NCBI RefSeq assembly: GCF_000321415.2 | Contig: NC_019902.2 | Location: 992,001 to 1,056,000, forward strand | DNA from: Thioalkalivibrio nitratireducens DSM 14787 | Lineage (GTDB): Bacteria; Pseudomonadota; Gammaproteobacteria; Ectothiorhodospirales; Ectothiorhodospiraceae | Direction: 5' to 3' | DNA length: 64,000 nucleotides | In this document: positions 1-64,000 of the stretch, piece by piece | Numbering within the stretch: position 1 is the first letter of the stretch | Layout of the letters: each line of letters begins with the position of its first letter | Notes under the pieces: model-generated | The model's database searches: none | Told to the model about the DNA's origin: nothing | What the model saw: the letters and a program-made list of their open reading frames with translations, nothing else | Position numbers and translations under genes: made by a program

Positions 1-1
1 C

Positions 2-313
2 GGCTACTCCTGGAACGGCCTTCGCTCGGCGTTCCGCCACGAAGAGGCGTTCCGGCAGGAACTGCTGCTGTGTCTGGTGCTGGTCCCGGCGGCCTTTCTG
101 CTGACCGATGTCGGTGTGGAGCGCGCGCTGCTGCTCGGCAGCCTGATCCTGATCCTGATCGTGGAACTGCTCAACTCGGGGATCGAGGCGGCGATCGATC
201 GTTTCGGGGGCGAACTGCACGCGCTTTCCGCAAGAGCCAAGGACATGGGTTCCGCCGCGGTGTTGCTCAGTTTCGTGAATGCGGTGGTCGTCTGGTTGCT
301 CGTCGTGTTGTAA
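2..313 (+). CDS. dgkA: Diacylglycerol kinase, C-terminal part (cut by window edge)
   Basis: This is the end of an integral inner-membrane diacylglycerol kinase, which phosphorylates diacylglycerol to phosphatidate and recycles lipid left over from membrane-derived glucan synthesis. The visible 103 residues begin in the amphipathic segment (NGLRSAFRHEEAFRQE) and run through two hydrophobic helices. Between them is the family signature ELLNSGIEAAIDR, whose Glu and Asn belong to the active site. The reading frame is open to the left edge, so only the first ~20 residues are missing. An ATG at 80-82 and a GTG at 77 lie inside the first membrane helix and are not starts. The stop is TAA at 311-313. 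The family assignment is secure from the signature motif. Confidence 0.93.
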   Translation, partial: GYSWNGLRSAFRHEEAFRQELLLCLVLVPAAFLLTDVGVERALLLGSLILILIVELLNSGIEAAIDRFGGELHALSARAKDMGSAAVLLSFVNAVVVWLLVVL

Positions 314-504
314 CAGAGACAAGGCGCAGCGCGTTCCGCGGTGGTGAACGCTAAGGATCCCTTCGGCAGGTTGTGCCGCAGGCACGACAACGCGGCGGTC
401 GGGAAAGGCCCGACGTCCCCGGGGCAGCCTCGATGGCCGGGCCGCCCCGGCCCCGGGTGTCGTGCCTCCTGCCCAGCGTCGGCCCGGCCTACGCCGCTTC
501 CGGC

Positions 505-1746
505 TCAGGAGGCAGGGGCTTCGAGGCAGCGGCTCATGTCGTCCCCGAGCTGGCGCATCAACTGGAACCAGGCGTCCGGACCCGGCTCGAGCGTGCTCCC
601 CAGTGGATCGAGTTCACCGAGGCGCGTGGGGCGGCCCTCGACCAGCATGCGTGCCAGCGCCGGTCGGAACTGTGGCTCGGTGAACAGGCAGACGACGTCA
701 TCTTCGGCGATCCGGTTCTGCAGTTCCTGGACCCTGCGAGCCCCGGGCGACTGCGCCGGATCCAGGGTGATCGATCCGGCCGCGCGGAGTCCATAGTGGT
801 GTTCGAAGTACTGGTAGGCATCGTGGAACACGATGAATGCCCGGTCACGGGCGGGCTCGAGCTGTGCGCGCAGGTCCGAATCCAGCGCGTCGATCCGGTC
901 CAGCAGGCGGTCGCGGTTGCGTTCGAAGGCCTGTGCATTGGCCGGATCCCAGGTCGCCAGTTCACGGGCCAGGCCGATCGCGATCCGTCGGACGTTCTCC
1001 GGTGACAGCCAGACATGCGCATCCATTTCCCCGTGCCCATGGTCGTGGTGCCCATGGTCATGGTGCCCATGGTCGTGGTGCTCATGGTCGTGGTGCTCAT
1101 GGTCGTGGTGCCCATGGTCGTGGTGCTCATGGTCGTGGTGCTCATGGTCGTGGTGCTCATGGTCGTGGTGCTCATGGTCGTGGTGCTCATGGTCGTGGTG
1201 CTCATGGTCGTGGTGCTCATGGTCGTGGTGCCCATGGTCGTGGTGCCCATGGTCGTGGTGCCCATGGTCGTGGTGCCCATGGTCGTGGTGCTCATGGTCG
1301 TGGTGCTCATGGTCGTGGTGCCCATGGTCGTGGTGCCCATGGTCGTGGTGCCCATGGTCGTGTGCGTGTGCCTCCCAGACCCCGCCTTCGCGGGTGGGCA
1401 GCAACGCGAGCTCCAGATCCTCCATCAGGGTGATCACCTTGCGCCCTTCGCGCGGTCCGGCGAGCGCACGTTCGAGGAAGGTCTCGAGGTCGGGACCGAC
1501 CCAGACCACCAGGTCCGCGTTCTGCAGCCTCCGTGCCTCTGACGGGCGCATGGCATAGCCGTGCGGCGAGGCGGTTGCCGGCATCAGCAGCTCAGAGTCG
1601 TGCACACCGTCGACGAGTGCCTCGACCAGACTGTGTACCGGTAGAATGGATGCAACTACGGTCCGTGTCTCGGCCTGAACTGTCGATGTGGCCAGCGCGA
1701 TTGCGAACACGATGGCCCCGATTCCCGGGAGTTTGCCGATTTGCAT
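505..1746 (-). CDS. znuA: Zinc ABC transporter substrate-binding protein ZnuA with giant His-rich loop
   Basis: This is the periplasmic zinc-binding protein of the ZnuABC importer, 413 residues from the chosen ATG at 1746. That start gives a clean signal peptide ([19 protein letters not shown], cleavage near VQAE); a longer frame to 1806 runs across the operator region and is unlikely. The N-lobe contains [14 protein letters not shown], whose His is the first metal ligand, followed by WVGPDLE. The C-lobe starts at [12 protein letters not shown] with a second ligand His. Between them the charged loop, usually a few dozen residues, is about 110 residues of [10 protein letters not shown] pentapeptides. 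The gene is divergent from znuCB across an 83-bp gap carrying a Zur-like operator, so zinc-repressed expression is expected. Confidence 0.93.
1036..1365. repeat. 22-unit tandem 15-bp repeat inside znuA (His-rich loop)
   Basis: The 15-bp unit CCCATGGTCGTGGTG and its CTC-variant are repeated about 22 times without interruption. Read on the minus strand each unit encodes His-His-Asp-His-Gly or His-His-Asp-His-Glu. Units differ almost only at one base (GGG versus GAG codon). One unit near 1060 has a synonymous CAT for CAC. Period 15 keeps the frame, so expansion or contraction would change loop length without breaking ZnuA. The array also keeps other frames open, which creates spurious long ORFs on both strands. 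Confidence 0.95.
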
Positions 1747-1813
1747 GCTGTAGGGTCTCCATCGATGGGGTTGTGGGAAGGTGCACGCCGACCCGCGACG
1801 GCGCACAGAAAAC

Positions 1814-1826
1814 GTTATACTATATC
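1814..1826. promoter_or_regulatory. Zur-like zinc operator between znuA and znuCB
   Basis: The 13-bp site GTTATACTATATC is a near-perfect inverted repeat (GTTATA, one spacer base, TATATC). It differs at one base from the GTTATA-N-TATAAC core known for gammaproteobacterial Zur sites. It lies 3 bp upstream of the znuC ATG and 68 bp from the znuA ATG, so a single dimer site could repress both directions. Identity as Zur is inferred from the match and its position between zinc-uptake genes. Confidence 0.75.
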
Positions 1827-1829
1827 AAT

Positions 1830-2645
1830 ATGAGCCAGGCTAGCCGGTACGCGCGAACGGGACCGATTTCCGAGGGCACCCCTCTGATCGAAGGCGTCGC
1901 GCTCAGCTTGGAACGCACAGGTCGATCCATTCTGGACCACGTCTCCCTGACCGTCCGCAGCGGCGAGGTGGTGGTGGTGATCGGTCCCAATGGCGCGGGC
2001 AAGACCAGCCTGCTGCGGGTGCTGCTCGGTCTCTGGCCTGCCACCGGCGGCCGGGTGGTACGCCGTCGCGGGATCCGGATCGGCTACATGCCGCAGCGGG
2101 TGCAACTGGACCCCATCCTTCCATTGTCGGTGCGCCGCTTCCTGACGCTCCGCCATCGTGCGCCGCTGGTCCGTCTGCGCGAGGTGTTGCGGCAGGTCGG
2201 CGTACACGGTCTGCTCGATGCACCGGTGCAGACGCTTTCCGGAGGCGAGATGCAGCGGGTGCTTCTGGCTCGGGCACTGCTCTCCGATCCGGATCTGCTC
2301 GTTCTGGACGAGCCGGCGCAGGGGGTGGACGTGGTTGGGCAGGGGGAGGTGTTCGACCTGATCGACCGTCTGCGCAAGGCGACCGGATGCGGGGTGCTGA
2401 TGGTCTCGCACGAGTTGCACCTGGTGATGGGCGCCGCCGACGTGGTGGTCTGCGTCAATCAGCATGTCTGCTGCACCGGAAGGCCGGAGGAAGTCAGCCG
2501 GCATCCCGAGTACCAGCGCCTGTTCCCCGATGCAAGCGTGCGCGGAATTGGTATCTATACCCACCATCACAACCACGTGCACGATCTTGCCGGCGAGGTG
2601 CACCCGGTGGACCGATCCGAAGAGGGGCCCGATCGTGCTCGATGA
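1830..2645 (+). CDS. znuC: Zinc ABC transporter ATP-binding protein ZnuC
   Basis: This is the ATPase that powers zinc import through ZnuB, 271 residues. Walker A is GPNGAGKT near residue 53, the ABC signature LSGGEMQR near 143, and Walker B LLVLDEPAQG follows; the switch His is in MVSHELH. The C-terminus has a short His cluster (YTHHHNHVHD) typical of ZnuC. The frame is open further upstream into the znuA leader, but the ATG at 1830 fits family length. No Shine-Dalgarno sequence precedes it, because the Zur-like operator occupies that space, so the message may be leaderless. The TGA at 2643-2645 overlaps the znuB start, indicating translational coupling. Confidence 0.93.
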   Translation: MSQASRYARTGPISEGTPLIEGVALSLERTGRSILDHVSLTVRSGEVVVVIGPNGAGKTSLLRVLLGLWPATGGRVVRRRGIRIGYMPQRVQLDPILPLSVRRFLTLRHRAPLVRLREVLRQVGVHGLLDAPVQTLSGGEMQRVLLARALLSDPDLLVLDEPAQGVDVVGQGEVFDLIDRLRKATGCGVLMVSHELHLVMGAADVVVCVNQHVCCTGRPEEVSRHPEYQRLFPDASVRGIGIYTHHHNHVHDLAGEVHPVDRSEEGPDRAR

Positions 2646-3447
2646 TTTCCTGACCCGGGCGATCCTCGCGGGTGTGATGGTCGCCGTCGTTGCGGGGCCG
2701 CTGGGTGCCTTCGTGGTCTGGCGCCGGATGGCGTATTTCGGCGATACCGTCTCCCACTCGGCCTTGCTGGGGGTTGCACTGGGCTTCCTGCTGGGGCTGA
2801 ACCTGAACCTGCTGGTGACGCTGGTTTGCGTCGCAGTGGCCGTGATCCTGGTGTTTCTCCAGCGGCGGCAGGAACTGGCATCGGATACGCTGCTGGGGAT
2901 CCTGGCCCACAGTGCGCTGTCGCTCGGCCTGGTGGCCGTCGCGTTCGTCGAGGGCCTGCGGGTCGACCTGATGGCCTATCTGTTCGGTGACATCCTGGCG
3001 GTGAGCCGCGGAGATCTGCTCGCCATCGCCATCGGCGGGTTGCTGGCGCTGGTACTCTTGTTGTCGTTGTGGCGCCCGCTGCTCGCGATCACCGTGCACG
3101 AGGAACTCGCGCGGGTGGAAGGTGTGCCGGTCCTGCCGGTACGGCTCGGCCTGATGTTGCTGATCGCGCTGGTGATCGCCAGCGCGATGCAGGTGGTTGG
3201 GGTACTGCTGATCACGTCGTTGATGATCATCCCCGCCGCTACCGCACGGCGTTTCGCGCGTACTCCCGAGCAGATGGCGCTGTTCGCCGCCGGTTTCGGT
3301 GTGCTGGCCGTACTGGCTGGGATCTGGGGTTCGTTCGCGCATGATACGCCCACCGGCCCCAGCATCGTGGTGGCGGCGATGCTGGCCTTCGTCGTGCTGA
3401 ACTTTCTGCCGGGGGGCATCCGTTGGCGGGGGCCGAAGGCGAGTTAG
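2635..3447 (+). CDS. znuB: Zinc ABC transporter permease ZnuB
   Basis: This is the inner-membrane permease of the zinc importer, 270 residues with about eight hydrophobic helices (family 3 ABC permease, PF00950). Family features visible are RRMAYFGDTVSHSALLG near the N-terminus and the late segment ALVIASAMQVVGVLLITSLMIIPAATAR. The GTG at 2635 is chosen because AGAGGGG lies 8 bp upstream and the protein then begins at the first helix (LDDFLTRAIL). A longer frame from 2464 would duplicate the znuC C-terminal region and is rejected. The gene overlaps znuC by 11 bp. Its TAG stop coincides with the edge of a dispersed repeat. Confidence 0.92.
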   Translation: MLDDFLTRAILAGVMVAVVAGPLGAFVVWRRMAYFGDTVSHSALLGVALGFLLGLNLNLLVTLVCVAVAVILVFLQRRQELASDTLLGILAHSALSLGLVAVAFVEGLRVDLMAYLFGDILAVSRGDLLAIAIGGLLALVLLLSLWRPLLAITVHEELARVEGVPVLPVRLGLMLLIALVIASAMQVVGVLLITSLMIIPAATARRFARTPEQMALFAAGFGVLAVLAGIWGSFAHDTPTGPSIVVAAMLAFVVLNFLPGGIRWRGPKAS

Positions 3448-3541
3448 CGTGAAAATACGCCGCCCTAGAATCGTATGTCTCTGATTTATAATCGTAGTTT
3501 CATCCTTCGGGGTGCCTCGCGGCCGAGGGCATGACAGTTAG
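3447..3541 (+). repeat. 95-bp dispersed repeat, copy 1
   Basis: The segment starts at the last base of the znuB stop codon and ends in GTTAG. It matches the reverse complement of 24873-24967 at 93 of 95 positions by direct comparison. The word GTTAGCGTGAAAATAC occurs at both of its borders (3443-3458 and 3537-3552), and a shorter version (GTTAGCGTGAAA) recurs at 3673-3684. No reading frame of note crosses it. Confidence 0.9.
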
Positions 3542-3551
3542 CGTGAAAATA

Positions 3552-3684
3552 CAGCCACGGAAGAACACGGACAACACGGAAAATGACGGGTATTCAATAT
3601 CTTGCTCAATTTCCGCGTGCTTCCGTGTCCGATTTTCATCCTTCGGGGTGCCTCACCCCCGAAGACATGATCGTTAGCGTGAAA
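3552..3684 (+). repeat. Imperfect hairpin repeat in the znuB/hemerythrin convergent gap
   Basis: Left arm CCACGGAAGAACACGG (3555-3570) pairs imperfectly with a CGTGCTTCCGTG arm near 3616-3627. It is followed by CATCCTTCGGGGTGCCTC and a closing GTTAGCGTGAAA, so it echoes the right half of the neighbouring 95-bp repeat. A related copy with the identical left arm sits at 17746-17870. Both copies lie between convergent genes, so a transcription-ending role is possible. Confidence 0.7.
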
Positions 3685-3700
3685 GAACCCGCGTCGCGTT

Positions 3701-3819
3701 CCGGGTGTCCCGTAGGGCGGAATAGCGCAGCGTCATCCGCCACACGGCGTTCGCAGTGCCCAGGCGCCCGCAGCATCCCCAACGCCGGCTGGCGGCTGAC
3801 GGCTTTCGGCCTCTTCCGC
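3701..3819 (+). repeat. ~120-bp dispersed repeat, copy A
   Basis: This segment runs from CCGGGTGTCCCGTAGG to CGGCCTCTTCCGC. The reverse complement of 30223-30342 aligns along its whole length, including the shared block TGACGGCTTTCGGCCTCTTC and the block GGCGTTCGCA. It contains the 'GTAGGGCGGAATAGCGCAG' type of intergenic sequence. With the two preceding repeats it fills almost all of the 535-bp gap between znuB and the hemerythrin gene, which otherwise shows no gene. Confidence 0.8.
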
Positions 3820-3982
3820 GCCAGCACGTCTTTCATCGTCGGGGAGACGCCCGCGGCATGGGCGGTAGGCGACTCGCGGGCGATCGTGCCCGGTTGACAT
3901 GGTTCGCCGCCCGCCGCTTCGTCCTTGCAGCGGCAACAAAGGCGCTCCCCGCGGTGGGAAGCGGGGGTCGGTGCGGGCGGCC

Positions 3983-4432
3983 TCAGGTATCGCCGACCAG
4001 TTTCCGGAACGGGTCGTCAGGCGGGGCGGCGTCGCGGAGCCATTCGCGCACGGTCGGCCCGAAGTCCACGTCATCGTGGCGAATGTGTTCGACGACCCAG
4101 GGACCAAGGGTGTCCACCAACTCCTCGGCTTCCGCGGGGGACGCGGCATTGAGGCGGGCGCGATAATCGTCGAGTTCCGCCAGGATCTCTCGATGGGTCT
4201 GGCGATGTTCCTCCAACCCCGCGAAGTCGATCATCTCCAGCACCCGTTCCTCGAACTCGAAGTGCTGGTGCACGCAGTCGGCCAGCGCGTCCATCGCTTC
4301 CCGAACCTGTTTTGAAGAGCCGGAGGATGCTGCCGCGCCCAGCCGGTTCACGTGGTCGATCATCACGCGATGCTGGGCGTCGAGTTCCGGAATGTGGGTG
4401 TCGAGCTCGTCGGACCAGGCCAGGTAGGGCAT
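3983..4432 (-). CDS. Bacteriohemerythrin
   Basis: This is a 149-residue single-domain hemerythrin that reversibly binds O2 at a di-iron centre in the cytoplasm. The start at 4432 is set by AAGGAGACGGAG immediately upstream and gives the typical opening MPYLAWSDELDTHIPELDAQH. Iron ligands visible in order are His in DAQHR, the HQHFEFEE motif (His and Glu), the HRQTHREIL pair, and the C-terminal HIRHDDVDFG (His and Asp). A longer frame to 4516 lacks family similarity. The role could be oxygen delivery or sensing; there is no partner domain. It stands alone between a repeat-filled gap and folA. Confidence 0.93.
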   Translation of the reverse strand: MPYLAWSDELDTHIPELDAQHRVMIDHVNRLGAAASSGSSKQVREAMDALADCVHQHFEFEERVLEMIDFAGLEEHRQTHREILAELDDYRARLNAASPAEAEELVDTLGPWVVEHIRHDDVDFGPTVREWLRDAAPPDDPFRKLVGDT

Positions 4433-4579
4433 CTCCGTCTCCTTGCGGCGAGCCACCGGGCGAGCTGCCCGTTTCGCCACATCGGCAGGGTAGAACATCG
4501 GGCGCCGGAAGGTCACGCGGCCGTCGGGTTCTCGGCCGCAGGGTGCCTTCCCGTCCGCAGCAGTATTGAGACTCGCTGT

Positions 4580-5086
4580 TCAGGCGCTGCGTTCCAGGCG
4601 CTGGAACGTGAAGCCGCTGGAGTGGCGCTCGTCCGGAGGGTGGTCCTCCTCCCAGACCAGCGTCCAGTCGTCGCCGAACGCCGGGAACCGGACGTCCCCC
4701 GGATGGCGGTCGTGGACCCGGGTCAGGTGCAGCACTGCGGCGCGGGGCAGCGCCGCCTTGAAGAGTTCCGCACCGCCGATGACGAACACGCGGCCGGAGT
4801 CCGCCGCTGCCAGGGCTTCCTCGAAGGCCGCAAAGACCTCCACCCCCGGGGCGGCCCATCCGGGCTGGCGGGTCAACACCAGGTTGCGCCGGTCGGGCAG
4901 TGGCCGACCGATGGATTCGTGGGTGCGGCGCCCCATCACCACGGTGTGGCCGGTGGTCAAGCGCCGGAAATGGCGCAGATCGTCGGGCAGGTGCCAGGGG
5001 AGCGCATTGTCGCGCCCGATCACCCGGTCCGGATCCATCGCGACGATGATCTCCAGTCTCGGATCGATCCCATCTGGATCCCTCAT
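4580..5086 (-). CDS. folA: Dihydrofolate reductase
   Basis: This is a 168-residue DHFR that reduces dihydrofolate to tetrahydrofolate with NADPH. Typical features are [28 protein letters not shown] (the Asp in PDDL is the catalytic acid), [12 protein letters not shown], and the nucleotide-binding VIGGAEL. The start ATG at 5086 overlaps the thyA stop as ATGA, which decides it over the much longer open frame. Coupling with thyA makes sense because thymidylate synthase produces the dihydrofolate that FolA recycles. Confidence 0.96.
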
Positions 5087-5913
5087 ATCGCGATCGGTGC
5101 ACGTATCGCGGGATGGCTCCGGTAGTTCTCCAGCCGGAAGTCCTCGAACTGGAATGCGAACAGGTCGCGGACCTCGGGGTTCAGATGCAGGGTCGGCGGC
5201 GGCAGCGGTGCCCGTTCGAGGAGTTCGCGCACCTGCTCGAAGTGGTTCAGGTACAGGTGCGCATCGCCCAGCGTGTGCACGAAGTCGCCCGGCGCTAGAT
5301 CGGTCACCTGCGCCAGCATCAGAGTCAGCAATGCGTAGGAGGCGATGTTGAACGGAAGGCCCAGAAACACGTCCGCGCTGCGCTGGTAGAGCTGGCAGGA
5401 CAGCCGGCCCTCGGCCACGTAGAACTGGAACAGCGTGTGGCACGGAGCCAGCGCCATCCGGCCCGCGCGCACGTTTTGCTGCGGCGTGTGGGCCTCGTCT
5501 GGCAGGTCGGCGATGTTCCAGGCCGACACCAGCATCCGCCTGGAATGGGGTCGCAGGCGCAGCTGCTCGACCAGTTCCGCGAGCTGGTCCACGACGCCGT
5601 CCCGGGTCGGCCAGCGGCGCCATTGTGCCCCGTAGATCGGACCCAGGCCGCCGTCGTCGGTGGCCCATTCATCCCAGATGTGCACGCCGTGACGGTGCAG
5701 GTAGTCCAGGCGCGTGTCGCCGCGAATGAACCACAGCAACTCGTGGATCACCGACTTCAGGTGGGTGCGCTTGGTGGTGACCAGCGGAAATCCCGCCGCA
5801 AGGTCGAAGCGCATCTGGTGGCCGAACACGGAGCGCGTGCCGGTGCCGGTGCGGTCGGGCCGATCCACGCCATGGTCCATGATATGGCGGACCAGATCCA
5901 GATACGGCTTCAT
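5083..5913 (-). CDS. thyA: Thymidylate synthase
   Basis: This 276-residue ThyA converts dUMP and methylene-tetrahydrofolate to dTMP and dihydrofolate. Diagnostic segments are the N-terminal [12 protein letters not shown], the LWFIRGDT loop, the catalytic Cys in [14 protein letters not shown], the [20 protein letters not shown] block and HLNPEV near the end. The C-terminus APIAI is the usual form. The start at 5913 overlaps the lgt stop (ATGA at 5910-5913), and the stop overlaps the folA start, so lgt, thyA and folA form one tightly coupled unit. Confidence 0.97.
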
Positions 5914-6707
5914 GCCGTGGCCCTTTGTCCGGGGGTTCGGCGCGACCAGAGGATCAGCGCCAGCCCGATGAGGATCAGCGGCGCCGACAGGGCCTGTCCC
6001 ATGGTCAACCAGCCGAACGCGAGATACCCGATGTGGGCGTCCGGCACCCGGACGAACTCGACCAGGAACCGGAAGCTTCCGTATAGCGCCAGGAACAGCC
6101 CCGAGATCAGGCCGGTCGGCCGCGGTTTGCGCGACACCAACCAGAGCACGGTGAACAGAACCAGGCCTTCCAGGAAGGCCTGGTAGAGTTGCGACGGGTG
6201 GCGTGGCAGGTAGTCCGCGGCCGGGAAGACCATCGCCCAGGGCAGGTCTGTGGGCTTGCCCCAGAGCTCGCCATTGATCCAGTTTCCGATCCGCCCGGCG
6301 CCGAGGCCGATCGGAATCAGCGGTGCGACGAAGTCGCCGAGCCGCAGGAACGACACGCCGAGACGGTGGGCGTACCAGGCGACCGCCAGCAGTACCCCGA
6401 TCAGGCCGCCGTGAAAGGCCATGCCGCCCTCCCACAGCCGCAACAGCATCAGCGGGTCCTGCAGGAAGCCGTCGAAGTTGTAGATGAATACGTGACCCAG
6501 ACGCCCGCCGACGATTACGCCCAGCACGCCCCAGAACAGCAGGTCGCCGACCTGGTGGGGCGTCAGCAGGGAATCCGGGCGTCGAGCACGGCGGGTGCCC
6601 AGCCACCAGAAGGCGAGGAAGCCGACCAGGTACATCAGCCCGTACCAGTGGAGCCGGAACGGACCCAGGGTGATCGCGACCGGATCGATAAACGGGTGGA
6701 CGGGCAT
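5910..6707 (-). CDS. lgt: Prolipoprotein diacylglyceryl transferase
   Basis: This inner-membrane enzyme moves diacylglycerol from phosphatidylglycerol to the lipobox cysteine of prolipoproteins. It has 265 residues and about seven hydrophobic helices. The Lgt signature [26 protein letters not shown] and the segment [16 protein letters not shown] are present, as is [10 protein letters not shown], whose His is important for activity. It is the first gene of the lgt-thyA-folA unit and is divergent from the yyaL-like gene across a 94-bp gap that must hold both promoters. Confidence 0.97.
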
Positions 6708-6801
6708 GGGCGCTTGCGATGGCTGGTGGAACGTCGCAGTCTAAACCGAACCTGCGCCGAAGGCGATCCGTTTTTCGCACCAGACGACCCGGAGGAGCCC
6801 C

Positions 6802-8835
6802 ATGAACCGCCTGGCCCGGGCCAGCAGCCCTTACCTGCAGCAGCATGCGGACAACCCGGTGGATTGGTATCCCTGGGGCGAGGAGGCGCTGCGTACGGCG
6901 CGCGACGAGCAGCGGCCGATCCTGCTCTCGATCGGGTACTCGGCCTGCCACTGGTGCCATGTGATGGCGCACGAGTCGTTCGAGGATCCGGGAACCGCGC
7001 GGGTGATGAACGCGCGCTACGTGAACATCAAGGTCGATCGCGAAGAACGGCCGGATCTGGACCGGATCTACCAGAATGCGCACATGCTGCTGACCCGGCG
7101 TCCGGGCGGCTGGCCGCTGACCGTGATTCTGACCCCGGACCAGGTGCCCTTTTTCGCCGGAACGTATTTTCCGGACCGCGCCCGCCACGGCCTTCCCGCG
7201 TTCGTCGACGTGCTCGAGCGTGTCGCCGATTTCCTGCAGGAACATCCCGAGCAGATCGCCGAGCAGAACGCTGCGCTGCAGCAGGCGATGACGCGAATGT
7301 ACAACCCCGAAGGCGGCACGATTCCCGACGCCGGCCTGCTAGACCGGGCGCGCGCGGAGCTGAGGCACCACTACGACCCGGAGTACGGCGGCTTCGGCGG
7401 CGCGCCCAAGTTTCCCCATCCGGCGACCCTGGAATGGCTTGCCTGGCATGCGACGCGTCACGGTGACGCCGAAGCCGGGGCGATGCTGGAGCAGACGCTG
7501 ACTGCGATGGCCCGCGGGGGGGTGTTCGACCAGATCGGCGGCGGCTTCTACCGCTACTCGGTCGACGCGCAGTGGATGATCCCGCACTTCGAGAAGATGC
7601 TCTACGACAACGGACCGCTCTTGGATCTGTACGCGCGGCAAGCGGTGCAGGACGATGCCCGTGCCCGGCGTGTGGCCAACCAGACCGTGGGTTGGCTGCT
7701 TCGCGAGATGCACGATCGCTCCGGCGCGTTCCATTCGAGCCTCGATGCCGATTCCGAGGGGGAGGAAGGCCGCTTCTACGTCTGGGAACGCGCGAAGGTG
7801 CAGGGGCTGCTGGAACCCGAGCAGTGGCGCCTGGCCAGCCGGGTCTGGGGCCTCGATCACCCGCCGAACTTCGAGGGCCGCTGGCACCTGCGCGAGGCCG
7901 AGGAACCGGACGCGGCCGCGGCGGCGCTCGATCTGGCACCCGACACCGCGCAGGCGCTGCTGCAGGCGGCTCGGGAGCGACTGCTCGAGGCGCGCGAACG
8001 GCGCGAGCGTCCGCACCGCGACGACAAGATCCTGGGTGCCTGGAACGCGCTGATGATCTCGGGCCTGGTACGTGCCGGGGAAGCGCTGGACGAGCCGGAA
8101 TGGCTGGACCATGCCGAAACCGCGCTGCAGGCGGTGCGAAGGCTGTTGTGGCGGGACGGCCGGCTGTATGCGAGCTACCGCGAAGGGGCGGACACCCCGA
8201 TGCCGCGCGCCTGCCTGGACGATCACGCGCTGCTGCTGGCGGCCTGCCTCGACCTGCTGCGCGTACGCTGGCGTGCCGAGTGGCTGGACTGGGCGGTGAC
8301 ACTGGCCGACGGGCTGTTGGGCGACTTCGCCGATCTTGCGCACGGCGGTTTCTACTACACGGCAGTCGACCACGAGGCGCTGATCCAGCGCCCGAAGGTA
8401 TACGCGGACGACGCAATCGCCGCCGGCAACGGCGTTGCCGCGCAGGCCTTGCTGCAGCTCGGATACCTGCTGGTCGAACCGCGTTACCTCGACGCGGTCG
8501 AGCGCACGCTCACCAATGCCGGCCCGATGATGGAGGAGTCCCCGCTCGGACACATGAGCCTCCTGCGGGCACTCGATCTGCACCGCGATCCGCCGCCGCT
8601 GGTGATCCTGCGCGGGCCCGATGCGGTGACCGCCAGCTGGCAACGTGCGATCCGAGAGCGGCGGCCGCCGGCATGGACGTTCGCGCTGCCCACGAACGGG
8701 CAGGGCCTGCCGCCGGCGCTGGCGGGGAAGTGCGGCCATCCCACCGCGCCCGACCGGGTGGTCGCCTACCTCTGTCGGGGCACGGCCTGCGCACCGCCGG
8801 AGTACGATCTGGAGTCGCTGTTGGCGGCACTGTGA
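6802..8835 (+). CDS. YyaL/SSP411-type thioredoxin-fold protein (DUF255)
   Basis: This is a 677-residue protein of the conserved YyaL (spermatogenesis-associated 20) family. The N-terminal ~165 residues form a thioredoxin-like domain with the motif SACHWCHVM near residue 49 and a conserved [13 protein letters not shown] opening. The rest is a predicted alpha/alpha-toroid fold resembling N-acyl-glucosamine epimerases and glycosidases, with the conserved blocks [12 protein letters not shown] and [12 protein letters not shown]. The function of the family is not established; redox or sugar-related roles have been proposed. GGAGG lies 8 bp before the ATG. Its TGA overlaps the GTG of the following rhodanese gene, so the two are co-translated. 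Confidence 0.92.
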
Positions 8836-9278
8836 CGACCCGGTCCCGACCTTCCAGGCCCGCGAAGGCCCGCAGAACCCTGGCGGACCTGGTTACCGAG
8901 GCCCGCGCGCGGATCCGCGAGATGACGCCCGGCGATCTGCACGCAGCCATCGAGGCCGGCGAGCCCTGGCTGGTCGTGGACGTGCGCGAACCCTACGAGT
9001 ACCGGCGCCTGCACGTTCCGGGGTCGCTGCTGATCCCCCGGGGCCTGCTGGAGGGGGCGGCCGAACCCGGCAGCCGCCATCGGATCCGGGCGCTGAGCGA
9101 GGCACGGAATCGTCCGGTGGCGCTGCTGTGCGCGACCGGAGCCCGCTCGGCACTCGCGGCGGTGGTGCTCGAGGAGATGGGTTTTTCCGACGTGGTGAAC
9201 GTCGCCGGTGGTATCCGGCTCTGGGATGCCGAAGAGCTGCCCACCGAGACCGGACCGTATACCGGCCCGTTGCCCTGA
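8832..9278 (+). CDS. Rhodanese-like sulfurtransferase
   Basis: This is a single-domain rhodanese of 148 residues that would carry persulfide sulfur. The substrate-site Asp and Arg are in [18 protein letters not shown], and the active-site loop is [13 protein letters not shown] with the catalytic Cys followed by a six-residue loop. A basic N-terminal extension of ~35 residues precedes the domain. The GTG start at 8832 overlaps the upstream stop as GTGA; the much longer open frame upstream is antisense-like shadow. Pairing with a thioredoxin-fold protein suggests a shared thiol or sulfur role, which is inference from overlap only. Confidence 0.9.
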
Positions 9279-9533
9279 CCGGAGGTCACCCCGGTGCCGG
9301 GCCTTGTCCGTCCGGGATCGGACCACCGCGCAAGCGCTGGTGCATCTCTTTGCTGGCCAATCGCTGTCAAACCGTTCGTTCAGCGCTACGATCGGCGATA
9401 CTCGCGCGGGTCGGCCGGTCGCGGTCGTCGCCGGGGACCGCAGGCGGGGCATGCTGGCGCGGCCAAATGGGCGCGAAGACCGCCAGCGAAGGACGTTGGC
9501 AGCCGACCGGCAGATACGAAAGGAAGAAAAAAG

Positions 9534-11012
9534 ATGCGTATGCGGCCTGGCGCGGATCCTGGAACCGCGAAGCTTCGGCACAGGAAATTCTTGATCGGCC
9601 TGCTCGTCCTGGCGTCTCTGCCGGCGGTGGCTGCACTGTGGTTGGGATTCTCCGGCGGATTCTTCGGAACCCGCGGTCCCGGAATTTTCGAAGCCATCGT
9701 GGCTGGAGTCGTGGTGATCGGGCTGGCAGCGGGGTTCGTGGGTTGGCGGGCTCGGCAGGCGGCACGCGCTACGCGCAGCGCCGTGGAACGGCGCTATCCC
9801 GGCCAGCCGTGGATGTGGCGCGCGGACTGGGCAAGCAGGCGCATTCGGCACAGCGACAAGAGTGGGCTCGGCCTCTGGGTGGCGGCGCTGATCTGGAACG
9901 CGGTCGCGTTTCCGGCTACGTACTTGGTCGTTCGCGAAGGGCTCGAAACCGGCGAGTGGGCAGCACTGTTCATCCTGGTGTTCCCGCTGATCGGGTTGTT
10001 TCTGCTGGGCGGTGCAGTCCACGTCACGTTGAGCTACCTGCGCTATGGCGTCTCGACCTTCGAGCTGGGTGCGCCGCCAGGGGGAATCGGCGGCAGCCTG
10101 CAGGGGCAGGTGCATACCCGGCTGAAACTGCAGCCCGGTGAACGGGTGACCCTGCGCCTGGTGAACTACCAGCGCACCACCGAGCGCTCGGGCAAGGAGC
10201 GCCGAACCCACTACCGGAAGCTGTGGGAGCAGGATCGCGAACTCGGTACCGAGGAACTGTCGCGAGGGCGCGAGGGCGGGGTCGTGATCCCGGTGGATTT
10301 CCCGATTCCACACGACGGACAGCCGACCACGGTCTTCGGTTCCGAAGACGGCACCCTCTGGCGCGTCGAGGTCGCTGCGTCAGTGCCTGGTGTCGATTAT
10401 CACGCCCACTTCGATGTTCCGGTGTTTGTTACCGAGACGCGACGGGCGTCCGACTCGCGGCAGGGCGAATCGCGCGAAGAGCGCGAACCCGCCTTCGATC
10501 CGGCCGCGGCGCTGGATTTGCGCATCATGGCCTCGGATGCGGGCGCCACCGAATACTACTGGGCCCCCGGCAGGGCCAGACGGGCAGCGATGGTGATGAC
10601 CGTCGTCACGCTGCTGGTGTTCGCGGGCTACGGCTACAGCCAGGTCCCCGGAAGCGTGATCGCCGCATCCTCGCTGTGGGGATGGCTATTCCCCCTGGTG
10701 CTGACGCTGATCACGCTGCAGATGTGGACGGCTTCGACTCGGCTGGTGATCGAGCCGGGACGCGTGCTGGTCCGGAACCGGTTCGCGGGGTTGGGTCGCT
10801 GGCGGGAGTACGCCCCCGAAGATATCGCCCGGGTCGAACCCGTGATCGCCCCCTCGCCGGAAACCCCGTATTTCTACCTGCGCCTGTGGCTCGGCGACGG
10901 TCGTCGGGTCAAACTCGGGTGGATGAACAGCCCGGCGACCCGCGACGCGCATGCCGAAGCCCAGTGGCTGACCGACGACATCCGCGCCAAGCTGAAGGCC
11001 GCGGCACGCTGA
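9534..11012 (+). CDS. Uncharacterised multi-domain membrane protein
   Basis: This is a 492-residue protein of unknown function. AAGGAAG lies 8 bp before the ATG. It has hydrophobic helices at roughly residues 20-40, 47-66, 115-165 and a pair near 350-400. Between the two helix groups is a soluble ~170-residue region rich in beta strands (LQPGERVTLRLVNYQRTTERSGKERRT), which resembles the extracytoplasmic part of DUF3592-type proteins. After the last helices a ~95-residue segment (TRLVIEPGRVLVRNRFAGLGRWREY) looks like a PH-like membrane-anchored domain. No catalytic motif is apparent. It stands alone after the rhodanese gene. Confidence 0.75.
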   Translation: MRMRPGADPGTAKLRHRKFLIGLLVLASLPAVAALWLGFSGGFFGTRGPGIFEAIVAGVVVIGLAAGFVGWRARQAARATRSAVERRYPGQPWMWRADWASRRIRHSDKSGLGLWVAALIWNAVAFPATYLVVREGLETGEWAALFILVFPLIGLFLLGGAVHVTLSYLRYGVSTFELGAPPGGIGGSLQGQVHTRLKLQPGERVTLRLVNYQRTTERSGKERRTHYRKLWEQDRELGTEELSRGREGGVVIPVDFPIPHDGQPTTVFGSEDGTLWRVEVAASVPGVDYHAHFDVPVFVTETRRASDSRQGESREEREPAFDPAAALDLRIMASDAGATEYYWAPGRARRAAMVMTVVTLLVFAGYGYSQVPGSVIAASSLWGWLFPLVLTLITLQMWTASTRLVIEPGRVLVRNRFAGLGRWREYAPEDIARVEPVIAPSPETPYFYLRLWLGDGRRVKLGWMNSPATRDAHAEAQWLTDDIRAKLKAAAR

Positions 11013-11326
11013 GGGCGGGCACGCCCAGCGCCGAGGCCGGTCGGGTGCCGGGCGTGGTGCGCGACGGCACAACTCGGGGTGGTGCCTCCCCGGTCCGCCC
11101 GCCGGCAGCGTAGGTCGTGCTGGCAGGGCACAGCATGGTCGGGGATTGGGGCCGGGGCAGGCGCCGGAGGGCGATCGCGTGCGGTGCCTTGCGGGCATTG
11201 GCAAGTCCGCGAGCGATCATGCGCGGGTCGCCGTATTGGGTTCATCATGTGGGTGTCACGACGCCCGTGCAGCGTTACCATCGACACTTCCTGCGCGGGC
11301 CGATTCCGGCCGCCACCGGGGGATCC
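11013..11326. other. Intergenic stretch, no feature recognised
   Basis: This is a 314-bp GC-rich stretch between the membrane-protein gene and the acyltransferase gene. An open frame of the acyltransferase continues through it, but the encoded residues are Arg-rich and unlike the family, so it is probably leader. No clear terminator or repeat is visible. Confidence 0.5.
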
Positions 11327-12127
11327 ATGGCGAGCAAGCTGCGGGGCAGTTACAGGCTGCTCAGAATCTTTGTGTACCTGCTGTACGGGCTCTGGCTGAG
11401 CCTGCGATACGGGTTCGGCCCGGCGGGCGAGGCGCGGATGGCGGAGGTCCGGTGGCGGTGGTACCGGCGCGCGATGGAACTCGCCGGGGTCGAGATCCGC
11501 GTCGATGGACGGCCGCCGGACGGTCCGGCACTGGTGGTGTCCAACCACGTGTCCTGGCTGGACATCCCGGTGCTGGGTGCAGTGATGGACGTGCGGTTCC
11601 TTTCGAAGGCGGAAGTCGCCCGGTGGCCGTTGATCGGCTGGCTGGCCCGCCGCAACGGTACCCTGTTCATCCATCGCGGCGCACACCATGCCTCGCAGAT
11701 CGTGCGGGACATGTCCGAGGCACTGTCCCGCGGCCAGCGCGTGGTGCTGTTTCCCGAGGCCACCACCTCGACCGGTGCCGAGGTGCGGCGCTTTCATCCG
11801 CGCCTGTTTGCGGCGGCGGTGGCAACCGGTACCCCGGTGCAGCCGGTGGCGCTCGAGCATGAACGCGGCGCCGACGGCTCCCCGCCAGCGGCGGCCTTTG
11901 TGGATGGAGAATGGTTCCTGGTCCACGCGTGGCGGATCCTCTGCCGGCCGCGCACGGTAGTGCAGGTTCATCTGTTGCCCCCGCTGCCCGTCACCGAACA
12001 CTCGACCCGGCGCGAACTGGCGGACGCGGCGAGGTGTGTGGTGCTTGCCGCTCTCGGGCTGCCGGGCGATGGCAGCGCTGCCGCCACCGGCTCCGCGCGC
12101 GCAGGCGACCGGCAGCGTACGGGCTGA
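11327..12127 (+). CDS. 1-acyl-sn-glycerol-3-phosphate acyltransferase (PlsC family)
   Basis: This is a 266-residue LPLAT-family acyltransferase that adds a fatty acyl chain to lysophosphatidic acid or a related lysolipid at the inner membrane. One N-terminal hydrophobic segment (LLRIFVYLLYGLWLSL) precedes the domain. The catalytic NHVSWLD motif (HX4D) lies near residue 73, and the acceptor motif FPEATTSTG replaces the usual FPEGTRS. The ATG at 11327 is chosen because GGGGGAT precedes it and it sits just before the membrane helix; the frame is open for 70 more codons upstream. Such single-gene paralogs often act in ornithine-lipid or membrane remodelling, so the exact substrate is open. Confidence 0.88.
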   Translation: MASKLRGSYRLLRIFVYLLYGLWLSLRYGFGPAGEARMAEVRWRWYRRAMELAGVEIRVDGRPPDGPALVVSNHVSWLDIPVLGAVMDVRFLSKAEVARWPLIGWLARRNGTLFIHRGAHHASQIVRDMSEALSRGQRVVLFPEATTSTGAEVRRFHPRLFAAAVATGTPVQPVALEHERGADGSPPAAAFVDGEWFLVHAWRILCRPRTVVQVHLLPPLPVTEHSTRRELADAARCVVLAALGLPGDGSAAATGSARAGDRQRTG

Positions 12128-12335
12128 GTGCCCGCGAAGCCACCCCTGGCCCGCGTTGCCGTCGCCCGGCGTTGCGCCTGCGCCGTTGCCGGAATCCCGG
12201 GTCTTATGCGCAGTACCGGCGGCGCGCACGGATCAGTGCGCGCTACGCCGTGTCCGGCGGGTTCAGGGGTACCCTCGCGATGGTGCTGGGCGTGGATGCG
12301 AGCCCTGACGGATCCGCCGCCAGGCGTGGTGGGCG

Positions 12336-12806
12336 CTACCAGTACCGCCCGCCGGTGCCCAGCGCGATGGTGATCAGGCCGAGCACCAGGTTGATCCCGA
12401 TGAACATCCGGATCTGCCCGAGCCGGCGCCCGGCCTCGGGCCAGTCCTGCGCGGCGATGGCCTTGCGCATGCGCCGGTACGGAGCGAAGTAGATATGGGC
12501 GAAGATCGCCATCATCACCAGTCCGAGCAGCAGCATCCAGTGCACATGGGCGCCGACATTCCCCATGCCGCCGTACACCCCGAAAATCAACCAGAAGCCG
12601 GTCGCCAGCAGGATCACGACGATGCCCCATACCCAGGGGAAGAACCGGGCGAAGCTGTTCTGCCAGAGCGTGGTGCGCTCCGGTACCGCGAGCAGCTTGG
12701 CGGCTGCCGGGCGTACCGCCATGTAGGCGAAAAACATGCCGCCGACCCAGACGGCGGCCGACAGGGCGTGCAGGCCGACCATCACGCTGATGAGTACGCT
12801 GGACAT
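12336..12806 (-). CDS. CopD-family integral membrane protein
   Basis: This is a 156-residue protein with four hydrophobic helices. The opening VGLHALSAAVWVGGMFFAYM is characteristic of the CopD/DUF2269-like superfamily, where conserved His residues in the helices may bind haem or copper. Further His are in AHVHWM and IFAHIYF. The start at 12806 has GGGAG upstream; a frame extending to 12911 overlaps the neighbouring gene and is rejected. It is the last gene of a minus-strand operon, 22 bp after the K+ channel gene. A function in copper uptake is not supported by its neighbours. Confidence 0.82.
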   Translation of the reverse strand: MSSVLISVMVGLHALSAAVWVGGMFFAYMAVRPAAAKLLAVPERTTLWQNSFARFFPWVWGIVVILLATGFWLIFGVYGGMGNVGAHVHWMLLLGLVMMAIFAHIYFAPYRRMRKAIAAQDWPEAGRRLGQIRMFIGINLVLGLITIALGTGGRYW

Positions 12807-12828
12807 CTCGGATAACTCCCAGGTTGAT

Positions 12829-14556
12829 TCAGGAAGGCGGTAAGGTACCACCCGCCCCGGGCCTTGGGGTACTGCCCAGACGGCGCCATAGCCAGCCCTG
12901 TGGGCGGTCACGGCCGGTCAGCAGGAATTCGAGAGCATGCGGGTCCTGGAGTTCGCGGGCGATGCGGGCCGCCGACTCGCCGCGGCCGCAGAACAGGATT
13001 TCATCGTCTTCGCCGAGGGTCTCGCTGTCTTGGGGCGCCAGCAGCGGCTGCCGGTCCGCGCCCCGGCGCAGCATCAGCGCCAGGCAGGGCAGGCGGCGCT
13101 CGCGCTGGTGCGGGTGGGACAGCAATTCGCCCAGCGTGACCGGCGCCGTCCGCAGCCGTTCCAGCAGTGCCGGAGCCGTGTCCCGGTCCAGGCGCACCGC
13201 CCAGACCGCCGGTACTCTTTCACCGGTGACGGCGCCGATTCGGCTGATCAGTTCGTTCGCCCAGTCGCTGTCCTGATCTCGCGATCGGCGCAGAAACAGC
13301 GGCAGCAGCGGCGAGGTCAGGTGCGACAGGATCGCCTCGGCGATGGTCTCGCTGTGCCGCATCACCAGGTCGAGCTCGGCCGCGGCAAACAGCGCCCCGT
13401 TGCCGTCGGAATTCTGGCGGCCGACCATGAACAGCTCGGGGCTCAGATCGCGCGCGGTCATCAGGATCGACAGGTTGTTGGTATCGCTGTTGGTGCCGGC
13501 AACGATGCCGGCGGCGCTTGCCACTCCGGCCTCACGCAGGGTCTCGGCTTCGGTGCCGCGCCCCTGCACACAGTCCTCGGCGCAGCCGGTGCCTTCGTGG
13601 TCCGCCTCCACCACGACCACTTCGACCTGCTCCCCGGAGAGTCCCGCGTGCACCGCCTTGCCGAAGCGGCCGAAGCCGCAGAGGATCCAGCGCCCGCGCG
13701 GCGGATACAGCGGCATCGGCAGATCGCTGCCCGGTACGCTGCTGAGCCACTGATGCAGCAAATGATGCGCCGGGGAGTGCAGTGCCAGCGCCAGCCGGTC
13801 TCCGAAGGTGTGGAAGGGGTTGATCACCTGGTCGGTGCCGAAGGACTGCATGTTCCGCTCGGTGTCGGCGCTTTCCGCGCGGCAGATCACCGGCAGCATG
13901 GGATTCAGCAGCTTTACCGTGATCGCGATCTTCAGGTTCGCCTCATCGCTGTCGGTGAGCGCGACCACGCCCTGGCAGAGTGGATTGGAAAGCCCCGCCG
14001 ACTGCAGCCGGGCTGACACGCTGGCGTCGGCGATCAGGCCTGGGACGAAGATGTCGGTGTCCGAAAGCGCGAGGTCGTTGAGGCAGTCCGGGTTGCGGTC
14101 GATCACCACCACGCGCTTGCGCCGGCGCAGCAGTGCCCGGACCAGCAGCGATCCGGTGTCGCCGTACCCGCAGACGATGAAAAATGGTTCGCGCAGTCGG
14201 CGGATGCTGCGGTCGAAGGTCTGCTGCGAGACGGCGAGCTTGAAGGTCGGATCCTGCACCAGGGTCAGGATTTTCCCGATCGCGTACAGCCAGGCGATCA
14301 CCGAGAGGTAGACGGTGACCGTGGTCCACATCCGCTGCGCTTCGCTGAAGGCATGCGGAATCTCGCCGAAGCCGATGGTGGTGGCCATGTAGCTGACGAA
14401 GTAGAACGCATGGAAGAAGTCCATGCGCCAGGGCTCTCCCTGATCGTCGATTCCCGGGATCAGCACCAGTCCCGTGACCGAGATGCTGTAGGCCGCGGTG
14501 AGCGCGAGCAGCGGCGCGCGCATCCGCCGCAGGAACAACGACAGCACCTTGTCCAT
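12829..14556 (-). CDS. Potassium channel protein with two TrkA-N (RCK) domains
   Basis: This is a 575-residue two-helix potassium channel. Helix 1 spans about residues 13-33, then a pore loop with the filter TTIGFGE near residue 61, then helix 2 (TVTVYLSVIAWLYAIG). A first NAD-binding TrkA-N domain begins at FIVCGYGDTGSLL, and a second at WILCGFGRFGKAVH. The filter reads TIGFG, a known variant of TVGYG. The C-terminus has a TrkA-C-like region with a second pair of nucleotide-fold segments. The gene overlaps nothing but is only 7 bp from the upstream small membrane gene, so co-expression is likely. Confidence 0.92.
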   Translation of the reverse strand: MDKVLSLFLRRMRAPLLALTAAYSISVTGLVLIPGIDDQGEPWRMDFFHAFYFVSYMATTIGFGEIPHAFSEAQRMWTTVTVYLSVIAWLYAIGKILTLVQDPTFKLAVSQQTFDRSIRRLREPFFIVCGYGDTGSLLVRALLRRRKRVVVIDRNPDCLNDLALSDTDIFVPGLIADASVSARLQSAGLSNPLCQGVVALTDSDEANLKIAITVKLLNPMLPVICRAESADTERNMQSFGTDQVINPFHTFGDRLALALHSPAHHLLHQWLSSVPGSDLPMPLYPPRGRWILCGFGRFGKAVHAGLSGEQVEVVVVEADHEGTGCAEDCVQGRGTEAETLREAGVASAAGIVAGTNSDTNNLSILMTARDLSPELFMVGRQNSDGNGALFAAAELDLVMRHSETIAEAILSHLTSPLLPLFLRRSRDQDSDWANELISRIGAVTGERVPAVWAVRLDRDTAPALLERLRTAPVTLGELLSHPHQRERRLPCLALMLRRGADRQPLLAPQDSETLGEDDEILFCGRGESAARIARELQDPHALEFLLTGRDRPQGWLWRRLGSTPRPGAGGTLPPS

Positions 14557-14563
14557 GGCGGGC

Positions 14564-14947
14564 TCAGCGGCGCAGCACGATGGTGTCTGCGATCAGCAAC
14601 ACGACCGAGATGACATTCGCGATCATCGCGCCCGCGGCCAGCGAGACGATGCTGGCCATCATCATCGCGTCGAGGCCGGTGGCGCTGATGTTCACCGCGT
14701 AGCCCCAAACGACCGCGGCCGCGAAGAGCTGCAGGATCGCCACCAGCGATGTCGCCAGCAGCAGCGCACCGGTCTGCGTGCGGTCGCCGAACTTGAGCAG
14801 CGTGGCGACGAGATTCACCACGATCGCGGCAAACAGCTCGTAGACGTTGTGGTGTGCGGGGTTGTCGATCTCGCCCAGCACGAAGCCGAAATTCAGCGTC
14901 AGCGCCAGAATGATGAAGAATCCGAAAATCACCTTCTCGAGGTTCAT
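14564..14947 (-). CDS. Small conserved membrane protein (DUF6394-like)
   Basis: This is a 127-residue protein with four hydrophobic helices and almost no soluble part. It begins MNLEKVIFGFFIILALTLNFGFVLGEID, followed by NPAHHNVYELFAAIVVNLVATLLKFGDRTQ. I recall similar proteins encoded next to TrkA-domain channels and named DUF6394, with no known function. It lies 13 bp after the PF10136 gene and 7 bp before the K+ channel gene, and a GGGAG sequence precedes the ATG. Its position suggests it accompanies the channel, perhaps as an accessory subunit (inference). Confidence 0.8.
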   Translation of the reverse strand: MNLEKVIFGFFIILALTLNFGFVLGEIDNPAHHNVYELFAAIVVNLVATLLKFGDRTQTGALLLATSLVAILQLFAAAVVWGYAVNISATGLDAMMMASIVSLAAGAMIANVISVVLLIADTIVLRR

Positions 14948-14960
14948 GATGGCTCCCGTT

Positions 14961-16991
14961 TCAGTCCTGGCGGTCTTTCCCCGACGCGTCGCTCGCTTCC
15001 CGCACCTGGGCCGGCGGCAGCAGGAATTCCCGCGGGCGTTCGCGGATGCGACGCGCGTAGGCCTTCAGCACCCGGTCCAGTGCGCCAATGCGGGTGCCGC
15101 GGGCCTTCAGCGCGACATACAGCGCGAGCCCGAAGCTGACCCAGAGGTTCACCGCACCGATCAGCAGCACCAGCACCAGATAGAACAGCCATTCGAACAC
15201 ACCCGGCATCTGCACTGCGGTGGCATAGCCCAGGTTCGCCGAGGCGAATGCGACGTGGCGGATGTCCAGAGGCAGGCTGAGCAGGTAGCCGATGTAGCCG
15301 GTTACGCCGAGCAGCACCCCGAACAAGAAGTTGCCGAACAGCGCGCCATAGTTGTGCGCCACGAAGTTGGCCAGGCGGTCGCGCCTGCGCTCGGACAGGA
15401 GCCGGCGCAGCAGCGGATGGCCGCGCAGTCGATCGGGGAGTTCCAGGTAGGCGCAGCGGTTGTCGAAGAATCCCGAGATCAGGCCGGCGACGAACAGCCA
15501 TACCCCCGCGATTGCCGCATGGAACAGGGCGAGACCGGCCACGGGACTCAATTGATGGAGCTGGTATTCGACGCCCTGGGGTGTCAGCACGGGCGATCCC
15601 AGTGCCAGGGCGTAGAGCCACCCGACCAGAACCGCCACCGGCAATGCGATGCTCACGTTCCCCAGCACCGCGATGAACTGCGAGCGGCCCACCTGGATCA
15701 GCAGGTCGGCCAGCTTCGCCGGGCTGGCGGTGCCGCGGTCGCTTTCTTCGATCGCGGCGGCGAGGCGCGCGGCGGTCATCGCCGGCTGCTTGGTGGCGAC
15801 CGTGAAATGCAGGATGTGAATCAGAACGAATCCCAGGCCGTAGTTCATGCTGACCCAGAAGGTTTGGGCCCCGGCGGCGAGATCGAGCGCCTCGACCTGG
15901 ATCTTGATCAGCGCCATCAGCGCGATGATCAGGCCCGCGCCTGCGCCCGAACGGAACATCTCCAGGTACTCGGCGCGGTTCTGGGTGATGTAGTGCTCGC
16001 CGGTCTCGCTGGCCCGCTGGGTCACGCTGCGCGAGAGCAGACCGATGTTTTCCTGCCACAGGGTGCGCACGCTGTAGCGGCGGGTGTTGGCGGCGACCAA
16101 TTCCCGGAACAGGGTCGCCCAGGCGCTGCGGGCAGCCGTCGGGTCGCTCGGGTCGAGCATGTCCAGCAGCCGTTCGATGCGTGCGAGCGTCTGATCCAGC
16201 CGCTCGAGCAAGTGAGTCAGCGAGACGCTGCTGCCGCGGGTGACTGCACGGCGGCGCAGGCGGGCGATCTGTTCCCGACACTGGTCGAGTAGCACCCGGG
16301 CATGGCGGTCGTCGTGGCGTGCCAGCGAGGGGTCGGTGAGCCAGGCGCGGTACGCCTCGATGAAACGGCCGAGTTCCCGCTGCTGTGCCACGAACGCGGA
16401 GTTGCGTTCGGCGATCGACGGATCGAGACGCAGCAGCTCGGGCTCCAGTTCCTCCGCGGCGATCCACATCGAGAGCATCTCGAGGGCGTAGAGGATCTCG
16501 TCACGCGCTCGCTGGAGCACGACCGGATGCTCTTCCGCGCCGCAGCCAAGTGCCTCGAACAGCCGCCACCAGGCATCGTCGGGAAGCGCGGACACCCAGT
16601 CCGCGTCGCTGGGCTGGTGAAACACATACGCGAGCACGTCCTTCAGGTCGCGGCGCTCCATCGGCCTGGGGTTCACCCGCTCGTACATCCGCTCGACGAG
16701 TTCTCGCAGGAAACCGCGACGGGAGAACAGGCCGATGCCCGTGTAGAGGGTCAGGTGTCGGGCTGATTCCAGACCCTGCTCGAGGCGTTCGCGCAGCACT
16801 TGGCGCCGTCCGGGATCCGCGCGCAGGGCGACCACGAGCTCCTCGATCCGCGCGATTACCGGGGCTGCGAGGTGGCGCTGGTGCGGCGCAGGGCGCAGCC
16901 AGTCCACCAGCAGCCGGAGGGTGTCGGCGAGATCCCTGCCCTCGTCATCGGCGAGCCTGGCCAGCACGGAATCCGCGGTCGTGGTATCCAT
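14961..16991 (-). CDS. PF10136 'site-specific recombinase' family membrane protein
   Basis: This is a 676-residue member of the family labelled 'site-specific recombinase' (Gcr, PF10136). The N-terminal ~340 residues are helical and charged; from about residue 345 there are roughly six hydrophobic helices (for example FIAVLGNVSIALPVAVLVGWLYALALG). There is no tyrosine- or serine-recombinase catalytic motif and the membrane helices argue against a DNA recombinase, so the family name is probably misleading. It is the first gene of the four-gene operon with the DUF6394-like protein, K+ channel and CopD-like protein, which suggests an envelope or ion-related role. Confidence 0.85.
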   Translation of the reverse strand: MDTTTADSVLARLADDEGRDLADTLRLLVDWLRPAPHQRHLAAPVIARIEELVVALRADPGRRQVLRERLEQGLESARHLTLYTGIGLFSRRGFLRELVERMYERVNPRPMERRDLKDVLAYVFHQPSDADWVSALPDDAWWRLFEALGCGAEEHPVVLQRARDEILYALEMLSMWIAAEELEPELLRLDPSIAERNSAFVAQQRELGRFIEAYRAWLTDPSLARHDDRHARVLLDQCREQIARLRRRAVTRGSSVSLTHLLERLDQTLARIERLLDMLDPSDPTAARSAWATLFRELVAANTRRYSVRTLWQENIGLLSRSVTQRASETGEHYITQNRAEYLEMFRSGAGAGLIIALMALIKIQVEALDLAAGAQTFWVSMNYGLGFVLIHILHFTVATKQPAMTAARLAAAIEESDRGTASPAKLADLLIQVGRSQFIAVLGNVSIALPVAVLVGWLYALALGSPVLTPQGVEYQLHQLSPVAGLALFHAAIAGVWLFVAGLISGFFDNRCAYLELPDRLRGHPLLRRLLSERRRDRLANFVAHNYGALFGNFLFGVLLGVTGYIGYLLSLPLDIRHVAFASANLGYATAVQMPGVFEWLFYLVLVLLIGAVNLWVSFGLALYVALKARGTRIGALDRVLKAYARRIRERPREFLLPPAQVREASDASGKDRQD

Positions 16992-17209
16992 GATCCTCGT
17001 CGTGGTTGCAGAAGCCTGCGATCGGCTGGGCGGGTAGTCTGATTATAGGTGCCGCCGCGCCGGACCAGGATCGGGAATGCGGGGATTCGTTGCGGCGTCG
17101 ACAGGCTGTACCCACACGCCAGGGAACCGGGGTCCGGTGCAGACCATGTGTCGTGGCATTCGCGGGCCCGTGGCGGGGGACCGAGCAACCCAACACGCAG
17201 GAGGACGCT

Positions 17210-17701
17210 ATGTGGCAGGCAACACGCTGGTTTCTGGGAACGATGCTGGTACTGGGGCTGGGGACCCCCTCTCTGCAGGCCGGCGAGGGGCAGGCGCCCT
17301 GGGGCCAGGCGAGTGCCGAAGCGATCGAGTACGCACCCCAGAAGGTCGTGTACGACGTGGCCGAGGGTGACCCCGATCGATTCGAGCGGATTCTCGACCG
17401 GGTCAGCTTTCTGAACAATGTCTACGAGGCCGATCCGTTCGATGCCTCGATCGTGCTGGTGCTGCACGGCGACGAGATCCGCTTTTTCGGTATCGAGAAC
17501 TACGGCGAGTACGGGGAGCTGATGCGCCGCGCGCAGAGCCTGACGCAGGCGGGACCGATCGAGTTCCGGATATGCCGCGCAGCGGCGCGCGCGCGAGGCT
17601 TCGAGCCGGAGGACATGCACGGCTTCGTGCGCGTGGTGCCGATGGCCGACGCGGAGATCATTCGGCTGCAGCAGGAGGAAGGGCATGTGTTCATGCGCTG
17701 A
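17210..17701 (+). CDS. Exported DsrE/DsrF-like protein
   Basis: This is a 163-residue protein with an N-terminal signal peptide (MWQATRWFLGTMLVLGLG, cleavage near LQAGE), so it is periplasmic or membrane-attached. The mature part matches DsrE-like sulfur-relay folds: KVVYDVAEGD at the first strand, SIVLVLHGDEIRFF, then EFRICRAAARARGFEPEDMHGFVRVVPM. The Cys in FRICR sits where DsrE-type proteins often carry the sulfur-binding cysteine. AGGAGG precedes the ATG at 17210; the frame is open ~200 bp upstream but without family similarity. It is divergent from the PF10136 operon. A role in sulfur handling is plausible but unproven. Confidence 0.85.
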   Translation: MWQATRWFLGTMLVLGLGTPSLQAGEGQAPWGQASAEAIEYAPQKVVYDVAEGDPDRFERILDRVSFLNNVYEADPFDASIVLVLHGDEIRFFGIENYGEYGELMRRAQSLTQAGPIEFRICRAAARARGFEPEDMHGFVRVVPMADAEIIRLQQEEGHVFMR

Positions 17702-17745
17702 TCGGGGTCTGCGATCCGACCTGCGCGGGGGCGTTCCGGCTTTAA

Positions 17746-17870
17746 TGACAGCCACGGAAGAACACGGAAACCACGGAAGATGAAACGGATCCAACCCTGT
17801 TGGTATCTGTCCGTGCTTTCCGTGGCTCGCCCTTTCATGTTGCAGGGTGGCCGCTGGCCATGACAGTTAG
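17746..17870 (-). repeat. Hairpin repeat between convergent genes (copy 2)
   Basis: Left arm CCACGGAAGAACACGG (17752-17767) is identical to that of the copy at 3555, and pairs imperfectly with CCGTGCTTTCCGTGG (17811-17825). The segment ends in CATGACAGTTAG, the same ending as the 95-bp repeat at 3447-3541. The last ~36 bases lie inside the annotated end of the metallopeptidase gene and supply its final residues and stop codon. Confidence 0.75.
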
Positions 17871-18938
17871 TGGATCCTGAACGATGCGGTGCACCAGTTT
17901 CAGCTTCTCGATCGCGAGAGGGGCGAGGACGAACGGGTAGGCATCGGCGTGGCCCATGCTTCGGTTCAGGTTGTTGAGCGCGAAGGCCAGCGGCAGCCAA
18001 TGCTCGAGAATCGGCGCGAAGTCGCCCGGCGCGTAGGCGTCGAAGGCCGGCGCTGTCTGCGGTGACCCGGTCTCGTCCAGGCCGTTACCGACGGTCACGC
18101 CGAAGTGCCGCGCCGTGTCCAGCGTGTCGACGATATGCAGGTAGTGTGCCCAGGTTTCGGCCCAGTCCTCCCAGGGATGACTGCTGGCATACGCACTGAC
18201 ATGGCGCTGCTGCCAATCCGCGCGGGCGCCCCGTGCGTGGTGGGTTTCCAGTGCCTGCGTGTAATCCATGGTCTCGTCTCCGAACACGGCCCGTACCTCA
18301 CCTAGCCAGTGGGTATCCCGGACCAGCCGGTCCCAATAGTAATGGCCGGATTCGTGCCGGAAATGTCCGAGGATCGTCCGGTACGGCTCTGCCATGTCCC
18401 GACGCATCCGCTCGCGCGTGACCGGATCCGCCTCCGCGATATTGAGGGTGATCAAGCCGTTGGCATGGCCGGTCATAACCGCGCCGGTCTCGCGGAAACT
18501 GGGCTCGCTGTCGGCGAGAAAGTCGAACGCGAGCCCCGCGGGATCCCGGTACTTCGGCTGCACCGGAAGACCGAGCCGGATCAGGCTGTAGACCAGGCGC
18601 CGTTTCTGGGATTCCAGTGTCTGCCACAGGTTCTTGTTGCCAGCGATGTCCAGATTCGGAATCGTGCGGTTGAGGCGGCAGGAGGCGCACCGGGCATCCT
18701 GCTCGTGCTCCGGCACCATCCAGTTGCAGACCCCGTAGTCGGCGGAATTGGCACACAGCCGGTAACGCGGTCCGCCCGGCGGTGCCGCCAGCGCGGTGAA
18801 GACGTTGCCGCCCTCCGGCTCAAGGGCGGAGATCTCAAGACGGTCCGGCAGAAAGCCCAGCGGGCGTCCGCAGCGTGTGCAGACGACGTTTTCGAAGTAC
18901 AGGCGGTGGCCGCAGGACTGGCAGCGATAGAGTTGCAT
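17835..18938 (-). CDS. Putative zinc-binding metallopeptidase with N-terminal zinc ribbon
   Basis: This is a 367-residue cytoplasmic protein. It opens with a CxxC...CxxC zinc ribbon (YRCQSCGHRLYFENVVCTRCGRPLG), then a second Cys cluster (RLCANSADYGVC with CASC). The metallopeptidase part has HESGHYYWDRL, an HExxH motif near residue 203, and a downstream acidic stretch (WEDWAETWAHYLHIVDTLDT) typical of the DUF2248/PF15887 family. The last 11 residues (LTVMASGHPAT) and the stop come from an intergenic repeat, so the native C-terminus may have been replaced. GGAGG precedes the ATG at 18938, and a perfect 8-bp hairpin lies in its leader. The substrate is unknown. Confidence 0.86.
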   Translation of the reverse strand: MQLYRCQSCGHRLYFENVVCTRCGRPLGFLPDRLEISALEPEGGNVFTALAAPPGGPRYRLCANSADYGVCNWMVPEHEQDARCASCRLNRTIPNLDIAGNKNLWQTLESQKRRLVYSLIRLGLPVQPKYRDPAGLAFDFLADSEPSFRETGAVMTGHANGLITLNIAEADPVTRERMRRDMAEPYRTILGHFRHESGHYYWDRLVRDTHWLGEVRAVFGDETMDYTQALETHHARGARADWQQRHVSAYASSHPWEDWAETWAHYLHIVDTLDTARHFGVTVGNGLDETGSPQTAPAFDAYAPGDFAPILEHWLPLAFALNNLNRSMGHADAYPFVLAPLAIEKLKLVHRIVQDPLTVMASGHPAT

Positions 18939-18962
18939 GGCTTCATGTCCTCCGGGAGGTGC

Positions 18963-18985
18963 GCGGACCGCTAACGACGGTCCGC
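18963..18985 (-). promoter_or_regulatory. Perfect hairpin in the metallopeptidase leader
   Basis: The arms GCGGACCG and CGGTCCGC are perfectly complementary around a 7-base loop (CTAACGA). It lies 25 bp upstream of the metallopeptidase ATG, just before its Shine-Dalgarno sequence. There is no T-run on either side, so it is not a standard terminator. It could be an operator for a dimeric regulator or an RNA leader structure. Confidence 0.5.
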
Positions 18986-19123
18986 AGACACAGTATCACG
19001 GCCCCGGGGCAGGTCGACGTGTGCGATCTCCTGCCGGGCCGCGGTGCCGGCGCGTGCAACGGCGCCTGTCCGGATGCGACAATCGGCTGGCGGCGAGGCG
19101 ATACGGAGCACCACTAGCGGGCC

Positions 19124-19489
19124 ATGCTGGAACATTTCAAGACCACTGTGGGGGCCATCGGCTGGACGCTGGAGGGCATCGGCGTCCTGGTGATCGTGAT
19201 CGGGAGTGTCATCGCGATCGGCCGGTTTCTGCGTCAATGCTGGATCGATGACGAACGCGGGCACGCCTACCACGAATTCCGGGTGGGTCTGGGGCGTTCG
19301 ATCCTGGTGGGTCTGGAATTCCTGATCGCCGGCGATATCATTCGGACGGTGGTGGTCGATCAGACCCTCGAGGCGTTGGGGAGCCTAGCCATCATCATTT
19401 TCCTGCGAATCGTGCTCAGTTTCTCGCTCTTCCTCGAGATCGAGGGCCGGTGGCCGTGGCAGCCGCCGGCAGACCGGCCCCGCGCCTGA
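19124..19489 (+). CDS. DUF1622 family membrane protein
   Basis: This is a 121-residue protein with three hydrophobic segments (GVLVIVIGSVIAIG near residue 20, ILVGLEFLIAGDII near 65, and SLAIIIFLRIVLSFSLFLEIE near 87). The pattern FRVGLGRSILVGLEFLIAGDIIRTV and the ending EIEGRWPW are typical of the DUF1622 family, whose function is unknown. It is divergent from the metallopeptidase gene across 185 bp. The only candidate start with the full first helix is the ATG at 19124. Confidence 0.87.
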   Translation: MLEHFKTTVGAIGWTLEGIGVLVIVIGSVIAIGRFLRQCWIDDERGHAYHEFRVGLGRSILVGLEFLIAGDIIRTVVVDQTLEALGSLAIIIFLRIVLSFSLFLEIEGRWPWQPPADRPRA

Positions 19490-19789
19490 ACATCGGATGG
19501 CACCGTTGCCGGCATCCGCCCACACGGGTCGACCACACGCCTTTTCCAGGGAAAGCACACGCCCCGGCCGGTGGCTGGACGCCGGTGGCTGGACGCCCAT
19601 AACCCCACTATATTCCAGTGAGTATCGGGTCAAGAGGCTGGGTCGACCGCTGCGCACGCCAACCGTCGTTCGCGGTGTCGGGATGGAACCATGCCCCGTC
19701 ACTCGGCCTGGATACGTCCGGAGCTGCGCGATAGACGTGGCTGACGCATTCCGGCGTTCAAGAGTGCCAGCGAGAAGAGGAGAACGACC
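19490..19789. other. Intergenic stretch with a 14-bp tandem duplication
   Basis: This 300-bp stretch shows no gene. CCGGTGGCTGGACG is present twice in tandem at 19568-19595. The sequence just before the dodecin gene carries its Shine-Dalgarno sequence (GAGGAG, 19778-19783). Confidence 0.55.
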
Positions 19790-19990
19790 ATGACTGTAGC
19801 AAAGGTGACGGAGATCACGGCGGAATCCACCGAGAGCTTCGAAGATGCGATCCGCCAGGGAATCGAGCGAGCGTCCGAGACCCTGCACGGAATCCGTGGT
19901 GCCTGGGTCAAGGAGCAGAAGGTCCGGGTGGAGAGCGGCAAGATCACCAGCTACCGGGTCGATTTGAAGGTAACCTTCGTACTCGACTGA
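19790..19990 (+). CDS. Dodecin
   Basis: This is a 66-residue dodecin, a small protein that assembles into a hollow dodecamer binding flavin (or CoA) pairs and acting as a flavin store. The opening VAKVTEITAESTESFEDAIRQGIERA and the flavin-stacking segment GAWVKEQKVRVESGKIT are standard, including the Trp that stacks on the isoalloxazine ring. A strong GAGGAG precedes the ATG. Flavin buffering fits a stress-related neighbourhood. It is monocistronic as far as can be seen. Confidence 0.95.
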   Translation: MTVAKVTEITAESTESFEDAIRQGIERASETLHGIRGAWVKEQKVRVESGKITSYRVDLKVTFVLD

Positions 19991-20324
19991 CGGGCGGCCA
20001 TGGCTCCGGCCGGAAAGCCGCGACGGGACGGCCGACGGCCCCGTGCGGGCGCCGATGGGTGTGACGGTCGACAAGATTCGTGGACCCTGAGATCGAGAAC
20101 CAGACCCGCCTGTGTAGCGGCCGGGTCAGGGCCGCTACGGCACTCTGGCGCTGAACCGAGGGACGCGGATGCCGTGGATGTTGCTCGGCAAACTCGGATA
20201 TTCGCAGTAATCAAGCCTTGAGGCGCCGTATTCGATCAGGATCCAGCGCAATCCCGCGGCCGCAGCTAGACCCTCCGGCACACAGTAGCCGCTACTGCAT
20301 GACATCACACCTTCAGGAGTCGAT

Positions 20325-20545
20325 GTGGCACAGAACGTTTTCATCATCGGTGCCGATCCGTTCAACATGCTAAAGATGAGGGAAGGTCGAGATCGACGCC
20401 GACTATCAGCTCCATGAGCTCCTGAGCTTTGACGAAGTGAAGGGAAAGGGGTTCTATCTAGTGGAGCAGTGCCTTGCGAAGGCGAGGGAACGTCTCCGGG
20501 ATTTCGAAGGTTCGATGATTTCCAAGTGGCGTGACTCGCCCCATG
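20325..20545 (+). pseudogene. Remnant of an ATP-grasp-type protein N-terminus (frameshifted)
   Basis: From the GTG at 20325 (with AGGAG just upstream) the frame reads VAQNVFIIGADPFNMLKMREG, then breaks. A second frame continues as EIDADYQLHELLSFDEVKGKGFYLVEQCLAKARERLRDFEG. Joined across one frameshift near 20390 these resemble, from memory, the N-terminal pre-ATP-grasp domain of uncharacterised biotin-carboxylase-like proteins (FVVGLDxFN... LREF pattern). Nothing similar follows, so the gene is truncated as well. The family assignment is tentative; the frameshifted coding character is clearer. Confidence 0.5.
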
Positions 20546-20630
20546 CCGACAAGAACGATCACGGTGATGGACGGCGTCCCGAAAATGGAGCACCGGCCCG
20601 AGCCCCCCGACCCCCCGACCCCGAACCGGA

Positions 20631-21137
20631 TCACTCAGCCGCTTCCATACGGCGGGCAATGTCGCACGGTAACTCTGCACCGTTCGGCAGGTTGCCGATA
20701 TAACGGCTCGACCTCGGCCGCAATTCTTGGTCGAGGTCGTAGACGAGCGGTACGCCAACCGGGATCTCCACGTGGGGGATGGCCGCGTCCGCGATCCCGT
20801 CCAGCATCTTCACCATGCCCTGGATCGAGTTGCCGTGTGCCGACACCAGCGGCGTGTGGCCCTTCTTCAGGGCCTGCACCACGGGGCCCCTCCCACGCCG
20901 GTTTCATGCGTGACACGGTGTCCTCCAGGCTCTCGCCGCGCGGCAGCCACTTTCGCGGTACCTCCGCATACCGCGGATCGTGCCCGGGAAAACGGGGATC
21001 CTTCGGGTCGAGCTGCGGCGGCATCGGCCGCCTGCTGGCTGCCGGTATCGGTCAGGTCGACGTCGGTTCCAGCCGGTGAAGAGGTTGGAGCGATTCCAGG
21101 AACTCTCTCCGTGCCGCAGCAGGATCAGTTGGGGCAT
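20631..21137 (-). pseudogene. gpmA: Decayed 2,3-bisphosphoglycerate-dependent phosphoglycerate mutase
   Basis: Three pieces of GpmA follow one another on the minus strand in different frames. First, from ATG 21137, MPQLILLRHGESSWNRSNLFTGW has the catalytic RHGES motif. Then 21024-20883 gives PKDPRFPGHDPRYAEVP with GESLEDTVSRM. Then 20882-20631 gives GHTPLVSAHGNSIQGMVKMLDGI with the second catalytic His, and GVPLVYDLDQ. The stretch between the first and second pieces, about 100 codons in the family, is missing, and at least two frameshifts separate the pieces. The remaining 507 bp is well short of the ~700-750 bp of an intact gene, so it cannot make active enzyme. Confidence 0.88.
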
Positions 21138-21354
21138 GGTGCATTTCTCTTGTGGCGGGACCAGCCGGAGAGCACCGGTGTCCCCTGATCTCTCGGATCC
21201 CATGGCCGCCATCCCGGTGCCGGGCCTGATCGGCGTCGGGATCATTCCCACGCAGGCAAGTTGCGACAGCTGGCCGAGCACCCGGGGCCCGAGAGCCGGA
21301 TGAACGCGCGGGTCCGATCCGGAGGAGAATGGAACATGGCGGAATGACGATTGA

Positions 21355-21386
21355 CCTATGAGTATAGGAACAATCCCCTATAGGGG
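21355..21386 (+). promoter_or_regulatory. Two adjacent inverted repeats upstream of ftsH
   Basis: CCTAT-GAGT-ATAGG (21355-21368) is followed 6 bp later by the perfect 12-bp palindrome CCCCTATAGGGG (21375-21386). They lie 22-54 bp before the chosen ftsH ATG. A TTGACC hexamer overlaps the first repeat and CCCCTATA resembles a heat-shock -10 element, but the spacing (18 bp) is longer than usual. This is a candidate operator or stress promoter only. Confidence 0.4.
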
Positions 21387-21408
21387 CCGCGGGAGGAAAC
21401 CCACCACG

Positions 21409-23352
21409 ATGAATCAGGGACGCGAGCGAGACTCACGAGAGGAATCGAAAGGCGGTCGGGGGCGCGGTTGGATCGGGGGCGCCGGGGATGGCAAGGGTAC
21501 CCGCAACGGCGTATGGGAGAAATGGCTGATCTTCGTCTGGTTGTCGCTCGCGATTCTCCTGGTTTTGCACTGGATCGACGAGCGCGAGCAGCCCCACCAC
21601 ACGGTCCTGACCTACAGCGAGTTTCTACGCGCGATCGAGGAAGGGCACGTTCGGGAAGTGACCCTGCGCGGGCAGGATGTGCGGGGCCGACTGACGGAGG
21701 CCGGCCGCGAAGCGCTGGAGGTGGACGAACCCGGCTCGTTCGAGACGGTTCGTCCCGAATTGGCGGGCGAGGCCTTGCTGCAAGAGCTGCAGGAATTCGA
21801 CATCGATATCGCAGCGGAACCCGTGGAACCGCCGTGGTGGCAGCAGATGCTGGTTCGTGCGTTGCCATTTCTGCTGCTGCTGGCGCTGCTGGTGTGGTTC
21901 TGGGGCCGCGTGCAGCAGCGGGCGATGGCCGGGGGCGGTGGTCCGTTCGGATTCGGGAAGTCCACCGCGAAACGGGTACACAGCGAGGATAGCGACACCC
22001 GCATGGATGACGTGGCCGGATCCGAGAACGCGAAGAAGGAAATCATTGAGGTGGTGGAATTCCTGAAGAACCCCTCTCATTTCAAGGAGCTCGGGGCGCA
22101 GATTCCGCGCGGAATCCTGATGATGGGCCCACCCGGCACCGGCAAGACGCTGCTCGCCCGGGCGGTGGCGGGTGAGGCCGGTGTTCCGTTTTTCAACATC
22201 ACCGGTTCCGAGTTCATCGAGATGTTCGTGGGTATGGGGGCCTCCCGGGTTCGGGACCTGTTCCGGCGAGCCAAGGAGGAGGCGCCGTCGGTGGTTTTCA
22301 TCGACGAGCTCGACGCCATCGGGCGTTCCCGCGGCGCTGGCATGGGCGGCGGACACGATGAACGGGAGCAGACGCTGAACCAGATCCTGTCGGAAATGGA
22401 CGGTTTCGAGGGCGATGAGTCCGTGGTCGTGCTCGCCGCGACCAACCGGCCGGACGTGTTGGACAAGGCCTTGCTCCGGCCCGGCCGTTTCGATCGCAAG
22501 ATTACCCTGGAGAACCCGCACCGGGAGGCGCGCCGGGATATCCTGAAGGTGCACACGAAGTCGATCCCGCTTGCCGATGACGTGGACCTCGACCGCCTTG
22601 CCGCGGGAACCATCGGCTTCTCGGGTGCGGAACTTCGCAACCTCGCCAATGAGGCGGCGCTGTTCGCCGGGCGCAGAGGGCTGAAGCAGGTGGACTGGGC
22701 CTGTTTCTCCGATGCCCGGGACCGCATCCTTGTCGGTGAAACCCGCGAGCACGGACTGTCGGATCGGGATCGCCAGATCGTTGCGTACCACGAGTCGGGA
22801 CACGCTCTTCTGGCGTACCTGCTGCCCAAGGCCGATGCGCTCGAAAAGGTCACCGTGATCCCCCGCGGGCGCGCCCTCGGGGTGACGGCCCAGGTGCCAG
22901 AGGAGGAACGGTACAACTTCAGCGAGTCCTATCTGCGCGCCAAGATCGCAGTGATGTTCGGCGGGCGGCTGGCGGAATCGATCGTCTTCAACGAGGTGAG
23001 CAATGGAGCGGAAAACGACCTCCGCGAGGCCACGCGCCTGGCGCGAAGAATGGTTGCGCACTGGGGTATGAGCGAGCGCATCGGTCCCGTGTCGTTTCCC
23101 CAGCACCAACAGGAGGTCTTTCTCGGTCGGGAACTCGGCCATGAGCGCGAGCACAGTGAGTCCACCGCAGCCGCGATCGACGAGGAGATCAGAAAACTGC
23201 TGGGTGACATCGAGGCCAGCGCGCGGGAGACGCTGGAGAAACACCGTGGGGCGCTCGAAACGCTTGCCGAGGCCCTGAAGGAGCAGGAAACCCTGGAGGT
23301 GGAGGGGATCCGCGAGATCCTGAAGGGCAAGGTGCAGGAAGGCCAGGCGTGA
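21409..23352 (+). CDS. ftsH: ATP-dependent zinc metalloprotease FtsH (divergent paralog)
   Basis: This is a 647-residue membrane-anchored AAA+ protease that degrades misfolded or regulated membrane and cytosolic proteins. A ~35-residue hydrophilic Gly/Arg-rich N-terminus precedes helix 1 ([17 protein letters not shown]), then a periplasmic domain, then helix 2 ([16 protein letters not shown]). Walker A is GPPGTGKT near residue 240, Walker [12 protein letters not shown], the second region of homology [18 protein letters not shown], and the zinc motif HESGH near 461. ATG 21409 is chosen because GGGAGG lies upstream; ATG 21358 lies inside an inverted repeat. The N-terminal extension, lone location and accessory neighbours suggest a stress-related paralog rather than the housekeeping copy. 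Confidence 0.93.
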
Positions 23353-23577
23353 ATTTTTTCGCGGCGCCCCGACGTCTGGGCGGTGGTCGAACCAGCAAAG
23401 CGCTGTGACCTCTGTCAGGCCCTGGCGACGAGTACCCCGTGATCATCCCGAGAGGGCGCATGCCTCTGGGCAGGAAAGGGAACCGGGGTGGACCGGGCAG
23501 GGGTGCCGTATGATTGATGACCCGCCGGTGGATCCCGCCCGGTTTCGGTAACCGCATGCCTGATGAGGACCTACTGC

Positions 23578-24816
23578 ATGGCCGGCTCTTCGGACATCAG
23601 GACAAACGGTTTCGCGGCATTGATGATCACGGTGTTCATCAATGCCCTGAACGACAATTTCTTCCGCCTTGTGTTCATCTTCCTCGCACTGCGCGTATAC
23701 GTCGCCGACGGGAATGGGACGTTCTACTACAGCCTGATCGGCTTCATCTTCCTGCTTCCTTTCGTGCTGTTTTCGCCGTATGCGGGATACGTCGGGGACC
23801 GATTCAGCAAGAAGGCCGTCATTGTCGGCACCCGGGTGGCCGAGGCCGTGGTGTTGATGACCGCGGCCCTGATGCTGACGCTGCACCATATGCCGGGTCT
23901 TTTCGTCGCCCTGTTCCTGATGGGGCTGCAGAGCACGTTCTTTAGTCCGGTGAAGTTCGGAATCCTCCCGGAGATCGTGCGCGAGGAGGAGCTCTCGAGG
24001 GCCAATGGCCACATGCAGCTGTGGACCTTCCTCGCGATCATCCTGGGGACCGCGCTCGCTGGATTCATCATGGAATGGGCCCGAGACGCGCTGTGGATTC
24101 CTGCGACGGTGATCGTGCTCCTCTCCCTTGTGGGTCTGGTGTCGAGCCTGTTTGTGCCCCATACCAGGGCCGGGGGTGATCCGGCCCCCTTCCGTCTGAA
24201 TGCATTCGCCGATGTTGCGGCGGCCATCGGGGAAATACGTCGTTTCCGCGTGCTGTTCCTGGTCGTGACGGGTATTGCCTGGTTCTGGGCACTTGGGACC
24301 CTGTACCAGCTTAACGTACCGATGTTCGCCGAGCTGCAGCTGCAGGTGGGCGAGATGCGCACTGGCATCATCCTCACGCTCTTGGCCGTGGGCATCGGCG
24401 TCGGCAGCATCCTCGCAGGCCACCTGGCCGGTGGCCGGATCGAGATGCGGCACGTGCCCGCGGGGATGCTTGCCGCGGGCGTGTTCAGCGTCCTCCTTTT
24501 CCTCGCGGGCGACAGCTATGCCGCTACTCTGGTCCTCTCCTTTCTGCTAGGAATCGGCGCGGGTTTCTTTATCGTGCCGATCTCCGCCTACCTCCAGAAT
24601 GAAAGTCCCGCGAGGAGGCGCGCCCGTTTCATCGCCGCAAGCAACTTCCTGGCCTTTTCCGCGATGCTCGTGGCACCCGTGCTGTTCTGGATCCTCACCG
24701 GGCCGCTGGGTGCCAAACCCGGCCACATTTTCGTGATTTCCGGCCTGGCCTCGGTGTTGGTTGGCGTCTACACGGTTCACCTCGCCTGGCGCGGCAGCCT
24801 GGAGGACGACTCCTGA
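23578..24816 (+). CDS. MFS transporter, LplT-like lysophospholipid carrier
   Basis: This is a ~412-residue major facilitator protein with about twelve hydrophobic helices. The first helix region TVFINALNDNFFR is typical of the LplT/Aas-linked group, as are the loop GYVGDRFSKKAVIVG and SPVKFGILPEIVREEELSRANG. LplT flips lysophospholipids inward for reacylation. Either ATG 23563 or ATG 23578 could be the start; the latter has GAGG at good spacing. A ligase-ACP-acyltransferase fusion lies 5.6 kb downstream (30451-33099), giving the second half of an LplT/Aas-type reacylation pair. Substrate is inferred from this pairing. Confidence 0.8.
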   Translation: MAGSSDIRTNGFAALMITVFINALNDNFFRLVFIFLALRVYVADGNGTFYYSLIGFIFLLPFVLFSPYAGYVGDRFSKKAVIVGTRVAEAVVLMTAALMLTLHHMPGLFVALFLMGLQSTFFSPVKFGILPEIVREEELSRANGHMQLWTFLAIILGTALAGFIMEWARDALWIPATVIVLLSLVGLVSSLFVPHTRAGGDPAPFRLNAFADVAAAIGEIRRFRVLFLVVTGIAWFWALGTLYQLNVPMFAELQLQVGEMRTGIILTLLAVGIGVGSILAGHLAGGRIEMRHVPAGMLAAGVFSVLLFLAGDSYAATLVLSFLLGIGAGFFIVPISAYLQNESPARRRARFIAASNFLAFSAMLVAPVLFWILTGPLGAKPGHIFVISGLASVLVGVYTVHLAWRGSLEDDS

Positions 24817-24872
24817 CCGCGAGAACTGGGACGCGTGCGTCCAAGCCCTGACAGAGGGGGTCAACTACCGGT

Positions 24873-24967
24873 CTAACTCTCATGCCCTCGGCCGCGAGGC
24901 ACCCCGAAGGATGAAACTACGATTATAAATCAGAGACATACGATTCTCGGGCGGCGTATTTTCACGC
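24873..24967 (-). repeat. 95-bp dispersed repeat, copy 2 (inverted)
   Basis: This is the reverse complement of 3447-3541 with only two mismatches. Directly downstream, 24970-25003 repeats part of the same unit in degenerate form (ATAAATCACAGATATATTATTCTCAGGCGGCG against ATAAATCAGAGACATACGATTCTCGGGCGGCG, positions compared by eye). The repeat abuts the cation-ATPase remnant, so it may mark the deletion or insertion border. Confidence 0.9.
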
Positions 24968-25003
24968 CATAAATCACAGATATATTATTCTCAGGCGGCG
25001 CCT

Positions 25004-25576
25004 TCCTTGTCGGTGTGCTGGTCTGGGGCCGCGATTGGGGCGAGATGCTGCTGGCGGTGGTGACAATCGCGGTCGCCTCGATTCCCGAGGGGCTGCCGGC
25101 GGTAGCGTCGGCTCCGGCGCACCGACGAGCCGCTGCTGACGGGCTTCATGCTGTGGCGCGTGGTCGTCGTCGGTGGCCTGCTGCTGCTCGGCACGGGTCT
25201 GCTGTTCCAGCAGGAGCAGGCGCGTGCCGACAGTACGCTCGAGTTTGCACGTACCCTTGCGGTGAACGTCCTGGTGGTAGGCGAGATCTTCTACCTGCTG
25301 AGCGCCCGCTTCTTCTGCGCACCGTCGTACACACTGAACGGGCTGTTCGGTGACCGCGTCGCCTTGCTGTTGATCGGCATTGCAATCGTGCTGCAGCTGC
25401 TGTTCACCTATGCACCGTTCATGAACGTCGTGTTCGGGACCGAGCCGCTGGACGCACAGGCGTGGATGCGTTGTATCGCCTTCGGGCTTGTGGTGTTCGT
25501 GGTGGTCGAGGCCGAGAAGGCCTTGGTTCGACGGCGCCAGCGGGATGGGGCCGTGAACAAGGTAGACGCAGCCTGA
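25004..25576 (+). pseudogene. P-type cation ATPase remnant with catalytic domains deleted
   Basis: The first piece (25006-25107) reads LLAVVTIAVASIPEGLPAV, the fourth membrane helix with the IPEGLP metal-site motif of P2-type ATPases. At about 25108 the frame changes, and TDEPLLTGFMLWRVVVVGG starts the C-terminal membrane region (cation_ATPase_C), which continues to the stop at 25576 with GLFGDRVALLLIGIAIVLQLLFTYAPFMN. The whole phosphorylation and nucleotide-binding part, which should carry DKTGTLT, is absent. An internal deletion plus a frameshift therefore left only membrane helices. The downstream piece starting at 25148 could still be read as a 142-residue ORF. Confidence 0.88.
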
Positions 25577-25740
25577 CTCGGGTCACACGGCGGGCCTCTA
25601 ACTGCGATGGCTCGCGTGAAGTTCAGCAGTGGAAGGAAGGTGCGCAGGGTCAGGGGTGTCTCGCCCACTGGATTCGGGAGCCAACCGCCGTGCGGGCTGT
25701 TGCCGCGCCACTGACAGCGCGGTGGCGTGCCGGTCCTCGC

Positions 25741-25800
25741 ACCATCGCCGATCAGCCCGTGATCCGCGATCGGCAGATAGCCGTCCCGAGGTTGCGGGGC
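25741..25800 (-). pseudogene. Short relic of a GH15 glycosidase N-terminus
   Basis: On the minus strand this stretch encodes DGYLPIADHGLIGDG, the conserved opening of GH15 proteins. It aligns with the start of the intact GH15 gene of this window (positions ~49208-49258; DGYLPIEEHGLIGDG) at about 41 of 50 bases. The frame is lost on both sides. It lies in the 526-bp gap between the ATPase remnant and the trehalose fusion gene; the rest of that gap shows no gene. Confidence 0.6.
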
Positions 25801-26102
25801 ATCTCAGAGATGTTCAACGGAACCCCTCCGATGGTGGGCTACAATGATGTCAGGAAACCCTGACCGCCGGTGGCGGGTGGCCCCGGAAGTGCAACCGCTT
25901 GTCCGGGCCGTGGGGCCGTGCGTGTAACGCCGTTCGCAGCTGCACCAGGGGTCCCAGCAAGAGACTGGGGTTCAGGCGAAGTCTGTCAATGCGCAGGCTG
26001 GCGCCTGGATGCCAGCGCTGTGCCGGTGACGGCGCGGAATCCCGGCTTCTGCGGCATCATCGCCGCGATCCGGAGCGCAATTCCATGTAGCCGGAGGCCC
26101 CG

Positions 26103-29100
26103 ATGAGCAACCGGGCGGAATGGAGGGCGAAGGTCAATGCCGCGCTGTTCGACATGGACGGGGTGGTGGCGGACACGGCGCAGGCCCACGCTGCTGCCTG
26201 GAAGCGCCTGTTCGACGGGTTTCTCGAGGCGCGCGCGGAGCAACGCGGAGAAGCGTTCGAACCCTTCGATGTGGGCGACGATTACCGCCGGCACGTGGAT
26301 GGACGGCCCCGTGCCGAGGGTATCCGCAGTTTTCTCGACTCGCGCGGCATCGAACTCCCGGCCGGTACCGACAACGATGGGCCGGACGCGGAGACCGTCG
26401 CGGGCCTCGGCAAGCGAAAGAATCAGTATTTCCACGCCTGGCTGGACGAGAACCGAGTGCGGCCGTGCCCGGGAACCCTGAGGCTGCTCGATGCCCTGCG
26501 CAGCGCGGGTGTCCCGGCCGCGCTGTTCTCCTCCAGTCGCAATGCCGAGGCGGTGCTGAGCAGCGCCGGCCTCGGCGGGTATTTCGTCGTGAAGGTGGAC
26601 GGGAACGACCTGCTGAGGCTCGGTATCCCCGGGAAGCCGGATCCGGCCATGTTGCTGGAGGCGGCCCGGCGGTTGGGGGTCCGGCCCGAGGCCTGTGCAG
26701 TCTTCGAGGACGCCGGCATCGGTGTCGAAGCGGGCGTGCGCGGCGGTTTTTGGCCCGTGATCGGCGTGTCTCGTGACGATCATGCCGAGCAATTGCTCCA
26801 GGCCGGCGCCGAGCGGGTGGTCCGCGACCTGGGCGAGCTTCGCTACAGCGGCGCGGAAGGCCTGCAGCTGCGCACGCTCGAGACCCTGCCCTGCGCCCTG
26901 GATCATGAAAACGAGCTTCTCGACCGTCTGAAGACCGGGCGTCCCGCGGTTTTTCTGGATTATGACGGCACTCTGACGCCCATCGTCGACGATCACACCA
27001 GGGCGTTCCTGGCCGAGGACATGCGCGCGACGGTCGCGTCACTCGCCCGCCATTGCCCCGTGGTGATCGTGAGTGGACGCGATCTGGGGAAACTGCGTGA
27101 ACTGGTTGCGCTCGAGTGTGTCTGGCTGGCGGGCAGCCACGGTTTCGAGATCGCCGGGCCGAGGGGTGTCAGTCCGGGGCTGGAGCAGGGCCGCGAGTTC
27201 CTGCCAGAACTCGATGCGGCGGAACAGGCGCTGGAGGAGCGGCTGGCCTATATCGACGGCCATTCGCTGGAACGCAAGCGTTTCTCGATCGCCGTGCATT
27301 ACCGCGGCGTCGCGTCCGCCGACGTGGATCGGCTCGCTTCCGCCGTTCGCGAGGTTCTGGAGAAACACCCGAAGCTGCGTCTGGGGCGCGGCAAGAAGGT
27401 CCTCGACATCGGCCCTGACATCCACTGGAACAAGGGCGAGGCCGTGCGTTGGGTGCTCAGCGAACTCGACGGCCAGGGCGCCGAGATCGTTCCGGTCTAC
27501 GTCGGCGACGATCTCACCGACGAGGACGCGTTCCGGACGCTCGCAGGGCAGGGAATCTGTGTCGCGGTTCGTCACGACGAAAGCCGCCCTACCGCAGCCG
27601 ACTACGCCGTGGGCGACGTCCGGGGGGTGAAACGCCTCCTGCAGTCGCTGACCGGCTTCCAGGCCGCGCAGGCGCCCGGGGCAGCGACGATGCGCGAGCT
27701 GAAGAAAGGGGAGTGGTCGCTTCGTTACTCGGGCTACCGGCCGCAGCAGGAGGGGCTTCGAGAGGCGCTCTGCACGCTGGGCAACGGGTACTGCGCGACG
27801 CGCGGCGCCGCGGCCTATGCGCAAGCCGATGATGTGCACTACCCGGGTACCTACCTCGCCGGCGGTTACAACCGCCTGGCCAGTGACGTCGCCGGCCGCA
27901 GGATCGAAAACGAGGATCTGGTCAATCTGCCGAATTGGTTGCCGCTGACCTTTCGTGTCGGCGACGGCAACTGGTTCCGGTTCGACGACACGGAGATCCT
28001 CTCCGTTGAACAGGAACTCGATGTTGTCCGCGGGCTGCTGTTGCGCAACCTTCGTTTTCGCGATGCGCAGGGTCGAATGACGGTATGGCGTGAATGCCGG
28101 CTGGTCAGCATGGCCTCGCCCCATATCGCTGCGCTCTGCGTGGAGGTGACCGCTGAGGACTGGTCGGGACCGATCACCGTGCGCTCCTCCCTCGACGGCG
28201 GCGTGGTCAACGATGGCGTCGCACGTTACCGGGGCCTCGGAAACCGCCATCTCGAGATCATCGAGGCGGACCATCGGGGCGAAAACACCGTGTTTCTGCG
28301 CACGCGCACCAGTCAGTCGCTGCTCGGGCTTGCGCAGGCCGCCTGTACCCGCATCTATCGGGACGGCTTCGAGATCGATGCCGAGCGGTGCACGCTGACC
28401 GACGACCGGGGCGTGGCACAGGAGATCGTCCTTGACCTGCCCGAGCGGGCAACGATCCGGGTGGAGAAAATCGCAGCGTTGTATTCGTCCCGCGACTGGG
28501 CGATCTCGGAGCCGGGGATCGAGGCTTTGCGGGCGCTCGGACGCGCCGGCCGTTTCGACGCAATTCGTACGCGGCACGAAATGGCCTGGAGACACCTGTG
28601 GAGCGAGTGCGATATCACCCTCGACGATGACGGGGCGCCCGCCACCGAACTCAAGCTGCGCGTCCACATCTTCCACCTGCTGCAGACCGCTTCGAAGCAC
28701 TCGGTGGATCTCGATGCCGGTGTCCCCGCCCGCGGCTGGACTGGTGAGGCCTACCGCGGACACATCTTCTGGGATGAGCTGTTCATCTTCCCGTTCCTGA
28801 ATCTGCGCATTCCGATGCTGACGCGCGCGCTGCTGCGCTATCGCCACCGGCGCCTCGGTGAAGCCCGGCAGGCGGCCACGGAGGCCGGCTACCGGGGGGC
28901 GATGTTTCCATGGCAGAGTGGCAGCGATGGTCGCGAGGAAACCCAGCGGCTGCACCTGAACCCGGCGTCAGGCCGGTGGCTCCCGGACATCTCCCACCGG
29001 CAGCGGCATATCAGCTCGGCGATCGCCTACAACGTCTGGCAGTACTTCCAGGCCTCGGATGACCACGAATTCATGAACTTCTACGGGGCGGAGATGCTGC

Positions 29101-30176
29101 TGGAAATCGCACGGTTCTGGGCCAGCGCGTCGGTGTACAACTCCGCGCTGGATCGTTACGAGATCAAGGGCGTGATGGGGCCGGACGAGTACCATACCGC
29201 CTACCCGGACGCTGACCCCGAGGCCGAAGGCGGTGTGGACAACAACGCCTACACCAACGTGATGGCGGCCTGGGTGCTGACGCGGGCGCGTGATGCGATC
29301 GACGTGCTGCCGGAGATGCGCTGGCGGGAGCTTCGGGAGCGCATGGGTCTGGACGATGAAGAACTGGAGCATTGGGACGAGATCAGCCGGAAGCTTCGCG
29401 TGCCGATGCACCAGAACGGGATCATCAGCCAGTTCGAGGGCTATGAAGACCTCGAGGAATTCGACTGGGACGGGTATCGGGAAAGATACGGCGACATCCA
29501 GCGCCTCGACCGGATCCTGGAAGCCGAAGGCGATTCACCGAACCGCTACAAGCTCTCCAAGCAGGCCGATGTGCTGATGCTGTTCTACCTGTTCTCGGCC
29601 GAGGAGCTTGCACTGCTCTTCGAGCAGCTCGGCTACCCGTTCGATCCGGAGACGATTCCGAGAAACGTCCAGTATTACCTGGCGCGCACGTCACATGGAT
29701 CGACCCTGAGCCAGTTGGTGCACTCCTGGGTGATGGCGCGGTCCGACCGATCGCATTCCTGGAATCTCTTCCAGCGCGTCCTGGACAGCGACATCGCGGA
29801 TATCCAGGGCGGCACGACCCCCGAGGGCATTCACGTCGGCGCGATGGCCGGGAGCGTGGACCTGGTTCAGCGTTGCTATCTCGGCATCGGCCTGCGAGGC
29901 AACGTGCTGCACTTCGACCCCGCGTTCCCTCCCGAACTGCGCTGCGTGAAGCTGCGGCTGCATTACCGGAACCAGACGCTGGAAGTGGAGGCCGACCACG
30001 ATCGGCTGGAGATCCGCAGTGGAGCGTACACCACTCGTTCGATCACCGTGGCCTACCGCGGTCATTACCGTGAGCTGGCCCCTGGTGACCGCTGCGGGTT
30101 CCGGCTGCTGAAGCCGGACGAGCGCGTGCGTGACGAGAATCGCTTGGGCACGGGAGAGCCCCATGCGGCGTGCTAA
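26103..30176 (+). CDS. Three-domain HAD / trehalose-6-phosphate phosphatase / GH65 phosphorylase fusion (OtsB1-like)
   Basis: This is a 1357-residue fusion. Residues ~10-245 form a beta-phosphoglucomutase-like HAD domain (ALFDMDGVVADTA; DAGIGVEAG). Residues ~275-525 form a trehalose-phosphatase HAD domain (VFLDYDGTLTPIVDDH; later GDDLTDEDAF). Residues ~540-1345 form a GH65 domain of the trehalose/kojibiose-phosphorylase group, with the catalytic acid in MGPDEYH near residue 1027. The order matches mycobacterial OtsB1 proteins of ~1330 residues (established family knowledge). If all three work, trehalose-6-P would be dephosphorylated, trehalose phosphorolysed and glucose-1-P isomerised by one chain. 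GGAGG precedes the ATG. No OtsA is in the window. Confidence 0.9.
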   Translation: MSNRAEWRAKVNAALFDMDGVVADTAQAHAAAWKRLFDGFLEARAEQRGEAFEPFDVGDDYRRHVDGRPRAEGIRSFLDSRGIELPAGTDNDGPDAETVAGLGKRKNQYFHAWLDENRVRPCPGTLRLLDALRSAGVPAALFSSSRNAEAVLSSAGLGGYFVVKVDGNDLLRLGIPGKPDPAMLLEAARRLGVRPEACAVFEDAGIGVEAGVRGGFWPVIGVSRDDHAEQLLQAGAERVVRDLGELRYSGAEGLQLRTLETLPCALDHENELLDRLKTGRPAVFLDYDGTLTPIVDDHTRAFLAEDMRATVASLARHCPVVIVSGRDLGKLRELVALECVWLAGSHGFEIAGPRGVSPGLEQGREFLPELDAAEQALEERLAYIDGHSLERKRFSIAVHYRGVASADVDRLASAVREVLEKHPKLRLGRGKKVLDIGPDIHWNKGEAVRWVLSELDGQGAEIVPVYVGDDLTDEDAFRTLAGQGICVAVRHDESRPTAADYAVGDVRGVKRLLQSLTGFQAAQAPGAATMRELKKGEWSLRYSGYRPQQEGLREALCTLGNGYCATRGAAAYAQADDVHYPGTYLAGGYNRLASDVAGRRIENEDLVNLPNWLPLTFRVGDGNWFRFDDTEILSVEQELDVVRGLLLRNLRFRDAQGRMTVWRECRLVSMASPHIAALCVEVTAEDWSGPITVRSSLDGGVVNDGVARYRGLGNRHLEIIEADHRGENTVFLRTRTSQSLLGLAQAACTRIYRDGFEIDAERCTLTDDRGVAQEIVLDLPERATIRVEKIAALYSSRDWAISEPGIEALRALGRAGRFDAIRTRHEMAWRHLWSECDITLDDDGAPATELKLRVHIFHLLQTASKHSVDLDAGVPARGWTGEAYRGHIFWDELFIFPFLNLRIPMLTRALLRYRHRRLGEARQAATEAGYRGAMFPWQSGSDGREETQRLHLNPASGRWLPDISHRQRHISSAIAYNVWQYFQASDDHEFMNFYGAEMLLEIARFWASASVYNSALDRYEIKGVMGPDEYHTAYPDADPEAEGGVDNNAYTNVMAAWVLTRARDAIDVLPEMRWRELRERMGLDDEELEHWDEISRKLRVPMHQNGIISQFEGYEDLEEFDWDGYRERYGDIQRLDRILEAEGDSPNRYKLSKQADVLMLFYLFSAEELALLFEQLGYPFDPETIPRNVQYYLARTSHGSTLSQLVHSWVMARSDRSHSWNLFQRVLDSDIADIQGGTTPEGIHVGAMAGSVDLVQRCYLGIGLRGNVLHFDPAFPPELRCVKLRLHYRNQTLEVEADHDRLEIRSGAYTTRSITVAYRGHYRELAPGDRCGFRLLKPDERVRDENRLGTGEPHAAC

Positions 30177-30222
30177 CGGTCACGCCGCGTGCGGGCACCC
30201 CTGAACGTAAACGAAGCGAAGG

Positions 30223-30342
30223 GCGGAAGAGGCCGAAAGCCGTCATCTGCGATCCGGCGGCGGGGTTGCCGCGGGCGCTGGGACGGTGCGAACGCCGAAC
30301 GGCGGAGGACGCTGTGCCTTGCCGTCCTACAGGTCGCCCCGG
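30223..30342 (-). repeat. ~120-bp dispersed repeat, copy B (inverted)
   Basis: The reverse complement aligns along its length with 3701-3819, sharing TGACGGCTTTCGGCCTCTTC, GGCGTTCGCA and CAGCGTC blocks, with scattered differences. It occupies the centre of the 274-bp gap between the trehalose fusion and the acyl ligase gene. Confidence 0.8.
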
Positions 30343-30450
30343 ACGGGAGCAGCGCGCCCGTTCACGTTTACGCGGCGGCTGCATTTCGGCAGTGTCGTAG
30401 AGGACAGGTAAGCAGCGGCCGGCGTAGCGGCGCCCCTTGGAGGTTCCAGG

Positions 30451-33099
30451 ATGAATGCTCAAACCATCGACGAACTCGTGTCTTCCCGTTCGGTGACGGG
30501 GGATCAGGCGGCGGTAGTCGCAATGAGTCGCGACGCGTTCGACACGACTTCGCGTGCCGAGCTGCTCGAACGGGCGGGCCGCCTGGCGGCCGGCCTCCAG
30601 GAGACTGGACTGGAGCCTGGTGGCCGGACCGTGATCTTCGCCCCCAACAGCGCCGACTGGGTGATCGCCGCGCTGGGCGTGATCAATGCAGGGGGTGTCG
30701 TGGTGCCGCTGGATACCCAGATGCCGCGCGAGGATCTGGAGCATGTCCTTACCGATTCCGAGCCGCAATTCATCGTCACGACCGCGAAGTTCCGGGATCG
30801 CCTGCCGGAGGATCTGGGCGATGCACGGACCTATCTCATCGATGCCGCGGCGGATGCCTCGGATGCGTGGGAAGGTTTTTTCGAGCACGAACCAGCGGCG
30901 GCAGTCGCGAAATCCGACGATGTCGCGGTGATCTTCTACACCTCCGGGACCACGGGTCCCCCGAAGGGCGTGCCGCTGACACACCGGAACCTGACCAGCA
31001 ACGTCGAGGCGTTGTGCGCGCAGGAACTCGCCGATGATCAGGACCGGGTCCTGGTTCCGCTGCCGTTCCACCACGTCTATCCGTTCACGGTCGGCATCCT
31101 GGTTCCGCTGACGATCGGGGCGACGATCATCGTGCCCTTCTCCCTGGTGGGCCCCCAAATCGTGCGCGCGTTGCGCGACGGCGAGGCGACGGTGATGCTC
31201 GGAGTGCCGCGCCTCTACGAGGCCGTATGGAAGGCACTGGAAGATCGGGTCTCGGCACGCGGCCGAATCCCGGCGCTCCTGTTTCGCCTCATACTGGGTA
31301 TGTCGAAGCTCGCGCGCCACCGGCTGGGCCTGCGCGTGGGCCGGAGCCTGTTCAAGGGCCTGCACAATCGCCTGGCGCCGGGCCTGCGCCTGGTAGTCGC
31401 CGGTGGTGCTGCGCTCGATCCGGGCCTCGGACGCAACCTGCAGGCGCTGGGCTGGGAGGTGGCCACCGGCTACGGCCTCAGCGAGACCTCTCCGATCCTG
31501 GCCTACAATCCGCCGGACCGTTTGCGGCTGGAGGCTGCAGGGCTTCCCCTTCCGGGTGTGGAGCTCGCCATCGATGATTCCGGCTCCTCGGACGGGCGCG
31601 GCGAGGTGATGGCCCGGGGTCCGAACGTGTTTGCGGGTTACCTGAATCTTCCGGATAAGACCAAGGCGGTCCTCGATAACGATGGCTGGTTTCGTACCGG
31701 GGACACGGGGGAGATCGACGACGGCTACCTGCGCCTGCACGGTCGCGAATCCTCGATGATCGTGCTTTCCGGTGGCGAGAACGTCGATCCGGAACGCGCG
31801 GAGGAGGCACTTCAGGCCATCGACGAGGTCCGCGAGGCCGGCGTTCTTGCGCACGACGATCGCCTGGCGGCGGTCGTGGTTCCGGAGTCCCGTCTGTTGC
31901 GTGAGGTCACGGGCGAGGACCTCGAGAAGCGGGTCAAGGACTCGGTGAAGAAGGCGGCGAAGGAACTGCCGAGTCATCATCGGCCCGGCGTGGTGCGCGT
32001 TGCGCTCGATCCCCTGCCGCGCACACGCCTCGGCAAGCTGCGCCGGCACAAGCTCGAAGAATTGTTCGAGGAACTGGGCAAGGAAGACACCGTTTCCGAT
32101 GCGCGTCCGGAGCCCGTGTCGCCGGAATCGATGGCCCCCGAGGATCAGCAGCTGCTTTCCGACCCGGGCGCGGAACGTACCTGGGACTATTTGGCCGAGC
32201 GTTTTCACGATATCCGTCTCACCCCGGACAGTAGCCTCGCCGAGGAACTTGGGATCGATTCACTGAGCTGGGTGGACCTGACGCTTGCGCTGCAGGACCG
32301 CGCCGGGATCGACCTCGACGACTCGGCGATCGAACGCGTCGAAACGGTCCGGGAGCTCCTGCAGGAGGCCGCCGGCGCTTCCGAAGCCAAGGAGGGTAGG
32401 GGCGAACTGAAAAAACAGCTCGAGGATCCGGAGTCGCTCCTCGTCGATGACCAGAGGAAGGATCTCGAGCCCCTCGGCCCGGCCCGCCGCTCCGTCGGCC
32501 GCGCGCTGCTGGGGCCTGTGCGGCTGCTGTCGCGCCTGTTGGTGCGTGTCGACGTGCAAGGACGTCTGCCGGACGACGGACCCTTCCTGATCGCACCGCG
32601 CCACCTGAGTTTCGTGGACCCGCTGGCATTGCTGCCGGCCCTCAGCAGGCAGCAGCTCGAGTCGCTGTACTGGGCCGGCCTGGAGGCCTACCTGTTCTCC
32701 AACCGGTTCTCCCGGGCCTTCAGCCGAACGGCCCACGTCCTGCCAATCGACCCCGGTTCCGCACCGCGCAGGAGCCTGGCCCTCGCCGCGGCCTGCCTGA
32801 AGCGTGGGCACAGCCTGATCTGGTTCCCGGAAGGGCAGCGTTCTCCGGACGGCAGGCTCCAGCGCCTGCGCCCCGGTATCGGGCTGGTCCTGGCCGCGCA
32901 GCCGGTACCGGTGGTGCCCGTCTGGATCGAGGGCACGCGGGAGGTGATGGCGCCGGGACGGCACTTCCCACGTCCTGGCAAGAGGGTGCGGGTGATCATC
33001 GGGGATCCGGTCTCGCCCGAGACCTACGGCACCGACGAACGCGAGATCGTGAAGAGCCTGCAGTCGGCGCTGGAGGATCTGGGCGAGTCATCGGTCTAA
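30451..33099 (+). CDS. AMP-ligase / acyl carrier / acyltransferase fusion (Aas-like)
   Basis: This is an 882-residue fusion. Residues ~1-540 are an adenylate-forming ligase with YTSGTTGPPKG near 162, GYGLSETSP, and the GWFRTGDTGEI motif. Residues ~560-640 are an acyl carrier-like domain with ELGIDSLSW, where the Ser near 603 would carry phosphopantetheine. Residues ~690-882 are a PlsC-type acyltransferase with APRHLSFVD (HX4D) and FPEGQRS. The order implies that a fatty acid is activated, loaded on the carrier and transferred to a lysolipid. Escherichia coli Aas has ligase and acyltransferase in the opposite order and no carrier domain. GGAGG precedes the ATG. It pairs functionally with the LplT-like carrier and the patatin. 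Confidence 0.9.
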   Translation: MNAQTIDELVSSRSVTGDQAAVVAMSRDAFDTTSRAELLERAGRLAAGLQETGLEPGGRTVIFAPNSADWVIAALGVINAGGVVVPLDTQMPREDLEHVLTDSEPQFIVTTAKFRDRLPEDLGDARTYLIDAAADASDAWEGFFEHEPAAAVAKSDDVAVIFYTSGTTGPPKGVPLTHRNLTSNVEALCAQELADDQDRVLVPLPFHHVYPFTVGILVPLTIGATIIVPFSLVGPQIVRALRDGEATVMLGVPRLYEAVWKALEDRVSARGRIPALLFRLILGMSKLARHRLGLRVGRSLFKGLHNRLAPGLRLVVAGGAALDPGLGRNLQALGWEVATGYGLSETSPILAYNPPDRLRLEAAGLPLPGVELAIDDSGSSDGRGEVMARGPNVFAGYLNLPDKTKAVLDNDGWFRTGDTGEIDDGYLRLHGRESSMIVLSGGENVDPERAEEALQAIDEVREAGVLAHDDRLAAVVVPESRLLREVTGEDLEKRVKDSVKKAAKELPSHHRPGVVRVALDPLPRTRLGKLRRHKLEELFEELGKEDTVSDARPEPVSPESMAPEDQQLLSDPGAERTWDYLAERFHDIRLTPDSSLAEELGIDSLSWVDLTLALQDRAGIDLDDSAIERVETVRELLQEAAGASEAKEGRGELKKQLEDPESLLVDDQRKDLEPLGPARRSVGRALLGPVRLLSRLLVRVDVQGRLPDDGPFLIAPRHLSFVDPLALLPALSRQQLESLYWAGLEAYLFSNRFSRAFSRTAHVLPIDPGSAPRRSLALAAACLKRGHSLIWFPEGQRSPDGRLQRLRPGIGLVLAAQPVPVVPVWIEGTREVMAPGRHFPRPGKRVRVIIGDPVSPETYGTDEREIVKSLQSALEDLGESSV

Positions 33100-33493
33100 G
33101 AGCCGTGGCCAGCAGCCTCCGACTGTTTACAGCTGCGATGGCGCGCCATCGCGGGCGAGGGGGCGTGTGGTTGCCTATAGGCTGCCGATGCTCGTGCGGC
33201 GGTCCGTGGGCGCACGTTCCTCGGCGTGTCGGATAAGTTCGTCGATACTCACTTGGCACGCCGGTCTTGGTGCGCTGCATCAAAAGCCTGGCAAACCGTA
33301 GCCGAAACTGCGGATCCCGAGGCCGGACGTCAGCGCTTCGTCTTCCACGACTGCGCGCGCTCGGACGGCGCCGTGGACCGCGCGAGTGCCGGCACTACGT
33401 CCCGGCGGAACCGCGATGCCGTGATTCCATCGGGACTGGACCCGCGATCCAGGGAGGAGAACAATCGGCAGACGTGCAAGCGAGGGAGGCACG
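33100..33493. other. Intergenic stretch, no feature recognised
   Basis: This is a 394-bp gap between the acyl ligase fusion and the patatin gene. Several short open frames cross it but none resembles a known family. The 3' end carries the patatin Shine-Dalgarno sequence (GGGAGG, 33483-33488). Confidence 0.5.
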
Positions 33494-34405
33494 ATGGCAC
33501 GGCAATCGGAGCAGGCTGCCCGGAGCGTTTCACTCGTGCTGGGCTCGGGCGGTGCCCGTGGATTGGCACATATCGGCGTGATCCAGGAGCTCGAGGCCCG
33601 CGGCTACGAGATCCATGCGATCTCGGGGAGCTCGATGGGCGCGTTGGTCGGCGGCATCCACGCGCTGGGGGAACTGCAGACGTATACCGACTGGGTCGAG
33701 GGCCTCAGCCAGACCGACGTCATCGGATTGCTCGACTGGTCGTTTTCCGGAGGCGGGCTGATTCGCGGCGACAAACTGATACGCAAGCTGAGGGACCTGG
33801 TCGGCGAGCGCGACATCGAGGATCTGCCGATCAACTACACCGCGGTCGCGGTCGACATCCATCGCGGAAAGGAAGTCTGGATGAGCGACGGTTCGCTGTT
33901 CGATGCCATCCGGGCCTCCATCGCGATCCCCGCGGTCTTCGCACCCCATCGCTACCGCGGCCGGACGCTCGTCGACGGCGGATTGCTCAACCCGGTGCCG
34001 GTGGCACCGACGCTGCGCACGCTGACGGACCTGACCATCGTCGTCGATGTGAACGGACCGGCACCCGATGAATCCGCAGCGGACCCGGATGAGGAGAGTG
34101 ACAACTCCGGCCTGCTGCGGCGCATGCTCGGTTATGTCGAGTCGCTCGGCATGAACGGTGCGTCCGCGGCCCAGGGCATGGCGCTCTCGGAAGTGCTGAT
34201 GCGCTCGCTGGAAACGATGCAGGCGGCCATCACCCGGCATCACCTCGCGGTATTCCGCCCCGACCTCGTGATCAGCATCCCGAAGAACACCTGCATGGTC
34301 CACGAATTCCATCGTGCCACCCCGGTGATTGCGCTGGGACGGGAGGCCGCCCGCGAGAGACTCGAGCATCTGGAAGAGAACGGCAGGCCCGGAGCCCCGT
34401 ACTGA
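33494..34405 (+). CDS. Patatin-like phospholipase (RssA type)
   Basis: This is a 303-residue patatin-family lipid acyl hydrolase. The oxyanion loop GSGGARGLAHIGV is near residue 17, the nucleophile elbow GSSMG near 45, and the catalytic Asp in VDGGLLNPVP near 160. No signal peptide is visible, so it probably acts in the cytoplasm or on the inner face of the membrane. GGGAGG precedes the ATG. It follows the lysolipid acyltransferase fusion, so the pair could deacylate and reacylate phospholipids, which is inference from position. Confidence 0.92.
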   Translation: MARQSEQAARSVSLVLGSGGARGLAHIGVIQELEARGYEIHAISGSSMGALVGGIHALGELQTYTDWVEGLSQTDVIGLLDWSFSGGGLIRGDKLIRKLRDLVGERDIEDLPINYTAVAVDIHRGKEVWMSDGSLFDAIRASIAIPAVFAPHRYRGRTLVDGGLLNPVPVAPTLRTLTDLTIVVDVNGPAPDESAADPDEESDNSGLLRRMLGYVESLGMNGASAAQGMALSEVLMRSLETMQAAITRHHLAVFRPDLVISIPKNTCMVHEFHRATPVIALGREAARERLEHLEENGRPGAPY

Positions 34406-34593
34406 GCGCCATCCGTACCTGTGCGCCGGGAATGGCCCCGGCCGCCAGGGTCGACGCATGCTGCGTTTGCAACCGCGATCGGCCTCGCGCATCCTGATCG
34501 AGGGCAAAATGATTCTCCGATTCCGGTGCGGTCACCGGAAATATCAAGGCCCGCAGGCTGCGGGTTCCCCTCGACACACCGAGGCATACCCTG

Positions 34594-34911
34594 ATGGAAA
34601 ATGGAACGTTCTTCCTGGCACTTTTCGTCTGGATCGCCTTCTTTATCCTGGCCATTCCGCTGGTACGGCGTATTCGGCATCCCGATCAAAGACCGTTGGC
34701 CGCCTACCTGATCTTCGTGTCGCTCTTCACGCTGGTCGCCGGGATCCTGTTCGCGCTCCTGTCCTGGCTTGCAGTGCTTCTGGGCTTGTCCCAGGCGCTG
34801 GAACGCCTGTCGCCCGCGGTGGTGTTTCTCGTGCTGGTGTTTGCGCCCGCCTTCTTCGTCGCAACCTGGCAAGCGCGAAAGCCGCGGTGGCGGAGACCCC
34901 CGCCACCCTGA
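34594..34911 (+). CDS. Small uncharacterised membrane protein
   Basis: This is a 105-residue protein with three hydrophobic helices (about residues 5-25, 37-68 and 76-93) and a basic, Pro-rich tail (KPRWRRPPPP). It resembles nothing I can name. Start and frame are supported by the hydrophobic pattern. It is separated from the patatin gene by 188 bp. Confidence 0.6.
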   Translation: MENGTFFLALFVWIAFFILAIPLVRRIRHPDQRPLAAYLIFVSLFTLVAGILFALLSWLAVLLGLSQALERLSPAVVFLVLVFAPAFFVATWQARKPRWRRPPPP

Positions 34912-35001
34912 GACGAGCGGGCTCGCGGCAGGGTGGCCGGACGCATCAATCCCATGGGCTGCCGCGGCCAAAGGGCGCAATGCCAGGTGGCGGCGGTTGC
35001 C

Positions 35002-35460
35002 TCATTCGATCCCCGCCGCGCGCTGCTCTGTACGGATCCAGGCGATGATGTGTGCCGCGCCTTCCCCGGTGACACCTGGTACCGGCGGCATATCGCCGAA
35101 CTCCCAGTGGTGCTGATGCACGCCAAGCGCGATGGCCCGGTAGAACGCGAGATCCGAATGGTGCGAGGGCTCGTAGATGCGGTGGATCAGTGGCGGACCC
35201 TGGTCCGTCCCCAGTGCCTCGGGTCCATGACACGCGGCGCAGTGCGTAGCGAACAGTGAAAATCCCGCAGCCGGATCGGGCTCGAACGTCTCGGGTGGAA
35301 TCCGGAACTCGGTGCGCTGGGCGGGCGGGGTGCCCGTTGGTGCCTGCGCCTGGGGTTCCGGAGCGGCGGCGGTGTCGGTCCCGGGGGTTCCGGGATCGCT
35401 GCATCCCGCCAGCAACGCGATGCTGACGATTCCGATGGGCAGGGTGGTTCGAATGGTCAA
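35002..35460 (-). CDS. Lipoprotein c-type cytochrome
   Basis: This is a single-haem cytochrome c attached to a membrane by a lipid. A TTG start at 35460 is preferred because GGAGGAG lies 7 bp upstream and it yields a neat lipoprotein signal (TIRTTLPIGIVSIALLAGC); the ATG at 35484 lacks a ribosome site. After a Pro/Thr-rich linker the haem motif is CAACH, and the axial Met is probably in FGDMPPVPG. The domain is ~95 residues and similar to CccA/cytochrome cL-like proteins. It lies 30 bp after cusS on the same strand, so it may share that promoter and act as an electron acceptor for periplasmic copper oxidation (inference). Confidence 0.87.
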   Translation of the reverse strand: MTIRTTLPIGIVSIALLAGCSDPGTPGTDTAAAPEPQAQAPTGTPPAQRTEFRIPPETFEPDPAAGFSLFATHCAACHGPEALGTDQGPPLIHRIYEPSHHSDLAFYRAIALGVHQHHWEFGDMPPVPGVTGEGAAHIIAWIRTEQRAAGIE

Positions 35461-35490
35461 GACGGTCTCCTCCGTGTCGGGCATGGACGA

Positions 35491-36885
35491 TCACCGGCCT
35501 GGTGGCAGGTCGATCGAGAAGGTGGTGATGCCTTCGGCGGATTCGGCGTCAATGCGTCCGCCGTGGGCTTCGATGATCGAGCGGGTGATCGCAAGGCCCA
35601 GACCTGCGCCCCCGCCCTGCGCGGATCGCGATGGGTCGATGCGGTGAAAGCGGTCGAAAAGAAGCGGAAGCCGGTCAGGCGGGATGGTGGGCCCGGGATT
35701 TCTCACCGACAGTCGCGTGATGCCTCCGGCCACAACTGCGATCCGGATCTCTACGGTTCCGCCCGCGGGTGTATGCCGCAACGCGTTCGAAAGAAGGTTG
35801 GACAGCGCGCGGCGCAGCATCAGGCGGTCGCCGACGACCGTCGCAGCCCCGGTGAGTCGCAGCGTGACGCGCTTTTCCTCTGCCAGTGCCTCGTAAAACT
35901 CCATCAGCGCCTGCGCCTCGGCCTCGAGTGCGACCGCTTCCGCGGGCCGCGGTAACAGTCCGTTGTCGGCCTTGGCGAGGAACAGCATGTCCCCGATCAT
36001 CCGTGCCAGGCGTTCGAACTCCTCCAGATTGGAATGCAGCGTCTCGCGGTAGTCCTCGGCGCTGCGGGCACGCGACAACGCGACCTGGGTCTCGGTCATC
36101 AGGTTGGACACCGGAGTGCGCAGCTCGTGGGCGATATCGGCCGAGAAGTCGCTGAGGCGACGGAACGCAGCCTCCAGCCGGTCGAGCATGCCGTTGAAGG
36201 CGCGGAGCAATTGCAGCATCTCGGCTGGTGCGTCTCCTTCCGGCAGCCGCTCGCCGAGCCGTCCGGCCGAGAGCCCGCTGGCGGCCAGCGTGACTCGCCG
36301 CAGCGGCGCCAGTCCCTTGTAGGACGCAAACCAGCCCAGGCCTGCGGCCAGCACGGCGGCCAGCAGGATGCCGAGCCAGAGCTGATGTCGGATCTGCCGG
36401 AGGAATTGCACATGGTGTGAGGTGTCGATCGCCACCAGCACGCGCAACTCCGTTGGCTCGGGCATGGGCGCGGTGAAGGTTTCCTGACGTCCGACGTAGC
36501 GGATACCGCCCAGTTCGCGGACCAGCGTGGTACCGGCAGGAAGGGCCTGCGCGCTCCATTCCGGCGCAAAGCCTCCCGGTGTCGTGTACAGCTCGCGGCC
36601 CCCGCCATCGGTGATCCGTACCTCGAGCAGCTCGTGTCCGATCAGCACATCACTGAGCCGCTGCGGCAGGCTGGCGAATGCGGCCTCCGAGGTGGTGCGC
36701 CCGATCAGGTTGCCGATCACGCCCAGTTTCGCGGAGAGTTCGTGTTCATCGAGCTCGATGAAATGGCGGGTGACCGAGCGTTCCACGACGAGGCCGACCA
36801 GGAGCAGCAGCGCCGCGGAGAACAACGCGAACAGCAACGCCACGCGCGCGGTCAGCGACAGCCTCCCTCCTGTCATCCGATTCAT
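35491..36885 (-). CDS. cusS: Heavy-metal sensor histidine kinase (CusS type)
   Basis: This is a 464-residue membrane kinase. Helix 1 is at residues ~12-33, a periplasmic sensor of ~130 residues follows, then helix 2 ([18 protein letters not shown]), HAMP, and a dimerisation domain with [13 protein letters not shown] (phospho-acceptor His). The ATP-binding part has [11 protein letters not shown] and GAGLGLAI. Periplasmic candidate copper ligands include His in DTSHHVQF. The ATG at 36885 overlaps the cusR stop as ATGA. The heavy-metal subfamily assignment follows from the N-terminal layout and the adjacent copper genes. Confidence 0.92.
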
Positions 36886-37562
36886 GCCGCCGCGTCCGGG
36901 TCAAGTATGTAGCCCATCCCGCGAACGGTGCGGATCAGCTTCGGTTCGAAGGGGTCGTCAACCTTTGCCCGCAGGCGCCGGACTGCGACCTCGATCACGT
37001 TGGTGTCGCTGTCGAAGTTCATGTCCCAGACCTGCGAGGCGATCAGCGACCGGGGCAGCACCTCGCCCCTGCGCCGCAGCAGCAGTTCCAGCAGTGCGAA
37101 CTCCTTGGCTGTGAGATCGATACGCACGCCGGCGCGGGTGGCGCGGCGACGCAGCAGGTCGAGTTCGAGGTCGGCGGCCGTCAGCACCTCCGGCTCCTTG
37201 GTCTTGCCCCGGCGCAACAGGCTGCGCACCCGGGCGAGCAGCTCGGAAAAGGCGAACGGCTTGACGAGGTAGTCGTCGGCGCCGAGTTCCAACCCGTGCA
37301 CCCGGTCCTCGACCTGGTCTCGCGCGGTCAGAAAAAGGACCGGCATCTCGCGTCCGGCGAGGCGCAACGCCTGCAGCACCGCCCAGCCGTCCATCCGGGG
37401 CAGCATCACGTCCAGCACCAGCAGGTCATGCTCGCCGGTGGTGGCCAGATGCAGCCCTTCCAGCCCGTCGCGCGCCAGGTCGACCACGAAACCGGCTTCG
37501 GTCAGTCCCTGGCGCAGGTAATCACCGGTCTTCGGCTCGTCCTCGATGATCAGAATCTTCAC
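36882..37562 (-). CDS. cusR: Heavy-metal response regulator (CusR/CopR type)
   Basis: This is a 226-residue OmpR-class regulator that binds DNA when phosphorylated by the adjacent kinase. The receiver begins [19 protein letters not shown], the phospho-acceptor Asp is in [13 protein letters not shown], and the switch residues are in FLTARD and LVKPF. The winged-helix domain has [13 protein letters not shown] and ends in [12 protein letters not shown] start at 37562 gives the typical N-terminus; ATG 37607 would add an unsupported 15 residues. A TGAC-N5-TGTAAT box lies 70 bp upstream, suggesting autoregulation. It heads the cusR-cusS-cytochrome transcription unit. Confidence 0.93.
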
Positions 37563-37631
37563 GCCGCGGCCCCGGGGTGTGGTACTGGCTGACTCATAGT
37601 CTGCCATCGCCCACGGCGAATGGTGGAAAGC

Positions 37632-37646
37632 TGACAGAGATGTAAT
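37632..37646. promoter_or_regulatory. Candidate CusR/CopR box upstream of cusRS
   Basis: The sequence TGACAGAGATGTAAT has the form TGAC-N5-TGTAAT, like boxes bound by copper-responsive OmpR-type regulators (CopR/PcoR/CusR). The same form recurs at 38448-38462 before the tolC-like gene. Identity is inferred from form and context. Confidence 0.5.
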
Positions 37647-37658
37647 GTCGCGGTCAGG

Positions 37659-37940
37659 GGGATCGCCATCGGTGCCGGCGCGGACGTGGCCATCGAGGCC
37701 GCCGACGTCACCCTGGTGTTCGGCGAGTTGACCAAGGTGGTCGAGGCCATCCGGCTCTCGCGGCTGACGTTTCGCAAGATCGTGCAGAACCTGTTCTGGG
37801 CCTTCTTCTGCTACGTGGTAGCCGTCCCCATGGCCGCCGTCGGCCTGCTGCATCCCATGATCGGCGTCATTGCCATGACCGCCAGTTCGCTTTCGGTGAT
37901 CGGCAACTCGATGCTGCTCAAGCGCGCCCGGATTCGGTAG
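37659..37940 (+). pseudogene. C-terminal remnant of a P1B heavy-metal ATPase (CopA-like)
   Basis: The frame reads [35 protein letters not shown], the end of the P domain of copper-transporting P1B ATPases, followed by the last two membrane helices ([20 protein letters not shown] and [21 protein letters not shown]). The [11 protein letters not shown] sequence and MTASSLSV motif are diagnostic. Everything upstream, about 650 residues, is missing, and the homology starts abruptly 97 bp from the cusR start. A GTG at 37686 could still give an 84-residue protein. Confidence 0.88.
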
Positions 37941-38044
37941 ACGACAGATTTCAACACACTATGGGTCAGGCAAATCACCTGGAGCAGGCAAGCATGGGAG
38001 AAGGATTCGGACACGGGTTTGGCTTTGGCGGCGGAGGGCTGTGA

Positions 38045-38230
38045 TTGCTCCTCCTCTGGCTACTCCCCTTTCTGCTGGTGGTCTGGGGTCTCACCGCGTT
38101 TCGGGGTGGATCCCGTGGCGGCGCAGACGGCAGCACCAAAAGCGCACGTGAACTGCTCGACGAGGAGTATGCCAAGGGTCGGATCGACCGCGAGGAGTAT
38201 CTCCGGCGCAAGAAGGATCTTTCCGGATGA
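38045..38230 (+). CDS. SHOCT-domain small membrane protein (possibly nonsense-interrupted)
   Basis: This is a ~61-residue protein with one hydrophobic helix (LLLLWLLPFLLVVWGLTAF) and a C-terminal SHOCT domain (TKSARELLDEEYAKGRIDREEYLRRKKDL). The domain is common in small stress- and metal-linked membrane proteins. The start given is a TTG at 38045. Directly upstream in the same frame, from ATG 37994, lie MGEGFGHGFGFGGGGL and then a TGA. A Gly/His-rich start running into the helix is exactly how relatives begin, so this looks like one gene cut by a single in-frame stop. Confidence 0.7.
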   Translation: MLLLWLLPFLLVVWGLTAFRGGSRGGADGSTKSARELLDEEYAKGRIDREEYLRRKKDLSG

Positions 38231-38296
38231 CGGGTAAATGCGCTTGAACGATCCACGAACACACGTGATCTACGACCGCCTGCTCGGGAGGTTGCG

Positions 38297-38461
38297 GTGA
38301 CGCACATCAGTCGGGTACTGGCCTGGGTGGCGGGTGCCGCGGTGGCTCTGCCTTGGCACCGGGTCTTGTCCCGAGCCGCCTGCCTCCTGGCACCCGTGTT
38401 CTGGCGCTGTGCCCGCAACGGGCGCGAACGACTCGGCCGGTCGAACATGACGCGAATGTAA
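38297..38461 (+). CDS. Possible 54-residue small protein
   Basis: A GTG at 38297 preceded by GGGAGG at 5-bp spacing opens a 54-codon frame encoding a hydrophobic-then-basic peptide (ISRVLAWVAGAAVALPW, then RRCARNGRERLGRS-like residues). It ends at a TAA inside the candidate regulatory box before the tolC-like gene. The ribosome site and the membrane-like N-terminus are the only support; no family is recognised. Confidence 0.3.
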   Translation: MTHISRVLAWVAGAAVALPWHRVLSRAACLLAPVFWRCARNGRERLGRSNMTRM

Positions 38462-38462
38462 T
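38448..38462. promoter_or_regulatory. Candidate CusR/CopR box upstream of the tolC-like operon
   Basis: TGACGCGAATGTAAT repeats the TGAC-N5-TGTAAT form seen before cusR, with the same spacing. It lies ~128 bp before the TolC-like start, a plausible activator position. If real it places the copper resistance operon under CusR control. Confidence 0.5.
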
Positions 38463-38590
38463 TCTGCGGTCATCCTGCCGTAAGTCGCTGCCTGCCATGC
38501 TCTTGCGCGCTGGAACCGGATGCCTGTTGCACGCCGAGTGTAGCAGAGCCCGGCCCCGATCCTGACACCATCCGAAGGAGCACTGCAGAA

Positions 38591-39907
38591 ATGCGACGAC
38601 TTGCAGTTCCGATGCTGCTGCTGTCTGCCGGTTCGGCCCCAGGGCTCGCGGTTGGCAGCCAGCCTCACGACCCTGACGCTGTAGTTCCCGCGCCCATGGT
38701 GCAAACACTGCCCGCGCCCTTGATCCCGGAGGCGGCGATGGCGGAGGAGGACTGGCGCACCGCCAATGAAACAGTGGGTGAGTTCACGCGCGGCCACATC
38801 GATATCCTGCGCTGGGAGGCCGAGAACCCGCCGCCGTCGTTCGCAGAGCCGCTGCCCGCCGGTGAGCATCTCTCGATGTCGGCGGCGGTGCGCATCGCGT
38901 TCGGCAACCGCCCGGACCTTTTCGCCACCGAGGACATGAATGCGCTGGCACGGGCGCGGGCCGACATCGCGGCGACCGCTTTCGCCCGCGACGTGCAGCG
39001 GGCCTGGATCCAGGCGGTGGCGGCCGAGCAGGGTCTGCGCCGGACCGGGGAGGCCTTCGAGGCAACCGAGATTGCGGCAGAACTCGCGGCACGCATGACC
39101 CGGGTGGGTAACTGGGGACAGGATCGGCTGCTGCGCGAGCAGCTTGGCCTGTCCGACGCCGGAATCCAGCTGGCCCAGACGCGGCAGCAGGCGATGAGTG
39201 CCCGCGAGGCACTGGTCCGCAAGCTTGGGCTCTGGGGCGACGGCCTGGATTTCGCGCTGCCAGATGCACTCCCGCCGCTGCCGACGCAGCCGTTGAGCGG
39301 CGAGGGCCTGGAGGCCCGGGCCCTGCGTACGCACCCGGCGCTGCGCCTGGCGGCAATCGAGGCGGAGCGTTCGCAGCGCGCTGTCGGTTCCCGCACCTGG
39401 TCGATGTGGACCGAGGCCGCGGAAGATGCGCTCTCTCGCGCGGTAGCGGCGGGGAATGATAACGGGGATCCACTGGCCCACCCGATCGAAGGAGCGCCGG
39501 TGCTCAAGCGTCGGCAGCTGCCCCGTGGGCACGACGCGGAAAAGACCGCGCGTGCCGCGGCAGAGGCGGCGGCGCTCGCGGTGACCATCCGTTCGCAGGT
39601 TCGCGAGGCCTACCACCAATACCAGGTCGCATATGACATTGCGCGCCGCGCCGACGAGAACCAGCGGCTTGGCGAGGACCTCCAGGAGGAGACCCTGTTG
39701 CGCTACAACGGCATGCTCGACAGCACCTGGGACCTGCTCGCGAGCGCTCGCGATCGCGTGGAACGCAGCAGTGCCGCAGTGCAAGCGCTGGGAGACTTCT
39801 GGCTGGCACATGCCAATCTGCAGGCCGTGGTTGCAGGCGCCGAATACCCGGGGCCGGACGCGGGCAGCCTCCGCGTCGCGGGCAGAGCAGACGCAGGAGG
39901 ACACTGA
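38591..39907 (+). CDS. TolC-family outer-membrane efflux protein
   Basis: This is a 438-residue exported protein with a signal peptide (MRRLAVPMLLLSAGSAPGLA). After ~95 variable residues come two helical halves rich in Ala, Arg and Glu (ARARADIAATAFARDVQRAWIQAV and VTIRSQVREAYHQYQVAYDIA), the coiled-coil pattern of TolC proteins. It is somewhat divergent and lacks the usual LPxL beta-barrel signature that I could confirm. AAGGAG precedes the ATG. Only 4 bp separate it from the multicopper oxidase gene. No RND pump (CusA/CusB) accompanies it, so its inner-membrane partner must lie elsewhere or not exist. Confidence 0.85.
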   Translation: MRRLAVPMLLLSAGSAPGLAVGSQPHDPDAVVPAPMVQTLPAPLIPEAAMAEEDWRTANETVGEFTRGHIDILRWEAENPPPSFAEPLPAGEHLSMSAAVRIAFGNRPDLFATEDMNALARARADIAATAFARDVQRAWIQAVAAEQGLRRTGEAFEATEIAAELAARMTRVGNWGQDRLLREQLGLSDAGIQLAQTRQQAMSAREALVRKLGLWGDGLDFALPDALPPLPTQPLSGEGLEARALRTHPALRLAAIEAERSQRAVGSRTWSMWTEAAEDALSRAVAAGNDNGDPLAHPIEGAPVLKRRQLPRGHDAEKTARAAAEAAALAVTIRSQVREAYHQYQVAYDIARRADENQRLGEDLQEETLLRYNGMLDSTWDLLASARDRVERSSAAVQALGDFWLAHANLQAVVAGAEYPGPDAGSLRVAGRADAGGH

Positions 39908-39911
39908 AACC

Positions 39912-41321
39912 ATGAACCGACGTGAATTCATCAGTGGTGCGGCACTGGGAGCGGTGGCCGCAGCCGGTGTGAGCAAGGTGGCGCTCGCGGCCTTGCCGGA
40001 ACCCGAGATCCGGATCTCCGCCGAGACCGCGCCTCCGCGCTCGCCGGACCGGGGTCAGCCCTACAACCCGGTGGTCACGCTCAACGGCTGGACCGCGCCA
40101 TCGCGCATGAACCATGGCGTGAAGGAGTTTCACCTGGTCGCGGAGCCGGTGGAACGCGAGATCGCGCCCGGGATGGTGGCGCGACTCTGGGGCTACAACG
40201 GGCAGAGCCCGGGTCCGACCATCGAGGTGGTGGAAGGAGACCGCGTCCGGCTGTTCGTGACCAACCGGCTCCCCGAGCCCACGACGATCCACTGGCACGG
40301 CCAGCGCCTGCCCAATGGCATGGACGGCGTGGCCGGCGTGAACCAGAAGGCGATCCCGGTCGGGAAAACCTTCGTCTACGAGTTTGTCGCCAGGCGCCCG
40401 GGCACCTTCATGTACCACCCGCACGCCGACGAGATGGTGCAGATGGCGATGGGCATGATGGGTTTCTGGGTCACCCACCCGCGCCAGAAGCACGACTGGA
40501 TCGAGGACGTAAACCGCGACTTCTGCTTCCTGCTGAACGCCTATGACATCGATCCCGGCAGCGTGGTCCCCCGGGTCAACGAGATGCTGGATTTCAATCT
40601 CTGGAACTTCAACAGCCGGGCTTTCCCGGGCATTGACTCGATGAACGTCCGCCTGGGTGACCGTGTCCGGATCCGGATCGGCAACCTGACCATGACCAAT
40701 CACCCGATCCACCTGCACGGCCACGAATTCGAGGTGACCGGAACCGACGGCGGACCGACCCCGCCGGGCTCGCGCTGGCCCGAGGTCACCTCGGACATTG
40801 CGGTCGGGCAGATGCGCCAGCTCGAGTTCCTCGCCGATTCCGAGGGTGACTGGGCTTTTCACTGCCACAAGAGCCACCACGCGATGAACCCGATGGGCCA
40901 CGACGTGCCGACGATGATCGGGGTGGATCACCGTGGCTTGGTCGGGCGGATCCAGCGGCTGGTGCCGGACTACATGGTGATGGGTGAACGCGGCATGAAC
41001 GACATGAAGGACATGCATATGATGCTGCCCGAAGAGACGCTGGCGATGATGGCCGGATTCGGACCCCACGGCCCGATCGGCATGGGCGGCATGTTCACCA
41101 CGCTCAAGGTACGAAGTGACCAGAAGCCGGGTGACTACTCTGATCCGGGCTGGTACGAGCAGCCCGCGGGCACCCAGGCCTATGAATGGACGGGCGAGCT
41201 TCCCGAGCCGCAACGCTTTGCGTCGGAGCGTCTGAACCGGAGTGAGGTGCCCGATCTGCATCGGACCGCATTGGAGGTGCAGGTCCGGAAACCGGGTGTG
41301 GGCACCCATGGACACCGGTGA
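39912..41321 (+). CDS. Multicopper oxidase, Tat-exported
   Basis: This is a 469-residue periplasmic copper oxidase. The N-terminus MNRREFISGAALGAVAAAG carries a twin-arginine-like signal (RRxF), suitable for a cofactor protein folded before export. Copper-binding motifs appear in order: IHWHG near residue 115, MYHPHADE, HPIHLHGHEF near 260, and FHCHKSHHAM near 316, which holds the type-1 copper Cys. A Met-rich C-terminal region (MNDMKDMHMM, GPIGMGGMF) could bind extra Cu(I). It likely oxidises Cu(I) to the less toxic Cu(II). It follows the TolC-like gene by 4 bp and precedes a cupredoxin. Confidence 0.93.
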   Translation: MNRREFISGAALGAVAAAGVSKVALAALPEPEIRISAETAPPRSPDRGQPYNPVVTLNGWTAPSRMNHGVKEFHLVAEPVEREIAPGMVARLWGYNGQSPGPTIEVVEGDRVRLFVTNRLPEPTTIHWHGQRLPNGMDGVAGVNQKAIPVGKTFVYEFVARRPGTFMYHPHADEMVQMAMGMMGFWVTHPRQKHDWIEDVNRDFCFLLNAYDIDPGSVVPRVNEMLDFNLWNFNSRAFPGIDSMNVRLGDRVRIRIGNLTMTNHPIHLHGHEFEVTGTDGGPTPPGSRWPEVTSDIAVGQMRQLEFLADSEGDWAFHCHKSHHAMNPMGHDVPTMIGVDHRGLVGRIQRLVPDYMVMGERGMNDMKDMHMMLPEETLAMMAGFGPHGPIGMGGMFTTLKVRSDQKPGDYSDPGWYEQPAGTQAYEWTGELPEPQRFASERLNRSEVPDLHRTALEVQVRKPGVGTHGHR

Positions 41322-41378
41322 CCTTGCCGCGACATCCAACCTGTACCACCCGACTCTTACACTCTACGGAGCGATACC

Positions 41379-41936
41379 ATGAGACTACGCGCGTTGATCG
41401 TTACCCCGCTGGCATTGCTTATCGGCCTTTCCGCGGATGTTCTGGCCCACGGTGAGCAGGGGTCCGTTCACAGCGAATCCGGCCCTGTGATCAAGGAGCA
41501 GACGGCGTGGGGCATCGCCGGCGACCCTGGCGAGGCGACCCGGCAGATCGAAGTTACGATGACCGACGAGATGCGCTTCGCGCCCGACCAGCTCTCATTC
41601 AAGGAAGGCGAGACCGTCCGGCTGTCCGTCACGAATGCCGGGGCCCTGATGCATGAACTGGTCATCGGTGACGAGGCGTCGCTGCGCGACCACGCGGAGT
41701 GGATGCTGAAGTTCCCGGACATGGAACACGACGAGCCGTACATGGCGCACGTGCCCCCCGGCGAAACTATCGACCTGGTGTGGACCTTCAACCGGGCGGG
41801 GGAATTCCGGTTCGCGTGCCTCATACCCGGTCACTATCAAGCGGGGATGGTCGGGAACCTCTCGGTGACTCGACCGCCTTCCGCGGCCGCTGCCAATCAG
41901 GCAGAAACGGTCACAGCACACGCTCATACCCACTGA
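41379..41936 (+). CDS. Periplasmic cupredoxin (CopI-like)
   Basis: This is a 185-residue exported cupredoxin with signal peptide MRLRALIVTPLALLIGLSADVLA. The type-1 copper ligands appear as His in ALMHELVIGD and the C-terminal loop FACLIPGHYQAGM (Cys, His, Met). An N-terminal His/Glu-rich segment (HGEQGSVHSE) and a final THAHTH-like tail add possible metal sites. This layout resembles CopI-type proteins that protect the periplasm against copper. It lies 57 bp after the oxidase and 34 bp before the CusF-like gene, apparently in one operon, and could deliver electrons to or copper from the oxidase. Confidence 0.9.
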   Translation: MRLRALIVTPLALLIGLSADVLAHGEQGSVHSESGPVIKEQTAWGIAGDPGEATRQIEVTMTDEMRFAPDQLSFKEGETVRLSVTNAGALMHELVIGDEASLRDHAEWMLKFPDMEHDEPYMAHVPPGETIDLVWTFNRAGEFRFACLIPGHYQAGMVGNLSVTRPPSAAAANQAETVTAHAHTH

Positions 41937-41970
41937 AACATCGACTCACATCGAACAGGAGAACCCCACG

Positions 41971-42270
41971 ATGCATCGATTTCTGCGCAAGACCGTGCTG
42001 ATGACGGCTGTCCTGATGACTTCCGCGGCGCTGGCCGAGACTGTATTACCCAAGTTCGACGCAGAGGTTCGCCGGGTCAACCCCGACGCCGGCAAGATCA
42101 CCCTGAGGCATGGCGAAATCCCGAATCTGGACATGCCGCCGATGACCATGGTGTTCGAGGTCGCCGACCCGACGCTGCTGCAGGGCGTTTCCCCGGGCGA
42201 CCGGTTGCGGATGACCGCCGACCGGATCGACGGCGCGTTCACGGTGCTTTCCATCGAGGCGGGCGGGTAG
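41971..42270 (+). CDS. CusF-like periplasmic copper chaperone
   Basis: This is a 99-residue exported protein (signal MHRFLRKTVLMTAVLMTSAALA) with a CusF domain. The five-stranded barrel signature is present in FDAEVRRVNPDAGKITLRHGEIPNLDMPPMTMVFEV, where the His of RHGEI and the Met residues of DMPPMTM bind Cu(I). CusF passes copper to efflux pumps; here no pump is encoded nearby. It is the last gene of the operon; the TAG stop lies 2 bp before a Tn5-like transposon end. Confidence 0.93.
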   Translation: MHRFLRKTVLMTAVLMTSAALAETVLPKFDAEVRRVNPDAGKITLRHGEIPNLDMPPMTMVFEVADPTLLQGVSPGDRLRMTADRIDGAFTVLSIEAGG

Positions 42271-42272
42271 GT

Positions 42273-42291
42273 CTGCCCTTTACCCACAAGT
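42273..42291 (+). mobile_element. Tn5/IS50-like transposon end
   Basis: CTGCCCTTTACCCACAAGT agrees with the Tn5 outer end (CTGACTCTTATACACAAGT) at 14 of 19 positions, including the final CACAAGT. It lies just past the end of the IS4-family transposase remnant reading towards it, as expected for the end of an IS4/Tn5-type element. Confidence 0.55.
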
Positions 42292-42340
42292 TGCGCAGAC
42301 CAATTGATGCAGGGCATCGTCATCCGATTTCATCTCTCAA

Positions 42341-42620
42341 CCTGATTATCACGAAACCTCCTCAGCCAGTGCGATACCTCTCCGCGTCGGTCGTCATTGC
42401 GAGCGAAGCGCGGCACTAATGCGCGCAGCGCATTGAACAGCCGAAGGCTGGCCCGCAGGGGGAGCGCAGCGAATAATCCAGGCGGCGCGGGGAGGACCAT
42501 CGCCGTCTGGATCGCCACGTCCCGCCACGCTGCGCTCGCGGCTAAAGGCTTCGCTCCTCGCGATGACGCTGGTTTCGAAGATGGCCCAGTCCAGCTTGCG
42601 GAGCTTCCGTGATAATCAGG
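42341..42620. mobile_element. 280-bp MITE (copy 1) with 8-bp target duplication
   Basis: The element begins CCTGATTATCACGAAA and ends GTGATAATCAGG; the outer ~24 bases are inverted repeats with few mismatches. It is flanked on both sides by TCTCTCAA (42333-42340 and 42621-42628), a perfect 8-bp target duplication. It holds no gene. Removing the element and one duplication restores the reading frame of the transposase remnant it interrupts, to ALRDEIG and a stop. A second copy lies at 44155. Confidence 0.9.
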
Positions 42621-42845
42621 TCTCTCAAAGCGTAGGCAAAGGACATCGTGGTGAGTTTGGCGTAGCCGTGCCACATCAGTTGGTGTCCGGGCGGTGGGTC
42701 GTGTTTACGGTTGGTGTAGCCGCCCAGGGTGGCGACTTCCCGGACGGCTGCTTGGAGACTCGTGGGTCGTGGTCGGCGCCGGGACTGAGTGAAGTCGCCA
42801 AGCACCCGCACTTCGACGTCCGAGAACAGCAGTTTCGGCGGCAGG
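42621..42845 (-). pseudogene. IS4-family (Tn5-like) transposase C-terminal remnant
   Basis: On the minus strand this encodes LLFSDVEVRVLGDF, LQAAVREVATLGGY and RKHDPPPGHQLMWHGYAKL, which is the C-terminal part of IS4-family transposases (the LGG-x-GRK-x-DPPPG-x-x-x-LW-x-GY pattern). The N-terminal catalytic part (DDE) is missing. The coding end is separated by the 280-bp MITE; the last codons and stop continue at 42317-42340 on the other side. Open reading extends upstream to 42991 but loses similarity. Confidence 0.75.
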
Positions 42846-42989
42846 TCCGGGGCTTCGCGGCCAGGCGACTGCTGCTGCATCTGTGCCGGTAGTGCGGGCG
42901 CATCGCCGGTTGGGCTGAATCGATCCGCGCAACCTGGTCTGGGCAGGGGTGTGTCGCGCAGCCGGTTCCGTGCCACGTAGACTGTCCCC

Positions 42990-43973
42990 ATGAGCAGCCA
43001 TCCCTATGCCAGCCTGAAGCCGGAGGTCATCCTGGATGCAGTGGAGTCCACCGGGCTGCGCGCCGACGGACGGCTGCTTGCGCTCAATAGTTACGAGAAC
43101 CGCGTCTACCAGATCGGCATCGAGGACGCGGTGCCGGTGGTCGCGAAGTTCTATCGGCCGGGACGCTGGTCCGAGGAGGCTATCCGCGAGGAACACGGGT
43201 TCGCGCTGGAACTTGCGGCGGAGGAGGTTCCGGTCGTCGCGCCGCTGCTCGACGCGACGGGGGAGACGCTGCACAGCCATCAGGGTTTCCTGTTCGCCCT
43301 GTACCCTCGGCAAGGTGGGCGTAGCCCTGACCTGGAGCAGCGCGAGAATCTCGTGCGCATCGGGCGCTTCATTGCCCGCATCCATGCCGTCGGCCGCGCC
43401 GGGAGCTTCCATGCACGTGAGCGACTGGACGCCGCCGAACTCGGCGAGATCGCGCGCGAGGACGTGCTCGTTAGCGAGCGTCTGCCATTCGAGCTGGAAT
43501 CGGTCTACGAGGATCTCAGCGCGGATGTCCTCGATCGCATCGTATACCGCATCGCCGAGGCCGGGCCCGTGCCAATGATTCGCCTGCACGGCGACACCCA
43601 CCCCGGCAACATCCTGTGGACCGAGTCCGGCCCTCACTTCGTGGACCTGGATGACGCCTGCACCGGGCCGGCGGTACAGGATCTGTGGATGTTCCTGTCC
43701 GGCGACGCCGAGGAGATGTCGGCCCAGATGCTGGCGCTGCTGGAGGGCTACGAGACCTTCGTGCGCTTCGACCCGCGGGAACTGGCGCTGATCACGCCGC
43801 TGCGCACGCTGCGCATCCTGCGCCACGCGGCCTGGCTTGCACGCCGCGCCGATGATCCCGCCTTTGTCCAGGCCTTCCCGGTCTTCTACACCACGCGCTA
43901 CTGGGAGGACCACATCCTGACCCTGCGCGAACAGGCCGCAGCGCTGGACGAGCCCGCCATCCGCCTGACCTGA
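42990..43973 (+). CDS. srkA: Stress response kinase A
   Basis: This is a 327-residue cytoplasmic protein of the SrkA/YihE group, a Ser/Thr kinase with an aminoglycoside-phosphotransferase fold that counters stress-induced cell death. Motifs are ALNSYENRVYQIGIED in the N-lobe, the catalytic loop MIRLHGDTHPGNILW and the metal-binding FVDLDDACTGPAVQDLWM. The family's typical FYRPGRWSEEAI is present. The start ATG at 42990 lies 10 bp inside an opposite-strand open frame of the transposase remnant. It lies between two MITE copies, which may have moved it or merely flank it. Confidence 0.94.
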   Translation: MSSHPYASLKPEVILDAVESTGLRADGRLLALNSYENRVYQIGIEDAVPVVAKFYRPGRWSEEAIREEHGFALELAAEEVPVVAPLLDATGETLHSHQGFLFALYPRQGGRSPDLEQRENLVRIGRFIARIHAVGRAGSFHARERLDAAELGEIAREDVLVSERLPFELESVYEDLSADVLDRIVYRIAEAGPVPMIRLHGDTHPGNILWTESGPHFVDLDDACTGPAVQDLWMFLSGDAEEMSAQMLALLEGYETFVRFDPRELALITPLRTLRILRHAAWLARRADDPAFVQAFPVFYTTRYWEDHILTLREQAAALDEPAIRLT

Positions 43974-44154
43974 TCAGCTTTGCGTTCTGACGCGACACGG
44001 GCTTGATGTCGGCTGGCGGCGCTGGGCTGGTTCGTGCCGCCGGGTAGTCCGCCGACGTTGCTGATGCGGCTCGTCTTCGAGCGTGATCAGCGCGGTATTC
44101 CAGACCTTGGCGTCGCTGGGGCCCCGGAATCGGATTGCTGCAGGCTGAGGGCGG

Positions 44155-44499
44155 CCGGATCATCACGAAACCTCCGCAGCGAGCACGACACCGTTCTGCG
44201 TCGGTCGTCATTGCGAGCGCAGCGCGGCACTAATGCGCGCAGCGCATTGAACAGCCGGAGGCTGGCCCGCAGGGTGAGCGCAGCGAATAATCCCGGCGGC
44301 GCGGGGAGGACCATCGCCGTCTGGATCGCCACGTCCCGCCACGCTGCGCTCGCGGCTAAAGGCTTCGCTCCTCGCGATGACGCTGGTTTCGAAGATGGCC
44401 CGTTCCAGCTTGCGGAGCTTCCGTGATAATCCGGTCTCGCGATGACGGTGGTTTCGATGACGGCCCGTTCCAATTTGCGGAGCGTCCGTGATAATCAGG
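44155..44499. mobile_element. Second MITE copy with an extra terminal segment
   Basis: 44155-44434 is nearly identical to 42341-42620 over ~240 bp. Its ends are CCGGATCATCAC and GTGATAATCCGG, so the outer bases differ from copy 1 but again match each other (CCGG/CCGG here, CCTG/CAGG there). A further ~65-bp piece (44435-44499) repeats the right end once more, finishing GTGATAATCAGG. No target duplication was found. The remaining part of the 43974-44580 gap shows no gene. Confidence 0.88.
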
Positions 44500-44580
44500 T
44501 CGGGGGATGGAGCACAACGGCGCGAGAATCCACTAGAATCGGCCGCCTCTATTCTGATGCAAAGCCGCCCAGGTTATCCG

Positions 44581-45129
44581 ATGATCAACGCCCAACCTCG
44601 CCAGGACTGTTATTTCTGCCGCGTTTCCGCCGGCTTGACCGACCCGTTCATTTACGAAAACCGCTCGTTCGTCGGCATCTTCGACACCAACCCGGTGAAT
44701 CCGGGGCATGCACTGGTCATTCCCCGGCGGCACGTGGTCTCGCTGTTCGAACTCAACGAAACGGAGCAGTCGGACTACTTCGACGCCATTCACGGAGTCC
44801 GGCAGGCCATTGAAACGACCGACAGGCACGACCTGTACCGGAACATGCAGAACCGCGACTATCTGCGGGAGCGACCGAAGGACCACATCGAAACGGTGCT
44901 GAAATCGCCCTTTCTGAACCAGCGGCCCGATGCCTACACCATTGGCAACAACGACGGCCGGGCGGCGGGAAGGAGCATCGACCACCTGCACATCATCCTC
45001 ATCCCGCGCTACACGGGAGACGTGGAAGACCCCAGGGGCGGCATCCGGAACATCATCCCGGACCGGGCGAAATACCAGTGGTTGGCGCCGGGGGCGCCTG
45101 CCGGGAGCACACGCGCGTCGGAGGGTTGA
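44581..45129 (+). CDS. HIT-family nucleotide hydrolase/transferase
   Basis: This is a 182-residue HIT protein, likely acting on nucleotide phosphoanhydrides such as dinucleoside polyphosphates or AMP conjugates. An N-terminal CYFCRV motif could bind zinc. The fold signature includes NPGHALVIPRRHV. The histidine triad reads HLHIILIPR, so the usual third histidine (HxHxHxx) is Ile here. The C-terminal DPRGGIRNIIPDRAKYQW is common in one branch of the family. The ATG at 44581 fits the family; the frame is open 93 bp further upstream over MITE-like sequence. Confidence 0.88.
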   Translation: MINAQPRQDCYFCRVSAGLTDPFIYENRSFVGIFDTNPVNPGHALVIPRRHVVSLFELNETEQSDYFDAIHGVRQAIETTDRHDLYRNMQNRDYLRERPKDHIETVLKSPFLNQRPDAYTIGNNDGRAAGRSIDHLHIILIPRYTGDVEDPRGGIRNIIPDRAKYQWLAPGAPAGSTRASEG

Positions 45130-45228
45130 CGGGACAACGCCCTTGCATTTTCCGGGAACCGGCCTCGCAGCAGTGCCCCGGGTATAACCCAGGCGGCACG
45201 GCACGCGAGGCACTCGGGAGCGCGTTCG

Positions 45229-45660
45229 TTATCCGCGGGATCGATACTGAGCTCGAGCACGCCGGAGTCTGCGACTCCGCAACTCCGACAGGCGCGAAAT
45301 GCCTGCGTCGGTCATCAGGGCACCGTTGGTCACCGGGGTCGCAGCCAGCCCGCGGTCCTTGACGGCCGCCACGGCTTCAAGCCACCGTGGACGGGTCGTG
45401 GGCTCACTGCCTGTCAGTGTGACTGCAGCTACCCCCATGGCCTTGCAGGGCATCCAGCAGGCGCTCGAGATCGGAGCGAGAGGGATCGAGCCGGGACTCT
45501 CCGCCGCACTGCTTTGTTGAAGGCGAAGTCGTGGGCGCGCGCTGTCCATGGCGGCGAACCAGCTGTTCTCCAGCATGAAGTTGGCGAAGATCACGGTCCC
45601 TTCACGGTCCGCGCCGTAGCGCACCCCCTTCCCGACGAACGGGCGCTGCGTGCCGAGCGC
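45229..45660 (-). pseudogene. Radical-SAM-like gene remnant
   Basis: The minus strand encodes MGVAAVTLTGSEPTTRPRWLEAVAAVKDRGLAATPVTNGALMTDAGISRL in pieces. This resembles the stretch after the cluster motif in radical SAM enzymes, where LTGGEPT and PVTNG are characteristic, here with Gly to Ser in GGEP. Upstream is a coherent KGVRYGADREGTVIFANF and MLENSWFAAMDS, but the CxxxCxxC motif cannot be found in frame, and downstream the frame degenerates. Frameshifts near the Cys motif are the likely cause. The specific family is not identified. Confidence 0.6.
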
Positions 45661-45965
45661 GCCGGGCTTCCTGATGCGATCGAGGTACAGGCGGCCCGGA
45701 CGCTACCCGATGGGGCCAGGATGGACTTCCGGCTTGACGACGGGGTGCTGTTTCTGACGGGGTGCTGTTTCTGAACGTGTCCTGGCCCGAACGGCGTGGA
45801 ACGTTCGACCGAGGGATTTCTAGGCGATGCCGGTGTCCGCTCAGCGGAAACTTCAGATCGAAGGTGCCGATCCAGGAATTCGCCGACCAGGATGGTCCCG
45901 TGCGCCTTGGCGAGTCCTGCTATGCTCAGTCTCGGATCCTGCCTCGGTGCCAGCCACGAGTCTGC
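45661..45965. other. Gap before the site-2 protease gene, no intact gene
   Basis: The upstream continuation of the radical SAM remnant is seen to about 45700 (DRIRKPGALG on the minus strand). A 16-bp direct duplication (GGGGTGCTGTTTCTGA) occurs at 45742-45774. A minus-strand open frame ([18 protein letters not shown]) near 45870-45930 looks coding but is not recognised. Confidence 0.45.
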
Positions 45966-47096
45966 ATGTTCGGTGAAAGCTTCAGCCTGTTTCGGGTACT
46001 GGGGTTCGAGATACGAGCCAATGTCACCTGGCTCTTTCTCGCCCTGCTGATCACCTGGTCGCTCGCCGAGGGCCTGTTCCCCCACTTCTACCCGGAGCTG
46101 GCGCCAGCCGTGTACTGGCTGATGGGCCTGGTGGGCATGCTGGGGCTGTTCTTCTCGCTGCTGTTTCACGAGCTCAGCCATTCCGTGGTGGCGCGCAGCT
46201 ACGGGCTCCGGGTCCGCGGGATCACCCTGTTCCTGTTCGGCGGCATGGCGCAGATGGTCGGCGAGCCGAAGGAGCCGCGGGTGGAGTTCTGGATGGCGAT
46301 CGCGGGGCCCATCGCGAGCCTGTTTCTCGCGGTGGCGTTCTACCTGCTCGGCGCCGGCATGCACGCGGTGGGCGTGCCGGAGCATCTCGCCGGCGTGGCG
46401 TACTACCTGGGTTTCATCAACTTGCTGCTGGCCGTGTTCAACATGGTGCCGGGGTTTCCGCTGGACGGCGGGCGGGTGCTTCGGGCTGCCCTCTGGCATC
46501 TGAAAGGGGATCTGCGCTGGGCGACGCGCTGGGCATCGCGCATGGGCCAGGGGTTCGGGCTGCTGCTGGTCGCGCTGGGGATCGCGAGCTTTGTGGCCGG
46601 CAACTTCATCGGCGGCATGTGGTGGTTCCTGATCGGTCTGTTCGTGCATGCGGCCGCCGGTGCCGGCTATCGCCAGTTGCTCATGCAGCAGGCACTGGCC
46701 GGGCGTAGCGTGCGCCGTTTCATGACCACCGACCCGGTCACGGTGCCTGCCGAGACCAGCATTCGTGATTTCGTCGAGCACTACGTCTACCACCATGCCT
46801 TCGACCTGTTTCCGGTGGAACGCGGCGGCCGGCTCGTGGGCCATGCGGGGCTGCGCGAGGCCAGGCAGGTTGACCGGGAGGCGTGGGATGACACGCGCAT
46901 CGGGGAGGTTTGTCGCGAGGCCGGTGAAGGTGCCACCGTGTCTGCCGACGAGGATGCGAACGAGGCGCTCGAGCGCATGCAGGGTCACCGGGTCAGCCGC
47001 TTGATCGTGACCGAGGGTGATCGCATCGTGGGTATTCTGGCGCTGAAGGATCTCCTGCACTTTCTGCAGGTGCGTTCCGAGCTGGAGAAGGGCTGA
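45966..47096 (+). CDS. Site-2 protease (M50) with C-terminal CBS domains
   Basis: This is a 376-residue intramembrane zinc protease. The zinc motif HELSH is in the second membrane segment ([17 protein letters not shown], near residue 68), with the second-site motif [16 protein letters not shown] further along. The C-terminal ~150 residues form two CBS domains ([23 protein letters not shown] and [26 protein letters not shown]), which usually bind adenine nucleotides and may regulate proteolysis. The ATG at 45966 starts just before the first helix; an open frame extends upstream without similarity. Its substrate is unknown; such proteins often process anti-sigma factors. Confidence 0.92.
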
Positions 47097-47116
47097 ACCG
47101 GGCGGCTGATGGCGTT

Positions 47117-47276
47117 GGGAGCATTACCGGATTGTTCTGGCTCATCCAGGCAGACCGATAAGCGCTGCCTTGGACCGCGTAGGAGCGAGCCTGCTCGCGA
47201 ACGCGCCGCAGGCGCGCCGGGACCAGGGGTCGCCGAGCAGGTTCGTCACCCATTGGAACAAATCCGTAATGCTCCC
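47117..47276. mobile_element. 160-bp MITE with 8-bp target duplication
   Basis: The ends are GGGAGCATTACCGGATTGTT and, inverted, GGGAGCATTACGGATTTGTT: 11 bases match perfectly and the rest with a one-base shift. The element is flanked by ATGGCGTT on both sides (47109-47116 and 47277-47284), a perfect 8-bp target duplication. The centre holds a GAGCGAGCCTGCTCGCGAACGC palindromic-type sequence and no gene. It lies in the gap between the site-2 protease and the GH15 gene, which shows nothing else. Confidence 0.88.
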
Positions 47277-47463
47277 ATGGCGTTGGATCGATACGCCCCG
47301 TGCTACCGGCGTTCGCGGGTGAGCACCGTTTCCACAACGTTGCTTCCGCAGGCGGTGGTCCGGCAGCGGTGGCGGGTGGTGCACCGCGGTGCGATCAGGT
47401 GGCGCGGTCATGGCGCAATCCCCCGACGGCGGGAGCCGAAGCTCGGGGCCGGGCGGCCCCGGG

Positions 47464-49287
47464 TCAGCTGTTGGCCCGGTTCGTTCGCGCCCGGCGCAAG
47501 TTGATGCCGGTGGAGATCAACCCCATGTGGCTGAAGGCCTGCGGGAAGTTCCCGAGGAAGGCCCCGGTCGACGGATCGATCTGTTCCGGCAGCAGGCCCA
47601 GCGGATTGGCTCGCGCGCACAGCGAATCGAACAGGTCGACGGCTTCGTCGAGACGCCCTTGCCCGGCGAGATTGTCTGCCAGCCAGAAGCTGCACAACAG
47701 GAATGCGCCCTCGTGGCCCGGCAGGCCGTCCGGCGACTCGTCGGGGAGATAGCGGTACAACAGACCGTCGCCGGCGCCGAGCCGGCGTATCACAGACCGG
47801 GTGGTCGCCACCATCCTGGGGTGGTCGGCGGGAACGACGCCACGCAGCGGCAGTGCCAGCAGGCTGGCGTCGATTCCGCCGCCGCCGAGGTGCTCGGTCA
47901 GCGACTGCAACCGCGGATCCCAGGCGTGTTCCAGGATCGCGTTGCGGATGCGCGCCGCCTCGGCCTGCCAGCGTTCGGCGTCTCCTTCCAGTCCATTGCC
48001 TTGCGCCATCCGTGCGCCGCGGTCCAGTGCCACCGCGCACAACGACGCGGAGTAGGTGAACGGCCGGCCCGGGGTGCGCACCTCCCAGATCCCGTGGTCG
48101 GGAGTCTGCCATTCCGCGGCTGCGGCTTCGACGAGTCGCCGCAGCCGTGCCCAGAGCGCTGCGTCGAGTGTGCCGCCCCAGCGCACCCATCGATACGCGC
48201 AGTCCAGGATCTCGCCGAACACGTCGTGCTGGCGCTGCTCGGCCGCCGCGTTGCCCCAGCGCACCGGGGCCGATCCGCGGTATCCCTCCAGGGCGCTGTC
48301 CAGACACTCGGGAGGCGGCGGGTGACCGTCGACGTCGTAGAGCACCCGCGGCCTGCCGGCACGGTCGACCGCGTCGAGCACCCAGCCGAGGAAACCCGCG
48401 GCCTCGTGCCCCATCCCGATCCGCCCCAGCGCATAGACAGAGAACGCCGCGTCGCGGATCCAGGCATAGCGGTAGTCCCAGTTGCGCGGCCCGCCGATCG
48501 CCTCCGGCAGCGACGAGGTCGGCGCGGCGATCATCGCGCCGGTGGCGGTGTGGTCCATCAGCTTGAGCGTGATGGCCGCGCGGCGCACCAGGGGCTCCTG
48601 CGGCCCGTCGTAGCGGTAGTGGCGCATCCAGTTCCGCCATACCGCGATCGTGTCCGCGAGGAGTTCCTCCGGCGACTTCGGATGGAACCGGTGGCCCGGG
48701 GCGCCCCAGGAAAGCAGCAGGTGATGCCGGACGCCAGCGGTGAGCTCGTGGGTGCTGTCGACGTCTTCCAGCGGCAGCGAGGACGCGAGATGGAGCTCCA
48801 GCTCCGGCCGGCGCGGCAAGCGCAGCCCGAGGCCGCCCGCATGCGGATAGCACGCGGCGCCGCCCCGGGGTTCGATGCGAACACGCAGGCGCACCCGGCC
48901 CTGGATCACCTCGATCAACCGCAGGAGCTCCCCGCGGCCGGCCGCGACGTCCTCGGACAGGTCGGCCCCGGCGCGCAGGGTCAGCGCATCGGTCACGCGC
49001 AGGCGTCCATTGGGCCCCGTCAGTTCGGTCACCAGCACGCCGGTATCCGCCTCGTAGCGCTGGATCGCGCCGGTCAATGGCTCCGGCGTCACCGCAAAGG
49101 CGCCGCCGTGCGTTCGGTCCAGCAATCCGCAGAAGAGGGGGTCGGAATCGAACCGGGGCACGCAGAGCCAGGAGATCGCGCCGTCGCGGCCGACCAGCGC
49201 CGCCGTGCCGCCGTCCCCGATCAGCCCGTGTTCCTCGATGGGCAGATAGCCGTCCCGCAAGCTCGGGGGTGCATCAGCGTCACTCAA
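47464..49287 (-). CDS. GH15 family glycosidase (glucoamylase/trehalase-like)
   Basis: This is a 607-residue cytoplasmic GH15 protein. It begins with the conserved DGYLPIEEHGLIGDGGTAALVGRDGAISWLCVPRFDSDP. The (alpha/alpha)6 domain has RNWDYRYAWIRDAAFSVYAL, GIWEVR (general acid Glu) and GHEGAFLLCSFWLADNL (general base Glu). The TTG start at 49287 is chosen because GGAGG lies 7 bp upstream; the longer open frame covers treZ in another frame. Relatives include glucoamylases, trehalases and dextran glucosidases, so the substrate is not fixed by sequence. It is the last gene of the treXYZ operon, 58 bp after treZ, suggesting action on glycogen or trehalose. Confidence 0.9.
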   Translation of the reverse strand: MSDADAPPSLRDGYLPIEEHGLIGDGGTAALVGRDGAISWLCVPRFDSDPLFCGLLDRTHGGAFAVTPEPLTGAIQRYEADTGVLVTELTGPNGRLRVTDALTLRAGADLSEDVAAGRGELLRLIEVIQGRVRLRVRIEPRGGAACYPHAGGLGLRLPRRPELELHLASSLPLEDVDSTHELTAGVRHHLLLSWGAPGHRFHPKSPEELLADTIAVWRNWMRHYRYDGPQEPLVRRAAITLKLMDHTATGAMIAAPTSSLPEAIGGPRNWDYRYAWIRDAAFSVYALGRIGMGHEAAGFLGWVLDAVDRAGRPRVLYDVDGHPPPPECLDSALEGYRGSAPVRWGNAAAEQRQHDVFGEILDCAYRWVRWGGTLDAALWARLRRLVEAAAAEWQTPDHGIWEVRTPGRPFTYSASLCAVALDRGARMAQGNGLEGDAERWQAEAARIRNAILEHAWDPRLQSLTEHLGGGGIDASLLALPLRGVVPADHPRMVATTRSVIRRLGAGDGLLYRYLPDESPDGLPGHEGAFLLCSFWLADNLAGQGRLDEAVDLFDSLCARANPLGLLPEQIDPSTGAFLGNFPQAFSHMGLISTGINLRRARTNRANS

Positions 49288-49345
49288 TCGTGTCCTCCAA
49301 CAGGTGACCGGATGGATCGTTTTCCAGCGTCGAGGGTACGTGGGC

Positions 49346-51079
49346 TCAGTCGCACAGCACCGCGACCGATTCACCCGGCAGCACCAGGGTGCTGCCTTCG
49401 CGTGCGACGCCGGGGTTCGAGCCGAGCAGCACCCCGCAGCCGGCGGCCTCCGGGCAGTCCAGCCGCTGCGCGTCGCCCGCCAGGTTACAGGCCACCACGA
49501 TACCCGGGCGGAGCATGACGAGCCACCGGCGCCCGTCGTCGAAATGTACCCGTATCGGCTCCAGCCGGTCGTCGGCGAACGCCGGATGCCCGCGGCGCAG
49601 CGCGATGAGTCTGCGGTGCCACTCAAGGAGCTCCGCGTGCGGCGCCCGCGAGCGTTCGTCCCAGTCCAGCCGCGACCGCTCGAAGGTTTCGCGCGCCTGG
49701 GGATCGGGGATGCCCTCCGGGTCCCAGCCGAAGGCCGCGAACTCCTTGCGCCGTCCGTCGCGCACAGCAGCTCCCAGTTCCGGGTCGGAATGGTCGGTGA
49801 AGTACAGGAAAGGGGTCGTTGCACCCCATTCCTCGCCCTGGAACAGCATCGGCACGAATGGCGAGGTCAGCACCAGCGCGGCCCCGACCTTCAGCAGCTC
49901 CGGCGACAGCAGGTGGCTGCTGCGCTCGCCGGCGGCGCGGTTGCCGACCTGGTCGTGGTTCTGCAGGCAGCCGACGAAACGCCGGCCCGGCACGCCGGTC
50001 GCGGCCCGCCCGTGGTTGCGCCGCCGGTAGCGGGAGTACGCGCCGTCGTACGCGAATCCGCGTGTGAGCACGCGGGCGAGGTCGGCCAGCCGGCCGAAGT
50101 CTGCGTAGTAGCCGCCGGATTCCCCGGTCAGCGCAGCATGCAGGGCATGGTGGAAGTCCTCGTTCCACTGGGCGTCGAGTCCGTGACCCCCGATCGCCAC
50201 CGGGCGCACGGTGCGCGGATCGTTCAGATCGCTCTCGGCGATCAGCACCAGGTGGCGGCCGAGCTCGGCCTCCAGGCGCCGAACCTCCGCGGACAGCGCC
50301 TCGAGGAAGTGGGTCGCGGAGGTATCGACGATCGCGTGGATCGCGTCGATGCGCAGGCCGTCGAAATGGTAGTCCCGCAGCCACATCCGCGCATTGTCGA
50401 GGAAGAAGCGCCGCACCTCGTCGCTGTGCGCGCGGTCGAGGTTGACCGCGTCGCCCCAGGGGGTGTGGTAGGCATCGGTGAAGTAGGGGCCGAATCGCGC
50501 CAGGTAGTTGCCGTCGGGGCCGAGGTGGTTGTAGACGACGTCGAGTAGCACGGCCAGGCCCCGGCGGTGGCAGGCGTCGACCAGTCGTTTCAGTCCGTCG
50601 GGTCCGCCGTAGGCGTGGTGGGGTGCGAACAAGTCGACGCCGTCGTAGCCCCAGCCCCGTGTCCCCGGAAATTCCTGCACCGGCATCAGCTCGACGTGCG
50701 TGATCCCCAGTGCCACCAGGTGGTCGAGCCGGTCGATCACCGCGTCGAAGGTGCCGGCCGGGGTGAGGGTACCGACGTGGATTTCGGCAATCACCGCCGC
50801 CGACAGCGGCGGGGCCTGCCAGCCGGCGTCACTCCACTCGAAGCGGGTATGGTCCACCCAGCGCGACGGCCCGTGCACGCCCTCGGGCTGCCAGCGGGAG
50901 CGCGGATCCGGGAACGGGCCGTCGCCATCGAGGCGGAAGCCGTAGTCGACGCCGTGTGCAAGCGGCGACGCTTCCAGCGTCCACCAGCCGCCGTCCCCGC
51001 ATGCCATCGGCGTGTCGGTGCCGCCGCACTCCAGCACGACCTGCTCGGCATCCGGCGCCCAGACCCGCAGCACGGTCAT
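49346..51079 (-). CDS. treZ: Malto-oligosyltrehalose trehalohydrolase
   Basis: This is a 577-residue GH13 enzyme that releases trehalose from maltooligosyl-trehalose. An N-terminal CBM48-type domain (VLRVWAPDAEQVVLE) precedes the barrel. Barrel motifs are VLLDVVYNHLGPDGNYL, GLRIDAIHAIVD (nucleophile Asp), LIAESDLNDPR (acid Glu) and FVGCLQNHDQVGNRA. The WGYDGVDLFAPHHAYGGPDGLK block is typical of TreZ. Start and stop are set by ATGA overlap with treY at 51076-51079. It completes the TreX-TreY-TreZ route. Confidence 0.95.
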   Translation of the reverse strand: MTVLRVWAPDAEQVVLECGGTDTPMACGDGGWWTLEASPLAHGVDYGFRLDGDGPFPDPRSRWQPEGVHGPSRWVDHTRFEWSDAGWQAPPLSAAVIAEIHVGTLTPAGTFDAVIDRLDHLVALGITHVELMPVQEFPGTRGWGYDGVDLFAPHHAYGGPDGLKRLVDACHRRGLAVLLDVVYNHLGPDGNYLARFGPYFTDAYHTPWGDAVNLDRAHSDEVRRFFLDNARMWLRDYHFDGLRIDAIHAIVDTSATHFLEALSAEVRRLEAELGRHLVLIAESDLNDPRTVRPVAIGGHGLDAQWNEDFHHALHAALTGESGGYYADFGRLADLARVLTRGFAYDGAYSRYRRRNHGRAATGVPGRRFVGCLQNHDQVGNRAAGERSSHLLSPELLKVGAALVLTSPFVPMLFQGEEWGATTPFLYFTDHSDPELGAAVRDGRRKEFAAFGWDPEGIPDPQARETFERSRLDWDERSRAPHAELLEWHRRLIALRRGHPAFADDRLEPIRVHFDDGRRWLVMLRPGIVVACNLAGDAQRLDCPEAAGCGVLLGSNPGVAREGSTLVLPGESVAVLCD

Positions 51080-53725
51080 CGCGCCGCCTCCTCGCGTTCC
51101 AGCAGGCCCACCGGGAAACCGCCCAGGATCTCCGCGACGGAGCGGTTGCCGCCGTCGATCGTCTGGTGCGACAGGCGGTTGTGCCAGCGTCCCGGCGGCA
51201 GCGTCAGCCGGGTGTCGCCCCAGTCGCCGCCGAGCCCGAGGAGCAGGCGCGGCACCAGCACCACGGCGCCTGCGCCACGTAGGAACGCTACCGCGTGCGC
51301 GGCGCGTTCGCCCGTTGCATCCAGCGGCTGGTAGCGACCTTCCGGGCCGAACCACTCGGGGTATCGCCGGCGCAGCGCCAGCCCCCCCCGAATGACCCAA
51401 AGCTTCGGGAGTCCCTCATCGGCATGCGCGAGGATCTCGGCCGGCGACAGGGTGTCGATTTCGGACAGCCGGCGGCTTCGCTGCCCGAAATCGACCGGCC
51501 TGCGGTTGTCCGGGTCGACGAGGCTGAGATCCCAGAGTTCCGTGCCCTGGTAGAAGTCGGGCACACCGGGCGTCGTGAGCTTGAGCAGCGTTTGGGCCAG
51601 GCCGTTGATGCGGCCCGCCGGTATCAGCGGCTCGACGAAGGCCTCGAGTTCCTTCCGGAACTCTGGATCCGCGAGCACGGCCGCCGCGAACTTCTGCACC
51701 GCCTGCTCGTAGTCGGCATCGGGTTGGGTCCAGCGCGTGTGCCGCTTGGCTTCGCGCATGGTCTTTTCCAGGTACGTGCTCACGCGGTCGGTTTCGATCG
51801 GCCAGGCACCGACCAGCGTCTGGTAGAACAGGTACTCGGTCCCGGCGTCCGGCCATTCGCCGGAGCGGTAGCGGGCGTTGCGGCCGAACCAGTCACGCAC
51901 CTGGCTGGCCCAGTGGCCCGGCATTTCGGAGAGCAGCAGCAGGCGGGTGCGCACGTCCTCGCTGCGCTTGGTGTCGTGGGTGGAAGTCGCGAGCATCGCC
52001 TCCGGGTGCCGGTCGAGTGCCTGCATGCAGGCCTGGTGGAAGTCCGGGACCGAGATCCCGAACCGGGCAGGGTCACCCCCGACCTCGTTCAGCGCCACCA
52101 GGCGGTGATACCGGTAGAAGGCGGTGTCCTCTACGCCCTTGGCCATGGCTGGCCCGGTGAGTTGCTGGAAGCGCAGCGCGAGTTCGGTTTCCAGGTCCCC
52201 TTCGATCTGCAGGAGCAGCAGCCTGCGCAGGAAATCCAGCAACTCCTGGTCCAGCGTCTCGCGCCGGCCCCGGGCTTGCTCGATGGCCTCGCCGGTGCAG
52301 GCGGCGTCGGTTTCCGCAGCCTCGCTGCCGGGGACCACGTAGCTGCGGTAGACGGGAAAGCAGGCGGCGACTTCCAGCAGAGCCTCCTGCAATTCGTCCC
52401 GCGTGTAGTCCCGGTGCCGGCGATGGCGTTCGCAGACCGCGACGAACAGCGACGTCAGCCGATGGATCTCGCTCCCCAGCAGTTCCCGCAGCACCTGCCG
52501 CTTGCTCTCGTAGACCAGGGCCGGGAAGTCGGCGGTCTCGCCCGTGACCTCCTCGTAGAGCCGGGTCAGTGGCGGCTCGCCACGTGGGTCGACGAACAGG
52601 CCCTGCACGCGGTTCAGGAAGTCGTAGCCGGTGCTTCCCGCGATCGGCCAGTGGGCGGGCAGCGCCTCGCCGGGTTCCAGGATCTTTTCCGCGACGATCC
52701 AGGCGCCGGAGCAGGCCTCGCGCAGGCGGTGGAAATACTGCGCCGGATCGCGCAGCCCATCCGGATGGTCGATGCGCAGGCCCTGGGCGATACCCTGCTG
52801 TACCCAGCGGATCGGCAGGGCGTGCACGGCCTGGAAGACCTCATCTTCTTCGACACGTAGTCCGGCTAGATCATTGATATCAAAGAAGCGGCGGTAGCCG
52901 AGATCCTGCCGGGCGGTCCGCCACCAGGCCAGGCGGTAGTTCTGCCGGTCGATCAACGCGTCCAGTATGTCCGGGTCGGCGTTGATCCGTTCCACCTCGA
53001 CATCGATCGCGGCCCGGGCCTCGGCGTCGCTGCGGCAGGCCTCATCCAGCAGCCGGCGGATCACCGCCTGATCGCGCCGGCGCCGCTCGACCGCGCGGCG
53101 GGCGGTGACTTGCGGCCGCGGCAGGCGCGTGCAGGATTCGGCCAGAAAGCCGAGGAGTTCGATGCCGCTTTGGCCACTCGCGCGATGCAGCAGATCCCCC
53201 AGCGACGACGGATCGAGCGGAAACCGGTGCTCGTGGTAATGCAGGGTGAACAGCCCATCCGCATAGCGAAGCTGCAGTTCGCCCGCCTCCAGGATCCGCC
53301 CGTAGTGATTCCCGAGCACCGGCAGCAGCACCTTGTTCGGCCAGCGTTCCTCTGACGCCTCCCAGTCGACGTCGAAGTAGCCGGCGAACCGGCTCGACGG
53401 CCCGTTTTCCAACACGTCCCACCACCAGGGGTTCCAATCCCCGGCCACTGCCATGTGGTTGGGCACGACGTCGAGAATCTGCCCGATGCCGGCGCGCTCG
53501 AGTGTCGCGCACAGCCGTTCGTACGCCTCCATGCCGCCCAGTTCCGCGTTCACCCGCGACGGGTCGACCACGTCGTACCCGTGCGTGCTGCCTGGCGCCG
53601 CCTGCAGGAACGGCGACAGGTAGACGTGACTGATGCCCAGCCGCGCGAGGTAGGGGACGACACCGGCGGCGTCGTCGAGCGTGAACCCCGGGTGCAGCTG
53701 CAGCCGGTAGGTCGCGATGACGGAT

Positions 53726-53736
<11 letters not shown>
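51076..53736 (-). CDS. treY: Malto-oligosyltrehalose synthase
   Basis: This is an 886-residue GH13 enzyme that converts the reducing-end alpha-1,4 bond of maltodextrins into a trehalose alpha,alpha-1,1 bond. The typical opening [36 protein letters not shown] is present, as is [47 protein letters not shown] and [16 protein letters not shown]. The start is a GTG at 53736 overlapping the treX stop by 11 bp. Length and motif order agree with the family. Confidence 0.95.
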
Positions 53737-55867
<2,131 letters not shown>

Positions 55868-56779
55868 CGTGCCCTCGCGATCCGGCCCGGCAACCGGGCG
55901 TGACATCGGACGCACGGAATCGCGGACCACCAGGAAGCGGTGCATCGCCCGCGCGATCCCGGACGCAAACCCAGAGTTCACTCCCGATCAGCATAGGCCG
56001 TCGAACGGGGGAATGCGCGATGGAACGCCCGCTCCCTCCCGCACGAAAGGGCTCGGAAGGGCGGGGGACACAGGGATGCATGCCCTGCCAGACGGCTCCT
56101 GCCACCAACACCGGAATCGCATAGGTTGTGCCGACGCAGGAGGCACAACGATTCACGCTGCTAAAGCCCCGGATGCGGGGCAGTACAGGGGAAGGCGATC
56201 GTTCGGGATCGTAGGGGGCTTGCGGAAGCGTGAACTATAGGCTGGTCTAAACGCCGAAACGGCCACGTCCCACGGAAGCACCGAATCAGCTAAGCCTGGA
56301 TCTAAGGGCGCGCGTGCCGTACTTCTCTCCCGACTGGCGCGGGGTGACGCCGGCTGCGAAGCGTACACAGGGGGTGTGCGGGTTGTGTGATAGATCCTCG
56401 AAGAAGCCATTTTGTGGCGCCGACGCCATTGGGAGAGCGGCAGGCAACAGCGCGGGCACGGTAGGGCTTGATGTCCGTGACTCGCCGGGGTCGAAGAGCA
56501 GGGCACATACACAAGGATCAACCCGGAATCTGGGAGGGCTTTTTCTGAACCTTGCCAGCGAGGCGGTGGGACAGACGCGGTAGAAAAAGTCCGGATGCAC
56601 GCGCATTGTGTCGGACGGGCGGGTGGAAGGGTAGACGGTGCCCGTAAACTCCTTCAAATACCCGTCACGGCCGAGTTGAACGACAAGTACGGCGGCCGGT
56701 GGGCACGGGCCGGATGCTGGATCCTGCAAGCCCTGCGGAACAGGCCATCCAGGGCTCAGGTATATTGCAAGGGAGTGAC
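55868..56779. other. Gap with a probably non-coding, repeat-like 498-bp open frame
   Basis: The treX promoter should lie in the first part (55868-56000). At 56286-56783 the minus strand has an open frame of 165 codons containing FFEDLSHNPHTPCVRFAAGV. I recall this kind of sequence from many genomes as a spurious 'hypothetical protein' arising from a repeated intergenic element. The composition (Pro, Arg, Ser rich, frames open on both strands) also suggests non-coding. No other gene is visible. Confidence 0.45.
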
Positions 56780-57229
56780 TCATGCATGCTCACTTGATGT
56801 TTGAAAATACACCCTGACACGCCTAGAGAATAATATGTAAAAAAGAATAACGACGCTTGTAAAAATAGCCGCTAGTACATACGCACTTGTATCGTGCAAT
56901 TCTTCACGAAAAGATTCTATAGAAAAGGGGGCGACACAAGCAATAAAATACGATGCAACGAACAAGAACCGCGAGCTACGCCAGCGTCTGGCAAGAAGTA
57001 TAGCCGAGATGGAAGCAGGCACCATAAGACCAACAATCACGAATAACTCGAACAGGTTCTTGGCTGCGCCGTACTGCCACGCAGGATCACCACTCGGGAT
57101 GATTGATCCCGTTAGAGTTGCGCCGAGAGTTAGCAAAGGAGAAAGCAGGCCTGCGATAAACATCAGTTTTAGAGCAAATGGCATTTCGAGAAATGAGCTG
57201 ATCATAATAGACATCTGTATTACCACCAT
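56780..57229 (-). CDS. Candidate immunity protein: small membrane protein
   Basis: This is a 149-residue protein with four hydrophobic helices (for example LKLMFIAGLLSPLLTLGATLTG, LFELFVIVGLMVPASISAILLA, FLFVASYFIACVAPF and AYVLAAIFTSVVILFYILF). Codon use and base composition are much lower in GC than in neighbouring genes, a sign of transfer. The ATG at 57229 lies inside the last codons of the RHS gene (10-bp overlap), so the two are translationally coupled; an internal ATG (MSIMISSF) is an alternative. Position directly after an RHS tip is where immunity genes sit. Function is inferred from position only. Confidence 0.7.
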   Translation of the reverse strand: MVVIQMSIMISSFLEMPFALKLMFIAGLLSPLLTLGATLTGSIIPSGDPAWQYGAAKNLFELFVIVGLMVPASISAILLARRWRSSRFLFVASYFIACVAPFSIESFREELHDTSAYVLAAIFTSVVILFYILFSRRVRVYFQTSSEHA

Positions 57230-60200
57230 CCTATTACATTAATGACACCCGCTGCTCCTGCCGAGAGCCCGAGACCTCTTCTGTGTATCGGGTTCAGGCT
57301 TGAGTTAAGCCCTACCTGTCCGCCATAAGAACTTCCAGTGCCATCAAAGTTGTAGCCACCGCCACCTCCATAAGTGAAATTGGAGCCGCCAAACGATCCG
57401 CCGATCCCAATGGATCCGCCCGCGCTAAACCCGGTTGAGGGGGGCTTCAGGGTCGAGCATGCCGCACCATATGGCCCATCCGTCCTTGCCCCGCCTGTCG
57501 GCCCTTGATCAAATGGATCAAGCGCACCGCCCCCACCAATCCCAACTCCCAATTGCCCACCCATAAACCATGTACCAGTATCATTGCGACCAAATATGAC
57601 ACCCCCGCCAATGCCCGCAAAAGCATTTAAACTTACTGACCAAAGCCCATGTGGGTCGAGCCAATTTAGAGGATCGTTGAGGACGTAGCCGTAGAGGTTG
57701 GGGTCGCCGCCGGCGAAGCGGATGGGGTCCTTGGCGGTCCAGCGGCCCGTGCTGGGGTCGTAGTCCCGGGCTCCGAAACGGACCAGGTTCGTGTGTTGAT
57801 CCAGCAGACCACCTGCAAAGCCGAAGGGCTGGAAACCAGGGTTGGTGTCTTGCAGCACATTGCCCCAGGCGTCGTAATCGATCCGCTGGACCACCTCCCC
57901 TGTGCCCACGTTCACCACCAGGCGCGGGCTCCCGAGCTGGTCAGAGAGAATCCGGTAGGTCGCGTCATCGCGGATCATATAGTCAGGCACGTGGGCGTGC
58001 TCGGCGTACACGAAACGGCTGACCACCTGTCCCGAGCCATCCAGTTCCGCGATCGGATTCAGCTGGTCACGGTACAGGAAGCCCTGGACGAGAGCGCCGT
58101 TCACCCGCTTGCCCACCCGCCGGTTGCGCCCATCGGTCAGGTATTCGATCCGCAGATCCCCGGGCAGGTGTACCTGCTGCAGATTGCCGACTTCGTCGTA
58201 CACATACCGTGTCTGCACGCCGCCGTCCGTCCTGCTTGCCAATTCGCCGTTCTCCGAGTATTCGAACTGCGCCTGCCCGTAGGCCAGCATACGGTCCTGA
58301 CCATCGTAGACGGCGGTCTGCAGACCGTTCACGTGCGTGCGGTTGCCGTTCGCATCGTATGTGTACGTCACTGCAGTGCCATCTCGGGAGACCGTCGCAA
58401 GCCGCCCCGCGACATCATAAGAGTAGGAGGTCCTCGTCAGGCCGCCTTCGATCAGAGCCGTCTCCTCGATCACACGGCCGACGGCGTCGCGGGAATACCC
58501 GAACTCGGCTAACACGCCCGTAGCGCCCGCCGCCCGGATCGAAACGATCTCGCCGAAAGCATTGTAGTCGAGTGCCGTGCTCACCAGGCCCAGGCTGCTA
58601 CCGATGACTCTCCCGTTTCCGGGATCGCGTGCAAGGCTCAGGTCACCCGCCCCGATCAGGAGTCCGTCGCTGTCGTGCTGGTAGGCGATGCCCTGGCCGT
58701 TCACCGACCGTTGCGTGACCCAGAAATTGTGATCGTAGGACTGGGATACCGACCCGTTGACCGTCCCGGCCCAGGTCTCACTCAAGGGAAGGAAGCCATC
58801 CCAGGAATAGGCAAGGTCGATCCCCGTGGGGGAATCAATGGATGCGAGCTGTCCAGTTTCGGGATGGAATCCGAACCGGTACTCGCCCGTGGAGACCCGG
58901 AGGCTGTCCGGGCGCCCGCCGGCATCGTAGAAGAACCGTAACGCCTGCCCGTCGGGCCGCTCGATCGCGGTCAACTGGCGATCGCGGTTGTATTGGTACC
59001 GCGTGATCGTATCCACGCCCGGAAGGGCCGGCGGTAAGTACCGTTGTTCCAGATTCACCGGCGTGTATTCGAACAGGTGCGCCTCACGTCCGGGCGGGAC
59101 CAGCGCCGCAGGGTTTCCGGCGGGGTCATAGACGTAACCGATTTCGCGCCCGTCCGGCAACGTCTCACGAACGATACGGCCCGCGGAATCGTATGCGTAG
59201 CCTCGGGTCCGTGAAAGCGGGTCCGACACCGTCGCGACCTGGCCCGATTCGTTGTAGCTCAACGCATGGACCCGGTCCCCGGCGGCGCCCTGGATCATGC
59301 GGGTCAGCCGCCCCCTGGCATCCCGTTCGTACGCCACAGGCGCCAGCCCGGCAATCGTGTCTCTCCGGATCCGGCTACGCGCATCGAGTTCGATGCTGCG
59401 CTGCCGCCCCTGCGGGCTTGTGATGAACCACACACGATCCGCGGCACTGAAACGGGCCTGGGTCATTCGTCCGTTGCTAGTGACAATCTCCACCAGTTCG
59501 CTATGGCTTAGGGGGTCGCCCGCCTGTCCCAGCATCGCGGTGCGCTGCGTCGTGGTCTGCTGGACACGTCCGCTCGGCGTGCGAAGCGTCACGCTGGACG
59601 GCACCGGACTGCTCATGCCGAAGCGCGGGTCCGGACCCTCCAGGATCTCTGCCAACGTGCCGTCCGCGGCGGTGAAGATGCGCCGCCCAGCGGTATTCAA
59701 CGCCAGCGTTTCCCGGGTCCCGTCCGGGAGAAGGTTCTCGCGCATTCGGTTGCCAGTCGGCGTCTGCTCCACGCGGTAACGGGTGGCGCGTCCCTCGGCC
59801 GAGGTCATTCCGACCTCATAGCCGTTCGCGATGGCCCCGCGGGTGATATTCCAACCGCCGCCGGCCGGGTCTCCGGTGCCCGCGAGCCGCCCGAGCGCAT
59901 CGTACGTATAGGCGGACTGGAAGCCTCGCGGATCGGTGAGACCCGTCAGCAGACCGCGTGCCCGGTAGGCGAAATGGCTCGACTCTCCCATCGGGTTCGT
60001 GACCGAAGCGAGGTACCCATGCGCCCCCACGGACACCACCGTACGCTGACCATCGGGGCCCACGATGGCGACCACGTCTCCAGTGGCATCCCGTTCGATC
60101 CTTGTCCGGTTGCCATCCCCATCCTCGATCTGCACTAGCAGCCCGCGAACGTCGTAGCCGAAGACGTAACGGAGTGCACCGGTCACATTGTCTACGGTGC

Positions 60201-63200
60201 GCAGGTGGCGCCCGGTGTGGTCGAAAACATAGTGCTCGCTGCCGTCCCGCGAAGCGACCATACGGGCGCCGCCCAACGTCCCGCCCAGGCTCGACGCGAT
60301 GCGCCGGACGCGCCGGTTACTGGAATCGGCCAGGTACAGCGAGCCATCGGGGCCGAAGCTGATTTCGGTGCCCCCGATTGTGGCCCGCTCGGCGGGCCCT
60401 CCGTCGCCGGTGAATCCCGACTGTCCGGTTCCGGCCACGGTGCGGATGATGCCATCCGGGGTCACCAACCGGATGCGGCGATTGTCGATGATGTCGGCAA
60501 TCGCGATCGTACCGTCGGACGCAGCCGTGACGGCGCTCACACGCCCCATGCAGGCCAATGTCGCATCCCCTCCGTCACCGCTGAAGCCGTTGCAGACCCT
60601 GCCCGCTGCCCGGTGGATGATGCCATCGGGTCCCACCCGAAACACCGTGTAATTGTGCGAGTCGATGTACAGGTCTCCCTCGGGGCCGACCGCCACGTCA
60701 TAGGTCCGGTCGATGCGTGCCTGTACCGCGGGCCCCCCGATCCCGCCGATGCCAGAGCCGCCGTTGCCAGCGACCGTCCGGATGATCCCGTCGGGCCCGA
60801 TCCTCCGGACCCGGTGTGTGCGGAAGTCGCCCACGTACAGGCTGCCGTCGGCACCGACCGCGATGCCGCGCGGGTCGATGAAACTCGCGTTCACGGCCGG
60901 CCCGCCATCACCGGCAAAGGTCCTGGACCCGTTTCCGGCCACGTGATGTACGGTGCCGTCCGGATTGGCCCGAAAGATTCGAGGTCCGCCGTTGCGGCGC
61001 GTAAAGAACACGGACCCGCCGGCATCCACCGCGACGTTCAAGATGCCGGAGTTGCCGGCGGTCCCGGGAACGGTCGAAATCACCCCTCGCACGTCGACCT
61101 TGCGCACCCGATCGCCGGCCGCCAGGAAGATCGAGCCGTCCGGTGCGATCGCGACGTCGTAGGGACCGTTGATCCCGGCCTCCAGCGCTGGCCCGCCATC
61201 GCCGGTATTCGTGCCATTCCCGTTTCCGGCCACAGTGGTGATCAGGGCGCCCACGTCCTTCGCACTGCGCCGCGTCCCATCGCCCTTGTACAGCACCGCG
61301 TCGGGTGCACTGTACATATGATGGGCGTTCAGGCTCCAGCCGCCGAGACCAAGGACCCGGGCGTCCACAGCACCGAGCATCGGCCGGGACTCGCGCCAGA
61401 GGGTGATCTCATGGCGGCGCCGGTCTCCGGAAAGAATGCCCAGGCCGGTCGCCGCAAAGCTGCGCGAGAAATTCGCGGGAGCGTAATAGACAGCCCGATA
61501 GACATACCCGACCCGCACCGTTGCCGTCTGGGCGGACGGCAGTTCCCGGCCAAAGGCATCCTTGCCGTCCCAGACGAACGTGTGGACCTGGTTCGGGTGG
61601 CCGGCGAAGCTCTGGTGGAACCGCCGGCCGGCCACCTCGATCTGCAGATCTATCCGCTGCAGGCTCGCGGGCACCTGGCTGCCACTGAGCGGGATGCGGA
61701 GGCTGCGCGCCGCCTGCCGCCCCGGAACCCGGTCGCTGCGGTAATTCAGCGAGAACGGTGTACCGGCCACAGGCACCGACTGGCCCAGCACCTGGTTCTG
61801 GCATTCGATGATTGAACCACTGCGGCAGTCCGGCTCATCTTCCCGCTCGTCGATCTCCGGTTCGGGCACCCGGGGCGGCTCTGCATCCGGAGGTGGGCCA
61901 TAGGGCCAATTATAGTCCCAGGGGGTGAAGTGCTCGGTCGGCACGCGCCAGAGACTCTGCCCTGGGGCATAGAGATCGGCGAGCGCGCGGCGCTCGTGCG
62001 CGTCGATTGCGAGCGCCGCAAGCTCAGACTCGGTGGCGGCGGCACCGGAACCGGTCACGTCCAGCACCGCCGCTCCGCCTTCGACCGAGAGCACCCGAAT
62101 GATCCGGCCGTTGTCGGATGCGATCCACGCCGCCTTGTCACGGTCGTACCAGCCAGCGGGCACGATCCCGCCCACCGGGAAGTCGAGGAAGTTTTCCACG
62201 TACACCGGGACCGGTCGGTCGAAGCGAACCTCAGTGGCTCCCGCCGTCATCGCCTCGTCCACCGAGAGTTCCACGGCATAGGTATAACCCGATGTGGGCG
62301 GCAGCTCTCCGGGCATGGCCGCGGCTCCGCTCTCCCCCACCGTGTACTCTGTTGCGCGAACACTCATGCGCGTGATGGGCTGCGAGCTGCCGTCGGCAAA
62401 CCGCAGCTCCGCTGTGGTCCCCTGCGGAAACAGGATCGTGGCCTGCCGCGTGCCGTCGGTGTCGCTCACCACGCTGCCGCGGGCGGCCTGGACCGGTACA
62501 TCGGCCGCGAGATCGATGCTGCTGACGGCCGGGTCGAGAGGGATCAGCACCACGTCGGGTGCCCAGACGTAGTCCAGCCAGGGCACCCGGACCTGCCTCT
62601 GGACCGGAAGATAGCCCGGCTTGTCATATCGCACCGCGAGATGGCCTCCACCGTTCACGGCCATGTCGAAGCTGCCGTCCAGCCGGCTGAGGGTGTGGCC
62701 GAGGTCATCGTGGTCCTTCACCGTGATGCGCACCCCGGCGAGCGGCTGCCCGTCCCGCGCGGTCACTCTGCCGCGCAGCACGGCCGCACGATGCTCGGTG
62801 ATCGTTCCGGGCACCACTCCGCGCTGAATGGGATTGTCCCCGGTGTAGAGGAAGGCGGTCGCGGCCAGCAGCTCCGGAACGCCGCCTTCATCCAAAGCCG
62901 GGGCGACCGTGGCCGGATCCGGCGGCAGAAGGCCTTGGTCTATGCCGGTTACACCGGGTACATCTAGCACGACGGGTGTGCTGCGGTTCTCGGCACGGTC
63001 GACCACGACGAGTTCAAGGCTCTCACCCGGTGAGGCGTCAACGATCAGCGCGAAGCTACCGTCGGCGGCGACTGGACTGCTGGCCACAGCGCCGGTGTGC
63101 GTGTTCTGCAGATGAATCCGCGCGTCCGCCTCGGCACTGCCCACGCCGCCGGTCACGGAGACCTGGCCAGCGCTGACATCGCCGACCCGGACCTGATCGG

Positions 63201-64000
63201 CCTCCACCGGAAGCGGGGGCACCGTATCGAGGACGATCGTGGCCTGCAGTTCGCCGACGTTCCCGGCGCGGTCGACCGCCACGAAGGACAATGTGTTCGG
63301 GCCTTCGACCAGCTCCACCGGGTGATCAAAGCGGTGCTCCAGCCCCAGCGCCACGGCCTCGCCTTCGATCGTCAGTTCCACCGGTTCGCTGACCAGCCCA
63401 TGCAGCCGGGTCTGCACCTGATTGGTGAAGCCACCCGGCTCTGGCGACGTCAGTGTGATCACCGGCGGGATGGTGTCGACCGTGAACCGGCGCTCCGCGA
63501 ACGCGGAGACGTTGCCGGCACGGTCCGCAACCACCGCCCGCAGCGTCACCCCCCCTTCGTGAACGGTCGACTCAGGGACGCACTCCGCGCCGTCGGCGGC
63601 GTGCGCACAGGAGGCCGGGAGATTCTTGTGGTCCACCGTAAGCGCAAGCGAGTCCGGGTCGACCCCGGATCCCACGTCGCTGTACCGCAGCACGATCGGC
63701 GGTCTCGCGGTGTTCTCGAAGCTGTTTTCTGCAGGCGCGACGATCGCGATTTCGGGAGGGGTCACGTCCGCATAAGCGGACAATGCCCAAACACGGCCCC
63801 GAAAGGACGGATGTGTACGCAGATCCAGGCTGACGCTCCAGTCACCATGGGCCGAGATCCGCTGCAGCGTGGAGGCACCCGCGACCCAGGCCGACCCATC
63901 CGCCGGATCGACCGCCAGCGCCAGCACCGTTTCCGTACCGTACAGGGGCTGCAGGGCGAAATGCTCGTGGCCCGAGGCATCCAGCAACCACAGCCAGGTC
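57220..64000 (-). CDS. Giant RHS/YD-repeat polymorphic toxin-like protein (N-terminus beyond window)
   Basis: This is at least 2260 residues, continuing past the right edge. In protein order: Ig-like repeats (about 63.75-62.95 kb; TVDTIPPVITLTSPEPGG), a carboxypeptidase-regulatory-like domain (near 62.7 kb; LAGVRITVKDHDDLGHT), six NHL-type repeats (about 61.25-60.3 kb; TVAGNG with GDGGPA each time), then ~20 YD repeats (60.2-57.9 kb; YVYDEVGNLQQV). The RHS core closes with YDPSTGRWTAKDPIRFAGGDPNLYGYVLNDPLNWLDPHG. After that, ~145 residues of glycine-rich variable tip (IGGSFGGSNFTYGGGGG) end in INVIGWW. The layout (NHL, YD shell, short tip) resembles teneurins and RHS toxins. Toxic activity of the tip is not shown by any motif I recognise. 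Confidence 0.9.
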   Translation of the reverse strand, partial: TWLWLLDASGHEHFALQPLYGTETVLALAVDPADGSAWVAGASTLQRISAHGDWSVSLDLRTHPSFRGRVWALSAYADVTPPEIAIVAPAENSFENTARPPIVLRYSDVGSGVDPDSLALTVDHKNLPASCAHAADGAECVPESTVHEGGVTLRAVVADRAGNVSAFAERRFTVDTIPPVITLTSPEPGGFTNQVQTRLHGLVSEPVELTIEGEAVALGLEHRFDHPVELVEGPNTLSFVAVDRAGNVGELQATIVLDTVPPLPVEADQVRVGDVSAGQVSVTGGVGSAEADARIHLQNTHTGAVASSPVAADGSFALIVDASPGESLELVVVDRAENRSTPVVLDVPGVTGIDQGLLPPDPATVAPALDEGGVPELLAATAFLYTGDNPIQRGVVPGTITEHRAAVLRGRVTARDGQPLAGVRITVKDHDDLGHTLSRLDGSFDMAVNGGGHLAVRYDKPGYLPVQRQVRVPWLDYVWAPDVVLIPLDPAVSSIDLAADVPVQAARGSVVSDTDGTRQATILFPQGTTAELRFADGSSQPITRMSVRATEYTVGESGAAAMPGELPPTSGYTYAVELSVDEAMTAGATEVRFDRPVPVYVENFLDFPVGGIVPAGWYDRDKAAWIASDNGRIIRVLSVEGGAAVLDVTGSGAAATESELAALAIDAHERRALADLYAPGQSLWRVPTEHFTPWDYNWPYGPPPDAEPPRVPEPEIDEREDEPDCRSGSIIECQNQVLGQSVPVAGTPFSLNYRSDRVPGRQAARSLRIPLSGSQVPASLQRIDLQIEVAGRRFHQSFAGHPNQVHTFVWDGKDAFGRELPSAQTATVRVGYVYRAVYYAPANFSRSFAATGLGILSGDRRRHEITLWRESRPMLGAVDARVLGLGGWSLNAHHMYSAPDAVLYKGDGTRRSAKDVGALITTVAGNGNGTNTGDGGPALEAGINGPYDVAIAPDGSIFLAAGDRVRKVDVRGVISTVPGTAGNSGILNVAVDAGGSVFFTRRNGGPRIFRANPDGTVHHVAGNGSRTFAGDGGPAVNASFIDPRGIAVGADGSLYVGDFRTHRVRRIGPDGIIRTVAGNGGSGIGGIGGPAVQARIDRTYDVAVGPEGDLYIDSHNYTVFRVGPDGIIHRAAGRVCNGFSGDGGDATLACMGRVSAVTAASDGTIAIADIIDNRRIRLVTPDGIIRTVAGTGQSGFTGDGGPAERATIGGTEISFGPDGSLYLADSSNRRVRRIASSLGGTLGGARMVASRDGSEHYVFDHTGRHLRTVDNVTGALRYVFGYDVRGLLVQIEDGDGNRTRIERDATGDVVAIVGPDGQRTVVSVGAHGYLASVTNPMGESSHFAYRARGLLTGLTDPRGFQSAYTYDALGRLAGTGDPAGGGWNITRGAIANGYEVGMTSAEGRATRYRVEQTPTGNRMRENLLPDGTRETLALNTAGRRIFTAADGTLAEILEGPDPRFGMSSPVPSSVTLRTPSGRVQQTTTQRTAMLGQAGDPLSHSELVEIVTSNGRMTQARFSAADRVWFITSPQGRQRSIELDARSRIRRDTIAGLAPVAYERDARGRLTRMIQGAAGDRVHALSYNESGQVATVSDPLSRTRGYAYDSAGRIVRETLPDGREIGYVYDPAGNPAALVPPGREAHLFEYTPVNLEQRYLPPALPGVDTITRYQYNRDRQLTAIERPDGQALRFFYDAGGRPDSLRVSTGEYRFGFHPETGQLASIDSPTGIDLAYSWDGFLPLSETWAGTVNGSVSQSYDHNFWVTQRSVNGQGIAYQHDSDGLLIGAGDLSLARDPGNGRVIGSSLGLVSTALDYNAFGEIVSIRAAGATGVLAEFGYSRDAVGRVIEETALIEGGLTRTSYSYDVAGRLATVSRDGTAVTYTYDANGNRTHVNGLQTAVYDGQDRMLAYGQAQFEYSENGELASRTDGGVQTRYVYDEVGNLQQVHLPGDLRIEYLTDGRNRRVGKRVNGALVQGFLYRDQLNPIAELDGSGQVVSRFVYAEHAHVPDYMIRDDATYRILSDQLGSPRLVVNVGTGEVVQRIDYDAWGNVLQDTNPGFQPFGFAGGLLDQHTNLVRFGARDYDPSTGRWTAKDPIRFAGGDPNLYGYVLNDPLNWLDPHGLWSVSLNAFAGIGGGVIFGRNDTGTWFMGGQLGVGIGGGGALDPFDQGPTGGARTDGPYGAACSTLKPPSTGFSAGGSIGIGGSFGGSNFTYGGGGGYNFDGTGSSYGGQVGLNSSLNPIHRRGLGLSAGAAGVINVIGWW

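Follow-up and report, generated by a model that had tools for sequence, protein, structure and literature searches.

A 160-bp MITE of Thioalkalivibrio nitratireducens and its probable mobilisation by a DruA-bearing clade of ISKra4-family elements

A 160-bp MITE lies between two convergent genes in the window, a stretch of 64,000 nucleotides from Thioalkalivibrio nitratireducens DSM 14787 (contig NC_019902.2, positions 992,001 to 1,056,000), and it is very probably a non-autonomous element that was moved by a DDE transposase from a DruA-bearing clade of the ISKra4 family (Mutator-like, p-MULT 4). The ends of the MITE, its target duplications, its further copies, an empty site and the agreement of its end and duplication length with those of ISKra4 elements can all be read directly from the DNA. 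In its interior the MITE carries a palindrome of the kind known as a GTAG-tagged REP.

At 47109-47284 the window reads ATGGCGTT, then 160 bp that start with GGGAGCATTAC and finish with GTAATGCTCCC, then ATGGCGTT again. The sequence-only reading had described a 160-bp MITE here with exact termini and 8-bp duplications, and both its coordinates and its letters are exact. The two copies of the target duplication occupy 47109..47116 and 47277..47284 and the MITE itself 47117..47276. Its left terminal inverted repeat, GGGAGCATTACCGGATTGTTCT, is at 47117..47138 on the forward strand, while the right one, at 47255..47276 on the reverse strand, reads GGGAGCATTACGGATTTGTTCC in the inward direction. The outer 11 bp pair perfectly between both ends, and a repeat search of the window returned an inverted pair of 22 nt with 86% complementarity (47116-47137 and 47256-47277). 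The 160 bp are non-coding, crossed only by mechanical reading frames that run straight through, and are predicted to form a single long hairpin on either strand, with a fold of about -83 kcal/mol (RNA parameters, without shuffle control). In the 3.2-kb locus L001 nothing in Rfam matched, with E values up to 1 allowed.

The MITE starts 20 bp beyond the stop codon of an M50 protease-like gene with CBS domains (45951..47096, forward strand) and stops 187 bp from the end of a convergent gene of glycoside hydrolase family 15 (GH15; 47464..49824, reverse strand). The gene starts are provisional, and neither gene is broken by the element; the convergent setting of this copy gives no hint of a preference for insertion close to promoters. 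Elsewhere in the window, at 42340-42621, a stretch of 282 bp is bounded by inverted ends of 25 nt (88%), and two more copies of its end are found about 2 kb away at 44411-44445 and 44476-44509. This stretch is probably the 280-bp element from which the sequence-only reading had set the MITE apart by its termini, and its ends (42340-42364 and 42597-42621) are indeed different.

Copies of the MITE were sought in 58 genomes including its own, 30 of which belong to the genus. Five full copies were found, spread over three of the 30 genomes from the genus: its own (G000, a single contig of 4,002,350 bp) and the congeners G011 and G008. Besides the copy in the window, the own genome holds a second at 2777808-2777967 that is 100% identical over 160 bp and a third at 1490620-1490779 that is 98% identical, with 3 differences in 160. 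The copies in G011 and G008 are each 94% identical, that of G008 being one base shorter. The five copies lie in five different target sequences, and the flanking 8-mers agree at 8/8 positions in the window, 8/8 at 2777808, 6/8 at 1490620, 7/8 in G011 and 8/8 in G008. Because full copies occur elsewhere with flanking repeats of their own, the 160-bp element is a mobile one and not a chance arrangement of letters. The existence of these copies also answers a reservation of the sequence-only reading, that the element might prove to have neither an autonomous partner nor further copies.

The site that is occupied in the window is empty in G011, where a single ATGGCGTT stands without the element. 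There the end of the M50 protease gene and the downstream flank show 91% identity to the joined flanks of the window copy in an alignment of 646 columns, whose two gaps of 1 and 12 bases both lie away from the junction. G011 is the sole comparison for this site; eight other congeners align in the protease gene region only. The flanks of the copy at 2777808 are also unbroken in G011 (76% over 101 columns), with an ungapped junction and target letters that have diverged. At the third copy, similarity to the G011 site, GGCCGATT, is seen in the right flank, GGCCGGTT, and not in the left one; a 38-base near-palindrome (L078, G000:C1:1490583-1490620), incomplete in G011, directly adjoins this copy. 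A local rearrangement after insertion would account for its imperfect duplication. Since G011 lacks the insertion at the window site and another of the copies is 100% identical, the proposal of the sequence-only reading that the insertion in the window is recent is supported, in the relative sense of fairly recent.

The 160 bp gave no match in the plasmid and phage collections. The 21-base terminus pattern had no exact match in genome_contigs and viral_contigs, from which the window's own or very near records may be absent. A class-wide scan of 369 genomes with one mismatch allowed found it in the genome of the window alone; G011 and G008 were outside this sample. A near-terminus in G028, GGGCGCATTACCGATT, was set aside, having no facing partner and surroundings, with unannotated frames, that look like chance. 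In G011 a solitary MITE-like left end of 31 bp (94%; L076, G011:C1:222858) has a different continuation, with no convincing right end within 4 kb; it is followed by another short repeat that is also present in loci of G000.

The ends of the MITE led to a possible partner in its own genome. The terminus GGGAGCATTACNG, allowing one mismatch, was searched for in G000, G011 and G008 and gave 12+11, 4+5 and 4+3 matches respectively, compared with 5+16, 8+8 and 1+5 in a backwards control; lone matches are therefore at the level of noise, and only facing pairs were used. Such a pair, with facing GGGAGCATTACGC ends 2,377 bp apart, was found at G000:1076072-1078448, about 20 kb past the end of the window. 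This 2,377-bp element ends in GGGAGCATTACGCTTTTGTCCC, its two 22-bp ends being identical to each other, and they agree with the right end of the MITE at 19/22 positions and with the left end at 16/22. Of its two genes, one is for a protein with a DruA domain (Pfam PF14236, 137.2 bits against a cut-off of 27) and the other for a transposase of the ISKra4 family (NCBIfam NF033572, 288.9 bits against a cut-off of 205). The partner transposase that the sequence-only reading had called for thus has a candidate in this ISKra4-family element of the same genome, which has two genes and similar ends but is probably not intact. Its flanks agree at 2/8 positions, giving no target duplication, and the C-terminal transposase residues known from its relatives lie in another frame here, as if the frame had shifted near the C-terminus, so this full-length copy may be dead. 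The other ISKra4 copies found in the genome are deleted or fragmentary. Two of them, at 2355018-2355508 and 114683-115200 (G000:C1), are without nearly the same transposase residues, 75-338, and this common internal loss suggests that a deleted copy itself moved or was duplicated. No ISKra4 transposase was found in the MITE-holding congeners G011 and G008, the latter 79% complete. With the resident copies apparently damaged or partial and no ISKra4 match in these two congeners, the 160-bp MITE is probably not mobile at present, unless an ISKra4 copy was missed.

When the 160 bp were compared by BLAST with the loci, among the matches listed, and with the genus, no match to the interior of a full-length element was obtained. 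Only the ends of about 22 bp are common to the MITE and the resident element, so the MITE did not arise from the latter by simple internal deletion, and judged from these letters the MITE is ISKra4-type by its ends and not an ISKra4 deletion derivative. The own genome holds a second MITE family, with GGGAGCATTACAC ends 158 and 159 bp apart. Its two members are 91% identical, lie in opposite orientations and occur in 1 of the 30 genus genomes; their ends, GGGAGCATTACACTTTTGTCCC, are identical to those of the resident ISKra4-type element at 21/22 positions, and each is flanked by an 8/8 duplication, TTTTCACG and CATCGAGG. As a query against the genus genomes this family did not recover the 160-bp family. 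The same type of end around a different interior fits the use of these ends in trans, as far as sequence comparison goes.

The same clade was reached from the protein side. With the transposase protein alone as query against genome_contigs, 36 stretches matched a pattern, of which seven encode an ISKra4 relative (47-64% identity; five of the seven records are delta-type by title). Two of these loci, L108 and L109, reach the contig end before a complete gene, while the other five extend past the transposase gene and all carry a terminus like GGGAGCATTAC beyond it, without mismatch in L104, L106 and L110 and with one in L105 and L107. The terminus is present at both sides in four of the five loci and at the right side only in L107. 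At one mismatch the 11-mer has 10 matches in the seven loci, compared with a mean of 0.54 and a maximum of 3 in 200 two-base-block shuffles. A control set of 14 distant Mutator-type transposase loci of the genus (43.7 kb) gave 0 terminus matches, which says little because these loci are mostly copies of two elements and the chance expectation is about 1. Three more distant ISKra4-like loci on plasmids (L183-L185, 26-40% identity) do not have the GGGAGCATTAC-type end, so this terminus marks a clade and not the whole ISKra4 family.

The complete elements examined from this clade share a layout of two genes. In L104, L105 and L106 a DruA protein (171-186 bits) is followed by an ISKra4 transposase above the cut-off (219-267 bits), and by Pfam a DruA-domain gene precedes the ISKra4 transposase in all four complete elements examined (L072, L104, L105 and L106). 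The PADLOC DruA models gave only weak, part-length matches to the two such proteins compared with them. L106, a complete element with both the DruA and the ISKra4 gene, is flanked by an 8/8 duplication, GGTCGGAA, and it is the single source for the 8-bp duplication of a full-length ISKra4 element, since no duplication is seen at L104 (1/8), L105 (2/8) or L110 (4/8). It ends in GGGAGCATTACCGG, the first 14 bases of the left end of the MITE, and L110, a 1,026-bp element with part of a transposase region and no space for DruA, shares these first 14 bases too. The left end of the MITE agrees at 19/22 positions with L110 and at 18/22 with L106; taken together, the ends of the MITE and of full-length elements agree at 15-19/22 positions, with the first 11 bases in common with the resident element.

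The interior of the MITE does not come from the full-length elements examined. Its positions 63-100 (47179..47216, forward strand) read GTAGGAGCGAGCCTGCTCGCGAACGCGCCGCAGGCGCG, a palindrome opening with GTAGGAGCGAGCCTGCTCGCGA that is laid out as GTAG GAGCGAGC CT GCTCGC, and by its letters it fits a GTAG-tagged REP. GTAG-tagged REPs have been reported in two Thioalkalivibrio strains, in the sections of PMC3733652 considered here. Besides the three full copies, the own genome has at least 42 short matches, a lower bound from 40 of 109 candidates scored, and all of them fall in query positions 59-113 of 176 and stop short of the ends of the MITE. A REP-rich region at G000:C1:594000-683000 (L118-L120) contributes 23 of the 42 short matches among those listed (595-683 kb), and in the part of this cluster at 594.0-614.0 kb the REP has, by eye, an inverted partner. 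An integron attC was considered for the clustered repeat and set aside, the repeats being read as GTAG REPs with inverted partners, again by eye. The same 594.0-614.0 kb hold many pairs of duplicated stretches, 84-97% alike, a repeated frame in the cluster resembles, by eye, an antitoxin-type small protein, and G011 has a similar REP cluster at about 1.19-1.25 Mb. A REP copy in each of G000 and G011 has, about 0.4 kb away, a partial reading frame like Y1_Tnp, which may or may not be that of a RAYT. The REP is present in 5/5 copies of the MITE, and for this reason it was probably captured before the MITE family spread.

The DruA-bearing ISKra4 clade is the best-supported driver of the MITE on these comparisons of ends and proteins, and we infer mobilisation in trans, its biochemical steps and the order of capture as follows. 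The ends of the MITE would be recognition sites for an ISKra4-family transposase, of the clade whose elements end in GGGAGCATTAC and have a DruA-like gene before the transposase gene. Acting in trans, the transposase would bind the ends of 20-odd bp and excise or copy the element, which would be joined to staggered target DNA, and repair of an 8-base stagger would leave the 8-bp duplication. Insertion would have taken place between two convergent genes with neither disrupted, and the REP palindrome would have been taken into the interior before the family spread.

Three other explanations need to be weighed against mobilisation by this clade. The position of the MITE between two convergent 3' ends and its strong predicted hairpin on both strands would also suit a transposon fossil that has been kept for terminating transcription in both directions or for forming a hairpin at mRNA ends, which we regard as unlikely: in G011, the one genome comparable at the site, both flanks are present and the site is empty, and any MITE with a palindrome inside would be expected to form a long hairpin. 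It is quite unlikely that the element was moved by a different, so-far-unfound transposase whose ends happen to be similar (GGGAGC...) and whose stagger is also 8 bp. The resident ends agree with those of the MITE at the 16/22 and 19/22 positions given above and no better, and no ISKra4 transposase was found in the congeners with copies of the MITE. Against it stands the agreement with one transposase clade, seen in the 11-bp terminus, in the first 14 bases (L106 and L110) and in the length of the duplication (8 bp, L106), and this clade was arrived at by two routes, one starting from the terminal DNA and one from the protein sequence.

Least probable of all, and to our mind very improbable, is a REP or REPIN unit spread by a RAYT (an HUH tyrosine transposase) around which the outer inverted repeat is incidental. 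The GTAG REP in the interior and the partial Y1_Tnp-like frames near REP copies would be at home in such an explanation, but what moved is a unit of 160 bp that is flanked by duplications of 8 bp, the short REP matches end before the termini of the MITE, and the empty site in G011 with its single 8-bp target disfavours a RAYT. IS200/IS605-type HUH transposases are not known to make target duplications.

The MITE is thus best placed beside the ISKra4 family (p-MULT 4; Guerillot et al. 2014, PMC3942029), with which it shares the terminus and duplication length of the DruA-bearing elements described here, whose transposases pass the NCBIfam ISKra4 cut-off, while it differs in having no transposase and no similarity past the ends. 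In the sections considered of that paper the family is divided into three subgroups and four of its elements carry additional genes of unknown function, and the layout of DruA and transposase and the GGGAGCATTAC terminus are not among the features listed there. The size, inverted ends, non-coding interior, dispersed copies and position next to genes are those of the bacterial MITEs RUP, NEMIS and Nezha as presented in the relevant part of PMC3733652; unlike these, the 160-bp MITE has ends that match an ISKra4-type transposase clade and a REP inside. The interior likewise resembles the GTAG REPs and REPINs outlined in parts of PMC3733652 and PMC3116915 in its GTAG-tagged palindrome, its many dispersed copies and, by eye, an inverted partner, whereas here the REP is not free but is carried as cargo inside a MITE whose ends are of DDE type and whose duplications measure 8 bp. 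Among the titles of the literature on ISKra4, MITEs and REPs we found no ISKra4-type MITE, and an earlier description is possible, for example in ISfinder, which this literature did not cover; among titles and the beginnings of abstracts on DruA/DUF4338, ISKra4 and transposases, we found no DruA-bearing insertion sequence. What is added to the known MITEs is the assignment of a parent and the REP cargo.

Through these observations an orphan MITE is connected with a transposase clade that has a name, and a REP is seen inside a MITE with DDE-type ends. It is conceivable, though doubtful, that the ISKra4 clade took DruA-like proteins as transposition partners and that MITEs of this kind are a second, RAYT-independent route by which REPs spread; if that were true, the DruA of the antiphage system Druantia would be a transposon protein turned to defence. 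The clade also gains a recognisable end, GGGAGCATTAC with an 8-bp duplication, by which more MITEs and their parents may be found from sequence.
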